The translations under genes and the position numbers were made by a program. This document shows positions 1-64,000 of a stretch of DNA of 64,000 nucleotides, in pieces. The stretch is from Antedon mediterranea (Eukaryota > Echinodermata > Crinoidea > Comatulida > Antedonidae), in contig NC_092670.1 of assembly GCF_964355755.1 (NCBI RefSeq), positions 36,443,795 to 36,507,794 of the forward strand. Reading direction: 5' to 3'. The notes under the pieces are model-generated. The model was not told the origin of the DNA, ran no database searches, and saw only the letters and a program-made list of their open reading frames with translations. Within the stretch, counting starts at the first letter, position 1, and each line of letters opens with the position of its first letter.

Positions 1-346
1 TTTTTCGTTGTTTGTTGATCTCCCTGGGCGATATTTTCATATTGTGAGGCCTTGCACAAAATCGCGAATATCTCGACTTTCTTGCGCAAAACTATGAAAA
101 ACTAAAAAAGTGGGTTACTTTTATTTTACTATTACGATTTACATATTGCGATTTGAAAATCGTTCTTGGTACCATTGTAAAGCTAAAATCTTTATGATTA
201 TTTTAGTATAAATTACATATAAATCAGATCAAATACATAGTTTCAATCAGCTTCAATAAAAACATCGAATTGGGTTAAAAACGCTGGCGGTGGCAGTTTC
301 TAACTGGAAAAACCTCTGGCAATCAAAGTGTTAAAGGTCACATTAC

Positions 347-3300
347 CTTCTGTAGTCTTTCCATCATGACATCTTTTTCTTCTATACAACTTGTAGCCTT
401 CTTTTCAAGTTTTTCTACTCCATCCATACCAAGACTAGTCTGTTAAATTTAAAGAGGAATGATGTAATATTATAACACACCTGATTGTGTTCTTGCAATT
501 TGATTGGTCATCATGTGTCATTTGGAATTAGTGATATCTAATGGTGATAATGAACGGTTTAATGCACGTTTATCATTTTGCAAATCTTTGCAACGATTGT
601 TGACTGATTGCAGTCAGAAATCAAAATGTTGTGTGCGCCATCTATAAGTGTTCTACTCCGAATCGTTATTTTAATGGCCTAGCTTCCCCACTGTTCTATT
701 TTCACCTCGGCTTGCGATTCTCGCCATCAAACTCATAAACATTCACAATTTGTATATTGCACAATGATGTACTATTACATGCTCACATTTTAAACATTTT
801 TGTGTGTGACGTAGTAGCCTTGTGAATGATGCATGGTGGAAAACCAACCTGTAGTGAACAACTCATGAAAATATTCATCTTATTCAACTCATAAACATTC
901 ACAATTTGTATATTGCACAATGATGTACTATTACATGCTCACATTTTAAACATTTTTGTGTGTGACGTAGTAGCCTTGTGAATGATGCATGGTGGAAAAC
1001 CAACCTGTAGTGAACAACTCATGAAAATATTCATCTTATTCAACTCATAAACAGTCATTATTTGTGTACTAATATTTTGTATATTGATTAAATCAACAAC
1101 ATAGAATGGCCAACATACTACAGTCAACTCTCCTAATACCAGACTTTTCTCGAAGTCCAAACAGTTCCAAATTCATTTTTACAATTATATAAACACATTC
1201 CGAATACCAGACTTTTCGGAAAAACCAGAAATATTTGATCAGTCCAAAGGCATTCGGTATTGGGAGAGTTGACTGTATAACCAAATAACATTAATTTATC
1301 ATGGTACAAATTAGTTAAGACTACTTACTTGGACCTCTTTGGTTGACATTTCCACATTGAATGATATCAATTGTTTCTGTTGCTGGTATTGTTGCATGTG
1401 AATTAAGTTATTTCCATCGTTATGGTTGCTGTTTGAACCAGTCGGGGATCCAAACTGAAATTAGTTCCAAAATAGGTAATATTTGAATAGTTAAATGTTA
1501 TTTTAGATTACTGCTTTGTAAATATTATTTAGTATTGTTTTGTTAGACAAATTGCCAACAATAACATAAGTGAATTCATTCACTATCCGTCTTAAAGGTG
1601 GTAATTCTGTTCACAAGACAAACATATGCACAAGATGATCTACATAAACAAAGTCTTATTACAAGTCTTTGGGATTTTCATTAGATTCCTGATATGACAT
1701 GATTTGAACCCAGGACCCTTGGATTGGTAGCCAAGCATCATAACCACCAAGCCACCACTCCACTCAATCAAATAGGATTTGAATCAAAATGAGTGGTCTA
1801 GTGGGTGAGCACAATCAGGACTAATGGGAATTTGTCAATTGTTTATAATAGCGAGCTTTCAATTTGCGTCGATAGGACATTGACATGTTGTTGGTTGTTA
1901 CCTGGATCAGGAAATCACAAAAAGTGTGTCAAGGAATATAGAGTGTCTCTGTCTCACACTATCAAACATTATGTGAAAAAAAAATGCGATGTGCCTATAC
2001 AGTACATGATAATGTCATATCACAACTATATTATACAAATAATGAATGTTTATGAGTGTAATGGTACAAATAATGGCATGAGGTGAATGATGAAAGGTTA
2101 TATCAACGAGGCAACGCCGAGTTGATATAACCTTTCATCATTCACCAAATGCCATTATTTGTACCATTACACGAATATAAAACATTCATTATTTGTTTTA
2201 TATAACATCTAAATAGATTCCTGTCATTTGAATGAAATAAAGGTAGCCCTAGCCAAGAGGCCTACATTTCATTAACATTGATTAAAACAGTAACATTTGG
2301 TTTCTAATATTATATTAAATGTTATATTTATATGGATTTTATAAACTACTTTAGTGTTAATTATGTCAACAAACAACTAAACAATCCTAGGCCTAGCAAG
2401 GCTAAAACGCCTAGGATAGGCCTAGCATAATCCTAACAGGCCTAGCTTAGTAGTTACTAGTAGTAGTACTGTACTAGCTTGGCTGAAAGGCAAAACTTCG
2501 ACAGAAAATTGGAACTTATCTAGGCTAATTATGGTTTTTCCAACGATTCCACGTCTTGTAGGGATGTCCCCATTAATTAATCAAAATCCTAAAAACGATC
2601 TAAAGCTAATTTAAATGCCTTTTTGAATGAAATTAGTACATATATATATATATAAAATCTGCTGCTGTTGCATATCTCGCTGTGGTGTTTACAACAAACA
2701 ACAGAGGCAGGACGACAGGTGGCGCTGTTGTATTTCACAGTAATTTTTGTATAGGGAATTTTTTTCATCCGCGAAACGTTTTTTTTTTCGTACACAAAAA
2801 CGTTAAAAAAAGTACTATTAAACGATCGTTTAATAGTGCGTACTATTGCACGCCATGTGACCCACAATCGTCCAATCAAATGACAGGAATTTATTTAGGT
2901 GTTAGATAATTAGGGATATCACAACCATATATGGGCAAATTTTGTATATATGACACTTTTTTGTCACATAAAGTTTGTTTTGATAGTGTAGACATTGCAT
3001 TAGTCCCAACTTCGCTGTATTTACACAATGGCCATGACCTAACTTGCTACCTAGGTCATTACAATCGTCAATTCATATCTAGTTAAAAGCAGCATGACCT
3101 ACCATTTGCATTGTACCATGAGAGGAGGGTGACCGTGGGTTCATCATTGGTCCTATGCTACGTCCAGGACTTCCTGTCGCAGACGTCTGTAAAAAGAACA
3201 AGAAATTAATTGTGCCTTAACCACAATAAAAGAAAATAAATATTTTATCTGTTGTTTTTGTTTTGTGTAAAACACTGTCTACACTATCGAACTAGTTTGA

Positions 3301-5702
3301 CCAAAAAAGTGTGATGTGCCCAAATATTTTTTATTTTATTTCACATACATCCAACAGCGATATCGCCAATTGCAGGATGCCTTAAAGGAAAGAGTATATA
3401 TGATGAATTTGTGACAGTGGGTGTGTGTGAACTAGTACACCGGGGTAACCCCCTACTCGTCCCGAAAGATGTACTAGGTTCTTTAAAGTGCACATGAGCC
3501 AGATATGTTCACTGGACCTACGGTTTATAGTCCTTATCCGGGAAGACTTGTTCTACCACCAGAACCATGGAGCGAGCGAGTCTCGAACCCTTGCCGATGT
3601 TAAATATGACAACGTATTGTGGTTCCACTGTCTTAACCGCTCGACCACTCACTCAATAAGTGGTAGTGATTATGCTTAAATATGGTAGTGATATGACTTC
3701 CATATATGGGCACATCACATTTTTTTGTCACATATAGTTTGATAGTGTAGACAGAGCTTAAGGGTTTATTCATGTGCTATTCATTAATTGTTTCTTACCC
3801 TGAAATATTCATTAATTTTCTTAACACCTGAAAGAATAAAATTGAAAGTATTTTGTATCATGTGTAAGTTGTTAAACATACATGTTTTTCTTGTGTAAAT
3901 GTATGCCAGGCAATCAATCTATTTATAAAACAGGTCAGTACACACAATGTGTACAGAATTTTACCATGACCTTTTAGAAAAGTGGGATGACGTTATAAAT
4001 AGGATTTAAACACAGGAAAAAGAAAAATAAATCATGTTTATATTTATATCCTCCTTTTCCCGATCACCGAAGTGTTAAGGTGGACCCGGTTAGAGCTTGG
4101 ATGAGAGACCATCTGGGAATATCGGGTGTTGTATATGGACCTGAGGTCCCATTAGGCATTTGAAATCAGCACTGCTGACTCTGGCAGCCCCTGCATGTAG
4201 TATCTGCCTCAGACGTATAGGCTTATGTCTCTCCACTGGTCAAGGTGGGCATTGGACAAGAGAAGCCCTTGATCAATGATGGGACCTTGGCAGTGAAGTA
4301 AATATACTTTAAAATGTATATGCATCATGCGATTCAAACTTGGTATTGAATTCAAAGAGAAATCCAGGATATTTCTTATCTGGAATTTGGATGGCTTAGT
4401 TTTACCCATTATTCAGATGAATGTAATACTAATTTTCATTCACAAAAGAAGTTGGCCTTAATAATATAATATTGTTGAATTTTAGAATTGGGTTTTTTGA
4501 TGTATTGTTTTTGTGGTGCAAGGACCATAGGAATAAAATACAATTTAAAAAAAAATAAACATACAGACAAACTGACCAAGTGAAAAGGGCAAAGTACATG
4601 ACTACCCGGGACTCCCACAAACTTACCCTGACTATCTTGATGATTGTCTTGCATCTTACGTTTTCTTTTGGAGCGATGGTCTTTTTTGTCTGGTGTTGAT
4701 AATGGAATAACCTAAAAGATGAATGTCTATTAATTAAAAGCTTTAAACAGACATAGGGCGTGTTCACAATCCATGGAGTTATGCTTTCGTATCGCAAGCA
4801 ATGTAGGCCTGGTCTTTGAAAGTTATAGGTGTGCACTCCTCAATACATTCAGGGATGCTGTAGGTGTGCTGTTTGTATTTTGGTGTGTAGAAGTTTTCCA
4901 AATTTAAGCATATTGTAAATCACACTCCTCATGGGCAGTTTAGGAGTGTGTTAGGCGAATGATCGCACTCGCTTGTCTTAAAAGACAAGGCCTGAAATTA
5001 TGTCATATGTAATTAGCGTCGTAACAGCAAAGTGTTCAGATTGTTTTAACTAATGCTTTCGCTAAACTGAAGTGTCACCGATTTGAGTGAACATCTGGTA
5101 TACAGGTGTGTAAATTTAATTGGTTAGAGGTTAAAATCGTTTTTTGCATGACTTTCGTATCGTAAGCAGAGTTCACTAATTATGTGGTTGTGCACCTCTA
5201 TATCACCTTGAGCTGTCGTAACAAACGGAAGATCAGCATCATAAGAGGTGGTTTCCTCTAATCTTTTCCTGGTTCAGGCTTATGGAGTTGTACGCCGCGT
5301 ACGATATGAAAGCATAAATCCGTAGGTCTGAATAGTTACATACTTGAATGGTTGCTTATAAGGAGTTGTAGCTGGTGAAGGGCCAGCCAAATATTACACT
5401 GTGATATTTACTATAATGATAATATTGATGATTAAAATCAATGCTGCTGATTACCACACTAATTCAGAATACAAATAACAATCAATATTTGTGACGAAAC
5501 CTGAAACAAAGAAAATTATGTGGTTGTGCACCTCTATATCACGATCTTCATATGAGCTTCTACTGCTATTGTTGCCAATGCTTTGATTAGAGTCGTCTTG
5601 GATTATGATAGGCATACTCTGCCTGCTTGTGTTCATTCCACCAGACATCCTTGCTTCCAACAGCTCTATCCTCTGCTGGTCTAATTTACTGAAATCTGCC
5701 AT
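347..5702 (-). CDS. TLK: Tousled-like serine/threonine kinase, N-terminal part (partial)
   Basis: Nuclear kinase family acting on the histone chaperone ASF1 in replication-coupled chromatin assembly. Six phase-compatible exons in transcript order: 5532-5702, 4627-4711, 3799-3827, 3103-3186, 1329-1454, 347-439, giving 196 codons before the window edge. The start MADFSKLDQQRIELLEARMS resembles the TLK start (LDxRRxELLEAR). Next come a Ser/Asn stretch, TPDKKDHRSKRKRK and SQG, the VKKINEYFR block (TLK: HKISDYFEF), the TGSPGRSIGP block (TLK: GTSPGRSVPP), a Gln-rich segment and the start of a coiled-coil. A 3' splice site ends two bases before the ATG codon, so a 5' UTR exon must lie upstream. The catalytic domain is outside the window, so activity cannot be judged. 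Family assignment comes from remembered TLK1/2 sequence; invertebrates usually have one TLK gene. Confidence 0.88.
729..1060. repeat. 156-bp tandem duplication (two full copies plus a partial third)
   Basis: The block beginning ACTCATAAACATTCACAATT at 731 recurs at 887 almost unchanged, and its start appears again near 1043. It lies in the TLK intron between exons 1329-1454 and 347-439. Near identity suggests a recent duplication. Confidence 0.85.
1121..1275. mobile_element. pogo/Tigger-like MITE
   Basis: The ends CAGTCAACTCTCC and GGGAGAGTTGACTG are inverted and sit between TA dinucleotides at 1119-1120 and 1276-1277. This is the TSD and terminal style of pogo/Tigger elements in the Tc1/mariner group. 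The 155-bp interior has no coding capacity and repeats the phrase ATACCAGACTTTTC. Confidence 0.75.
1538..1795 (-). mobile_element. tRNA-derived SINE (family B)
   Basis: On the minus strand, TGGCTTGGTGGTTATG resembles a Pol III A box and GGGTTCAAATC a B box at tRNA-like spacing. The body ends near AATTCATTCACTATCC, also seen at 13828-13846. Related copies lie at 5748-5940 and 52577-52690. The anticodon-arm region is degenerate, so this is not a functional tRNA gene. Confidence 0.6.
1947..2031. mobile_element. Family A MITE, degenerate partial copy
   Basis: Contains CTCTGTCTCACACTATCAAA, GCGATGTGCC and TCATATCAC, which match the left half of the family A consensus (full copies at 37379 and 39453). 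The right half is missing and is replaced by the hairpin element that starts at 2036. Confidence 0.6.
2036..2200. repeat. Long near-perfect hairpin element
   Basis: Arms of about 75 bases are inverted copies (ACAAATAATGAATG... and ...CATTCATTATTTGT) around the short loop GAGGCAACGCCGAG. The inner arms are GAATGATGAAAGGTTATATC and its complement. It has no coding potential. A transcript of the TLK intron carrying it would fold into a long hairpin. Confidence 0.85.
2640..2656. repeat. (TA)n microsatellite
   Basis: Short alternating TA run inside the TLK intron. Confidence 0.8.
2914..2997. mobile_element. Family A MITE, right-half fragment
   Basis: Retains the central CCATATATGG palindrome, TTTTTTGTCACATAAAGTTT and the terminal GATAGTGTAGACA. 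Confidence 0.7.
3270..3761. mobile_element. Family A MITE split by a tRNA-derived SINE
   Basis: The left part, 3270-3328, holds CTGTCTACACTATC and GTGTGATGTGCCCAAATAT. The right part, 3659-3761, resumes with GGTAGTGATATGAC and ends TTTGATAGTGTAGACAGAGC. The 330 bases between are foreign and contain the SINE listed separately, so the SINE is younger than this MITE copy. Confidence 0.75.
3417..3657 (-). mobile_element. tRNA-derived SINE (family C)
   Basis: On the minus strand an A box like GAGCGGTTAAGACAGTGG is followed by a B box GGGTTCGAGACTC, the Leu/Ser tRNA style. The body ends with GGGGTTACCCCGGTGTACTA. Related copies lie at 48745, 49553, 51630 and 54346. Confidence 0.7.
4057..4305 (+). 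mobile_element. 5S rRNA-derived SINE, 5'-truncated
   Basis: The head GAAGTGTTAAGGTGG...GCTTGGATGAGAGACC followed by CTGGGAATATCGGGTG matches the A-box to C-box half of 5S rRNA (GCTTGGATGGGAGACC, CTGGGAATACCGGGTG). The following body is shared with the better copy at 55642. It lies in the TLK intron on the opposite strand. Confidence 0.8.
4777..5325. mobile_element. Candidate TIR element in TLK intron 1
   Basis: Imperfect inverted ends: GGAGTTATGCTTTCGTATCG on the left and CGATATGAAAGCATAAATCC on the right. A further ACTTTCGTATCGTAAGC is internal. It also contains a 28-bp perfect copy (5179-5206) of the neighbouring TLK exon end and donor. No transposase is visible. Confidence 0.45.
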
Positions 5703-5747
5703 TCTGCAAAAAGACAAAATTTTTTAAAATTTATTTTAATAGTATTT

Positions 5748-5940
5748 ATTTCATAGACATCCAACAGCGAATAACTCACAAATTACAGTACAGGATGGAT
5801 AAACTATTTCATAATTTATCATGCTCATTTGAGGCTTAGGGAGTGGAGTTGAAAGAGTCATGCATTACAACCCTGGCAGGATTGAACCAAAGACCTTGGG
5901 ATTGGAAGGAAAGCACAATAACCACCAATGTAAAGCTCTA
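5748..5940 (-). mobile_element. tRNA-derived SINE (family B)
   Basis: Minus-strand TGGTGGTTATTGTGC (A-box-like) and GGTTCAATCC (B box) stand in tRNA-like order. The tail side reads TTTATTTCATAGACATCCAA, a phrase also present near 3346. It lies just upstream of the first TLK coding exon. Confidence 0.55.
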
Positions 5941-6897
5941 CTACAATTATTTTTAGAGATGGTAATTATCTTTCCTATAATATAAACTACAGTATGTGTG
6001 AAAGGAACATGTTAACAAAAGGGTTAAAGGTCAGTCTAATCTTTGAGAACTGAAATCTTACTACGATAGCCCATAGACTAGTAAAGAATAAAACTCCATA
6101 GAAAGCTCCTCGGCAGTCAAAGATACTGTATATATTGGATGACTCTTTCATTCATTGAAATTCATATCACTTCACTGCTGACGAAATGTTATTTCTACAT
6201 TATATAAAACACTTTTATGCGTTATCCTTTTAATACAGTTTTATCCAACAAAATATATAAGAGAAATGGCAAAAAATACAACAAATCAAGTTATTTAATA
6301 AACACACAACATATTTTTTTAATTTACTTTTTCTTTATCTTGTTACTTATAATTAATCTAGACCTAGGCAGGCCTTATATTTGGATTTTCTATCAAGGCA
6401 TACTTCCAGCTTCAGCCAAGCCTGACTGATGGTCTGTTGTAGGTTTCCATTGATTGTTGGCTAGCTGGCTGGGTGGGTTTGGCAAACAACAAAATGCTGT
6501 TGCTCCATGGTTTGGCTATTTTAAAGATTCTGCTGAACCATAAAATATGGATGTTGGATGTCAACGTATACTTACCAAAATAATCTAAACAAACATCACA
6601 TTATCTTTATTCTAAATAGAGTAATAAGTACCACTTTTACGATTTTATAAATTACTTTCATTTTCAGTACGATGAACTACATTTAAGGAGGGCACCACCA
6701 GACGCGCGCTCGCCATGACACTTTAACGAACCACCTTTGACTAGGCAAGCCCGGTCACATTCAGTAATGCAGGGCCTACACAAGCAAAAAAGTTAAGATA
6801 CATTTCGTAAACATGTGTAAACAATACCAACAATTACCTCATAAAATATCACTTAAAAGTATCATGTTTAGTTAAATCACTATCACTTTTAACAATA

Positions 6898-7060
6898 CCT
6901 TGGATTTTAAGCACAATCTGTTCTGTAGTAACCCCATAAAAAGGCTCAGAATTTAAGTTATCAAATGTCTGGATCATCATTAAGTGGTAGCGACCATGTT
7001 GATGTATGAAACCGAAGCATTAAGTGACGTCATCTTCGGAAGTTGTCGGAGTTTCAAGGT
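6898..7060 (-). promoter_or_regulatory. Candidate TLK promoter and 5' UTR exon with a CRE
   Basis: A perfect CRE palindrome TGACGTCA lies at 7025-7032 beside an ETS-like CTTCGGAAG. On the minus strand the sequence runs about 120 bases to a possible donor AAG/GTATTG at 6898-6899. This would supply the upstream exon that the TLK coding start needs. Only sequence motifs support it, and other positions in 6.0-8.0 kb are possible. Confidence 0.3.
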
Positions 7061-7877
7061 CAAATTTAAGACACCGTGGCATTGTAAAAAAAGTAATTGT
7101 CACCTAAATTTCTATTATATATATTTGTTTCAATTTAATATTTCAATTTCTTAACCTACCTCTCTCTTTAAACATTTCTTATCAAGACAATGTGTTGTAT
7201 TTGCATCATCCAGTCCAGTCATTAGTGGTACATCATCATTATTATTAAGAATATTATTATTGATTGTATTATTTCTATATTATTCAGGCAATAAGGCATT
7301 TTTTACAAAATATAAACAAAAATAAAAACAAAAATGTAAAAAAAAGGTCCACTAACTGCCAGGAAGACAAGCTGACCATTGACGATCCCTAAATAATGTT
7401 AATACTAAACAATATTTAATATTATTTTACTCTGTTAATTATGAATATACATATAGGAGTTTTTTTCCGTTTTTTCATTGTATCTATTAAATACAATAAA
7501 TGATAAATGTTCCACCTTTTTTATCATTTGCGGCGGTAGTAGGGAACTTTCTTTCAAATAAAGAAATTTTAAGCATTTCCTAATTTTACGTTCATATTAA
7601 TTTTGTAAATATTTGTTCATGGAGCTATAAAATTAGCTCCATGATTTGTTGGGCCTATTGGCTCTACCTATTACTCTTCAAAATAAACATTTTCCAAATG
7701 CTTAGAATATCCGACATAGTTTTATAATAGTGGTAGACACATCGATGCAATTATTTTGTCTCTAATTGATCATTAATTATAAAACTTCCACAAAAAGATA
7801 CGAGAAACTTATCCAAAACGATGATGATACAACTGAAATAGTATAGCGCCACCATATCTTAGTTTAGTTTAGGGGAA

Positions 7878-7887
7878 GGGAATTCCC
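7878..7887. promoter_or_regulatory. Perfect palindromic kappaB-like site
   Basis: GGGAATTCCC fits the Rel/NF-kappaB consensus GGGRNWYYCC. It is about 640 bases upstream of the first coding exon of the PARP gene. A single motif in AT-rich DNA is weak evidence of function. Confidence 0.3.
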
Positions 7888-8039
7888 CAACAAGCCATTG
7901 TTCCTGCACTTTTGGACTGCAGCGTTTCGTTACATTTTATTTAAAAACGGTTTTTGTATTGATTGTATCGGTCATACTTATTATTATTGTCCTCTAAATT
8001 AACACTAGAGCTAGAGGAAATGATGTTAAACGTATTTTT

Positions 8040-8225
8040 AATAAGCCTACTTTAGGGTAGCTAGTCTACCTAGGCCTAGCTAGAGAGAGCCGGGCCTACT
8101 ACTACTAACTACTAGGCCTAGCTCTAGCTAGTAGTAGTAGTAGTTAGACCGGGCCAGCTAGGCTTTAGTTTTAGTTTAGTATCTCGCTAGGCCTACTGAC
8201 TAGCTTATTATAGGCTAGTCATACA
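8040..8225. repeat. CTAG/GGCCTA-rich near-palindromic cluster
   Basis: Dense CTAG, GGCCTA and TAGTAGTAG words arranged as an imperfect inverted repeat around CTAGGCCTAGCTCTAGCTAG. Similar clusters occur at 2385-2480, 34310-34380 and 41505-41570. Confidence 0.6.
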
Positions 8226-8562
8226 ATTACCAGGGAAGAACTGAAGTAAACTACTAATACGTACTAAGCCTATCCTAAAGTAATAAGTATGTCAACTTTA
8301 CTTGTTTTGTATAACTTACTGAGAAAATCTTGGAATTGACTCTCACAGGAATATTTTATTTATTAAAATAACCAGGATGACAAATCTCATTTCACTATTT
8401 TGTTATATAATAATATTTGTGAAATCATAAATGAAATCAAAAAATAATTTTTAAACATTTTTGTTCACAACTATGTTCTTCGATTTGACATTTGTATTTT
8501 CTTTCAAGCGAATGTGTTATTCATTGCAGGAAGAAACACTTTGATGGAAAAGACATAGACGG

Positions 8563-11500
8563 ATGATGGAAAATGAAAACAAGTTTGTATATTCTCAGTT
8601 CAAAACATTAAAAGATTTAGGCCTGTATGATGGACCACTTGAGGAGAGTGATGATGATTGCTTGTGTAACACACAATCAACCCTCAATGATTCCACTGAA
8701 TACCTCTGCGAAACACAGGAACCTGTAGGTCGACGATCTTCACGCCGCTGTGAAGTTAATGACTCATTCCACCATCAGAAACGGTATTCATCACCAACGC
8801 GTGACGCATACGATTCTGATGATGGCTCGGTTAAAAGTTTTCCACGACATCAAGGTGCTTCTTATCGATCACCGCGTCATTCTCCAACTATAGATGACGA
8901 TGACAAGTTTAACGATCAACCATACAATAGTTACAATGGTAGACCTATCTATCTATCGGATGCATCAGATGGCATATCACCCCCAATGTCACCTGTACAT
9001 AGTGACCAAGAAAATCCAGAGGAGGAAGATTTATACGGACCTGGAGAACCAATTTCCATTGCTCAGTCTATACATTTGATGATTGGTATGGAACCAAGTC
9101 AAATTGGAATAAACGGATTGCCAGTAAATTGGACAGATGCTTCTCTTTCCAAGTCACACAACCTTGTTGAACTACAGTCTGGCAATCCAGAATTCAACCA
9201 AATTTGTTCAAATATTACAAAAGCTAATGTTACTGTACATAGCGTTGAAAGAATTGAAAATAAAAGACTTCTGGATAAATTTAAGTTGGAGATTGAACAT
9301 ATGCAGTCGAGTAGAAAATGTTCTGAAAAAGGTAATTATAGAGATGAGTCCGGCCTGTAAAAAACTAGTCGGCAAGATGTTCTTTGTATAATAACTGGTA
9401 TTGAATGTATAGATATGCATTGCTAAATTGCGCCAACCTTGCAGAACACCCCCACCCCACAAAAAAAAAACATTAAAAAAACTACTAAAAAACCACTTCA
9501 TCGATTGTTTCACAACTTGGAAATATATACACAATTTATGAAAAACAATAATAATTGATTAAAATAAAAAAAATTTATAGATGCTGAGGCCTAATATAGT
9601 TTAATAGCGCCCTCTATATTTGGATGATGCATTTTTACATTTGTATAGCGACCTCTGTTGCTTTGATAATTACTAAAAACCTGGCATGATTATAAATGTC
9701 AACTATGCTTGAAAATATTTAAAAACACATTTTTCTACAAATTCTGAAATATATGTGTTCAAAGCAAACCTGTTTTGAGAATAATAATTATTTTTCTATA
9801 TACTGTAATAGATTTGAACATTGTGTACTTGTTTCATGGGACCTGTGCTGAGAAGATGGATTTGGCAGAGGAAGGTCTTGATCACAGACTAGCAAGGCGC
9901 GGACACTTTGGTACAAATGGAATATATTTCAGGTCTGTAGAGTAAATTGTATGGGCATAAAGGCCCATTTACACTAGGCCGATAAAGATCGACGATAAAT
10001 AGATAAACATGCATTTTTCTTTAATAAAACAAAAGAAATTAGTAAGGTTTTCGTTCTAGAACTATAGGATAATCATTTATGCTGTCTTTGATAAAAATAA
10101 TATTTTTAAAACTCAAATCAAATGACGTCATGATAAATAAAAACAATAAAATCGTTGTATTGCCTCGATATTATTGCTCTTACTAATCATAACGTCATTT
10201 GATGGACGTGTGAAAATATCATTTTCCTCAAAGGAAGCATAGATGTTTATTTTCTATAGTTATAGAATGAAAACTTTTTAGATTTCTTTTGTTTTGTGTA
10301 TGAAAAATGCATATTTTGTATATTTATCATCAATCGTTATCATCCTAGTGTAAATGGGCCTTAATTCAAAAAATAAAATAAAGCGCTCAGAAACTAATAC
10401 CATTTTCACACCGGCAAATGTAACAACTTGTAACCAGGTTTTCAAAGTGTGAAGACAATTTTTATTATAGAAAAAACACACTAATGAAATGCCTGTATTT
10501 TTGTTCCAAGATGTCCTGAGTTGTTACTGCACACATGTGCGCGCCCTGGTATTAAACTGACCAATCTAGTAATAAAAGACTGTACTATTTGAGTGGTACC
10601 ACTTACAGGACATCCACTTAGAACATTGTAAAATCAAACCCAAATTGTATGTTTTAAATTTTTTTGTTACAGTGATGATCCAAGAAAATGTATGAAATAT
10701 TTAAAACGTACTGGTTTAATACTCATGTGCAGAGTTTTACTTGGTGATGTTAAGGTAATGTTGTTCATTTTAAATGAATATTTTATACATATTTTATTTT
10801 ATTTCTAATCTCAAAAACAGCATTTACAAAAAAAAAGTGAAAAAAAAGAAACATGTTACCCCAAAAGTAAAAAAAAAAATGATGACAATTTTAATAAATC
10901 ATTTCATATTACAGACATATCCTGATGGAAAACAAGATACAGAATTGAAGCGGGAGCCAGAAAAAGTAGGCAGCAAACAACGCTACGACTCAGTAAAGGT
11001 AAACCTGTATTGTGTTTTTTCTAGTTATTAGTAATGGCACTCTAGACTGGTATGAACAAGGTTACCAGTGACCAGGACAAGCCCGTATCCAGGAGGAGTC
11101 ATGCCCGTAGCCAGGAGGGTGACGCCTGTAGCCAGGAGGGGTCATAGCCGCAGCCAGTAGTGGTAACGCCTGTAGCCAGGAGGGGTCAAGCCTGTAGCCA
11201 GGAGGGGTCACATCTATAGCCAGGAGGGGTTATGCCTGTAGCCAGGAGGGGTCATCCCCGTAGCCAGAAGGGGTCATGCATGTAGCCAGTAGTGGTCACG
11301 CCTGTAGCCAGGAGGGGTCACGCCTGTACCCAAGTGGGTGACGCCTGTAGACAGGAGGGGTCAAGCCCGTAGCCAGGAGGGGTCAAGCCCGTAGCCAGGA
11401 GGGGTCATGCCCGTAGCCAGGAGGGGTCATGCCTGTAGCCCGGAGGGGTCACGCCTATAGCCAGGAGGGGTTATACCTGTAGCCAGGAGGGGTCATCCCG

Positions 11501-13463
11501 TAGCCAGGAGGGGACATGCCTGTAGCCAGGAGGGGTCATCCCGTAGCCAGGAGGGGACATGCCTGTAGCCAGGAGGGGTCAAGCCCATAGCCAGGAGGGT
11601 CAAGTCAAGTTTCTCGTCCAATTTTGGTATAAGAATGCTGAAAATGATATAGTATGACCAAAACATTAACGGCAGTATGGACAGTAAAGGTAAACCTGTA
11701 TTGTGTTTTTTCTAGTTATTAGTAATGGCACTCTAGACTGGTATGAACAAGGTTACCAGTGACCAGGACAAGCCCGTATCCAGGAGGAGTCATGCCCGTA
11801 GCCAGGAGGGTGACGCCTGTAGCCAGGAGGGGTCATAGCCGCAGCCAGTAGTGGTAACGCCTGTAGCCAGGAGGGGTCAAGCCTGTAGCCAGGAGGGGTC
11901 ACATCTATAGCCAGGAGGGGTTATGCCTGTAGCCAGGAGGGGTCATCCCCGTAGCCAGAAGGGGTCATGCATGTAGCCAGTAGTGGTCACGCCTGTAGCC
12001 AGGAGGGGTCACGCCTGTACCCAAGTGGGTGACGCCTGTAGACAGGAGGGGTCAAGCCCGTAGCCAGGAGGGGTCAAGCCCGTAGCCAGGAGGGGTCATG
12101 CCCGTAGCCAGGAGGGGTCATGCCTGTAGCCCGGAGGGGTCACGCCTATAGCCAGGAGGGGTTATACCTGTAGCCAGGAGGGGTCATCCCGTAGCCAGGA
12201 GGGGACATGCCTGTAGCCAGGAGGGGTCATCCTGTAGCCAGGAGGGGACATGCCTGTAGCCAGGAGGGGTCAAGCCCATAGCCAGGAGGGTCAAGTCAAG
12301 TTTCTCGTCCAATTTTGGTATAAGAATGCTGAAAATGATATAGTATGACCAAAACATTAACGGCAGTATGGACATGATTTGTTTATATATTTTATACTTT
12401 TTTTGCAGGGCCGTGTGTCAAAATATGCAGAATATGTAATATACACGAACGCCCGTGCCCTCCCAGAATACATTGTCACAATCGGAACAAAGCCAGATGT
12501 ATTGCGTAGGCCTCAACCTAAAAAAGCACCGCCCCACCTTGTAGAGCGGACTGCACCAGATCCTGCTTTAGACCCTGATCCAGTAAGTTTTAGCCCACCA
12601 AGCAATAGTAGGCCTACTTTTCCTTATCAATTTCCATCTCAAACCATATCCGACGAAACAAATAAAGAGAAATGTCAGCCTACAGTACAAACTGACCAGG
12701 AGAAAACAAGTTCTGGTGTTAAGCCTGTGACATGGGGTTACACTGATGAAGAATTTAACAAGAAAATAGAAAAGACCCGGGCTGCTCTACGTGATAAGAA
12801 AAAAAAGAAAAAGGAATCACTGGACTAGGTGATTTTATTTCAATTTTAAAGCACAGTCACTGTATTGGGAAGGAATTATTGGGGAGTCGCCAAGCTTAGT
12901 AAACCACACGTCCCCTCCTTCCCCTCCTTTTTAAAAGCTGTACACACCAAAGACACATTACGACTCTTCCAAATATCCAATAATAGATAGACAAATCTAC
13001 AGTTTTGGTATGATGAAATTAATTCATTATCAACATTTTTCGCAATTTTTAAAAATCATTCTATAATTAATGTATCTCATCGCATGTTTTTATTCTTTAA
13101 ATTCTTCTTAATAAATAATAATAAATGGGGCTTATATAGCACATTATACAAATGCGCTATATAAGCCTCAATGTACTTAACAAAAGAAGCAAAAAATATG
13201 AAAACTAAAGAGAAAAAAAGAGTTTAAAAGGTTTCAGAGCAGGTTTAATTAATCTAAAGCTGTAATTAATAATGAAGAATCATATATATGTATATGAAAT
13301 TGTCTTGTTTCAGATGCCACTTGATCAAAACCAGAAAAAGAAACTAGATGACTTTCTAGACTTTACTCACTGCCAGGACAGACAAAGAGCTCAAGTAATA
13401 CTATCAGATTGCAACTGGAACGTGGATAATGCCATTGGTCAGTTCTTGGACAACTATTCTTAG
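8563..13463 (+). CDS. PARP-family ADP-ribosyltransferase with C-terminal UBA-like domain
   Basis: Exons: 8563-9331, 9812-9932, 10673-10754, 10915-10998, 12409-12582, 13314-13463. Every phase matches, giving 459 aa. Residues 1 to about 215 are Ser/Asp/Pro-rich and lack a domain I recognise. The catalytic domain starts near VERIEN (about 230) and has YLFHGT (H265), GTNGIYFSDD (Y295), DSVKGRVS and YAEYVIY (E360), an H-Y-E triad like that of PARP1 and tankyrases rather than the H-Y-hydrophobic mono-transferases. The last exon (residues 411-459) resembles the UBA-like domains of p47/UBXN proteins (CNWNVDNAIGQFLDN). Splicing to it uses the strong in-frame donor CCA/GTAAGT at 12583 and an acceptor at 13313; AATAAA follows at 13502. 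A four-codon uORF (8544-8558) precedes the start. The PARP fold is well supported; the UBA fusion needs transcript proof. Confidence 0.82.
9959..10363. mobile_element. Family E MITE, 405 bp
   Basis: Inverted ends AAAGGCCCATTTACACTAGG and CCTAGTGTAAATGGGCCTT. The interior is itself roughly palindromic and carries TGACGTCA in one arm and AACGTCA in the other. A copy of equal length is at 52761-53165. It lies in PARP intron 2. Confidence 0.85.
10991..12372. repeat. 691-bp tandem duplication in the PARP gene, with internal minisatellite
   Basis: Copy 1 is 10991-11681 and copy 2 is 11682-12372. The offset stays 691 from end to end with very few differences. Each copy begins with the last eight bases of exon 4 plus its donor (CAGTAAAG/GTAAAC), so a second intact donor exists at 11690. 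Each holds about 25 imperfect 20-22-bp units of the type GTAGCCAGGAGGGGTCATGC, at about 11083-11610 and 11774-12301. It is either a recent duplication or an assembly artefact. Confidence 0.92.
12409..12828 (+). CDS. Alternative last exon of the PARP gene (non-UBA isoform)
   Basis: If the donor at 12583 is skipped, the exon stays open for 82 more codons and stops at 12826-12828. The product is 491 aa with a Pro/Ser-rich tail, the phrase WGYTDEEFNKKIEKTRAALR and a terminal lysine run. The stretch looks coding because it has no stop and ends in a helical, charged segment. The lysine run could act as a nuclear signal. A possible GT donor directly after the stop would leave the UBA exon untranslated. 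Both isoforms would keep the full catalytic domain. Confidence 0.55.
   Translation, partial: GRVSKYAEYVIYTNARALPEYIVTIGTKPDVLRRPQPKKAPPHLVERTAPDPALDPDPVSFSPPSNSRPTFPYQFPSQTISDETNKEKCQPTVQTDQEKTSSGVKPVTWGYTDEEFNKKIEKTRAALRDKKKKKKESLD
13100..13180. repeat. GGCTTATATAGC palindromic repeat
   Basis: GGGGCTTATATAGCACATT and AATGCGCTATATAAGCCTC form an inverted pair just upstream of the UBA exon. It may be a foldback remnant. Confidence 0.5.
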
Positions 13464-13501
13464 TCAGTGCTATGGTAATTCAAGTTAAATTCAGCAAAGC
13501 C

Positions 13502-13507
13502 AATAAA
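13502..13507 (+). terminator. Poly(A) signal AATAAA for the PARP-UBA transcript
   Basis: Canonical hexamer 39 bases after the UBA exon stop codon, which supports that exon as terminal. Others occur near 13108. Confidence 0.5.
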
Positions 13508-14619
13508 GTTTCTTAAATTGCAATGTTTACCAGATATGTATGTAGGCCCAGTGAAAGAACGATTCTAATATTAATTACAATGTTTACATACAAACAAAAT
13601 ACAGAGCCATAGCCACCAGTGGAGTTGATCAGGTTTCAAACCTTTTGATAGGAAACACCCATCGATTAATTATTTTGATCAATGACACCAATTAAAGAAG
13701 TATTGTCCTCCAACACAGGAAAAATAAAGATGAATAAATCAAAGGTTGAAAGGCCATTTTATTCTATTTAATTTTTTTTATATTTAAAAAAAATATATAT
13801 TTAGACAAACTGCCTAGGATAACCACTAGCGAATTCATTCACTATCCTTCTAAATAAACTTTTTTTATTTCCATTAAAAAAATGTTTTGCTTATAAAAAA
13901 AGACAATATAAACTGTAAAATTTAATCAGTGTATTTGTAGTAATAGATCTAATATTATTGATATTTTGTAATAATGGCTTCAAAAATCCATTTAAAATCT
14001 TGTCTGGCTTTGGGATTTTATACTCATTTTACCGATTTATTTACTAACCATAAACAAATGTTAATTTAAGTTGAAAAGAATTTCTTAATTTATTTGCATC
14101 AGAAATCTTTAAATTTACAAATTATTTTAATTATTGTACGCCTATAATACAAAGCAATGCTTGATATAATAAATAATATATTACAGTGTTGATGTGATGA
14201 TTGTTTCATAGTGTTAAAAAAACAGCATAAAAAGAATTATCTTATTCTGTATAATGATAAAATCAGTCAAGCTTTAATTTTGATAATAATTTATGCATGG
14301 TGGTGATCTTCCAGTCTGTTGTTAAAAAGTAGATGAAGAAAATATGAATACGCATGCGCATTAACCAACTCTTCGATTCGCGCGAGAAATACGCTCAAGT
14401 GGGGAAAACGGGCATTAGAAAAATAATATATTTTATTATTTATTTTGTTTTATTCATTTCGGCAACAAAACATGAAATAATAATTACAAAACATAGAAAT
14501 ATATATATATGAAGTACAAGACACGAAGCCGAGGAGAGACAAAAGCATTAAACAAAACGCTGTCACCGGTAAGGTGTGTCTCTCCAACCCAACAATTACA
14601 AATAACAAGAATATATACT

Positions 14620-15000
14620 ATAATAACAACATTTCACAAGATAAAAAAAATGATTTAAAAAGTTAAAAAGTTTCTCTCCGACATTTAAAATATTGCTTTA
14701 GAGATAATTTATAATTAATAAATGAACCATTAACAAAAATATCGCGAATCTCATTGGGTATGAAATTCCAAGTTCTAGTGAATCTGGTCGGGATGCAAAA
14801 TTGTGACATATCATTACTGGAGCGAAGATGCTTGAAAGTGAGGGTATCATGACGATTATTAACTATGAGTAAATTATAAATAATAGATCTTTGATGATAA
14901 AGTAAAACATTGCAAACAAATAGAACAGTATAACAATCTCTAATGGCGATTGTGGATGGGATATCAAGAGTGTCTTTCAGGATTCCATATTTTGCTTAAG
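14620..15000 (-). mobile_element. Non-LTR retrotransposon relic (RT C-terminal end)
   Basis: A minus-strand reading frame across about 14670-14995 is coherent. It has a CIPTRFTRTWNFIPNEIRD block followed by a hydrophobic/basic SLKQYFK, the usual end of LINE reverse transcriptase ORFs (TR...WN.LP..IR...FK..LK). No upstream RT domain is present. The clade was not assigned. Confidence 0.45.
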
Positions 15001-15360
15001 GGGTTGCTCCGGGCTTAAAATTGTATTGTGTATTATAAAATATAAACAATTGCAACCACATAATAATAATAATCCCATTTATCTCCCGACAGCAGAGAAT
15101 CAGAGTAATGAGACCTCCTTGATTTTTAGTCTTAAGCTCTGTCTACGCTGTCAAACTTTAGGCCTATGTAACAAAAAAAAGTGTGATGTTCCCATATATG
15201 GGCGTGATGATGTTATATTACTACCATATTTGAGCATATCACTTCCATATTTGTCAAACTCGTTTGATAGTGTAGGCTTCAGAAGATAATCTTATATTAT
15301 GAGCCTCTTTCTTTCAAGATTCCATATTTCGCTTAAAGGATCGCTCCGGGTGTTTAAACA
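14990..15360. repeat. Flanking direct repeats around a MITE
   Basis: TCTTTCAGGATTCCATATTT with GCTTAAGGGGTTGCTCCGGG near 14974-15021 recurs at about 15310-15350 with few changes. The GCTCCGGG part recurs at 17177. Its origin is not recognised. Confidence 0.5.
15133..15280. mobile_element. Family A MITE
   Basis: Runs from AAGCTCTGTCTACGCTGTCA to TCGTTTGATAGTGTAGGC, with an intact central CCATATATGG. Its internal order is reversed relative to the 37379 copy. Confidence 0.8.
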
Positions 15361-16017
15361 TTTGTAGCAACATAACACAACACCACTTATTAACCGAGAG
15401 CAATGAAGCAGAGCGCTGTGAGATACTTGATGTTCTAATCTTAGAAGTTCGCCAAACTTTTCTCATTTATCGAACATATTATTTTTCATGACGCTCGTTA
15501 GGCTGCATTTCTGTGGAAAATTAGGTGACATCATCAATGTTGTTTTATATTTAGCCCAGCTTTAGTCCAGGACTAAAGTTAACCCCTCTCAAGAATACAT
15601 TATTATGGATATTCAAGGACTTAAACCCTAAGATAACCCCGAACAAAAGTTAGTCCCCTTTTAAGAATAGGCCCTACCGGGCCTAGACATTTTTAACCCG
15701 GAGATAACCTTTAACCCTACCCAAGCTACTTCTATTTCAATTCATCTTAACTGTATGTCTAAAAATCTTATAAGGAACAGATATTTTGTGGTTAAAAAAA
15801 TACCACATTCCCCCTGACATCAATCCAGATTGTCATCACCCACGGAACGTAGTAATTTGCAACTAACAATTTAAAGGTGTTCCATATGATGTTATTATAG
15901 GATGTGGAATAGACACATGAGAGTGAAGGGGTCGTCGCGTCCCCATATCCCACACTTCGACCCTTTAATTCATCTCGTATTTTCAAATATGTTCACAATC
16001 GCGTTTGTATGAACTGT

Positions 16018-16182
16018 GGCGTAACGTAGAAAGACATGAGGCCTCTGGTAGGAACCCTAAGTGGTCCTCCAACGTTGGAGGCCTCTGGCGTTTTTAGCCT
16101 TTTCCTCTGGGCACTGCTCAGGGGCCCTATAAGGGCCCCTGGGTTTAGCCAGTGAGCGCTCATAGCTATTGTACATGGGTTA
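16018..16182. mobile_element. Family I GC-rich repeat
   Basis: GGCGTAACGTAGA, CTAAGTGGTCCTCCAACG, GGGCACTGCTCAGGGG and CCTGGGTTTAGCCAGTGAGC are shared in order with 21071-21262 and 37744-37910. In better copies the ends GTGGCGTAACG and CGTTACGC are inverted. No ORF. Confidence 0.6.
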
Positions 16183-17658
16183 GGAAATTAGGCCTTTAAA
16201 AAAATGTCAAACATTATATTGAATTAATATTAATTATTTATAAAGAAAAAGAGATAAATAAACTGAAATAATAAAAAAGAGAAGGTAATTATCGAAAAGT
16301 GAAAATGAAGATGTATTAAACTTTTGTTCATATGAAATAAAAGGTGTGGTTCACGCCACAAGAAGAAAAAACGGGCCTTTTTAAAAATGAAAAATCTGGC
16401 TCCTTTCCCAGGTTTATCATAGTTTCGATATTAGGCCTACTGTCAATTGGTTGTTACACAATTTGACGACAGCGTTTCTCTGTGATAAGACAGCGGTAAA
16501 AATCAAAGGTAACACACACAAAAAATGTATGTAAATTCGAATAATAACATTATGATTCTGGCGCGCGATTTCCGTAGCAGTCTGAAAAATCTAGCCTACA
16601 ACAAAAAATAAATTCAAATGTTAATTTGATTGAAAACGTTGAACATACAATTTGTCTAGCCCTTTGAAAAAACATACTTTTAATAATAATTTTCATGGAA
16701 TTATGCTTGTTAGTTACGCGTCTAGTCGGCAGCAGACTTTTCTGCAATTAATCATAAATTTGACATTTCTATTGATCTTTGTGATCAAAGCAAATGTGAA
16801 TATTGGTTCCATCCAAGTTAAATTTCCATGAATTGAATATATAATGTTGATTCACGTCTGTACTTTATGGATTTTGTCAAAATAATTAGGCTTACGTTCG
16901 ATAAAGGTTAGGATATATTGGCATTGCCTTAACGCGGAAAAAGAGATGCGGCGCTTAGCTGGTGTGAGATCGTCAGGCCCACAAGGATTCGTTGATGATG
17001 TAGGCCCTACAGTTGTGACCAGTGACCGTTGTTGTCATCGGATGACCGGATAAATTCATAAACCAAAGCTAACGGTTGTAATCCTGCGGTTTATTTTAAG
17101 GATATTATGTTTTATTTAATTAGCAACCCGAATTAATCGGCTTTAGGAGGAGTGACCAACGCGTCCTTTAAGGGTAGCTCCGGGTTTAAAATGACCAGTG
17201 TTTATTATATAAACCTTTGACTTACAAACCTGATGATTCCCGGTTAACGAATGAAAGTCATTAAAATCTGTATATTTGTCCTGTGCACCACTTTCTATTA
17301 AAGGGGGCTTGTTTCCGTCGAAAAATAAGTTTGGTTATTCATTAATTATTGTTATCAATTTTGTTTCTCAAAGGTTTATCCTTTGTAGTAAATAATATCT
17401 TTCTTTCTCCCTTCTTTCTTTCTTTTATTCATATCACGGTCGGAGCCGAAGCTGAATTACTGTGTATTTACATTAAAATGTATAAAACGATAAAAGTATT
17501 TAAAAACGGTAACAATTATACAACATCCAGGAAACAAACGAAAAAAACAGAAACGAAGAAAAAGTACAAATACAGAGGTAAAACAGAGTTTAAAACTGTA
17601 CTGAACTGTATAGTCATGATATCAAGTTATACTGGTATAAAAGAACAAATCATTCATT

Positions 17659-18414
17659 AAAGCGTGGTTCCTGCACTAGAACGCAACGTATCGACGCAAA
17701 GTGCTGTATTGCGTAATCACAAGTGAGAACCGACGACGCGAAAATGCTGCAAACATCGAAAAGCTTGGTTCCCACTCCAGCGACGCAACGCAAGGACGTA
17801 ACGCAACGCAAGTGAATTGACCAATCACAAGTGATGGCTTATTCGCTTGTGATTGCTAACTGTCTATAACTTCGCTTGTCATTGGTTAAAACGCTTGCGT
17901 TGCGTTTACGTCCTTGCGTTACGTTCTAGTGGGAACCAAGCTTTAAGTTTGATTTCACGCAGGCGGGGCCAAACACAATGATTAGAAGAAGGGCATTTTC
18001 TTTCGTTGCGTAGATTGCGTTAAGCGTGGTTCCCACTAGAACGCAACCCAGTGACGTATTGACGTAAAGTGATGTATTGCGTAATTACAAGTGAGAACAG
18101 ACGACGCAATAGTGCTGCAAACATCGTAGGTTTGATTTCACGCAGGAGGCGAGGGCAAACACAATGATTAGAAGGAAATTTTCTTTCGTTGCGTAGATTG
18201 CGTTACGTTGCGTCGCTAGTGAGTACCAATCTTTAAGCGTGGTTCCCACTAGCGACGCAACGCAAGGACGTAACGCAACGCAAGTTAATTGACCAACCAC
18301 AAGCAATGGCTTTTTTCGCTTTTGATTGCTAACTGTCTATAACTTCGCTTGTCATTGGTTAAAACGCTTGCGTTGCGTTCGTCCTTGCGTTACGCTGTAG
18401 TGAGAACCAAGCTT
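17659..18414. mobile_element. Cluster of four nested and abutting GCGTGGTTCCCACTAG MITEs (family D/D')
   Basis: A D' copy (17659-17758 and 17943-18018) is interrupted by a complete D copy (about 17759-17943). A second D' copy (18019-18236) and a further D copy (18235-18414) follow with no spacer. The D ends are GGTTCCCACTAGCGACGC and its inverse; the arms repeat GACGTAACGCAACGCAAG. The D' copies share TTTGATTTCACGCAGG...CAAACACAATGATTAGAAG, which is split in the first copy. Confidence 0.85.
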
Positions 18415-20030
18415 CACGTTGAATTGCACCTTTTCTGTATCTTTCAACTTTGCATTTAGGTTGTTGACGTCTTAGCTTCATGTTACTACTATTATTCACT
18501 GGAAACCATTTATCAAAATATTTACACCACGGGAAATTATACCGTAACCTTTAAATTATTATTTATTAAATATATAAGTGTGAAAACATGGCTCAACATT
18601 AGTGACGATCGTTTACGTCAAAAAAGTCTTCGAACACTGGTCATCAATTATCCGTTTCAACTTATTAGCAATTAACAGTATTATTATATTACTTAGCATT
18701 TTTTACGAGGTTTTTTTTCCTCATAGTTACAAGGTACAGAATGACGTAATAATGGTTTGTGACGTAACCAATCGATGAACAAAGTTTGTAAAAGATGTGG
18801 GCGTTCCATAATCTATTAATGGGTTATTAATTGATAGCACCATCATTAGAAGTGCAATACGCTTATTGTATATTCTCAGAGATTGTTGAATTGATGACTT
18901 AACCGAGACCAAAAACGTTCACATCAAAATGCATTTTATTTTTGTGAAAATAAGCGTCATCGGTATAATTATGAAGTTATACATTTATTACGTTATATTT
19001 ATAATTTTTAAATGATAACACAAATATTATGACAGAAATATTGCGTCAGTCGGTAGTAAACGTTAGTGGCATCGTACTGACTTAGTACACCGTCACTTAG
19101 TTGTTGTTCCAGAGTCTTCTGTTCAAATCATGTCACATCAAACGATTTTCTGACGCCAAGTAGATTACAGCGAAACTTGGTATAGAAATTACGAGTTTAT
19201 CGCGTGGTGTGCTTGAAAGAAAATTTGTTAATGTTTATCTTTAAATGTAGGCCTACTTTATTAAGTGCGATCATTTTTTTGCTATCGAAGATAGACTTCG
19301 ATATCAGTGAAATTCGAATCTTGGAATCTTATTCTGCCCTGGATCTAAGGCTTTGCCATATAATTGTGACGTAATGACCAATTTACACAGACGAGCGGTA
19401 ACGGTAGACGTGAGAACCAACAAACAACATTAAAACACATAGCAGCAAAACGAGAATGATACAGCACTCGCGAATACATACAATTCACAATTCAACTCAG
19501 TACATAGGCATATATAGATTGTTTAATTAGGCTATGTTCAATATAGTTTGTTGCCTTCTAACAAACGTTTCCACTTTCATTTCGAACATTGCCATCGTCA
19601 TAATTAATCCCCAATAATCCGCAATTAATAACATAGTCTACATTCAAACTTTATTGTTATCAAATGGCGCCGTGGACAACATTAATTGAACGTTAATTAT
19701 CAGTGTTCCCTTTATATTCGCGTACAATACGTCTATAACTTCTGTTAAGTGTAAAACATTAAAGACGAAACCATATGTCTGTATTGCCAACATAGGAAAT
19801 TCCCATGTGTTATAATCCAAATCAATTCATTTATGTGTGAGAAAAAGTACATCCTATGGGATTTCGAAGGGATTAAAGGGATTATGATTAAAATAGATAT
19901 ATAATGCATAATAATGCTTTAAAAATGTGGGCGGAGATTAAATATATTTTCTTTCATTTTGGTGGAATACTTCATCTATCTTTACTGTGCCAATCGTAAT
20001 TTTTTGACAGTGACCTGGTCATTTTCGGGG

Positions 20031-20519
20031 GACTTTTCATCATCATCATCATCATCACAATACTCGTCAGGATGGCAGACCTCAAGGTTTCAATGGAATG
20101 GTGAGTCTTCATTCCAGACAAGTTTCGTTTTAAAAACCACAAAGAAACTGTAAGTTTTAGACAATACATTGTTTTGTAATCTAAAATACAATACATTACA
20201 ATATCTGTTACCGACATCCGATTATTATTTTCACGTTTTACGGAGGGACGTCTGCTCGTGACGTAACGAGTTACCGCGAATTGACATTTTGATGACCGAC
20301 GCGGTGCGATGGTACGTTTTGTCTTCCACAACAATTATACCGCATTTCCGCAGACTGACACTTCGCTTCACTATTAAAGACATTGGATTTTATTTCAGCT
20401 TTACTAGTATTTTCGCCGATATCTACCTGAGACGCGGTACAACAAAAGGTGACTGTCGCATTGAAGAAACCACTGCAAACTTGAACTTTTCTTCTGTAAT
20501 TAAGCAGATAGATAGGTAA
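20031..20519 (+). promoter_or_regulatory. Possible 5' noncoding exon(s) upstream of the spätzle-like gene
   Basis: A CATCATCATC run at 20038-20056 is followed by candidate donors AATG/GTGAGT near 20099 and GATAG/GTAAGT near 20516. The stretch between is locally CpG-rich (GACGTAACGAG). An ATG at 20072 opens a nine-codon frame that would stop soon after splicing to 25890. Evidence is weak. Confidence 0.2.
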
Positions 20520-21070
20520 GTTTATTTAGCATACCTTTTAGCGCTATAAAATATACCTGCACCACCAATACATGATGCGTAATATCGAATAGGTTTAAAC
20601 TGTGTATCATTTTTTAATTTAAAAAAAAAATGAACTACCATCATAGGACAATATAAAAAAGACTAAAATCTGCGTAATGTTCCTTTATATCTACTATTAT
20701 CATTAATCTGTTAAATTTTATTCTCTCATTGATGTGCAATATTCCGATTCCGATGCAAGTTAATGAGTTTTTATTTCGTTTAAGTTATGATGGAAAGCAT
20801 AATAAAATAATAAATAAATAGGATAATTAATTGGAGGAAAAGTATTTATAACTGATTGTAGACATCCGGATGGATTTATTGAAAGTGTTTCGCAATTTTA
20901 GCAATGAAATAAATCAATGAAATCTCCTGACCTAATTATTCTAATTATTAAGTTAAAATGTGTATATTTATTTAGGTCACGTTGAATTTATGACTTCAGG
21001 AGATAATATGCCTCCGTGTTGCCATCATGAGGAATTTTCCTTATTTTTTCACTGTATAATATATTTGGAA

Positions 21071-21262
21071 AATCAGTGGCGTAACGTAGACCCCTGAGGC
21101 CCCCAGTTTAGGAGGAACACTAAGTGGCCCTCCAACGCTGGAGTTAGATTTTTTCAACATATTTTAATGCCTGTTTTCCTATGGGCACTGCTCAGGGTCC
21201 CCATAAGCTCCGAGGCCCCTGGGTTTAGCCAGTGAGCGCTCATCATAGTCGTTACGCATGGG
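21071..21262. mobile_element. Family I GC-rich repeat
   Basis: Best copy of the family. It begins GTGGCGTAACGTAGACCCC and ends with CATAGTCGTTACGC, inverted relative to the start. It contains GGGCACTGCTCAGGG and CCCTGGGTTTAGCCAG. Confidence 0.65.
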
Positions 21263-21318
21263 GAAGGAGCGTCTTGCAAGTCTAAAACAGTCTGAATTTA
21301 ACTTTACTTAGGCATAAA

Positions 21319-21480
21319 CCTCTATCTACAATATGCAACTACTTTGACAAAAAAGTGTGATGTGCACAAATATGGTAGTGATATGCTTAACTATGGTAGT
21401 GCTATGATATTATCATGTCCATTAGGGGCACATCACATTTTGTTTTGTCACATAAAGTTTGATAGTGTAGACAAACCTTT
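21319..21480. mobile_element. Family A MITE
   Basis: The body GTGTGATGTGCACAAATATG...TTGTCACATAAAGTTTGATA and the right end GTGTAGACAAACC are present. The central CArG-like palindrome is mutated (CCATTAGGGG). Confidence 0.8.
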
Positions 21481-22065
21481 ACAGAGATATGGAATGGGGG
21501 ACAATGACATAATAAATAGTCATTCACCTAGGCCTTACTCAAACCGAGTAATATGGCAATTATATACACATCAACTTGGGAATACTGTAAGCAACATCAT
21601 CCATTAACTTCAAGTACATCACTCTCCATGCAATTACTAAAAGTAATATTATATATATAAGTAATCTAACATATGACCATGCACATTAAGCAACTTTAAG
21701 CAAGATAGTGTCATTATAATTCTAAAATATTATCAGAAATTAATATCTTTAAACTAATTGGGATTTTTTTGTATATATATAATCCATACATTATTGATTC
21801 GTATTAGGTAAATTGATACTCGTGTCAACAAAGTTTCTAGTTCCAATTTATTTTTCCAAATTGCATATTTATAAGATAATTTGATGAGATGAGTGGTTTA
21901 GATAAAGCACAAATGGAGGAAAAAACCAAAGGCAAAGCTCGTTTTTGTAGCTACTCTTTACATATAAAACGGACAAAGACAGGACAATACATAAACAAAT
22001 AAAAACTTTATGGAAGCTTAAAGTGACTTTCCGAGTTACTCTTTCAATGATAATTAATAGTTCTT

Positions 22066-22330
22066 TAAAGATATATTATCCCCTGAAAAAAATGTGTGTA
22101 ATGTTTTAGTTGAATATACCATTTTATGTCACATCATAATCGAAAAATAAATTATTTACGTAAAAATACTGTAAATTTAAAGATGTATTCTTTCTCTGAA
22201 AAAATGTTTAATGTTTTTGTAACATACCATTTTAATGTCACATCATAGAATTTTCACTTTGACCAAAAATTGGATCAAAAAAAAATATTTACCTGAAAAA
22301 ACTGTAATTTAACGCAAAAGTACTCAAATT
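22066..22330. repeat. Family H repeat (diverged, partly duplicated)
   Basis: TTAAAGATATATTATCCCCTG at its start and TTTAAAGATGTATTC internally match the terminus of the full copy at 38152. CTTTGACCAAAAATTGGATC is also shared. Confidence 0.55.
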
Positions 22331-23159
22331 GACTGGAAGTCGGGGGTTGTAATTGAATTTACCCGTTTATTTTATCGTTTTATAAATGAAACATTTTTTT
22401 TCTATACGGAAGTGATGTTTTTGGGAGACAATACATTTTAAAGCTTCTGTACTACATACACGTTTGCAAGTTAGATGCATGGGACTGGGAATTTGAGGAG
22501 ATGAAGGGTATTAAAAACGCACATAAATTGAATGTATGAAGGGGCATAAATGGTTCTGAGACTCGGCTGGTGCCATTTTTTAAAACCTGTCTCTGATCCT
22601 CTAAAGCTCATTTTCATTATATATTATTATCTATCCTATCTTATATAGTGTCATTCGATTGATAGGATATAGTTACACTCTTCCATTACGTTAGATAATG
22701 GCATTATGATTTACACACAACAATATCATGTTTAAGTTATTTTTATTCTCCAATAATAGAGGATAAATAATAGAAAGCCATCATCAGCTATGATGTAAAA
22801 CCGACGCTCTAATTTTTATCAAAAATAGATTTACTACCCGATGGGGCTTTATACAAGTTTAATCGGTCTAGCACATAATGCCATATTCGAGTTGTGGTTA
22901 GTGGGCAGGCCATACAGGATGATTACTATTGCTCGTTATTTTTAACATTTACACACTCACTCATTCATAGATGTTTGGAAGGCTCCCATTTTTAAATCCA
23001 AGTACTTTGCGAACAAGCGTTTATTTTAATCGTCCCGGCGGTATATAGCTGATGAAAGTGTTAAATTATAACTAGTAACGCTGACAAGTCACGTTTAAAA
23101 CATATACTATTTGACACGAGGATTTGAGTGCGGGATTAATCACATTGGAGCAGGTTTTT

Positions 23160-23281
23160 TTCTAAACTTAACTTCTGTCAGCAGTTGTTGAGTAGATGGT
23201 TGTTTGCGGGCTTGTTCGCTCAGCGCGACGTGTTCAAATTATAGAAATAACGATTTAAAGGAACTATACCACAACTAAGGT
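23160..23281 (+). promoter_or_regulatory. Candidate promoter or noncoding first exon
   Basis: A less AT-rich block (GCGGGCTTGTTCGCTCAGCG) ends in CAACTAAG/GTAAGAG at about 23280, a good 5' splice site. It could be the noncoding first exon of the gene whose first coding exon has an acceptor at 25889. This is inference from splice consensus only. Confidence 0.3.
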
Positions 23282-24307
23282 AAGAGAGTGAATATATCTT
23301 TGATACCATTGATTGTCATTCGTAATATGTACCTTTAAACATTGAAACTTGTCAAAAGATTGATGTTTTACGTTAGTTTTTGTGTAAGTTTTTTGTCAAG
23401 CTAGTTTAGAGCCAATGTTATTCTCCATAACGAATAACAATGCATTATGTTGTCTGCGGTGACGTGTATATATAAAATAATTTTCAACAAAATGATACGT
23501 GTGGATAATGTGATTATTCCTGATTAAAGCAATTATTCATATATCTTGTTGAACGTAAAGTGAAGGTTTGTTTATTTGCCATGGAATCTTTAACCAACTC
23601 TCAAATCACAAGAAGCTATCTTGATTTTCTTGAATTTCTTACAATTTCAAATCATATATAAGTTTCATCAGAGCGTTATAAACTTGTATTAATACTATTT
23701 CGGCTCTCATTGAATCTCAAACAATTAATATTACTTAACATTATCGACATAATTGAGTCGTATAGCGTTCTCTTTTTTAATCTAATTTAAAGAGTGACAC
23801 ATTTTGACAAATTGAAAAAAAGTCGCCAGACAAACTAGGTTTTTAATTCATTGCCAGGAATAGATTTCTTCTAAACAGATAGTTTCAAAATTAGGGGAAA
23901 TTTATTTAAATAGATAATTTAAAAGATAATTTACTAGTGCATCCTTTATTAACTTGTCAGCAGCAAGAACAACATGTTTTTTAACACATAGAGTAACTAT
24001 ATCTGTGTTACATCCAAGCTGTCTGTTTTGTAGACTTTATTTTGACAGGAAAAAGAGCGTGTTACCATGTAGAACAAGCAATAGGCTTTAAGCCTGCAAG
24101 ACAAACATATTGACCTAAGGCCAAGAACGATCTCATTATATATAATTAGGTCATTTTATTCATAATGACAAGCAAAATATGAAATAAAAATAAAATCTGC
24201 ACAAGTTGTTGAATTTTTGAAAAATGTAATCAATAACAATTTTCGAAGAAATGATAGTTTCCGCAACTACAGATTTCAGGTCTGTATAAGTTAAAATAAA
24301 GTAATGA

Positions 24308-24457
24308 TAAAATTTATGTGACTAAAAAATGTGATGTGCCCATATATGGACATGTAGATGTTATATCACTACCATTTGGGCATATCACTATACCATATTT
24401 GGGCACATCACACTTTTTTTGTCAAACTAGTTTGATATAGAGTATACCAGAGCTTTA
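24308..24457. mobile_element. Family A MITE
   Basis: Reverse internal order with intact CCATATATGG. It ends TTTGTCAAACTAGTTTGATA and AGAGCTTTA. The left terminus is eroded. Confidence 0.75.
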
Positions 24458-24869
24458 CAAGTAGGCCTAAAAGAATATACCTGCGTTCAGAAACATCTAT
24501 TCAATTTAATGGCAGGTAAAAAAGGAAACAATACCTAACAGGAGATTAACTAAATAAACGAGCTCATCTTGACTATGAACAATATATAAACAAATAATAT
24601 ATTTAGTTTAAGAGAAGAAAAATATTAAAAAAATAAACTAGATACTACTATTATTAATTGCATAACTATACAAATCCACGTTTCCATGTGACAAATAGTT
24701 TGGAAGAGATCCAATGCTTGAATACATAGACGTAAATATTTGTTGGACAAATATATAAGACCTATGTCTTTACTGAGCAGTCTTATTGACGGAATACCCA
24801 CCAACATTGGCCTAAATCTATCCCTTTACCCTGAAAGAGTTAGCAACTAAGGGCACTTATGGAGCATCT

Positions 24870-25020
24870 AAAGCCTTGTCTACACTATCAAACTGTATGT
24901 AACAAACATATGTGATTTGACCATATATGGACATGATGACGTCATATCACTACCATATTTGGGCATATCACTATACCATTTTTGTTGTCAAACTAGTTTG
25001 ATAGTATAAACAGAGCTTAA
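24870..25020. mobile_element. Family A MITE
   Basis: Near-complete copy from AAGCCTTGTCTACACTATCA to GATAGTATAAACAGAGCTT, with CCATATATGG and GATGACGTCATATCAC. Confidence 0.85.
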
Positions 25021-25895
25021 TATGGTTTATCCTACATCGTCAATTGGTATATTTTAGTATTATTATTCAGTAAGGTGTGCTGAACTTATTAACCTTGATA
25101 GGCTTCCGAACGGGTACCCGAGGCATGACCTGTCTTTTTACTATATAAACTGTTGCACATGCGTAGTAGTAGGCATATAGAATACAGACGTATCCTGGTT
25201 ACTGGGATAGAATGACGTATGCAACAACCACTAATATTAGCAATCTATCACCGTATCATGACTAACCCATCCTTATACCACTCCAACCAGACGCAAAAAA
25301 GCGACCAACACCCACAATATATTGATACCACAAAGAGAGACACCATTTGACGCGACGTTGTTCTCTTCGTGATCTCACTACGACAACATGCCACAATAAT
25401 TGTAACTCCATAACCCAATCTTAATTGTACTAAAGCTGACTAAATATCATTTAGTTACACTAAAGTTAGTTATTGATTTATTAATAAATAATCAATAATT
25501 AATTCCATCAGATTAAGGTGGTTTTACAAAGAAATGCCAGGAAATAATCTTAAATGGTCGAAAAAAAAAATTTGAAAAAAAATCATTCTATAAAATACCG
25601 TTATATGTTTTATTAAAATTGAATAATTAGGCCTACACTAAAGTCAGAAAATAATTCTACAATACTGTTTTACTCTAAACAGATTGGTCACTCTCTTGAG
25701 GTTTTTCTTTCATTAGGAACTCTGAAAAGAGTGAAATCCTCCCTTAGTTAACGATTTTCATTCAATACAAAGTTTAAATATACTTATATATAATTTTCAG
25801 ACACTTTTTAAACCACTCTCTTAAACAGTGTAATACGTCACTGGCATTGTTTTGTCTTTAAGGTAGCAGTTCGTTCTTCTTTGTTTCAGACAGAA

Positions 25896-27593
25896 ATGCT
25901 GTTATATACGATTATATTCATTGTGACTTTGCACAGTACAGCCGTCGATATAGTATCATCGAAGAGTTGGTATTCAGTAAATGGCCAAGCTTCCTGCAAC
26001 TCCTGCTGTCTGCCGGTTGAACATCTTGAAATGGAAGATGACACACCACCGCCATGTTCCAGTGTCAATGTGGAACTCACCAAGAAACAAAATGCCCAAG
26101 TTCGACTGGCTAAGCCTAAATATAAGCAGTACAGAAAGAAGTTATTAAATGGAAAACGTCCAAATGTCACTGTCGTTACTTTTGATGACAGTGACCAAAT
26201 TAATAGCATTCTAGAAAGGTAATATGTTCTATTTGGATTATGTACGCCGGTAAAGAGCTGTCAACACTTATCAAACTAGTTTGACAAAAAAAAGTGTGAT
26301 GTGCCCAAATATGGTAGTGATGTTCTCAAATATGGTAGTGATGTTCTCAAATAAGGTAGTGATGTTCTCAAATATGGTAGTGATGTTCTCAAATATGGTA
26401 GTGATATGACATCACCGTGTCCATATATGGGCACATCACATTTTGTTGTCACATAAAGTTTGATAGTATAGACAGAGCTCCGATTCCTTCAAACAAATCC
26501 AAATCATTAAATGCTTGATAATAATTCTTGAATTTGTATAATTAAAAATCTCTATTTTCTACAAAAGTGATTGATTTTATTTACAATACAACCTGATAAC
26601 ATTTTCAGATGTTTACAAAATTTGAAATCATTTTTCTGCAGATTTGGAGATTTGTTTAAAGATAAGAGGCCACGTAAATTACCGAAGCCTTCAAGTGACC
26701 AGCCATATATAAAAACAGAACCAATACAGAACGACGAAGGAGATGACGGTTACCGGGCGCCGCTATGGAACCCTATTCCAACCCCGAAGCCGGGCAGCTA
26801 CCGCAGCTGGACTTACACGTACTCTTCCAGGACACATCCTATCACTTACACAGGAACGTCTAATTCGAAGTACCGTACTCAAACCGTTGTTGGAAAGAGG
26901 AAAAGACGTGATGCCACAAGCACGAAACAAATTGAAGTGTGTCCGAGAAGAGAATCGTGGCAAGATTTGAACTTGGCTCTTAATGCAAAGGGGAAATTAG
27001 TCCAGATCGTTCAGGTAATTAAAAAAACAAAAAACAAAACTAAAGTTGTTGGGTTATCTCTCATGGATAGTTATTACAGTAGTTTACGTAAAAAAGTATG
27101 CATCCTTTCTTAGTCTTGGTTTTCACAAGGACGCATGTAAGAAGTTGACCAATGCCAAGCGACAATTCGAATAACCAATCGCCTGTGATTGGTCAAACTA
27201 CTCTCCTTGCGGAAACCAATCTTAACTGTAGATAGCAGTTCATTTTCTGCTTCTATTCTTTAATTTACCATCTAACGAGGTAATATTGAACAAATGTTAA
27301 AGATGGTTTAGATTTAGAAAGATTCAGAATAAAAACATTTTAACATACATTTTTTTTACAATACTACGTGTTTTTTTTATCTCTTCCAGCTGCCGAACAA
27401 TCAGAAACAATGGGTATTAGAGGACGTTTGTTCTAAGAAGACTTCACCAATACTTCCAAACGTCTCCTGTCAAAATCGAGCTCGAACTATTACTGCTGTT
27501 GTTGTTCCTTTAAGTGGTTCAAAAGGATCAACAGAAATACAAGTTCAGGAAATTCAAGTCCATTGCTGTACAGCCTACTATACAATTCCTTGA
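25896..27593 (+). CDS. Secreted spätzle-like cystine-knot precursor
   Basis: Exons 25896-26218, 26642-27014 and 27390-27593 join in phase to 299 aa. The start follows a 3' splice site at 25889. Residues 1-22 (MLLYTIIFIVTLHSTAVDIV) look like a signal peptide. The pro-region is basic and Pro-rich. A furin-type site KRKRR at 193-197 precedes a C-terminal block of about 100 residues: VCPRRESW, LALNAKGKLVQIVQLPN, EDVC, SCQNR, IQVHCC. This order and spacing recall spätzle 3/5-type ligands (VCP...W...ALN..G...VVNLP...C...HCC). Only five cysteines are seen (208, 246, 259, 291, 292); typical members have more, including CCxC at the end. If functional it would be a Toll-type or neurotrophin-like extracellular ligand. 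The alternative is a diverged neurotrophin-related factor. Secretion and processing are well supported; receptor class is inference. Confidence 0.68.
26252..26480. mobile_element. Family A MITE with internal tandem expansion
   Basis: Ends match the family and CCATATATGG is intact. The unit AAATATGGTAGTGATGTTCTC is repeated about five times in tandem in the left arm, making this copy about 70 bp longer. It lies in intron 1 of the spätzle-like gene. Confidence 0.88.
27112..27225. mobile_element. Diverged family D-like MITE
   Basis: AAGATTGGTTTCCGCAAGG and its approximate inverse CTTGGTTTTCACAAGGACGC flank AACCAATCGCCTGTGATTGG. The terminal style matches family D. It lies in intron 2 of the spätzle-like gene. 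Confidence 0.55.
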
Positions 27594-27739
27594 TCACTCC
27601 ATCTGAAACACAATTTCTGAACATTAAACAAATATAGGTATTAAGTATATATTAGGTCGTTTGGATTTTCTACATAAGTAACATTGACTGAGACGAACTA
27701 TAAATTTCAAATCTTACACATGTCAGAAACAATGTTGAT

Positions 27740-27847
27740 TAAGCCTTATCTAGTAACATCCAAAATGTGATGTGATGGTATCACTACCATATTTGAGCGC
27801 ATCACACTTATTTGTCAAAAATAGTTTGATAGTGTAGACAGGGCTTA
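27740..27847. mobile_element. Family A MITE, internally deleted
   Basis: AAGCCTTATCTAGTAAC to GATAGTGTAGACAGGGCTTA; the centre with the CArG-like motif is lost. Confidence 0.75.
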
Positions 27848-28456
27848 GTAAACCAGAGATGGAAAATGTTTGGCACTTGCTGAATACGGTACTCTTCTTC
27901 ATGTTTATTGTACAGCAAAGTTTGCAAAAAAAATTAACAAAGTTTCATAGTAAAGTCCGTCTACACTTTACAAACCTTGCAAACTGGAAGTTTGCTAGAG
28001 TGCAGAATAAGACATTCGCTTACAGATAATGCCAATTGACCATTCTGAGCTTCGAACTTAAGAAATAGGTATTATATTGAATGGTCTAAAATTATTTAAA
28101 AAATTGGCCACACAGGCCAGATTTGTCTAAATACCACAAAGGATTATGTACGCTGTAGGAGGTATATGGAAAGATCTTGAAAGTGGGAGGGAACGTGTCT
28201 ACATTTTCCACTCATTTAAACTCTCTTATTCGTATTATTTCAAGCTTCAACAATCATCGTGACAACATTCGTATTCCCAATAGGCATAATTATAATAATA
28301 ACACAAGGAAACAGATGTCTGCGCTAAGTTCAAGTTTGTCATAAAAATATAATTGATTAATTTAGTTTGTTTACACAAGTTTGTTCGTTTTGACGAATTC
28401 TTTGAAAGTTATACAGTATTATAATTTATTGCTCACCATTTTCTCTCTTTGAACTT

Positions 28457-28580
28457 TAAGCTCTGTCTACACTATCAAACTTTATTTGACAAAAAATGTG
28501 ATGTATATAATGTCCATATATGGACATAATGCTGTCATATCACTACCATATTGGGCATATCACTACCATTTTTGTCACGT
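28457..28580. mobile_element. Family A MITE, right end truncated
   Basis: AAGCTCTGTCTACACTATCA, intact CCATATATGG and TCATATCACTACC are present. The copy breaks off after TTTTTGTCACG. Confidence 0.78.
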
Positions 28581-28989
28581 CTTTTTTTGGTATGCAAAAA
28601 ACCTACATAATACCTATTGTAGACCTATCGTACTAAATTAATTATTAATTCGTTAATAGAGTTGAATTATTCTTGAAAATAAATTTATAAACAGATAAAT
28701 ATTAATACTGTTTGGCATCTAATTTGGAATGAATTCTAGGGATAGAGTTGATAGTTTTAAACTGTTTTTTACAGTTATATTTTGTAAAACACGGTATAAA
28801 AACAACAATTGAACAAAAATAATTATTTTATAAGATGTATAAAAATTGTTATTTGAATAAATTATTGCTAATATATAGTCATGCGTCTGTAAAAGGCTAT
28901 AATTAATTTAATAAGTATCAGTAATTTGATATAGAATAATACTGCGTCAAGCAGTTGTATGTATATATTTAGTTAATTCAGCGCAGCAG

Positions 28990-30290
28990 ACAGAAAGTTT
29001 AGTAAAAAATAAATGTTTTAAGGAAAAAGGTCTTTGTACACTTTTTTAATAGTTAGAACAATCACAATAACGGCAATAAGCTCGAAAAATTAACTCTCGC
29101 GCGTGGCTAGAGAAAAAAAACACGTCGAAAGTAAAACTACTGTATCACATGTACAACATTCATTTCGAAAAGAAGACCCTAATTCTCTCTTAGTTTTTTA
29201 GTTTATTTTACTTATCCATATGCAAATTTAGTAAAAAGCATATTAACATCAATATAACATTTAATTCGAAAAGAAGTCCCTGATTCTCTTTTTAGTTTGT
29301 CATGAGTTTCTTTTATTCATCCATAAGAAAATTTAGTAAAAAGGATAAAAACATCAATATAACGCAGTGAAATATGGACGAAAGGGAAGGAGAGAAAAGG
29401 AAACTACATGCCTATAATCGAGCTCAGAATTCATTTCGAAAAGAATCCTCTGGTTCATTCTTTAGAGAAACATAAGTTTATTTTTTTCATCCATAAGAAA
29501 ATATAGTAAAAAAGCATAAAAACATCAATATAACAGAGTAACAGAGTGTGAAATAATATGGACAAAAGGAAGGAGAGAAAAGGCAACTACATGCCTATCG
29601 ATCTCTCAGCTTACAATTCTTACATAAGATATCAAGCAAATTATGTCAAAGTACATAGGTATAGTTTATATAATACAAAGTAAGGTAACATTTAAAAGTT
29701 GATAAGAGTTACCGTCACATATCTAGCAAAATTGTTTTGACTTTAGTTTTAAAAGGTTTTCCACAATTTATTTATCGAACATTCATTGGAATTACGTTCC
29801 ATATTTTTGTGCCGATACAGCTAATGGAAAAATGACTATGTAGTATCTGCCTTAAGCGTGGTTCCCACTAGCGACGCAACGCAAGGACGTAACGCAACGC
29901 AAGTGAATTGACCAATCACAAGCGATGGCTTATTCGCTTGTGATTGCTAACTGTCTATAACTTCTCTTTTCATTGGTTAACACGCTTGCGTTGCGTTTAC
30001 GTTCTTGCGTTACGTTCTAGTGGGAACCAAGCTTGCGGCTGGTATAGATTTCCCTAACTTCTGTCTGGTTTGATATGGATGGGTAATAGGTGTAACATAT
30101 TCGTTTACATTTTGTAAAAAGTAATCTCGAAAAAGAAGCCGATGTCGAATAGAAGCCGTCGCAAGATTCCATAAAGAGGAGATCCATTGAATTCTTTTTC
30201 GTGGTTTTACGTGGTATATCAAACTTAGATGATGTACTGTCAGAGTTGTGCGCTGTTTTTAGATAACGTCTAAAGCCTTATCTACACTAT
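28990..30290 (-). mobile_element. Non-LTR retrotransposon 3' part, split by a family D MITE
   Basis: On the minus strand 30222-30035 encodes FRDYFLQNVNEYVTPITHPY followed by TRQKLGKSIPAA, typical of the region before the end of a LINE RT ORF. After the MITE, 29849-29730 continues HFSISCIGTKIWNVIP and FKTKVKTILL, with one stop in between. Downstream (29160-29620) three imperfect direct repeats with TCATTTCGAAAAGAA and CATCCATAAGAAAAT look like 3' UTR repeats. It is dead because of the stop and the insertion. The clade was not assigned. Confidence 0.6.
29854..30034. mobile_element. Family D MITE inserted in the LINE relic
   Basis: Complete copy, AAGCGTGGTTCCCACTAGCG to TTCTAGTGGGAACCAAGC, with both GACGTAACGCAACGCAAG arms. 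Confidence 0.88.
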
Positions 30291-30439
30291 CAAACTAGTT
30301 TGACAAAAAAAGTGTGATGTGCCAAAATATTGTAGTTATATTCTCAAATATGGTAATGATATGACATCATCATGTCCATATATGGGCACATCGCATTTGT
30401 TGTTGTCACATAAAGTTTGATAGTGTAGACACAGCTTTT
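30271..30439. mobile_element. Family A MITE
   Basis: Complete, with ends AAGCCTTATCTACACTATCA and GATAGTGTAGACACAGC, and intact CCATATATGG. Confidence 0.85.
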
Positions 30440-31020
30440 ATATGCATGTTGTAATGGTGACTTCTGTGCTTATGGTGTCTCTAGAGCTGCAGCTCTCTTA
30501 CGTAATAACAAAAACTGTGATGTGACTCACAGACCGCATGCGCCACCAATGCTGAGGTAAATTCGTATAATTGTTTTCCACACTAAGTAAAGATTAACCT
30601 AAAGCCTTGTTAATATTCAGAATATAAATTTGTGCTCTGCAAAAAATGTTGATATCCAACTTAACACGAACTAATCATTAATATTATCTGAACGACGTCT
30701 GGTCAAACAATCGGAAAAACACCGATATTAAGTATTGTATAAGTCACTGGGGAATACGAAGGAAAGAGGGGATTGAATGAAATACTGCTATTATGCCGCC
30801 TTATCTAACATAATGACGAGTCATCCTGGCAAATTGAGACATTAAAAACTAAAGCTTCAGTGATTATTCAACAACAAAAAATGTGTCTGCCACAATCAAG
30901 GAACCGCGACCATTACGCCAACAGGGCCGCTACAAGTATATCATTTTAAAAATAAAAAGTATCGTCTACTATAGCAGATATTGATCTAGTGCTTCGTAAA
31001 CCTTATTTTCAATTTAAATT

Positions 31021-31196
31021 ACAGTTCTGTCTACACTCTATCAAACTTTATGTGACAAAAAAGTGTGATGTACCCAAATATGGTAGTGATATGCTTAAAT
31101 ATAATAGTAATGATATGACATCATCATGTCCATAGGCCTATATGAGCAAGTCACACTTTTTTTTGTCACATAAAGTTTGATAGTGTAGACAAGGCG
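31021..31196. mobile_element. Family A MITE
   Basis: Complete length, but the central palindrome is disrupted by a GGCC insertion (CCATAGGCCTATATG). Confidence 0.82.
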
Positions 31197-31199
31197 TGA

Positions 31200-33118
31200 G
31201 GCTTAATTAGTTGCAATTATTACTCTGAGGTGATTGGAACGAGGCACCGAGAATAGAACTCAAACTGATTATTCTCGCCACACTGCCGTTTTATTGTGAA
31301 AAATAGGCCTAATTATAATAGTATTATATATAACTGAAATGTTAGCGTTCTGTCGTCGGCGATAGGCCTAATTAATATGAAGTAAATGACGAGTGTCATA
31401 ATGTTGATGTTTGAAAAGGAAGCGTTTAAATCTGATTACTTTTAACCTTTCGAAATCAAGATTACACTTCTAAGTCCGCGACTTTCTATCAAATAACTGT
31501 TTTCATGCTTTATTTTTTTCATCGAATAAATGAGTTTGAAGGTTATTAATTATTTATTTATTCTTTCTTTTGATTAATTAATGTACATTTAGAGGAAAGG
31601 TTTAGGCCCTGCGAAGCAAAATCAGCTACCGCCCGGATAATTATGAAAACGAAACTACTGTAATATTGTATGTCGACTGTCATGATAGGCCTTCTGTTGA
31701 ATATAAACAATGGTGGTTTTAATTTTTTTTGTGTTTTTAAATTATGATAATAACATTTATGCATTGTAATTTATACATGTAGGGCCTACTACAGTTATAG
31801 ACCTACTTTATAAAAAAATACACTGCAGATGAATTAACAAAACTAGATGGCACGCTCGCTTCGCTCGCGTACCATCTAGGTCGTGCCCACAGATGGTTCT
31901 CGAATACACAGTAATTTCAGCGTAGCAAAACTGGCGATTTCAAATGTACGTACCGCAGGACTATAATACATTGTCGTTTACAGAAACGAATAAATAGACA
32001 CGATGATTTATGTACTCAACTAAAATTAGCACCCTGGGAATTACTTCCGAAGGAGAAACTTATCAAAATGAGTTCAAATTTTTGATTTGGACTCATTTAA
32101 AGAAACCCAATTTTGTGTTTTGTATGTAACATTAAGGTTGAAGGATGGGAAAGCGGAAAGGTACAAAGAGGAACACTTTTTAAATATATTCTTTATCCAC
32201 TCTGTAACGAAATATTTTTTTCATGTTTTATAGGCCTATAAATACTATACCTGTAAATACAGTAAAACATTTGCGATTTAATAAATAATACTTTGTTAAA
32301 ACTGTCACTGTCATAATCGATTGAAATATTAAAGTACGTGTCACGATACACCACTACGACGTTTATATTTTGGTAATTATTAATTAATACAAACGTTGAA
32401 AAAGAACTGTCAGTATAAAGTTTATTTGTATATAATAATGTGTTTATATATTTAACAGTAGAGCCTATCCACAATCTCAGTAATAAAGTTTATTTGTATA
32501 TATTTTTATACAATCTAATGTTCGATTCAAATGAGGACCAACAATAGTTAATAGGTATTTACAGTATTGTCAAAGTATTGCAAGTTTATTCTCAAAGGGC
32601 CCATATTTACCTACCGCATGTGTTAAACCAAGGGCTCATAAATTTACCTACTTGTGTTAAACCAAACTCTGGCAGACTGAGAGATTGTGGGATGTTCCAT
32701 TCATCGCAAATCAATACATTTGTATAAACGTATATTAAATCTATCAAAATAGTATTTTTTAAAGAAAATCGGCCTGTCTTCAACATTATGATGCTGTACT
32801 CTAGCTGTTCAACCGGTTTTCAGCCATTAAAAACAATTATCGTAGGAGGAGATAGGAAAATGCGAAGCCTCCTCGCATTTTTGTGGCGGGTATTTTTCAA
32901 GATGGACATCCATTAGACAGTGTATACCACGATCGGAAAACACCCCTATTTGGGGCAAATCGACGAACCTAAATTCGTTTTAATCGTCAATAACTAATCT
33001 AACTTAATTTAATTAGTAAACAGGGTTACATCAGGTGGTTAAAATCAATACCGAAAGTACGAACCAACTTTATATACCATCGAGTACAAATTCTAAAAGT
33101 AAGGCGCGATTTACCGAA
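31200..33118. other. Intergenic, nothing recognised
   Basis: AT-rich sequence with GGCCTA words and the small hairpin at 31844. Short open frames here have no family resemblance and no splice context. Confidence 0.5.
31844..31882. repeat. Short perfect-stem hairpin
   Basis: CTAGATGGCACGCTCGC and GCGTACCATCTAG pair closely around CGCTTCGCTCG. Possibly the terminus of a mobile element. Confidence 0.5.
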
Positions 33119-33119
33119 T

Positions 33120-33928
33120 TTTGCCCTTACTATGGAACGCCGTTTACGCAACATTTTGATGATATGAATCTTATGACGCGATACGTGAATGAAATGCATC
33201 GATATGAATTAAATGGTGCGATATATGAATGAAATGTTTTGAATTGAATGCTTTGAATTGAATATTTTGAATGAAATGTTTTGAATGAAATGTTTTGAAT
33301 GAAATGTTTTGAATGAAATGTTTTGAATGAAATGTTTTGAATGAAATGTTTGAATTGAATTGAAAAGTCAAACTATTGGTGGCGTATGTCATTCTCGCTC
33401 GCGATTATTTTCTCAACCTCTTAGGCCTAAGCCTGGGTACCCTCATCTCCTTTCTTCCACGCTGCCTTTACAGAGAATCCTAACAGACCTGGGTTCGGAA
33501 ATATGTATTCCAATGTTTCAGGTCTGTTAGAGAGTCTCTGTAAAGGATTCATATTGATGACAGCGTTGAAAGGAGATGAGGGTACCCATGCTTAGGCCTA
33601 TTAAGAGGTTGAAAAAAAATCGCGAGCGGGAATGACATACGCCGCCAATAGTTTGACTTTTCAATTCAATTCAAACATTTCATTCAAAACATTTAATTCA
33701 AAACATTTCATTCAAAACATTTCATTCAAAACATTTCATTCAAAACATTTCATTCAAAACATTTCATTCAAAACATTTCATTCAAAACATTCAATTCAAA
33801 GCATTCAATTCAAAACATTTCATTCATATATCACGCCATTCAATTCATATCGATGCATTTCATTCACATATCGCGTCATAAAATTCATATCATCGAAATG
33901 TTGCGTAAACGGCGTTCCATACCTTACG
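33120..33928. mobile_element. Foldback element with about 400-bp arms carrying 14-bp tandem repeats
   Basis: The left arm runs TACTATGGAACGCCGTTTACG, then about nine units of AATGAAATGTTTTG, then AGTCAAACTATTGGTGGCG and GGTACCCTCATCTCC. The right arm from about 33510 is the inverse in the same order and ends CGTAAACGGCGTTCCATACC. The centre near 33490 has paired AACAGACCTGGG and CAGGTCTGTTAG. No transposase. Repeat number differs little between arms. The long open frames in it are by-products of the stop-free 14-mer. Confidence 0.88.
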
Positions 33929-34455
33929 TAAATTTATATAATATAGAAAATATTTGGTTATCGGTGAAAAACCAGGCAAAATTAGTATGAAACGAAATAG
34001 CGACACCAACGTCATCGATCGAAACAACAAGCACGACATTCTCAGTTCTGAATGTGTGGTGGTGAGGTCCTGTTATTGATTGAGATTTTATTATCATATG
34101 GGATGTAAATAAGTCCAAGATAACGTTTCCCAGGTAAGTGCGTACACGTTGGCTACTTCTTTATGTAAATACCGATTAAGTTTTAGGTTAAATTATTAGT
34201 TATCGAGTAGTATTGCTGATTTGTTTTACACCTAGTATAAGCCTATTATTTGTAGGCCTAACTAAAAGTTCGAAGACTTGCGGAAGTGCCTGACTAACCA
34301 CCTGCGTGGGAGGTATGGTAAGGCTATCTCTAGTAGAGAGCTAGGCCTAGATAGAGTACTGTAGGGCCTAGCTATATGACAATCCGGTTCAAGATTAATG
34401 CACACCTCAATTAATATGATATGTTTATAGATAAGACACAATTTAAATAGCATAA

Positions 34456-34704
34456 GAGAGTCACCACTTCGTCAACCACTCCCGCCACTTCGTCAACCCC
34501 ATAGTAGATGGGACACACACCCAAATGATCGAATCATACTGGTGTAAAGCGAAATCGAAGTTCAAGAATATGAGAGCAGTGAAACGAGAATGGCTAGGCG
34601 AATATCTGGATGAGTTTATGTGGCGAGAGGAACACGGCAAGAATTTAGAGACCGCATTTGACAATATATTAGCGCATATCGCTGAAATGTATCCCCAGGC
34701 CTAA
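34456..34704 (+). mobile_element. Merlin/IS1595-type transposase relic (C-terminal end)
   Basis: A frame without a start codon reads HHFVNHSRHFVNPIVDGTHT, QMIESYW, then YLDEFMWREEHGKN and a final FDNILAHIAEMYP before TAA. This matches the end of DDE_Tnp_IS1595 (ISXO2-like) transposases of Merlin elements (VNHS..FVDP..GvHTq.IES.W...YL.EFmWR). HHFVNHSR/HFVN suggests a small internal duplication. The N-terminal two thirds are missing and a stop lies just upstream, so it is dead. Confidence 0.75.
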
Positions 34705-35560
34705 GTTTTAGTTTAAGCATAAAAAATAAATAACAAAATTGTTAATAGTTAAAAGATTCAGAATAAAATTTATATTTTAAGTTAAAGTTTCAAATTTACT
34801 TTTCTAATTATTTGAAGAATTTAGGAACAAAAACATTTATAAAGTTAGTTAAACGATTGAGAATAAACATTTATATTTTACGTTTACTTATTTAAATCAG
34901 GGAGTTTTTTACAACTCCCTGTTTAAATTTACTTAATTATTTTGAGAATAAAACAATTTTGAATACTTTAACTGTTATTGTTTTTGATTTTTTACGAAGC
35001 TAAGTTTAAGTTCTATATTTACCTAAATAAATAATTCACTTTAACCATACATCAAAACAACTGTGGTAAAAGAAATGTGAAATGACCTGTAGAAGAGAAT
35101 AAAAATAACATTGTCGTTAGTATCAATTAATTGTGTGTTGTGTAATACACTGTACACTAATTTACCTCCCACGTAGCTAAAGTGGAACATTCGAAACGTC
35201 CCCAGTCTGTTCTGGGTCAACCGTTGGTCAAATACAATCCACTATTTAATACACAATGCACCCCTATTTTTTCGAATGGAATAACCCTAAAAAAGCCCGG
35301 TACATAAAATGCCCGTGATCCCGAGGCTCTAGTCTAGATTTGTAAAAAGAAAATTTTAATCCTCTCATCACAGCTATATAATATTATATTTTTTTTAGAA
35401 TAGACTGTTGTCGTGTTCTACTTTCTGCTGTCCTGAAAATGTAGGCCTAGGCATATTATTAATTTTCTGAATTTAAATGAATCTGTAATATTAAATATTA
35501 ATAATAATTTTCTTTTCTAAAATGTGCAGACAAGGTAATATCAATTATTGTCTCCGAAAA
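34705..35560. other. Upstream flank of ORMDL, no gene seen
   Basis: AT-rich; several TTTAAGTTAAA-like words and a short inverted pair CAGGGAGT/ACTCCCTG at 34899-34922. The ORMDL promoter and 5' UTR exon should be here, but no clear signal was found. Confidence 0.45.
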
Positions 35561-35577
35561 AAGCAGAATCATTTTAT

Positions 35578-37013
35578 ATGGCAGGCCAGGATATAACACA
35601 GAAGCCTAGTATGGATTGGCTAAACAATCGTGGACTGTGGTTTTCGTACGCTGTTGCAGTGTATGTTTTGCACCTAGTGTTTCTCATTATGCCGTTTCTT
35701 AGTTCGGGGACAGCGTGGACACTGACAGTTGCTGTCCATGCAGTGGTAAGTATAAACAGACTGTATTTGTAATTTTTCATGTTATGGATTTGACACAATA
35801 GATCCAGTGATGTAGCCACAGGAAATAAAGTGGTCTGGTTTTTCGCAAGAAAAGGGAACAATCTCTGTTCAAGCCAAAAAAGTGGCCAGGTTGAAACCTT
35901 ACCAACCGTACTAGTGGCTACGGCCCTGAGGTCATAGGTGGGTATCTTTATTTATTTAAAATATTGCGTTCTTTAATGATAAAGCAACCAACTTTTATAA
36001 ATAATTGTTTTTTGCAGCTCAACTATATCTGTATGCACTATTTCAAAGGCTCAATCTTATTTGAAGATCAAGGCAAGTCACGATACCTGACCATGTGGGA
36101 ACAGATAGATGGGGAGGAGCAGTTCACTGCTACAAGAAAGTTTTTCACTATTGTACCAATTGTTTTGTAAGTAGATGTAAAATTTTGAAGGCTTCATAGA
36201 AACTAAAAAGGGCTGGGATTAGGCGCTTCCTTTTTCCATCCCCTCACCTTTTTTCTTCCACTTCCTATTTCCCTTCCTCTTTCTCCTCCTCTCCCTCTTC
36301 TCCATATTCTCTCCTTCCCTCTTACTTTTCCCATCCCTCACTTCCTTCCTCTCCTATTCCTCTTTCCCCTCTTCCTCTTTTCCCTTTCTCTTTCCCCTCC
36401 TATCCCTCTTCCATGTTCTCTCCATATTCTCTCCTTCTCAATTCCTTTTTCCCATCCCTCCATTCTTCCTCTTCCTTCCTTCCCCATCTCTCCCTTCCTT
36501 CCCCTCCTCTCCCTCTTTCCCCTCCTCTCCCTCTTTCCCCTCCTCTCTCTTTCTTTGTGGGTAAAATGCTTGACTTTGTTTTTACTGTTCTGGTTTTATG
36601 GTAAAATAGTAGTATCTGTTTTTAAATAACATATAATTTTATAGTGATAGGTTTTTCAAAATAAACTAACCTCAATGTACAGTAAAATGGACATTGTTGA
36701 TTAAGGCAAATTCTCATGTTGATATTAATAATAAATTGTTTTAATGTGCCCTGTTTATCTGCAATATACTTGTTTATTGTTTTCTCTAGCCTATACCCCA
36801 ATGGATATTTTTAATTTCTTTGGCAAATTCTCATGTTGATATTAATATTAAGTTGCTTTCATATCCTGTGTTTATAGATTTTTTGCTGCGAGTTTCTACA
36901 CAAAATGTGATCCGACACATTTCATGTACAACAGCGTGTTCACAACTATGTCAGTCTTACCCAAGTTTCCGGTTTTCCATCGTGTTAGAATATTCGGAAT
37001 CAACAAGTATTAA
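35578..37013 (+). CDS. ORMDL: ORMDL-family regulator of sphingolipid synthesis
   Basis: ER membrane protein that restrains serine palmitoyltransferase in response to ceramide. Exons 35578-35745, 36018-36166 and 36878-37013 are in phase and give 150 aa; human ORMDLs are 153 aa. Diagnostic blocks: [20 protein letters not shown] (N-x-RG-x-W), [58 protein letters not shown] and the C-terminus [18 protein letters not shown]. Four hydrophobic segments are visible, as expected. A 3' splice site at 35530 precedes the start, so a 5' UTR exon lies upstream. Intron 2 contains a CT-rich tract and a PHOSPHO2-like fragment. The first AATAAA is at 37699, which would put a family A MITE in the 3' UTR. Which of vertebrate ORMDL1-3 it matches is not meaningful for an invertebrate single gene. 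Confidence 0.95.
36226..36556 (+). repeat. C/T-only tract in ORMDL intron 2
   Basis: About 330 bases of nearly pure pyrimidine with CCCTCTTCC-type words on the transcribed-sense strand. Mirror-symmetric purine/pyrimidine runs of this kind can form triplex DNA. The tract is not next to an acceptor. Confidence 0.8.
36715..36859. repeat. 37-bp direct repeats flanking a 70-bp insert in ORMDL intron 2
   Basis: GGCAAATTCTCATGTTGATA at 36715 recurs at 36822, and the similarity extends over 37-38 bases with a few changes. Between them lies the PHOSPHO2-like segment. Confidence 0.8.
36739..36799 (-). pseudogene. PHOSPHO2-derived coding fragment
   Basis: 61 bases match 40409-40469 of the PHOSPHO2 coding exon with three differences. 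Read on the minus strand both encode [20 protein letters not shown]. All three differences are third-position and synonymous (CTA/CTG, AAA/AAG, ACA/ACC). No wider homology was seen on either side. It is either a captured fragment of a conserved paralogue or a duplicate that changed only silently. Confidence 0.82.
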
Positions 37014-37378
37014 TCGACAAGATCAAAATGCATAAATTAAAAAACTGCTGAAAGAAGTATGATGTCCTGAATGTTAATTCTGTAAGGTTTTTTGATGGAC
37101 TGAATCTTTCAATTCTTCAAAAAAGCGTCCATGGAGCGTACCGTATGCAAACAGCAACATTACAACATTAATGTGCCTCTTGCAATATAAAAATGGTTAT
37201 CGTATGGATTGTGAGAACATACAGCGGTTGGATGTGTGTAGATAAGGGTTGTACAAAGACTATTGTGCACAACTGACAGGTCAGAGGTCACAAACTTGTA
37301 AATATTCTCAATGTGATTAAGTAAATCATAGTTAAGTTAAAAAGTATATTATTTATGGAAACGTATTTCAAACCTTTC

Positions 37379-37528
37379 AAGCTCTGTCTACACTATCATA
37401 CTAGTGTGATGTGCCCAAATATGGTAGTGATATGCCCAAATATGGTAGTGGTATGACATCATCATGTCCATATATGGGCACATCACATTTTTTTGTCACA
37501 TAAAGTTTGATAGTGTAGACAGAGCTTT
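37379..37528. mobile_element. Family A MITE (reference-quality copy)
   Basis: AAGCTCTGTCTACACTATCA ... GATAGTGTAGACAGAGCTT, a 150-bp imperfect palindrome with central CCATATATGG and repeated CAAATATGGTAGTGATATG. Probably within the ORMDL 3' UTR. Confidence 0.9.
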
Positions 37529-37698
37529 ACAGTAGGCAGTAAATATTTGTTTAATTTCGGTATCAGACAGTATTCATTTTTTGCAGGGTTTACAGTACTG
37601 CAGTAACCAGTACTACCAACCATAAATAGCCTACTAAACTAAGAATTTAGAAATTGATGCAAAATTACTGCAGTAGAAAATTGTTTACATGTTTCCTA

Positions 37699-37704
37699 AA
37701 TAAA
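37699..37704 (+). terminator. Candidate ORMDL poly(A) signal
   Basis: First AATAAA after the ORMDL stop codon, about 690 bases downstream. Confidence 0.4.
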
Positions 37705-37743
37705 TTTTATCCAGTGTAGAATATTAGTCAAATAATACCACAA

Positions 37744-37910
37744 GTATACAGTGATGTAATGCAGGGGGAAAAGGCTCTTGTTTAGCACTCCTAAGGGGCC
37801 CTCCAACACTTCGTAGTTTGTACTGCTCTGGATCCCCTTGAGTTCTGTAGCCCCTTGAGTTCTGTAGCCCCTGGGTTGAGCCAGTGAGTGCTCATAGCCG
37901 TTACGCTACT
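37744..37910. mobile_element. Family I repeat, diverged
   Basis: GTGATGTAATGCAGGGGG to CCGTTACGCTACT, sharing CCCTGGGTTGAGCCAGTGAG with 16018 and 21071. GAGTTCTGTAGCCCCTT is locally duplicated. Confidence 0.6.
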
Positions 37911-38151
37911 ACACATATATATAACCATAGTAGTCCATGTTAACATTGTAGTAAGCACAGATACACATGGCTAAAACTTGCACTGTTGGGTTATTCAACT
38001 CCCTGGAGGAGTATACTGTTGTGTAAGAAGAATTTGATTGCCATTTGTGCAAGAAACAAATTATAAATATGTTGGTAAAAAAAATGGTTATCACAAAACT
38101 TTGACGTTCATGGTTTGAATCTTTTTAATAATTATTTTGTCTTCAAAAATA

Positions 38152-38502
38152 TTAAAGATGTATTGCCCCCTGAAAAAATAGATTTTTCAAATTTGTTTGT
38201 TTAATATGCCATTTTTATGTTCCGTAATAGTTAAATTCACTTTGACCAAAAATTGGATCGAAAAAAAAGAAACATTATTTACCTGAAAAAGTGTAATTTA
38301 AAGCAAAAAATATTCAAACTGGCTACCAGCCAATGTGTTTTTGGTTGAATTTAACAGTTTGTTTTGTCTTTTTATAAGTTAAAAAAATTATTTTTTTTCT
38401 GCAGAAGTGATTAACTTCTTAAAAAACTACAAAATTGCCTATTCAAAGTCTGATTTAATTAATCTTCATTTTTCATGTTTTGTGGGAAAAATACATCTTT
38501 AA
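38152..38502. mobile_element. Family H MITE, full copy
   Basis: Inverted ends TTAAAGATGTATTGCCCCC and AAAAATACATCTTTAA. The interior has CTTTGACCAAAAATTGGATC and GAAGTGATTAACTTC. Related sequence is at 22066 and, reversed, at 44903. It directly abuts the next element. Confidence 0.78.
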
Positions 38503-38777
38503 GCCTGGTTTCCATTAAAATCGCTACAGCGTTTCCATTAAAATCGCTACACGCGCAGATGTCGCCGGCGCAATCGGGAAGGCTCCCTGATTCATCGCAG
38601 TCAAATCTGCAAAGTTCAACCATGTTCAACTTTGCCGATTTTGTCGGCGATGAATCGTATACGCGTACCAAAGAATATTTAGCGCTCGCGTACTAGATCC
38701 CCGATAAATTCTAGCGTTTCCATAGAATCGCTACGCTCTGTCATGTCGTGTAGCGATTTTATGGAAACCAGGCTTTA
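38500..38777. mobile_element. Family G MITE
   Basis: Inverted ends AAGCCTGGTTTCCATTAAAA and TTTTATGGAAACCAGGCTT, with TCGCTACAGCGTTTCCAT duplicated at the left. The terminal style resembles family D. Weak open frames on both strands are by-products of the palindrome. Confidence 0.82.
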
Positions 38778-39452
38778 ATAGACAGTATAGTAGTACTATA
38801 TAGTAGTGAGGTGTTAAGGTTGGTTTTCCACTAGGACGCAACACAAGGATTAATCTGGTAAAAATATAAAATAGTTTGGCACATATGGCGTTTCATATGT
38901 ATACTACTATACTACTACAAAAAATGGAAACGTCGACTGGTTGACTAACATAAAAAAGACAATAAATACAGACTTGGCGCATGTCTACACACAGTGTTAC
39001 AATTATACCAATGATGATACAAGATGGATCAACCAATCTGTAACTTGTAAAAATTAGTTTAGTGTGTTGCAATGCTTCCTTGTGGGACTTAAGCTTCGAA
39101 AGAAATGTAGGTCGGTGGCCTACTAGTGATTGGATAATTTTATATCAATTTTTTAGTTATTAAATTGCACAGTTTTGTTCATTATGCACTAAAAAAATAT
39201 TGCTTTTTTATAATCTTTTATTAAGTAATCATTATATCTATCAAGATATTCTGTTGGGATAGTGGAGAAGTAGAAATAAGATTAAGTGACAAATCGTTGA
39301 GTCAATTTAGTTTACAAATAAGAATGTTTTTGGGGGGTTGAATGGAAAGAATATTTTCATGAAAGAATTGTTCTATTCTATCTTAATGAAAATATTCTCT
39401 TCATTCAACCAGGGCTATGATTCAACAAATAAAAACATTATTTATTCATCTT

Positions 39453-39600
39453 TAAGCTCTGTCTACACTATCAAACTAGTTTGACAAAAAAAAGTGTGAT
39501 GTGCATAAATATGGTAGTGATATGCTCAAATATGGTAGTGATATGACATCATCATGTCCATATATGGGCACATCACATTTTATTGTGTAGACAGAGCTTT
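39453..39600. mobile_element. Family A MITE
   Basis: Near-perfect ends and centre (CCATATATGG). The right arm lost the TTTTGTCACATAAAGTTTGA segment. Confidence 0.88.
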
Positions 39601-39875
39601 ATACAATTTTTGAGGAAACATTTATTCAAATCCATCAAATGTTGAATGCTAGGCCATAGAATAAAGGCCGATTTTCATAGCATTTAATCAGTGTTGCAGG
39701 GTGGGTTCTTCTTCTCCCTGTATCATCACAATATATGTGAGCCAACCATTTCCTTACTAGAGGCTGGTTGACCATATAAAAGTAGTGACTTTTAATTGTT
39801 GAAATATGAAAAAATAAATGCTCATCAAGTGATACAAAATCAGCCAATCAAATAGCAAGGATTCACTAGGTGTGT

Positions 39876-40013
39876 TAAGCTCTGTCCACACTATCAAACT
39901 AGTTTGACAAAAAAAAGTGTGATGTTCCCAAATATGGTAGTGATATGATCATGTCCATTTGTTACGGGCACATTTTTTTGTCGCATAAGGTTTGATAGTG
40001 TAGCCGGAACTTT
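39876..40013. mobile_element. Family A MITE
   Basis: TTAAGCTCTGTCCACACTAT to TTTGATAGTGTAGCCGGA. The central palindrome is altered (CCATTTGTTACGGG). Confidence 0.82.
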
Positions 40014-40216
40014 ACATTTCCTTATTTATCTTGCGCCACCAATTTTCTTTGTAATCTTGTATTCTCTATTATTGTGTACTGTTACTGAAATAAATTTTAT
40101 TTCCTAAGCATTAAATTCAATTGATATACAGTACAATAAATGGATGGATGACCCAGGTATTAAAATGCTACGTACATACAATAGAAAGACATCAAACAAC
40201 TTTCTCCATTAATTTC

Positions 40217-40222
40217 TTTATT
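40217..40222 (-). terminator. Candidate PHOSPHO2 poly(A) signal
   Basis: AATAAA on the minus strand about 140 bases past the PHOSPHO2 stop codon. Confidence 0.45.
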
Positions 40223-40360
40223 ATTACTAATGTAGTATTTGAACTGAATAAACAATAAAAATATTAAGTTGTTTCCATGCTAAATTTTAGTACTATTATT
40301 TTACTTGCACATGCTGCATCTACTGTACATTTCTGTATGATTATTTTGATAGCAATGTTT

Positions 40361-41065
40361 CTAGTAAGTTTGTATTTCTTGACCATGTTTCCATATTTTT
40401 ATGGTAGGTTTTAATGTGCCCTGTTTATCTGCAATATACTTGTTTATGGTCTTCTCCAGCCTATACCCCTTCCTCGCAAACACCATGTCCTCTTCTCTCA
40501 AACCAGTACATGGACAGAAATCGTTCCCACCGTCACCAACAACAACCACAACATCATACAGCTTGCCGACTTCTATACATCGCTCCAGATGATCTTTCAG
40601 AACTTGGTTCTTGCAGAGGTTGGCAGGGCATCTCTGACACTTATGCTCGTGGTAGTGCTTGACGGAAAGACGTCCGTTGTGGAATTCGGCTGGATTGGTA
40701 TACACAGCATCGATGGAACCCAATAAACCTGCATCTTCCAGGATACAATCTATAAATATTTTATTAGAATCTGAAACTATAACACAATCTATTGATGATG
40801 TCTTTCCTTGAAACTGCAGGAGCTCCTTCATTCCTCCAACATACGGAATTTTTTTCATGTGGCGCAGGATCTTTTCTGGTTTCACATCTTTGGAGTGCAT
40901 AAATTTGAAGATTTCATCCATGTAGTCTGTCCAGCTTTGATGAAGTTGATATCGTGATTTGATATCACTGGGAACTGTTTTGTCTGGACACAACTGCACA
41001 ATCCATGTGTCAGAATTATCATCTATAATCGTGTGGTCAAAATCACATGCTAATAAAATCTTCAT
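40361..41065 (-). CDS. PHOSPHO2: PHOSPHO1/2-family HAD phosphatase (PHOSPHO2-like)
   Basis: HAD-superfamily phosphatase; vertebrate PHOSPHO2 acts on pyridoxal 5'-phosphate and PHOSPHO1 on phosphocholine/phosphoethanolamine. One uninterrupted 234-aa coding exon; human PHOSPHO2 is 241 aa. MKILLACDFDHTIIDDNSDT carries the nucleophile motif DxDxT (D8, D10); SDSN lies at 98-101 and GDGGND at 177-182. Metal-loop cysteines surround HKCQRCPANLCK. All expected catalytic residues are present. A strong 3' splice site (long T run then AG) ends at 41095, leaving only 29 bases of 5' UTR before the ATG. The gene lies about 190 bases downstream of TOMM7 on the same strand, so it needs either its own promoter and intron in that gap or a shared upstream exon. 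Substrate preference between the two paralogues is inferred from resemblance. Confidence 0.95.
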   Translation of the reverse strand: MKILLACDFDHTIIDDNSDTWIVQLCPDKTVPSDIKSRYQLHQSWTDYMDEIFKFMHSKDVKPEKILRHMKKIPYVGGMKELLQFQGKTSSIDCVIVSDSNKIFIDCILEDAGLLGSIDAVYTNPAEFHNGRLSVKHYHEHKCQRCPANLCKNQVLKDHLERCIEVGKLYDVVVVVGDGGNDFCPCTGLREEDMVFARKGYRLEKTINKYIADKQGTLKPTIKIWKHGQEIQTY

Positions 41066-41256
41066 GGCTGGTAGATTAATACAGATTCAACAACCTAAAA
41101 AAAAGAAGGCATCTTGTCGTGTTATTGTATATATACAATAGATGTGCTTTATACTTCTCATTCTCTCTCATTCATACTCATAATCAAAACATACTGATTG
41201 TAATAACTTTTCTACCTTTTTAATTGTACAGTATACATAAAATGTCTATATCAAAG

Positions 41257-41705
41257 TTAAGCCCACATTAGGCTGGCTAGAGTTGGCTCTGGCATCCCTG
41301 GTTCACCACCTTTCTTGAATCCTAGGTTTAAACATAATAATAGAATTATAAAAAACAAAACATTTCAAGCATGATTCACTCAATTTATGAATTAATAGAT
41401 TCAAATGTAACTTGGAGGTATAATTTTCCATTCATGCTTTAAAATTTGCCACAAAAAACAGGAACTTCGCTCGTGGTGTTTATGTCGCTTATCTATACTA
41501 CTAGACTAGCGGTACGGTTAGGCCTAGCTATCTATCTATATAGGCTAGGCCTAGGTAGAATTGAATTGAAATAGGTGATGATTTGTGACATTATTAACTT
41601 ACCAAGATACAAAATAAATGGAATAAAGCCGAAATGAAAGGTTAATTTAGCTGCTCTCATTACACTTAATAATCTATTTTTTGCCCCAGGGGTTAATTTT
41701 GGCAT
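41257..41705 (-). CDS. TOMM7: TOM7, mitochondrial import receptor subunit
   Basis: Small outer-membrane subunit that modulates assembly of the TOM translocase. Exon 1 is 41603-41705 and exon 2 is 41257-41321, joined in phase 1 to give 55 aa, the length of human TOMM7. Exon 1 encodes MPKLTPGAKNRLLSVMRAAK then FHFGFIPFILYLG; exon 2 encodes FKKGGEPGMPEPTLASLMWA. The WGFIPLVIYLGF..GADPGMPEPT pattern of the family is clear, with a single tail-anchor-like segment. The donor is G/GTAAGT at 41602 and the acceptor CCTAG at 41322. A variant poly(A) signal ATTAAA (minus strand, 41219-41224) is 33 bases beyond the stop. Confidence 0.95.
41505..41570. repeat. CTAG/GGCCTA cluster in the TOMM7 intron
   Basis: GGTTAGGCCTAGC and GGCTAGGCCTAGG flank CTATCTATCTATATA, another of the GGCCTA-rich palindromic clusters. 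Confidence 0.6.
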
Positions 41706-42200
41706 TTTTAAGCGATTACAATACCACCGGAATCTCCAAACTACGACTCGACAACACACGACTTTAAAAAAGGCTTTCGAACCACATGGTCTCCAGGTAA
41801 GTTCAGGTATCCGTTTTGGAACTTGTGAATGTTCCCTTTTTACTATTAACTGTGGAACGCGAAAACGGTCATTTTAAGTAGGCCTACAATTTAACCAACA
41901 ACAGTTTTGTATTGTTTTCGTTTATAATTAACCACAGGATGGAGATATTATCACTAATCAATTTACGTTTCTTATCTTATATGATAATCAATAATTAACA
42001 CGAAGTGTATACAAAAAAGTAGAGGGGCAAAATCTGAGCGAAAAAGTTTGTGAGATTATTAGAAAAAATCGATAGGAATCCTAAGAATTAATTACAATAC
42101 CGGAAAAGTTAAAGGTCATGAGTCCACAAACAAACATTAAAGATCAAACACTTCCTTGAATTTTTCGATAATTTAAGGTCACAACAAACATTACAATTAT

Positions 42201-42452
42201 AATGGAGTGGATGGGCTTGGCTCTCATTATGATACCAAATTTATCATAAACTTTAACATGGAAATTAGTGTTTTGATATATTCTGTTTGGTGTGGTTCAG
42301 CCTAAGTAAATCAGACTTAAACAATGTTGATGTTTAGTAATAAAATGAGGCGTGTCAAATTATTAATCAGACAATTCTAATCGATAATGTTTACTGTTAA
42401 AGTTTATGATAACGTTAGTAGCATAATAAAGACAATTGGCCCATCCATTCCA
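42201..42452. mobile_element. TIR element of unknown family
   Basis: GGAGTGGATGGGC...ATCATAAACTTTAAC on the left and GTTAAAGTTTATGAT...GCCCATCCATTCC on the right are inverted. About 250 bp and noncoding. Confidence 0.7.
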
Positions 42453-42474
42453 TAGTCACTATTCAGTTCTGGAA

Positions 42475-42745
42475 GGCGATTGAGGACTGCTCGAGGTAAA
42501 ACAAAACGCTTCCTTATCTTTTATTTCCACAGATCGATCAGGCTTTTAATCAACTTGGTTAATTTTATTGTTATCAGAGTAATATTTTTGTACGCTCTCT
42601 GTTGTATTTTTCAAATATTTTTGTCTTTTTCTGTATATGAAGTTATTATTACTAACCTTCAACTAATGTTGAGTAATGTCAGGGCTCCGAATTGTATGTC
42701 AACATGAATTTCCTTTTGGACAAATAAAATGAACTATGAACTATA
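42475..42745 (+). mobile_element. Possible non-LTR retrotransposon 3' tail
   Basis: RTARGKTKRFLIFYFHRSIR then LLIN resembles the last residues of LINE ORF2 before the stop. The segment ends with AAAATGAACTATGAACTAT, a short simple repeat of the kind that ends LINEs. Weak evidence. Confidence 0.35.
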
Positions 42746-43701
42746 TATTTTTTTCTTGTGAAAAAGTCGTTAATTTAATATCAGTTTCGTTTCTAACAAA
42801 ATAAGTTCAGTACATTGGATAATGTTCTACGCGTTCCATATGTATCAACAAAAAAGGAACATTAAAAAAGTTCCAAAATGGTTAACAGATTAGATCAAAC
42901 AACAGAGGGCGTTTTTCTTCCCCCTCCCCACCTCCCCCATCATAATCATCCAAAACTGTTATACGTGTAATATTTTTAATTTAACCAGGCCTAGGCGTAT
43001 CCTTTACTTAAATTGATTAAATAATTATTTTTAATACTCGAAGCATTTATTTAAAAAAGAATTTATGTTTTATATTTTTTTGTAGGTTTATTTGTAAAAA
43101 ATTAATTGCATGTAAGCTCCTCTTGAGTTAAGGTCAAAGGACAGGAAAACATGGAGGATGACTCGAGCTGAGAGCAGCAAAATAAATTCAGCGCAGAAAG
43201 AGTGAGCTGGCAATATTAATGTTAATATCCTGCCCGGCTTCCTGTCTAAGGTTATCAGGTACTATGCCTAAACAAAGAATAAATTTGTATACGTTTGATT
43301 TTAAATTCAGGCATTATGCCATTATTATTATACTTTTATTATTTATTAATTAGAGGCGCTGGGCCAGCGGCAGGCCCCACCAAAACCGACGACGAGCCCA
43401 GCCAGTGGCAGTAGTGTAGGCAGGCAGCCCTGAGCCACCATGGATTTTTTATTTTTTTTAGAGTAAGCTAGTAAGCCTAGGCGGGCTCTAGTTGGCTGTT
43501 GCCGGTTATATACTCAGGATACTGACCCTATCAAACAGTTTCTTTCAGCAAAACATTTTTTTATTAGCCAATTTGTATTTTTTTCCAAAAATATAGAATG
43601 TTAAAATTTTAATTATGTTTTCATTTCATAATTATTGTATAGGCCTAGGCTATGTATATTAATAATAAACTATTAACATTTAATTTTAACAGCTAGGTAG
43701 G

Positions 43702-46700
43702 ATGAGCTTTGCTGATTATAGCCAAAGAGCGGAGGACCACCAATGCATGCTTGTTCTGGTCAAGCAAGTTGGTCCTCACAAGAGTAACCTGTTCCACAAG
43801 ATCATTGATCGCATCTTTCTGGTAAACCACACGTTAGTCCCAGAATCAAAGCGACATGTCTGGCTGCGCTTTAAACGAGTTGTTCGTCTTGAGAACAATG
43901 CGTGGGGTGACTTTCAAGCGCATCGCCGTGTTGCTGGGTTGATGTGCGTAGGAAAAGCAACAACGGAAATAGAATTAGCAAGTATTTATGCTAATTTTGA
44001 CACGATGAAAGATGGGTACAAATCAACATTGTTTGACTCTCGTTGCTTTGTTTTCGGAATGACGGCAGAGACAGCAATGGAGTCTGTGTCTGGTGAAAAA
44101 CCAGATGTAGTGTACTTCCCAAGTTTTGAAGAATCGCAGACATTGGAAGACTGTGTAAACGACTTTGCTTGCTCACTGTTCTGGGTCTTGGAATCTAAGA
44201 GGCTTGAGAGACTGAACGATCGGAACGATAAACTTCCATTGTTAATTGCTCCTTTTGAACGTAAGGACATGGTTGGAATCGACACTGAAACCAGGTACAG
44301 TAAATAGAATTAGCTATTCTGTTGGGTCAGGGATGGTTGAATATGACATACTTACTCCCTCTGACCAGAGTGAAACTTACAAGTATAGTGTATTTAAAGT
44401 TTTGCCAATTTTAAATTAATGTTGTCAACATGAAATTAAATTTCCTTACATCATACAAATGGAAGATATTGTTAAACATCTAAGAAAAAATACTTTCAGT
44501 AAGTTGAAAAGTGAGATTTAGTTGACTATCATTCACTACACTGGTAATATTTCACCCCAAGGGGTAACTTGGAACAGCCATAACGGACCAATCAGTCATT
44601 CTATGACAAGACACCGGTCACCAGTTAATTAAAATTGAAATAAAAGAGTATACTGTACCAACACAGGTTTTTTAAAACCAAAATTTTACTGTATTTTTAC
44701 CGGGTTTAAAACATTTGTTTTTTTGTGTTATAAATTTTCAGAGCATTTAGGAGAAGAGTCGTTGGACGAATGCGCAAGCATCTAGCAGATCTTAGCTTGA
44801 TGGCTGGTTTAGTACAAGAAGCCTTCAGTCATTACCAAGTAGCTTTTGAAATTCTAAAGAATGCTAATGATTGGCTGTGGATGGCAGGTAAATTTTACAA
44901 ACATTAAAGATGTATTGTCCCCCAAAAACATGAAAAATGAAGATTATTAAAATCAGATTTTAAATAGGCTATTTTGTAATTTTAATAAAGTTAATGACTT
45001 CCGCAGGAAAAAATGGAAAAAAATAGTTTTCACTTATAAAAAGACAAAACAAATGGTTAAATTAAATTCAACCAAAACACATTGACTGGCAGTCAATTTT
45101 ACTATTTTGTTCTTAAATTACAGTTTTTTCTCGTAAATATTTTGTTTTTCATCTTTATGTTTGAATGTCGTCTGTGTATTTTTATATTGCCTCTTCTAGT
45201 CAGTTGTACTGCTGTAGTGCTCTGTTATAATGAAATGTATACTTTGTTCTAGCAACTATTGAAGGTATGTGTGCTGCATCTGTTATCATGCTGTATCCTT
45301 CAACATTAAGAAAAGTGAACCTTCCTCGCAACTCATCCTTCACTGGTGGAATGTCACTGAAGCATGACCATGTCAAGATTAATAATAAAGGTAACAATAG
45401 TTGTGTATGTACTGTAATTATTAAGCTCTGTCCACACTAGCAAACTTAAAGCTCTGTGTACACTATCAAAACTAGTGGAAAAAAAAAGTGTGATGTGCCG
45501 AAATTTGGTAGTGAAATGAGGTCACTGTGTCCATATATGAGCACATCATATTTTTTTGTCACATACAGTTTTATAGTGTAGACAAAGCTTTACACCTAGA
45601 GCCTACTGTAGTTGCAAAAGTGTTCATTTGATTACTGTCCGATGTTTTTTGTATATCTAAAATAATCTGGAGAATTGTAACTTTAACAGTAAACTAAAAA
45701 ATATTGGCAACCTCCTGTGATTATTGAGAGGTCTGTGACATAATGTGAACAAGAGTGGAATGCACTTTTAATTACGTTTTAAGCTCTGTCTACACTATCA
45801 AACTAGTTTGACAAAAAAAGTTTGATGTGCCCAAATATGGTAGTGATATGGTCAAGTATGGTAGTGATATGATATCATTATGTCCATATATGGGCACATC
45901 ACATTCACATACAGTTTGATAGTGCAGAAGAGCTTTAGTGACCACAATTTGTTTACTCTTTGCAGCATCTACGTTACCATCAAATGGCCTGAAGGAAGAC
46001 ATGTCAGATGAGAGGCAGAAGATATGCTATCCTGCAGATGATATAGTAGAGAAGTACAAAGAGGCAATTATGCATTATAGTAAGGTGTGTGAATCTTGCA
46101 TCACTTTATCTATTTTCTTTCCATTTCATTGTGTCAGAAAAGAACAAGAATATATAAAACAAAAAAGTTAAAAATCCAAAATACTGGTTAACCAAAAAGC
46201 AAAATGAATCACTGTCAGTGGCTCACCAAAATAGAAATTAAAAAGAGTATACAAATTATATTAAAATTCATTAAAATTCTTAATAAAACATTTAGAAATC
46301 ATAATGATATAGTTAAAATCTAAATAATAAACTATTATAAATGAAATGCTTTAACCCCTTCTCTGCGTATACCCGGTACTAGACATATAGACGTCGTTGA
46401 AATACGTATACACGGTAATACCGGGTATGGGCAAAACATATTAGTTGCCTATAATATATAGCAACCTCTATATTTTTTCGATGAACTTGAATATTTTTGC
46501 AAGTCATTAACATTTTTTTCCAGCAAAAAAAACCGCCCTCTATATCGTCTTGAAAATAATGCGCCCTCTATAGTATAGTTAGCACTGTTTATACTTATGT
46601 TATTCAAATAACTGACAGATTTTCTTTATCATTATGTATGTTTGATTCTATTAATAGTATAAGCATGCAGGCATTGTAGAGATGGAAGCCAGCATCAAGG

Positions 46701-49700
46701 CTACACAAGTGATTATTATGCAACAGGTAAGTGAGTTGTATACTGTATTAAATTGTTGCTTCTACTGTTAAGGCCAATTTACACAGACGAATGTTAAAGG
46801 TACAGTAAGCGGTAAACATAAAAATAGAATCTATGTTTCTTATGACCAGTTACACAAAACGCGGAGTGGATGGGTGGTTGAGCGCAAAACCCACTCAAGA
46901 TAGATACAGATTCTATGTGGGACATTCAAGCTACACGGTGTCTGCCAACCGTTACTGCTCGTCTGTGTAAATAGGCCTTTAGATGCCTTCTTAAAGATAG
47001 ATTGCTATAGCCTGTTTGGCAACTTTTGCAAGCTCTGTAACAGAGATCAGAAATAAACAAATTAGAAGAAATATAAGAAAATAAGAAAATTAAAAATAAC
47101 CTTTGCAACAATATTATTTATATTTTTTTCCACTAGCAAATGTTTGCTAGTTGTACAAATCTAACTAGCAAAAAAAGAACCAAGCTAGCAAGTAAAGACA
47201 TTTATTATCAATAGTGTTTAGTTTTTATTAAAAAAAAATTCTCTATCCCATAATAATTATTAAGTTATATTCACTTGTTATCCCACTTTGTGCGGTGCTG
47301 CAGAATAAATCCGGCATCGATAATGATAAGGTATTGATATCAGTTTCATATAAAGCTCTGTTTACACTATCAAACTTTATGTGCCCATATATGGACATGA
47401 TGATGTCATATCACTAGCATATTTGGGCACATTACACTTTTTTGTCAGAAGTAGTTTGATAGTGTAAACAGAGCTTAAGTTTAGTTTAGTAATTACTTTA
47501 TGAAGTATTTACCCTTTTTTCATACTAATTAAAACAAGATTTTGTGTAATATTTCAGTAATTTTTTTGTTGTGTACAGTAATTTTCTAAGGATATACTTT
47601 GTTTCTCACTGTTAGTCTTAATTGTAAAGTGATTTTATTTTATATTATGGATTTCTAATTAGAAAACAAAGAAAAAAAACCCAGAAAATTTGCATATGTA
47701 AATGAATAAACCAGTATTTATTAACTGTACATTAAGTTCATTGCATGAAATATTTTAGTTGTGATCCTGAAGTTTGATGGCATGATTTTGATTTAGAATC
47801 CTAAGAAAGCGGTTTATTAATTTATTTAATTATTATTTAATATTTAACACCACAGGTCAAAATGTTAATGTTAAATTTCATATTTCCCATCAGTATTTTC
47901 ATATGATAGATATGTGTTGTCACAATTCATTTATTTACACATTGAAAATGAAATTTTATAAATTAAAAAATGTATTTATTTTGAGTACATTAAAATCTAA
48001 ATGTCTATGCATGTTTTAATTTTGTTGATAAAATCATTATAGTATTAGCTGTGAACATATAAATAGATTTTATTGATGTTGGGCTAGTTTTAAGAATTAG
48101 GGATACCAATTGATACAACAGCTAAATGATGGTGTATGTTTGTAGATTACAATAGCATAAAATTAAAATTCAGAAAGTCTAGTCTAATTTCATTCAACTA
48201 TAATTATATAACTATAACTTATTATATACAATAAGAAGTCATTTTTACCTTCTTGTACCATTTAAAGTTCTTCGTAAACACCTTTAATCATTTTTGTTAT
48301 TTGCGTTTTCCTAAATTTTTTGTTTTATGTAGAAAAAACTTGAGGCTGCAGAGTTTCTACAAAACGTTGTGTACATCAACTTGAATCTGTCTGACAGCGA
48401 AAAAGTTGAACGCTACAGCGCCCTCTCACACTTATTCTCAGAGATTGGCTTTAAGCGTAAAGCATCTTTCTTTAAGCGTGTTGCAGCAATGCAGTGTGTG
48501 TCGCCAAATAACCCATCTCCTGCCTGGGGACATGTAAGTAACAAAAGCCAGTTTTAAATGTGTATTAAAAAGAGCTCTTGTGTGTGTCCAACTCGGACAG
48601 CGAGACGTATCATGACGACCCAAAAACAACGCCCGATGCTATCTCCAGATGGCTCTTCATGATTCAATTTAGACAGCACCGAAATGTTGTACGATAATGT
48701 CTGAGTTGGCCTTTACCTGTGCTCATTCTTCTGTCTATGTGAGGAATTGAGATAGACCAATACACTGGGGTTAACCCCTACTCTTCCTAAAGATACATGA
48801 GTTAGGTGTGCACACTCCGCCTTCAGTTATACGTCCTGTTCTACCTCCAGAACTAATGGTCAAGGAAAGGTTTCAAACTGTGCCTATTTATGACTACGAT
48901 CTACCGAGTCCCGGCTTTAACCACTTGACCACTTGACCCGACATGTATGGATGCTTGACCTGACATGACATGACATGACTTATTGATGGATTTAATTTTA
49001 TTATACATCTTTTACATTAGATGATTTAAAAAAATGTTTATTTATTTTCAGTGCCACTCAATGCTATTAGAAACTTTGAAAGGTTTCAGAATAACCCTTG
49101 AACCCCGAGAGTTCATGTCAAACAAAACAAATGGTTGGCCAGACCTTCAGCAGAGGATAATGCAAGAGCTAGTGTTCACTGCTAGGAAAATGGGGAAAGC
49201 TGAAATAGCCATAAGGTATTTGTAATTTCAGCTAATTTTCTGCTAACTCTGTAATTAATGAAGTTAAATATTTTGGCACATATGGCGTTTTATACCTATG
49301 ATATAATATTCACAATTACAAAAAACGTTGACTTGGTGGACTAACATAAAAACGACAATTACTATAAAAAAAAATAACTATGGACTTAGGGCAAATCTAA
49401 AATGAAACTGTGTTATGCCCACCCAATTTGAAATTTAGTTTAAGAGATTATAGGTTATAATAAATCCTAAGCACCAAAATGCTAGCCTCTACCATTGAAT
49501 TGAAATTTATATTTATACTGGGTAACCTCTTCAGTCAAAGACTGGTCTCCCGGAGGGCCCAGTTGGTGATCAGTGGCTGTGATGTACTAATACACCGGGG
49601 TAACCCCCTACTCGTCGCGAAAGATGTACACGAGCTAGATGTGTACACTGGACCTACGGTTTATAGTCCTTATCCGGGAAGACTCGTTCTACCACCAGAA

Positions 49701-52700
49701 CCATGGAGTGAGTGAGCCTCGAAACCCTGCCGATGTTATGGCTACGTAATTACGGTTCCACTGTCTTAACCGCTCGGCCACTCACTCACTCAACCTGCAA
49801 TTAATAGCTCAAACTATACTTTATTTTAAATATATTAATTTAATTATATCCTTATTATTAAGTATGTACTCCTGTAAACAAGTTTAATGATTATAATTTG
49901 TTGTAGTATTGACCATAATTTATTTATTTTTTTTTTAGGTATATGTGTTTTATTCTTCATTGTCTCTCGGATCACTTGACAACATTAGAGAAGCGTGAGT
50001 TAGCTGCAATGCTAGAGAGCTACACATCAAAAGTACCAAGTCCAACTGACAGTATCTCACTTGACAATGGTCTTCTTTTACCTCCGGTACCATTCACAAA
50101 ATTTCCATCTCTTAGGTTAGTATTTAAGATTTGTTTTACCACAAATTACCTACATTTTTCCTGGCCATACCTGAGTATCAGACTGTATTCATATTTCACA
50201 TATTATATCTATTAGATGAGTGTATATATCACAGCCCCTGGATTGAACATATACTGTACATGTACGCTAGCAGCCAACATGTTTTATACAAAAAGATTAA
50301 AAAAATTCACACTTCCATTCCTAGTTAATAATAACCTTATGCAATAATGAATGTCTGTTATTGATATCTCCGATTATCAAATCAAATCAAATCAATTTTA
50401 TTTCCACAATATTATAACATACATACATATTGTTGTTCCTTGTGCCCAGACATTTGATTTTTCTTTTTTTATGCAATAGCTTTTATAAATCGGCCTAGGA
50501 TATAGATACTGTAGATATAGCTGTTGATTTTCCTCATAATGTTATATAATTTATTTTTTTAATGAATTTTATATTTTTTTATATTTTATGTTGCAATTTG
50601 GCTTGATTCTATATTTGTACATTTTTTTTCTATTTCATAATCATATTTGTATTTTTCTATTGAGCAATGTCGATTTAAAAATAAATCAGAATAAATGAAT
50701 GAAAATGTAGATACTGCATTGATCCCAACACAAATATGTATGTACATACCTTGATCTGTATAGAACAAATTTAAATGCAATCTTTTTCTTTACTTTCTTA
50801 CAGGTCTTTTAAATTAGTACGTTTGTCCCCTCATCTAGACCCTGTGCATATTTTAGTAGAAAGTCCTAGTTGTAAGTCACCAGTTTTCAAGAGTCCATTC
50901 ATCTATTCACCTCTACAATCAATGAACAGAAATAAAAAACTACCACCAACCAAAGTTGGTAAGTATCGTATACACTGTTGCTTAAAGACCTGTAATTTTT
51001 AAAGTTTTGTGAAAATAATGGATATATATAACTTTAAAAACATTAAACCGGGTCATTTCTTGTGCGTTCTAAGGTAAATTATGATAAAACGAGAAAAACA
51101 CTGCATTACCTAAGTAACTCGCTTCACTTTTTTTTTACCGTTTAAAGAAGAACAAAATTATTGCAATAGGTCCACATAGTATTTCTTTTTACATAAAATG
51201 TAGTATGTGACCTTAAATTAGGTACAAAAAAACCTGTAGGTCTAGTGTCTTTTACTAAATAAGTGGTCTATTGTTCTTGTCTTAGAGCCTTGCAATGATC
51301 ACTGTTAATTTATGTTTTTCTTTAATAATAGCTTTTAAATGGGTTGCTGAAGAAATGTGTGAGGTTGAATTAAAGTTCTATAATCCATTACCATTTGAAC
51401 TCCGTGTTGCCAATTTGGTAAGAACATTTACTTTAAAAAAAATTATTTTATAATTATTATCTGCTCTTACTTAATACTTTGGGTTCTATAGTGTAGTCAG
51501 AATATAACTGTGATACTAACTTTAATCTTAGTCGGTATGAAATGGGTTTAGTGAAGTATATTAAGAATTCACCGATTGTTGTGTTCATTTCACAACTTCT
51601 CACTAAAATGTACATTAGTCACCGTGGCTGTGTGTGTGTACTAGTACACCGGGGTAACCCCCTACTCGTCTTTTTAAAGTGCACCTGAGCTTGATGTGTA
51701 CACTGGATCTACAGTTTATAGTCCTTATCCGAGAAGACTTGTTCTACCACCAGAACCATGAAGCAACTGGGCCATGAACCCTTGACGTAATTTCCGTTCC
51801 ACTGTTTTAACCGCTTGGCCATTCACTCCCTTTTCTGTTTTATATTAAAGTTTCTTTCCTGTTTAACACTTAATACTAGTTACAATATTTTATCATAGGG
51901 CTTCCTTGCTGAAGGGGTTGAGTTTGACCCCACACCAGCAGCTATTGTCTTACCGGCTGAATCTGGTCCTCATCTTGTCTCCATAATGGGGACACCAAAG
52001 AAGATGGGCACATTGAAGATAACAGGTAAAGAAATGTGTACATTTGCTTGTTATACAAAGTTAAGCTCTGTCTACACTATCAAACTCAAGTTAGTGTTTA
52101 CCGACCGACCAACCAACCAATTGACCGACCGATATAGTGAGCTGTAGAGTTGCGTTGCACGCGACTAAAAATGTGATGTGCCCATATATAAATATCATGA
52201 TGTTATATCACTACCATTTTTGGGCACATTACACTTTTTTTGTCAAGTTTGACAGAGCTTTAGACAAGTTTACCTAACCCTATTTATTTTGAATAAATAA
52301 CCGTTTAATATAACCTCAATTTTTTGTTTTTATTTTAGGATATACCACACATGTAATGGGTGTAAAAAGTAATTGCAGGTTACCATTAATACCAAGTATC
52401 AAAGAGCCATATTATGAGGTTGAAGTAGTTCCGTCACTTCCGAGGTTAAAGGTCACAACATCATTACCAAAAGCAGCAAGTACACTTAGTCTAAAACCAG
52501 AAACAAAGAAGGTTTCTGTAGCATCATCTGTGAGCCTATTAGAAGGAGAAAGGTAATGTAAAGTCAATTGTACATATGTAGATTTGTGGTTAATATGCTT
52601 GCTTTCCAATCCCAAGGTCCGGGATTTAATCCTGATCATTTGACAGAGTTTTAACTCACTACTGTTCCTACTCAATCAATCTCTTTTATTCATCTTAATA

Positions 52701-55700
52701 CACATAACAAAAAAGGAGTAAATTAGATTTAAATAAGATGACAGTAACCTCTAGGAAACCTTAAAGGCCCATTTACATTATGGCGATAACGATCGACGAT
52801 AAATAGATAAACATGCATTTTTCTTGGATAAAACGAAAGAAATTAGAACATTTTTCGTTCTATAACTATAGGATAATCATGTATGCTGTATTTGATAAAA
52901 ATAATATTTTTGAAAATTCAATCAAATGACGTCATGATCAGTAAAACCATAAAATCATTGTATTGTAACGATATTATTGCTCTTACTAATCATGACGTCA
53001 TTTGATTGGACGTGTGAAAATATTATTTTCATTTAAGGCAGCATAGATGATAATCCTATAGTTCTAGGATGAAAACTTTTTTAAATTCTTTTGTTTTAGG
53101 TATGGAAAATGCATATTTATCTTTTTATTGTCGATCGTTATCGCCCTAGTGTAAATGGGCCTTAAGGGTCCTGTGATAGGAGGCCCACATAAAACTAGAC
53201 ATTAAGATATAACAAAATAAAGAAATAGCTTTAAAGCATTCACTCAGCGTCAAAGCATTGTTTATTTCATCCATCCTGTAATTGGCAAGTTGTTATCTGA
53301 AATAAGAACTGCAGTAGTTATAAAGATGTTTGATATTCTTAGATATAAATGATACTGCAACATACTGCACTGCAATTTGTTTATTGTGTACTGAATGCTG
53401 TAATATCATATACATATTGCATTGATCTCATTTCAGCTTGTCATGCCAAGTAACACTAAGCAATACAGGAAAGGCACCAGTAGAGACGGCCACATTAGAA
53501 CTTATGAATTTAGGTAAGAAGCATAATAATGCAGATAAATTAATTTGGTAACTGTTCGATATCGATCAAACACTACCAAATTCTGAAGTTGGTTTTTTGC
53601 ATGTTACTTTACTCTAACCTGGGGAGGTGCACATCTTCAACTAGAAAGCCACTCCGAGAGTGCATACCTCCGCCTACTGTAAAATTCTCCTACATAAGAT
53701 TTCTCCGGTAAAAAAAAAATATATATATATATTTGTGTGTGTCTTAATGCTGTTTGTGATTTAGGCTAATTTCATTACAAGCATGTGTATGCGAGTTTGG
53801 TGCAATGGTTATGTAACAAGCCTTTCAATTAACAATAGCTTCAGTTGACTAACAATAGAACAGCAACGCGAAAATCAAACGAATGAATTTGAAAACAAAT
53901 AGGTTTTTTAAACTACTCGCATCAAAAAACGTGCACATTAAATCAAATTATGTTTCAAAATTACAAATCACTCTTGCCTCTTGTTAAAAAATGAAGTTTT
54001 TTGGACAAGTTGTTCTCGAGAAAATGCAATTTCAGTTTACTTGTTACTTTAAGACTGCTCGCCGGCTTTTGAAAAATTCTGTCCTATCTTTTAACACTAG
54101 CAGGTCTAAAAAAGTATACTAAAAAGTGGTCCAGAATTGGGACTGTGGTCCCAAATGGTCCCAAAATTTAATGGAATGGTCCTTGACCACATATCTATCT
54201 GTCTATTTATTTTGGTAAAGATCTTGTAATTACTTTTTGAATAATCCTGCTAACAAACAAACAAACACACGCTACTGATTACATATACCTCCTTGGCGGA
54301 GGTAAATGATGTGGAATTAAAGTTAAAAAACTGGATTTCGTTTTCCAGTTGGTGATCAGTGGCTGTGATGTACTAATACACCGGGGTAACCCCCTACTCG
54401 TCTCGAAAGATGTACTAGGTTCTTTAAAGTGCACACGAGCTAGTTGTATACACTGGACCTACGGTTTATAGTCCTTATCCGAGAAGACTCGTTCTACCAC
54501 CAGAACCATGGAGTGAGTGAGCCTCGAACCCTTGCCGATGTTATGGCTACGTAATTACGGTTCCACTGTCTTAACCGCTCGGCCACTCACTCGATTGTGC
54601 CTCAATGGAAGGGTGCACATGAACCCAGTTCACCGCCTAGCCTACCCCCTTTGCTTATATGTTGTATTTACTTGAGTAATTGTTGTTGCAGATTCAGTAC
54701 CTAAAGATTGCTTTACTTGGAGTGAAGAAAATATAGAAACGCAGTTGCCACTGGCAACCGGTGGCAAGTTACTCTTTACAATATACATCAAAGCTATTGG
54801 CGATTTCCTTTTAAAAAGTGCAATACAAAATGATGGTGAGTTAATGTTTAAATTATTCATTATTAAATGTAAACATTTTCAGCCATATTTATGTATATTG
54901 ATGATCATTTGATTAGCATTTCAGCAGCAATAATTGAGTAAACCTCTTTTTGGAGAAATAGATGATTTTTGAACAGTTAAAATATGATATTATTTTTCAA
55001 TAAATGAATTTGATTGTTCTTTACTGTCCTTTCATTTATCCACTTTTTATTTGACCCATAACATAACATTTTCATTTTTATTCTCAAAGAGCTTTACCCA
55101 TCATTTATACCAGCCACTACCATTTCAATTACTGCAGTAACAACAAAAAACGATTCAATGTTTTACAGAAATGCCAGAGACGCCAACAGTGAGTAGTTAT
55201 TTCAATAGCCCGGCTCGTAGTACTCCAAATCGTTCGGTATCAACAGCATTTATAGAAGCTAGTAAACCATCGAGGATACAAGATAAAGTAGACAGTATAG
55301 TTAAGGTATGTTGGCTATTCATGGTCATGTATTACAATATGTTGACCCCGGACTGTCAGACTGAATATGCTATGCATGATCTTAAAACAAAAATAGGTTT
55401 ACTAAACAACTTTTGTTTTGTCTTCAATTAAATGACAGGTTATTGTCCAATGTCTAAAGATTAGGCTATGAGCATTTCAAAGAATCTTGCCTAAAGTCAC
55501 CCAATATGTAATGGGTAATATTTTGCAGCAAAACTAACCAAATGTATGGTGTACTAATACCTTTTACCTGTGTCAGTACAGTGTATTATAAATATTCTCT
55601 TTATTAATCCCTAAAATAACGATTCTCTCCTCTGATTCTTTACCACGTCGAAACACCGGTTCTCGTCAGATTACCGAAGTTAAGCCCGGTAAAAGCTTGG

Positions 55701-58700
55701 ATGGGAGACCATCTGGGAATATCGGGTGCTGTATATGGAGCTGGGGCTCCCGTTAGGCATTTGAAATCAGCACTGTTGACTCTAATGGCAGCCCCTGCAT
55801 CAAGTATCTGCCTCAGACGTATTGGGTTATGCCTTTCCTCTGGTCAAGGTGGGCACTGGACGAGAGGAGCCCTTGATCAATGTTAGGACCGATTAAGGTG
55901 CTTTAAACAGTCCTGGCTTTGTTTGTGTCAAATGTGTTAGTGGCGGTAATTATCGCTGTTGGTTTCGATTGAATAAAATAAATAAATAAAATAAAATAAA
56001 GTACACTTTCAACACTTTCATTTCTTTATTTTAGACAATTGAAGGTATGTTGAAGCTGACGTATTCAGGTGGTGAAGGGCTGAAAGATTGTTACTATCGT
56101 GAGACAAATATATTAATAAAACTTCACAAGAAACCATCGCTGATGATCACGAACTGGACGACGATACCAGCAACAAGGTACAAAATATGTAATATAAATG
56201 TTTTCCTTTCCTTGTTCTGTTTCTTTTTTGTAGCTTTTTCTTATACTTTTCCCCTTTTTATTTCTTTTTTTTTCTTTTTTTGTACTTTTTCCCCTTTTTC
56301 TTTTATTTCTTTTTTTATTTTTTCTTATATTTGTTTAACATTCTTATGTACTTTTATCCTTTTTTCCTTTTTATAATTTCTCCTTTTTTTTGTATTTTTT
56401 CTTTTTTTTTCTTTTACTTTTTCTTTTTTTGTTTCCCTTTTAATTATTTGTTTTCCCAATTTATTTTAGCTGTTTATCTTTAATCTTATATTTTTATTGT
56501 TCTTTTCTTTTTGTCTAATTTTTCCCTTGTTCTTGTTATTTTTTTCAGCCATTTTTTTTTCCGTTTTATTTCTTTCCTTACCTGTGTTTCTCTCTTTTTC
56601 TTTCTTTTTCCTCTTTTCCATTTTCCCCTATTTCTTTATGAGCTATTTTTTTTTATTTCAGTCCACAGCAATTTTACTTGGTGTTAGATTTTTTAAATGG
56701 AACATGCAATGAAGTACATGTGCAATATGGCAGTAATCAAAGTATGATATTAACCCACAAACAGAGTAAAAGGTAGGATAATCAATTTCATCAAAATTTA
56801 ATCATTTTTACTGTAATTTATTCAAATTAAGCTCTGTCAAACACTATCAAACTAGTTTCACAACAAAAGTGTGATGTGCCAAAATATGGTAGTGATATCC
56901 CTAATATGATAGTGATATGACACCATCATGTCCATACTGTATATGGATATTTTTGTTGTCACATAAAGTTTGATAGTGTAGACAGAGCTTTACAAATGAC
57001 AAATGGGTGTCTATGAGCCTGTTTCTAAACATTGAAGTCGGTTTTATAAAAAGATCGTGTTGCATTTAAAAATTGCTCCACTGCAAACTTTTCTAAAACC
57101 TGTAATTGATCAAGGTTGGAAAAATAAAAGAAAATGATGGTTTAAGTTAAATTTTTTACCTCCATATGCAGTCACAAATAGCTCAAAGTGTTAGAAATAT
57201 ACCTGTGCTGAAGAACATTTTGGTAGGAAATGAAAATGCATGCATATCAAATGCAGGTATGAACAAAAAGAAGAAATTCAACAAAGAATGCCTGCAAACA
57301 CTTACAAATAAAAAAATGAGTAGGGTGTGTTTTTGAAAGAATTTGATTTTCAGCCTCCTTGTTCTAATAAGTCACAATATAAGACAAAGCGTGAAATATA
57401 TTTTTTCATTTTTGCGTGGACACAAAAATCGCAAGGTATTTTTAAAAAGCGGTAGCGAAATCACCATGGTAAGGTGGTATGAAAAAGAATAAAAATCAGT
57501 TGACTAACAGCGGTGTGGTTTGCGTGTATGATTTATAAATTGCCTTGTATTCACTCTCTTCAAACTTTTCTATTTCGTGTTTGTTTCACAATACAGGATG
57601 AGAAACTTGTTTCTCCCTACTGCAATGAGGCAATTCAATGGAAACGTTGATCATTTTATGCTATACCTTTACACACACACCAATCTTGCTTGTATTTTGT
57701 ATTTTAAACGATGTATTTTATCTTCAAATTTTAACCTTTTTAACTAATTTTTATATTGTTATGTGAATTTTTAACTTTGAACAAACAACAATAATTTCAA
57801 AATACCATATTTTACTGTGTTTGACCATGAATAAATGAAATTATGTTTTAAAATAAATGCACTTTTTTGCATCGTTGGTTAATTTCCCATTTGTCAACAG
57901 GATAGCAATCTTACTAGATAGATTTACAATAATACAGCCTAAGCCAGCTTCTCCGGTCACACCTAAACCAGGCTGTGTGCCTGTACTTCAGGAGCAGGTG
58001 AAGCTTGATGTATTATATGCTCAGCAGCTTGCCATGCTTACCAATATCACATGGTCTATAATATCCTTTGTTAATATTAAATTATGATTTATCCACTAAA
58101 TATCAGATTTTAGCATTCAATTTTTATTGATGCATGCATGACCCAGTTTTTTTAATTGAAATAATTTACATAAACGTTTATATTAAGCATGATGTTTTAG
58201 GGAAATCGTTAATTTGAAGGGGCGTGAACTTCTAAAGTCAGTAGGTGTATTATCTTTTTGTGTCAAAGTTTAGAATACTACAATGCACGTCTATTGTTAC
58301 TACTATAATTTATAGCTTTCTGTAATATCCAGATGTTTTACCCTATACAGTACTTTTGACGCTGATGGCTATCGGAAATCGTTGACTCACGGTCAGCGGC
58401 TGTCAATATACGTATAACCATTATTTTGCATTCTAACTAAGTTGCACAGCAATAACCGGTTATATGGCGTTCTAACACTGAATTGATTAGGTATTTTTAA
58501 CCGTTATTTTCAGGCTGCGATATAACAGGTTACCGAAAATTTGTCCTGTTTCTGCTGCGAAGAAATTGTCGTTAATTTATTCACACGTTTCATAACTGGT
58601 TAATAACCGTTTATAGAAACAAGACCGTTGAATCTTAGTAAGGCTGTCCAGAACTTGGACGCTTATTAGTGGCCCCAAAAAGGTAATGAGTATCGAATGA

Positions 58701-61700
58701 GTCGAATTACAGTGATTATTAACGCAATGCAAAATTTGTTTTTAAAATAAACATATCAAGCACGGCTCTCAGCTTCACTTTAGTAAAGACATCAAACATT
58801 TTATTATTCAAACGGTGACATTTACATTGGCACTGCATAAAATACAAGTTATCATCATGTATGTGAAAGTTGAGCTTCATGCAGGTTGTCGTTTTGTAAC
58901 ACATGGTTCATCAAATATGATGATTATGTGTGAAAAGTTTTCCAGATTCTTCGTGGGAAATATCATTCAGTGTGAATTCCTTATGCGTGATATATTGTAA
59001 TGTATTTCACAATGTGTGATGAAATTAATGGCCATAGAGTACTACACTGTAGAATGATATGAAATTGTTCAATTTCAATAGTTTTGAAAGAGTGTCCATT
59101 CGTGTTGAAAAATGCTATATTAATTAATAGTAAATACAACAAATAAATTGAAAAATGGGGGAAAATAAAACTAGCTTTATGTAGGTTTAATTTTGATAAA
59201 AAAAAATTAGCTAAATGCGATTACAAGTATAACATTCTGAAAATGTGAAAAATTAATGTATTTGATCTAAGCGGACACCCGGTAAAGTGTCAGTCTATCG
59301 GAGATATCTATTTATTAGGCCGATAGACGCTCAAACTTTTTAACACACCTCTGAATTTGCTGTCATTAAAACAAAATCCAAAAACAAATAATAATTAAGG
59401 TGTCTTCTTCTTCTACAAACACAAAATAAAAATGGTAAAAAGTTTCTAGGATGTGTCCGATAGTATATTTATGACCTGCCAATTTTTTTTTTTTACACTG
59501 AAGAAAAATTAATAATTAATTAAATAATTTTTCCACTACCTCTTATTATTTAAAATTAATAAAATGTACAGCTCTGCTTTGTAAATGAAATCTGTTTTTC
59601 AAGTTGTAGAGTTTAAAATTATATTCGTCTTTAACAAATACTGTACTAGTAATGAATCATGCAATTTAATTGCCGTTATCATGTTCGCGTGACCAAATAC
59701 CAGCATATTCTACAAGTTTGATAAATTTATATGCATTATGTATTTAACCAATTCAATATTATTACAGTCATTAAATTAAATTGTAAACTGAAACCTCGGA
59801 AAATATTAATTAGTAGGCCCCTTGATATAATCTTTTAATCTCTTCTTTCAGTTAAAGCGTGGTTCCCACTAGCGACGCAACGCAAGGACGTAACACAACG
59901 CAAGTGAATTGACCAATCTCAAGCGATGGCTTATTCGCTTGTGATTGCTAACTGTTTATAACTTCGCTTGTCATTGGTTAAAACGCTTCCGTTGCGTTTA
60001 AGTCCTTGCGTTACGTTCTAGTGGGAACCACGCTTTATTTTGACAATCCTATTGTAATGATATTCTTAATAATACAAGAATAATTAATATAGGCAAGTTA
60101 CCAGTAGGAGTACCAATAGAAGCTTAAAACAAGTTGTTATGAAATAAATAAAATTGTTTTTCAGCATAAACCATATATTAAAATTCTTATGAATTTTATA
60201 TTTTTATCACAAAATTGTAAATTTCAGTAAACCTAACATTTTAAAATTAGGCATACTATCATCATCATCATCTGCACTCAGACCTAGTAAGGTCAAAACA
60301 TAATTGCTCTGATTACTAGCTGCATAATAGGAGTATGTTTCCATAAGTGTTTAATCCAAAAGTTGACAGGAGTTATAATGTGAAGCGCTTAGAAGCAATG
60401 TGCAATAAGTGTTATATAAGAATGAGTATATTATTATCATCTTCTCCATCACCACCATAATCATCACCATCCCCATTGTCATCGTCGTTATCATCACCAC
60501 CATCACGATCATCACCATCACCGCCATAATGATCATCGCCATCAACATCACCATCGTCATCATCATCACCATCACGATCATCATCATCACGATCATCACT
60601 ATAACTGCCATCGTCATCATCGACATCAACATCACCACCACCTTCATCGTCATCACCATCGTCATCACCACAACCATCACGATCATCACCGTCATAACCA
60701 CCACCACCTTCATCGTCATCACCATCATCATCACCACAACCATCACGATCATCACCGTCATAACCATCACCACCATCGTCATCACCATCATCATCATTAT
60801 TAATAATACCATCATCATTATCTTGTTGTTCTTCATCTTCTTCATCAGCATCACCATGATCACCATGATCATCATCACCACCACTGCTGGATGTAACCCT
60901 CCTCCTGCATTTTCCAATTCCTTGGATATCACTTTATGATGTCATCTCCCAACTAAAATTTGAATGGCGATAAAGTGCAAGTTTAAAACTTTTACTTTGT
61001 ATTCAAACACAAGCAGAATTCAGTATGGTACCATATTTATTTTGATAATAATTACAAAGATGATTGATTGCATTAATTTCCCCAAGCACAAGATTTGTCT
61101 TGACTTGGTAAGTGATAGTGCTTGTGATGTTCCCTTGATACGCTTATATCTAATTCAGTAATTTAAAAAGACTTTGTGCATGTTTGTAAACGTAATTTAA
61201 GAGCTCATCTATGCCAATATTATACAGTTGTTTGTGTGCGGTACAAATCATGAATATTGTTACGAATGTTTCACAGATGTGTTTGTTTGTCACCTATGTG
61301 TACTAAATACCGTTAATGATCGTCCCTTGCCAGTTCATCAGGAATGCCACGTTGTTAATTTGTTTGTAGTACAAGTGTACTTTACTTTAAAAATAAATAT
61401 TATGACAGGATGTAGAGTATTCCTTAACTAAGTTATTAGGCTGCAGAGAAAAGATCCGGTACAGTATCAGTAGAGTACATTTCCCTATCTGATGCAATGA
61501 TAGACAACATCCGACTATGTCCCATCCAGTGGAGTGTCACCATTAATGAGATGCAGCATGAACACCAGGAGGATCCTTTAAAGGTGAAGGTTGGTGAAAT
61601 CGTTGACCTCCGGGTCAATCTGACGAACAACATGGAGGAGTTGTTGGATGATTTGAGTATTGTGGTTGAACCGTTTCAAGATCAACAGAATGGTGTGAAG

Positions 61701-62465
61701 CTTGCGCACTTCGATGAACATGTGGCATGTATGGGTTGCAATAAGGTTATAGATGAATCAGTAAGTATAATTTAGTAAAACAGTAAAAACACAGAGAACA
61801 TACAGTATGTATGATATTTTTGTATTTTGCCAGTTTTCAAATCACATTTCTGTTTTTTAAATGGACAATAAAGTATATATGACACTGACTATGACTATGA
61901 CTATGTATATTACAAGGAATTGTTTTAAAAGCCAACATTTTGTATGATTCTTTAAAATCAACCCAATGTTGTCTGTGTTTTGTTTTTTTTTGCCAAAAGC
62001 CGCCCAACCAATCAACCAATAATAATAGAGAACAACATGTTGCAAACACAAATAAGTCGATTCCCGCATGCAGCTGGTTTTACTTTGGTTTTTTTTTTTC
62101 ATGTTTTGAATCCTTAATGATGATGGTGTTTGAAAGTATATAGCTCTATGATCCAGTAAAAATATCATTTCCCCTTTATTTAGCTTGGGGCAGGATTGTC
62201 CTTAACGCATACATGCCAGTACGTCTTCTTCCAGCCCGGCCTTTTCAAGTTCAGTATGCAATGCAGGGAGAAACGTCCACGCTTCAGCAGCAAAGACTCT
62301 CCGGAGGCAACTCCTCAACCAGAAAGGCTTAGCCTTCAGATGCCACGCATCAGCCAGCCTAGCAAGCCTGTTACGACACCCAAGTTTAAAGGAAAGGCAC
62401 AAACCAGCCTAACAGTGTGGAAGTACAGGCCTCCGATAGAAGTGCTAGTAGTAGGGGAGGGGTGA
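43702..62465 (+). CDS. TRAPPC9: TRAPPC9 (NIBP/Trs120), TRAPPII vesicle-tethering subunit
   Basis: Subunit of the TRAPPII Rab-GEF and tethering complex at the Golgi; in mammals also linked to NF-kappaB signalling. Exons: 43702-44294, 44742-44887, 45253-45390, 45966-46084, 46658-46726, 48333-48533, 49052-49215, 49939-50115, 50804-50958, 51332-51417, 51899-52025, 52339-52552, 53437-53513, 54692-54835, 55169-55305, 56035-56177, 56662-56772, 57901-58060, 61440-61760, 62184-62465. All phases agree, giving 1187 aa (human about 1150-1250). Matches: [109 protein letters not shown]. Acceptor TTTTAACAG at 43692 precedes the start, so a 5' UTR exon lies upstream. Introns carry many MITEs, SINEs and a U12-type intron. 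The last 60 or so residues diverge from vertebrates and are Pro/Ser/Lys-rich. Confidence 0.96.
44903..45160. repeat. Family H repeat, rearranged copy
   Basis: TTAAAGATGTATTGTCCCCC is followed by reversed parts of the 38152 copy (GAAGATTATTAAAATCAGAT, AAAAGACAAAACAAATGG). TRAPPC9 intron 2. Confidence 0.6.
45421..45591. mobile_element. Family A MITE with duplicated left terminus
   Basis: AAGCTCTGTCCACACTAG is followed at once by a second AAAGCTCTGTGTACACTATC. The body then runs to TATAGTGTAGACAAAGCTT. Central CCATATATGA has lost one base match. TRAPPC9 intron 3. Confidence 0.82.
45780..45936. mobile_element. Family A MITE adjacent to the TRAPPC9 exon 4 acceptor
   Basis: Complete ends and intact CCATATATGG. 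The element ends 29 bases upstream of exon 4 (45966), leaving only a short remnant of the intron with TTTACTCTTTGCAG. Any branch point further upstream must fall inside the MITE. Confidence 0.88.
46370..46440. repeat. Inverted repeat ACCCGGTA/TACCGGGT
   Basis: TTAACCCCTTCTCTGCGTAT with ACCCGGTACTAG, then ATACCGGGTAT. Resembles one end of a TIR element. TRAPPC9 intron 4. Confidence 0.4.
46769..46981. mobile_element. Family F MITE
   Basis: Inverted ends AAGGCCAATTTACACAGACG and CGTCTGTGTAAATAGGCCTT, with GGTAAACAT/CCGTTACTGC inner arms. A fragment with CCAATTTACACAGACGAGCG is at 19378. TRAPPC9 intron 5. Confidence 0.8.
47352..47477. mobile_element. Family A MITE, short form
   Basis: AAAGCTCTGTTTACACTATC to GATAGTGTAAACAGAGCTT; CCATATATGG intact; the left arm lost the TTTGACAAAA segment. 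TRAPPC9 intron 5. Confidence 0.85.
48745..48945 (-). mobile_element. Family C SINE, degenerate
   Basis: ACTGGGGTTAACCCCTACTC and, at the right, CTTTAACCACTTGACCACTTG follow the order of family C with many changes. TRAPPC9 intron 6. Confidence 0.5.
49553..49795 (-). mobile_element. tRNA-derived SINE (family C)
   Basis: Minus strand: GGCCGAGCGGTTAAGACAGT (A box) and AGGGTTTCGAGGCTCAC (B box with one extra T), then a body ending CCCCGGTGTATTAG. TRAPPC9 intron 7. Confidence 0.75.
51630..51830 (-). mobile_element. tRNA-derived SINE (family C), diverged
   Basis: ACTAGTACACCGGGGTAACC to TTTTAACCGCTTGGCCATTC; the region between the boxes is shortened. TRAPPC9 intron 10. Confidence 0.68.
52061..52261. 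mobile_element. Family A MITE with internal insertion
   Basis: Ends match the family. About 85 bases with (ACCG/ACCA) repeats (GACCGACCAACCAACC) are inserted after CTATCAAACT, and the centre reads CCATATATAA. TRAPPC9 intron 11. Confidence 0.75.
52577..52690 (+). mobile_element. tRNA-derived SINE (family B), plus strand
   Basis: GTGGTTAATATGCTTGC then CCAATCCCAAGGTCCGGGAT with TTTAATCC, the same order as the minus-strand copies at 1538 and 5748. Begins about 25 bases after the exon 12 donor. Confidence 0.5.
52761..53165. mobile_element. Family E MITE, 405 bp
   Basis: AAAGGCCCATTTACATTATG to CCCTAGTGTAAATGGGCCTT; same length and layout as 9959-10363, with TGACGTCA in both arms. TRAPPC9 intron 12. 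Confidence 0.85.
53668..54306. mobile_element. CCTCCGCC-ended repeat
   Basis: Starts GAGTGCATACCTCCGCC and ends CCTCCTTGGCGGAGGTA. Near the right end, read on the minus strand, are TTTGTTTGTTTGTTAGCAGG and ATTATTCAAAAAGTAATTAC. I recall this word order from a repeat seen in many eukaryotic and some bacterial sequences. Its class is not known to me. TRAPPC9 intron 13. Confidence 0.65.
54346..54600 (-). mobile_element. tRNA-derived SINE (family C), best copy
   Basis: Minus strand: GAGTGGCCGAGCGGTTAAGA (A box), GGGTTCGAGGCTCACTCAC (B box), body ending CCGGTGTATTAGTACATCAC. The left boundary AGTTGGTGATCAGTGG is shared with 49560. It ends about 90 bases before exon 14. Confidence 0.8.
55642..56000 (+). 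mobile_element. 5S rRNA-derived SINE (SINE3 type)
   Basis: ACCACGTCGAAACACCGGTT, GAAGTTAAGCCCGG, GCTTGGATGGGAGACC and CTGGGAATATCGGGTGCTGT follow 5S rRNA in order, including the internal Pol III control boxes. A non-5S body shared with 4057-4305 and an (AATAAA)n tail follow. The tail ends about 35 bases before TRAPPC9 exon 16. Confidence 0.9.
56205..56661 (+). repeat. T-rich tract running into the TRAPPC9 exon 17 acceptor
   Basis: About 450 bases, nearly all T and C on the sense strand, ending in TTTATTTCAG at 56661. It is effectively a greatly extended polypyrimidine tract. The open frames within are low-complexity by-products. Confidence 0.85.
56828..56992. mobile_element. Family A MITE
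   Basis: AAGCTCTGTCAAACACTATC to GATAGTGTAGACAGAGCTT; centre altered (CCATACTGTATATGG). TRAPPC9 intron 17. Confidence 0.82.
57590..57690 (+). mobile_element. Possible LINE ORF2 tail remnant
   Basis: [17 protein letters not shown] is reminiscent of RT C-terminal ends (RNSFFPTAVRLWN). Short and uncertain. Confidence 0.25.
59854..60036. mobile_element. Family D MITE
   Basis: AAAGCGTGGTTCCCACTAGC to TCTAGTGGGAACCACGCTTT; complete and nearly symmetrical. Confidence 0.9.
60430..60895. repeat. (ATC/ACC)n trinucleotide array
   Basis: About 460 bases of CATCATCACCACCATCAC-type triplets. Stop-free on both strands, which explains long spurious Thr/Ile- and Met/Val-rich frames. Inside the U12 intron. 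Confidence 0.92.
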
Positions 62466-64000
62466 AATTCCTAGCCTATAAATGAGTTTTTCTGGTAAGC
62501 ACTTCTCTGCATGTTGAAATTTCTGTGATGAAATCTGGAAGGTAGAAAATATTTTCTCATCATAGTCTCAAGATTTTGTAGACCCCCATTCAAATCTTTA
62601 TGAGGTGACGAGTTCCTGCACGCAATAAGGCGTAACACTGCACATCTTGTAACATTTTAAAATTATCGTCTGCTGTTACGGTAGCATGATGATTTATGTC
62701 TATATTCCCCTTTATAATGTCATCAACCTTAAACAAATTATAATGCAAGATATTTTACTGTAGTAAAACGCAGTCTGTAGACCGTTTTATGCCTATGTAG
62801 TTGTCTCCACAACAGATGTTAACTGCATGCTTTTGTAAATTCAGATTCACTTATAGGCAACAATGGAACTAACATTGATCACTGTTAATGAATACAAGGG
62901 CATCCTATCTTGAGAGAATGAGAAATTTAGCTATCCACATTTGCATGCATCATCCAGCCCGTAGCTAGGGAACATTCAAAGTTTCAGTCGAACCCCTTTC
63001 TTCCTGAAGTGTGACCGGCAATAAAAGTGATAATATGCTTTAGGTTAGCTTATGATGATTTTTTTCTTTTTTTGGTTAAAAATATACGATTTTGTGGGGG
63101 AAAAAAAGCATTCCCAAGTAAATATCCTGGCAACTGGTTTGCATGCCATACCTATTCAATCTTGTCCACACCTGATTAAAATCATGTTGTGGAGGTTTGT
63201 TCTGGAAAACCAGGATAACTTTAAATTCCTTCCCATCTCTCATCATCTCATCTTTATGAACAACATTCTCCTCTCCGACACTTGTTCTTTTATATGTAGA
63301 GCATACATCATTTGAAGAAATGGTCATATATCTATAATGTCAAATAAATGTCACAGTTGGACCACCCTTACCATCTCTAAAATAGAATAGTATAGACAAT
63401 CTAAAGTCTTCAAAATAGTCTTAGCATGGAAATTAAAAATCTGTAATTACTTTCTTTTAATATCAACAAACGTAATTATTAATATTTAGTAATACAAAGT
63501 AATTATTATTTAGTCTGCGGAGTTCATTATTTTTATGAAAAATTTCCTTGAAATGATGGGTAATGGGTCCCTTGACAATCAGTACCCAGAGAATAAGAAA
63601 TATTAATAGTTCTCGGAAATAGATAACTAGTGATTTACTGTTTTTAAATATTTTATTTAGTGTGTGCTGGTCACAGGCTGAAAAACCCAGAGGGGCTTTC
63701 TTTCTTTTTTTTTCTTTTTTTTCAATTCAAATAGAAATGTATTCTTTAAAAAAAATTTAAAACAAAAAAAGTTTATTTTAAATCACTAGGAAGAAATATT
63801 TGTTTTGAGATAAAATATCATTCACCATATTAGGAATTATTAGATCATTGAAATCTAATATATATATATCATTTTAAATTAATATTTATAATGTTTGAAA
63901 TATACAACTTATATTCGTCACATTTTAATCACAACTTAGGCTCACATTCACTGTTAATCATCCCTCTACTGATCATGATCAAGCAAGTTATGTGACCTTT
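62466..64000. other. TRAPPC9 3' UTR and downstream flank
   Basis: Candidate poly(A) signals AATAAA at 63020-63025 and 63343-63348. No further coding exon was recognised up to the window end; the short frames at 63052-63327 lack family resemblance. Confidence 0.5.
63020..63025 (+). terminator. Candidate TRAPPC9 poly(A) signal
   Basis: First AATAAA after the TRAPPC9 stop codon, about 555 bases downstream. A second is at 63343. Confidence 0.4.

Follow-up and report, generated by a model that had tools for sequence, protein, structure and literature searches.

A predicted U12-type intron with AT-AG ends in the TRAPPC9 gene of Antedon mediterranea

Results

The TRAPPC9 gene and its longest intron

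We analyzed a 64,000-nucleotide stretch of the Antedon mediterranea genome (the window), in which a TRAPPC9 gene lies on the forward strand (Table 1). The gene model was built by hand with every junction in frame, and its translation runs through 1187 codons without an internal stop. The predicted protein matched Pfam PF08626 (TRAPPC9-Trs120) with an E-value of 9e-47. Eighteen of the 19 introns are GT-AG, with donors that agree with the U12 consensus at no more than 6 of 9 positions, while a U12-like donor together with a U12-like branch site was found in one intron only (58061-61439). This intron is the longest of the gene, the second longest measuring 1606 bp, and its length fits the figure of about 3.4 kb given in an earlier note on this DNA. 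Its junction is spanned by a PF08626 match (1104-1209); a PDB search for a TRAPPC9 chain over the junction returned yeast Trs120 as the sole match, which lies outside the junction region.

Table 1. Features of the TRAPPC9 locus in window coordinates.
Feature	Position	Strand	Details
TRAPPC9 gene	43702..62465	+	20 coding exons encoding 1187 aa; uninterrupted from ATG to TGA
Upstream exon	57901..58060	+	ends ...ATC ACA TGG TCT ATA (NITWSI)
Predicted U12-type AT-AG intron	58061..61439	+	3379 bp, phase 0
5' splice site ATATCCTTT	58061..58069	+	full match (9/9) to the A-type U12 consensus; pairing possible with own-genome U11 and U6atac
GTTAAT, rival GT donor	58070..58075	+	would insert ISF in frame
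In-frame TGA	58085..58087	+	met if the intron is retained; read from sequence
MITE	59853..60037	+	~185 bp, 20-bp perfect terminal inverted repeats, TA-bounded, inside the U12 intron
Degenerate ATC/CAT trinucleotide-type array	60436..60877	+	~442 bp
Branch site TTCCTTAAC	61420..61428	+	9/9; branch A 61427; can pair with own-genome U12, one A unpaired
Intron 3' terminal AG	61438..61439	+	intron tail ...TTATTAG
Downstream exon	61440..61760	+	starts GCT GCA GAG AAA AGA (AAEKRSG)

Minor-spliceosome signals at both intron ends

A U12 5' splice site was defined by [A/G]TATCCTT, which the TRAPPC9 donor carries within a full match to the consensus, and the AT at 58061, with its U12 donor and branch site, places the intron in the A-type class. 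For the branch site we looked for TTCCTTAAC or a similar sequence at a short distance from the 3' end, and the intron contains TTCCTTAAC itself, with the branch A at 12 nt from the last base of the intron; the optimum for this distance is 11-13 nt (PMC3584512). The earlier note had described perfect U12 donor and branch signals, the latter 11-12 bases before the acceptor, and this description held in sequence, position and spacing. By inspection, the intron tail TATTCCTTAACTAAGTTATTAG has no polypyrimidine tract. The 3' end of the intron is AG, and no AC able to serve as acceptor was found, the AC at 61461-61462 being 35 nt away from the branch A and in frame with other donors only.

Both ATATCCTTT and TTCCTTAAC occur once in the window, counting both strands, where shuffled sequence is expected to hold 1.43 and 0.91 copies, respectively. 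Neither motif is rare singly; the signal is that a single phase-compatible intron carries both, one at each end. We estimate the joint chance of this arrangement at ~1e-6 over the 19 TRAPPC9 introns (121 donor positions x 1.1e-5, x 8 branch positions x 7e-6, x 19).

Insertions and repeats

The intron had been said to contain a MITE, and this element has at least 40 scored copies in the genome, nearly all others being 95-97% identical (a first look gave 1034 candidates). TA bounds the ends in all four copies that were read. The number and sequence similarity of the copies suggest that the family was recently active. The trinucleotide array that had also been reported is real, but it is degenerate and ~442 bp long rather than 460 bp. 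Both insertions lie well away from the U12 splice signals.

Other repeats are also present at the locus. A second family, with termini CTCTGTCTACACTATCAAAC and its reverse complement, has many copies in the window, several of them within TRAPPC9 introns (positions 1947, 3737, 28461, 37505, 39457, 39880, 45784, 47356/47454, 52066 and 56832/56968), and at two places its termini form facing pairs ~100-140 bp apart. By eye, a ~200-230-bp repeat (CCGGGGTAACCCCCTACTCGTC...CGCTCGGCCACTCACTC) also recurs in several TRAPPC9 introns (49550-49780, 51640-51830 and 54350-54590).

Minor-spliceosome components in the genome

The earlier note had made its reading depend on the presence of minor-spliceosome snRNA genes, and U11 (two loci, 88.6 and 82.9 bits), U12 (125.7 bits), U4atac (97.6 bits) and U6atac (136.6 bits) were all found above the Rfam gathering scores. 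AAAGGG of U11 and AAAGGA of U6atac can pair with UCCUUU of the TRAPPC9 donor, and the U12 snRNA stretch GUAAGGAA can pair with UUCCUUAAC, leaving one A unpaired. Exons of CENATAC, a factor required for A-type (AT-AN) introns (PMC8280824), were found on contig C8 of the genome.

The two U11 loci (L001 and L002, 1501-1629; G000:C5 and C8) are diverged yet share an identical 5' end, AAAAAGGGCUUUU. A second, shorter and diverged U6atac match (L005 1501-1602; G000:C7:8523554-8523655) scored 33.7 bits against a cut-off of 33 and is probably a pseudogene.

A-type introns elsewhere in the genome

For PHB2, KCMF1 and STX6, AT-AC U12 introns are listed in fly, with human orthologues of U12 type (PMC2831892), and their introns in the Antedon genome served as internal controls. 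The exons of PHB2 and KCMF1 were located with protein queries, and those of STX6 through Pfam PF09177 and then a sequence query. All three introns (3/3) keep the ATATCCTT donor and have a U12-like branch site 13-14 nt from their ends, resembling the TRAPPC9 intron in both respects. Their tails read CTTAAC-ATTGATTTGTAC for PHB2 and CTTAAC-GATAATGTTTAC for KCMF1, each with the branch A 13 nt from the end, and TTTAAC-ATATTTGTTTTAC for STX6, where this distance is 14 nt. In contrast with TRAPPC9, which combines an AG end with a branch site matching at 9 of 9 positions, all three have AC ends and branch sites that agree at 7-8 of 9. Since the control introns end in AC, the AT-AG combination looks specific to TRAPPC9 among the A-type introns tested (n = 3 controls).

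Discussion

Relation to known introns

In our literature search on TRAPPC9 and minor splicing, Lin et al. 2010 (PMC2831892) was the one report found. It describes a CT-AC U12-type intron in mouse and rat Trappc9, while most of the orthologous introns in other vertebrates have AT-AC or GT-AG ends; the presence of a U12-type intron in this gene is thus already known. The gene, the U12 type and the labile terminal bases are common to the vertebrate TRAPPC9/Nibp intron and the one described here, whereas the AT-AG ends of the Antedon intron differ from the AT-AC, GT-AG and CT-AC ends of vertebrates; the report names the gene but gives no intron position. AT-AG termini are also found in U12-like introns of human NUP210 and CRYZL1 and in an intron of ACTR10, where the site arose recently from a canonical one (PMC4176328). 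Among conserved animal minor introns, ~3.8% have non-canonical ends, most often AT-AA or AT-AT (PMC10639083), and AT-AG has been described as a disfavoured, poorly spliced combination (PMC3584512). The earlier description of AT-AG as a rare subtype does not mean that it is new: the TRAPPC9 intron is a further case of a known intron type.

Alternative explanations

One wrong base at one end of the intron, for example a C read as G, would make a true AT-AC or GT-AG intron appear as AT-AG. The sequence comes from a single assembly, the control introns are AT-AC, and vertebrate TRAPPC9 orthologues mostly have AT-AC or GT-AG ends (PMC2831892), all of which such an error would accommodate. However, neither the frame nor the adjoining bases bear any sign of an assembly error, and AT-AG U12 introns do occur in nature (PMC8280824, PMC4176328). 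We consider an error of this kind improbable, although it fares slightly better than the other alternatives.

The intron could instead be removed by the major spliceosome as a GT-AG intron starting at GTTAAT, with the U12 motifs persisting as decaying relics. The GT at 58070 is in phase 0 and frame-compatible with the acceptor at 61439, and splicing from it would give TCTATAATATCCTTT/GCTGCA at the junction, compared with TCTATA/GCTGCA for the AT-AG splice. However, TTT/GTTAAT is a weak U2 donor, the AG is not preceded by a polypyrimidine tract, and relic signals would not be expected to remain at 9/9 at both intron ends. Among 48 frame-compatible splices listed near the junction, the top motif score goes to the AT donor at 58061 with either of two AGs: that at 61438-61439, for which the branch A lies at the optimal 12 nt, and a tied rival at 61447-61448, which is in frame at 21 nt. 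The AT-AG splice scored 34.8 bits against the Pfam profile, compared with 30.8 bits for the GTTAAT splice, which adds the residues ISF at a cost of 4 bits. In a comparison with human TRAPPC9 that serves as a lead only, ICWRI/PSLKRSG aligns without a gap with ITWSI/AAEKRSG across the AT-AG junction; against the same stretch (ICWRI/PSLKRSGEASVE), the GT splice needs a 3-residue gap. The claim that the AT-AG splice restores protein spacing is supported by both comparisons, while a nearby GT-AG junction, which had been named as the competing outcome, is weakened at the level of sequence to the point where we regard it as very unlikely.

It is equally hard to credit that the first A of the intron (58061) is edited to inosine, such that the spliceosome would see a GT-AG U12 intron. 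There is precedent for this, in that the AT-AG U12-like introns of human NUP210 and CRYZL1 are reported to be A-to-I edited (PMC4176328). In contrast with those introns, no local editing duplex was found for the TRAPPC9 donor: no inverted repeat within 400 nt places it in a long duplex, and the donor region folds no better than shuffled sequences (z -0.40). Furthermore, editing is not required, as splicing from a 5' A works with any base at the 3' end (PMC4176328). Finally, a lineage-wide shift in the 3' ends preferred by the minor spliceosome of Antedon, for which the TRAPPC9 intron would be the sole support, is the least credible explanation given that the A-type introns of PHB2, KCMF1 and STX6 in the same genome end in AC.

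A probably inherited A-class intron with a changed last base

Since vertebrate TRAPPC9 has a reported U12-type intron, the likeliest reading is inheritance followed by a change of the last base to G. Together, the splice signals, the snRNA genes and the control introns make it very probable that TRAPPC9 of Antedon carries an inherited U12-type A-class intron that ends in G instead of the usual C, and the ancestral intron would presumably have been AT-AC. In cells, 58061-61439 would be spliced as drawn in Table 1: U11 and then U6atac would pair with UAUCCUUU at the 5' end, U12 would pair with UUCCUUAAC near the 3' end, and the spliceosome would then use UUAG, the first suitable 3' site, which lies ~12 nt further downstream.

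In the literature, AT-AG minor introns figure as disfavoured intermediates on the path between AT-AC and GT-AG. The TRAPPC9 intron, whose signals are otherwise perfect and whose rodent orthologue also has odd ends, is well suited to testing whether a poor last base can be offset by a strong donor and branch site. The splice also bears on annotation, as pipelines that allow only GT-AG introns could shift this junction by three codons. A more tentative idea, which we think unlikely, is that the U12 intron of TRAPPC9 acts in animals as a hot spot at which terminal bases switch (AT-AC, GT-AG, CT-AC and AT-AG), with strong donor and branch sites perhaps causing such switching by relaxing the constraint on the end bases. 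If this is true, its variants could be used as a natural series to examine how intron ends are read by the minor spliceosome.
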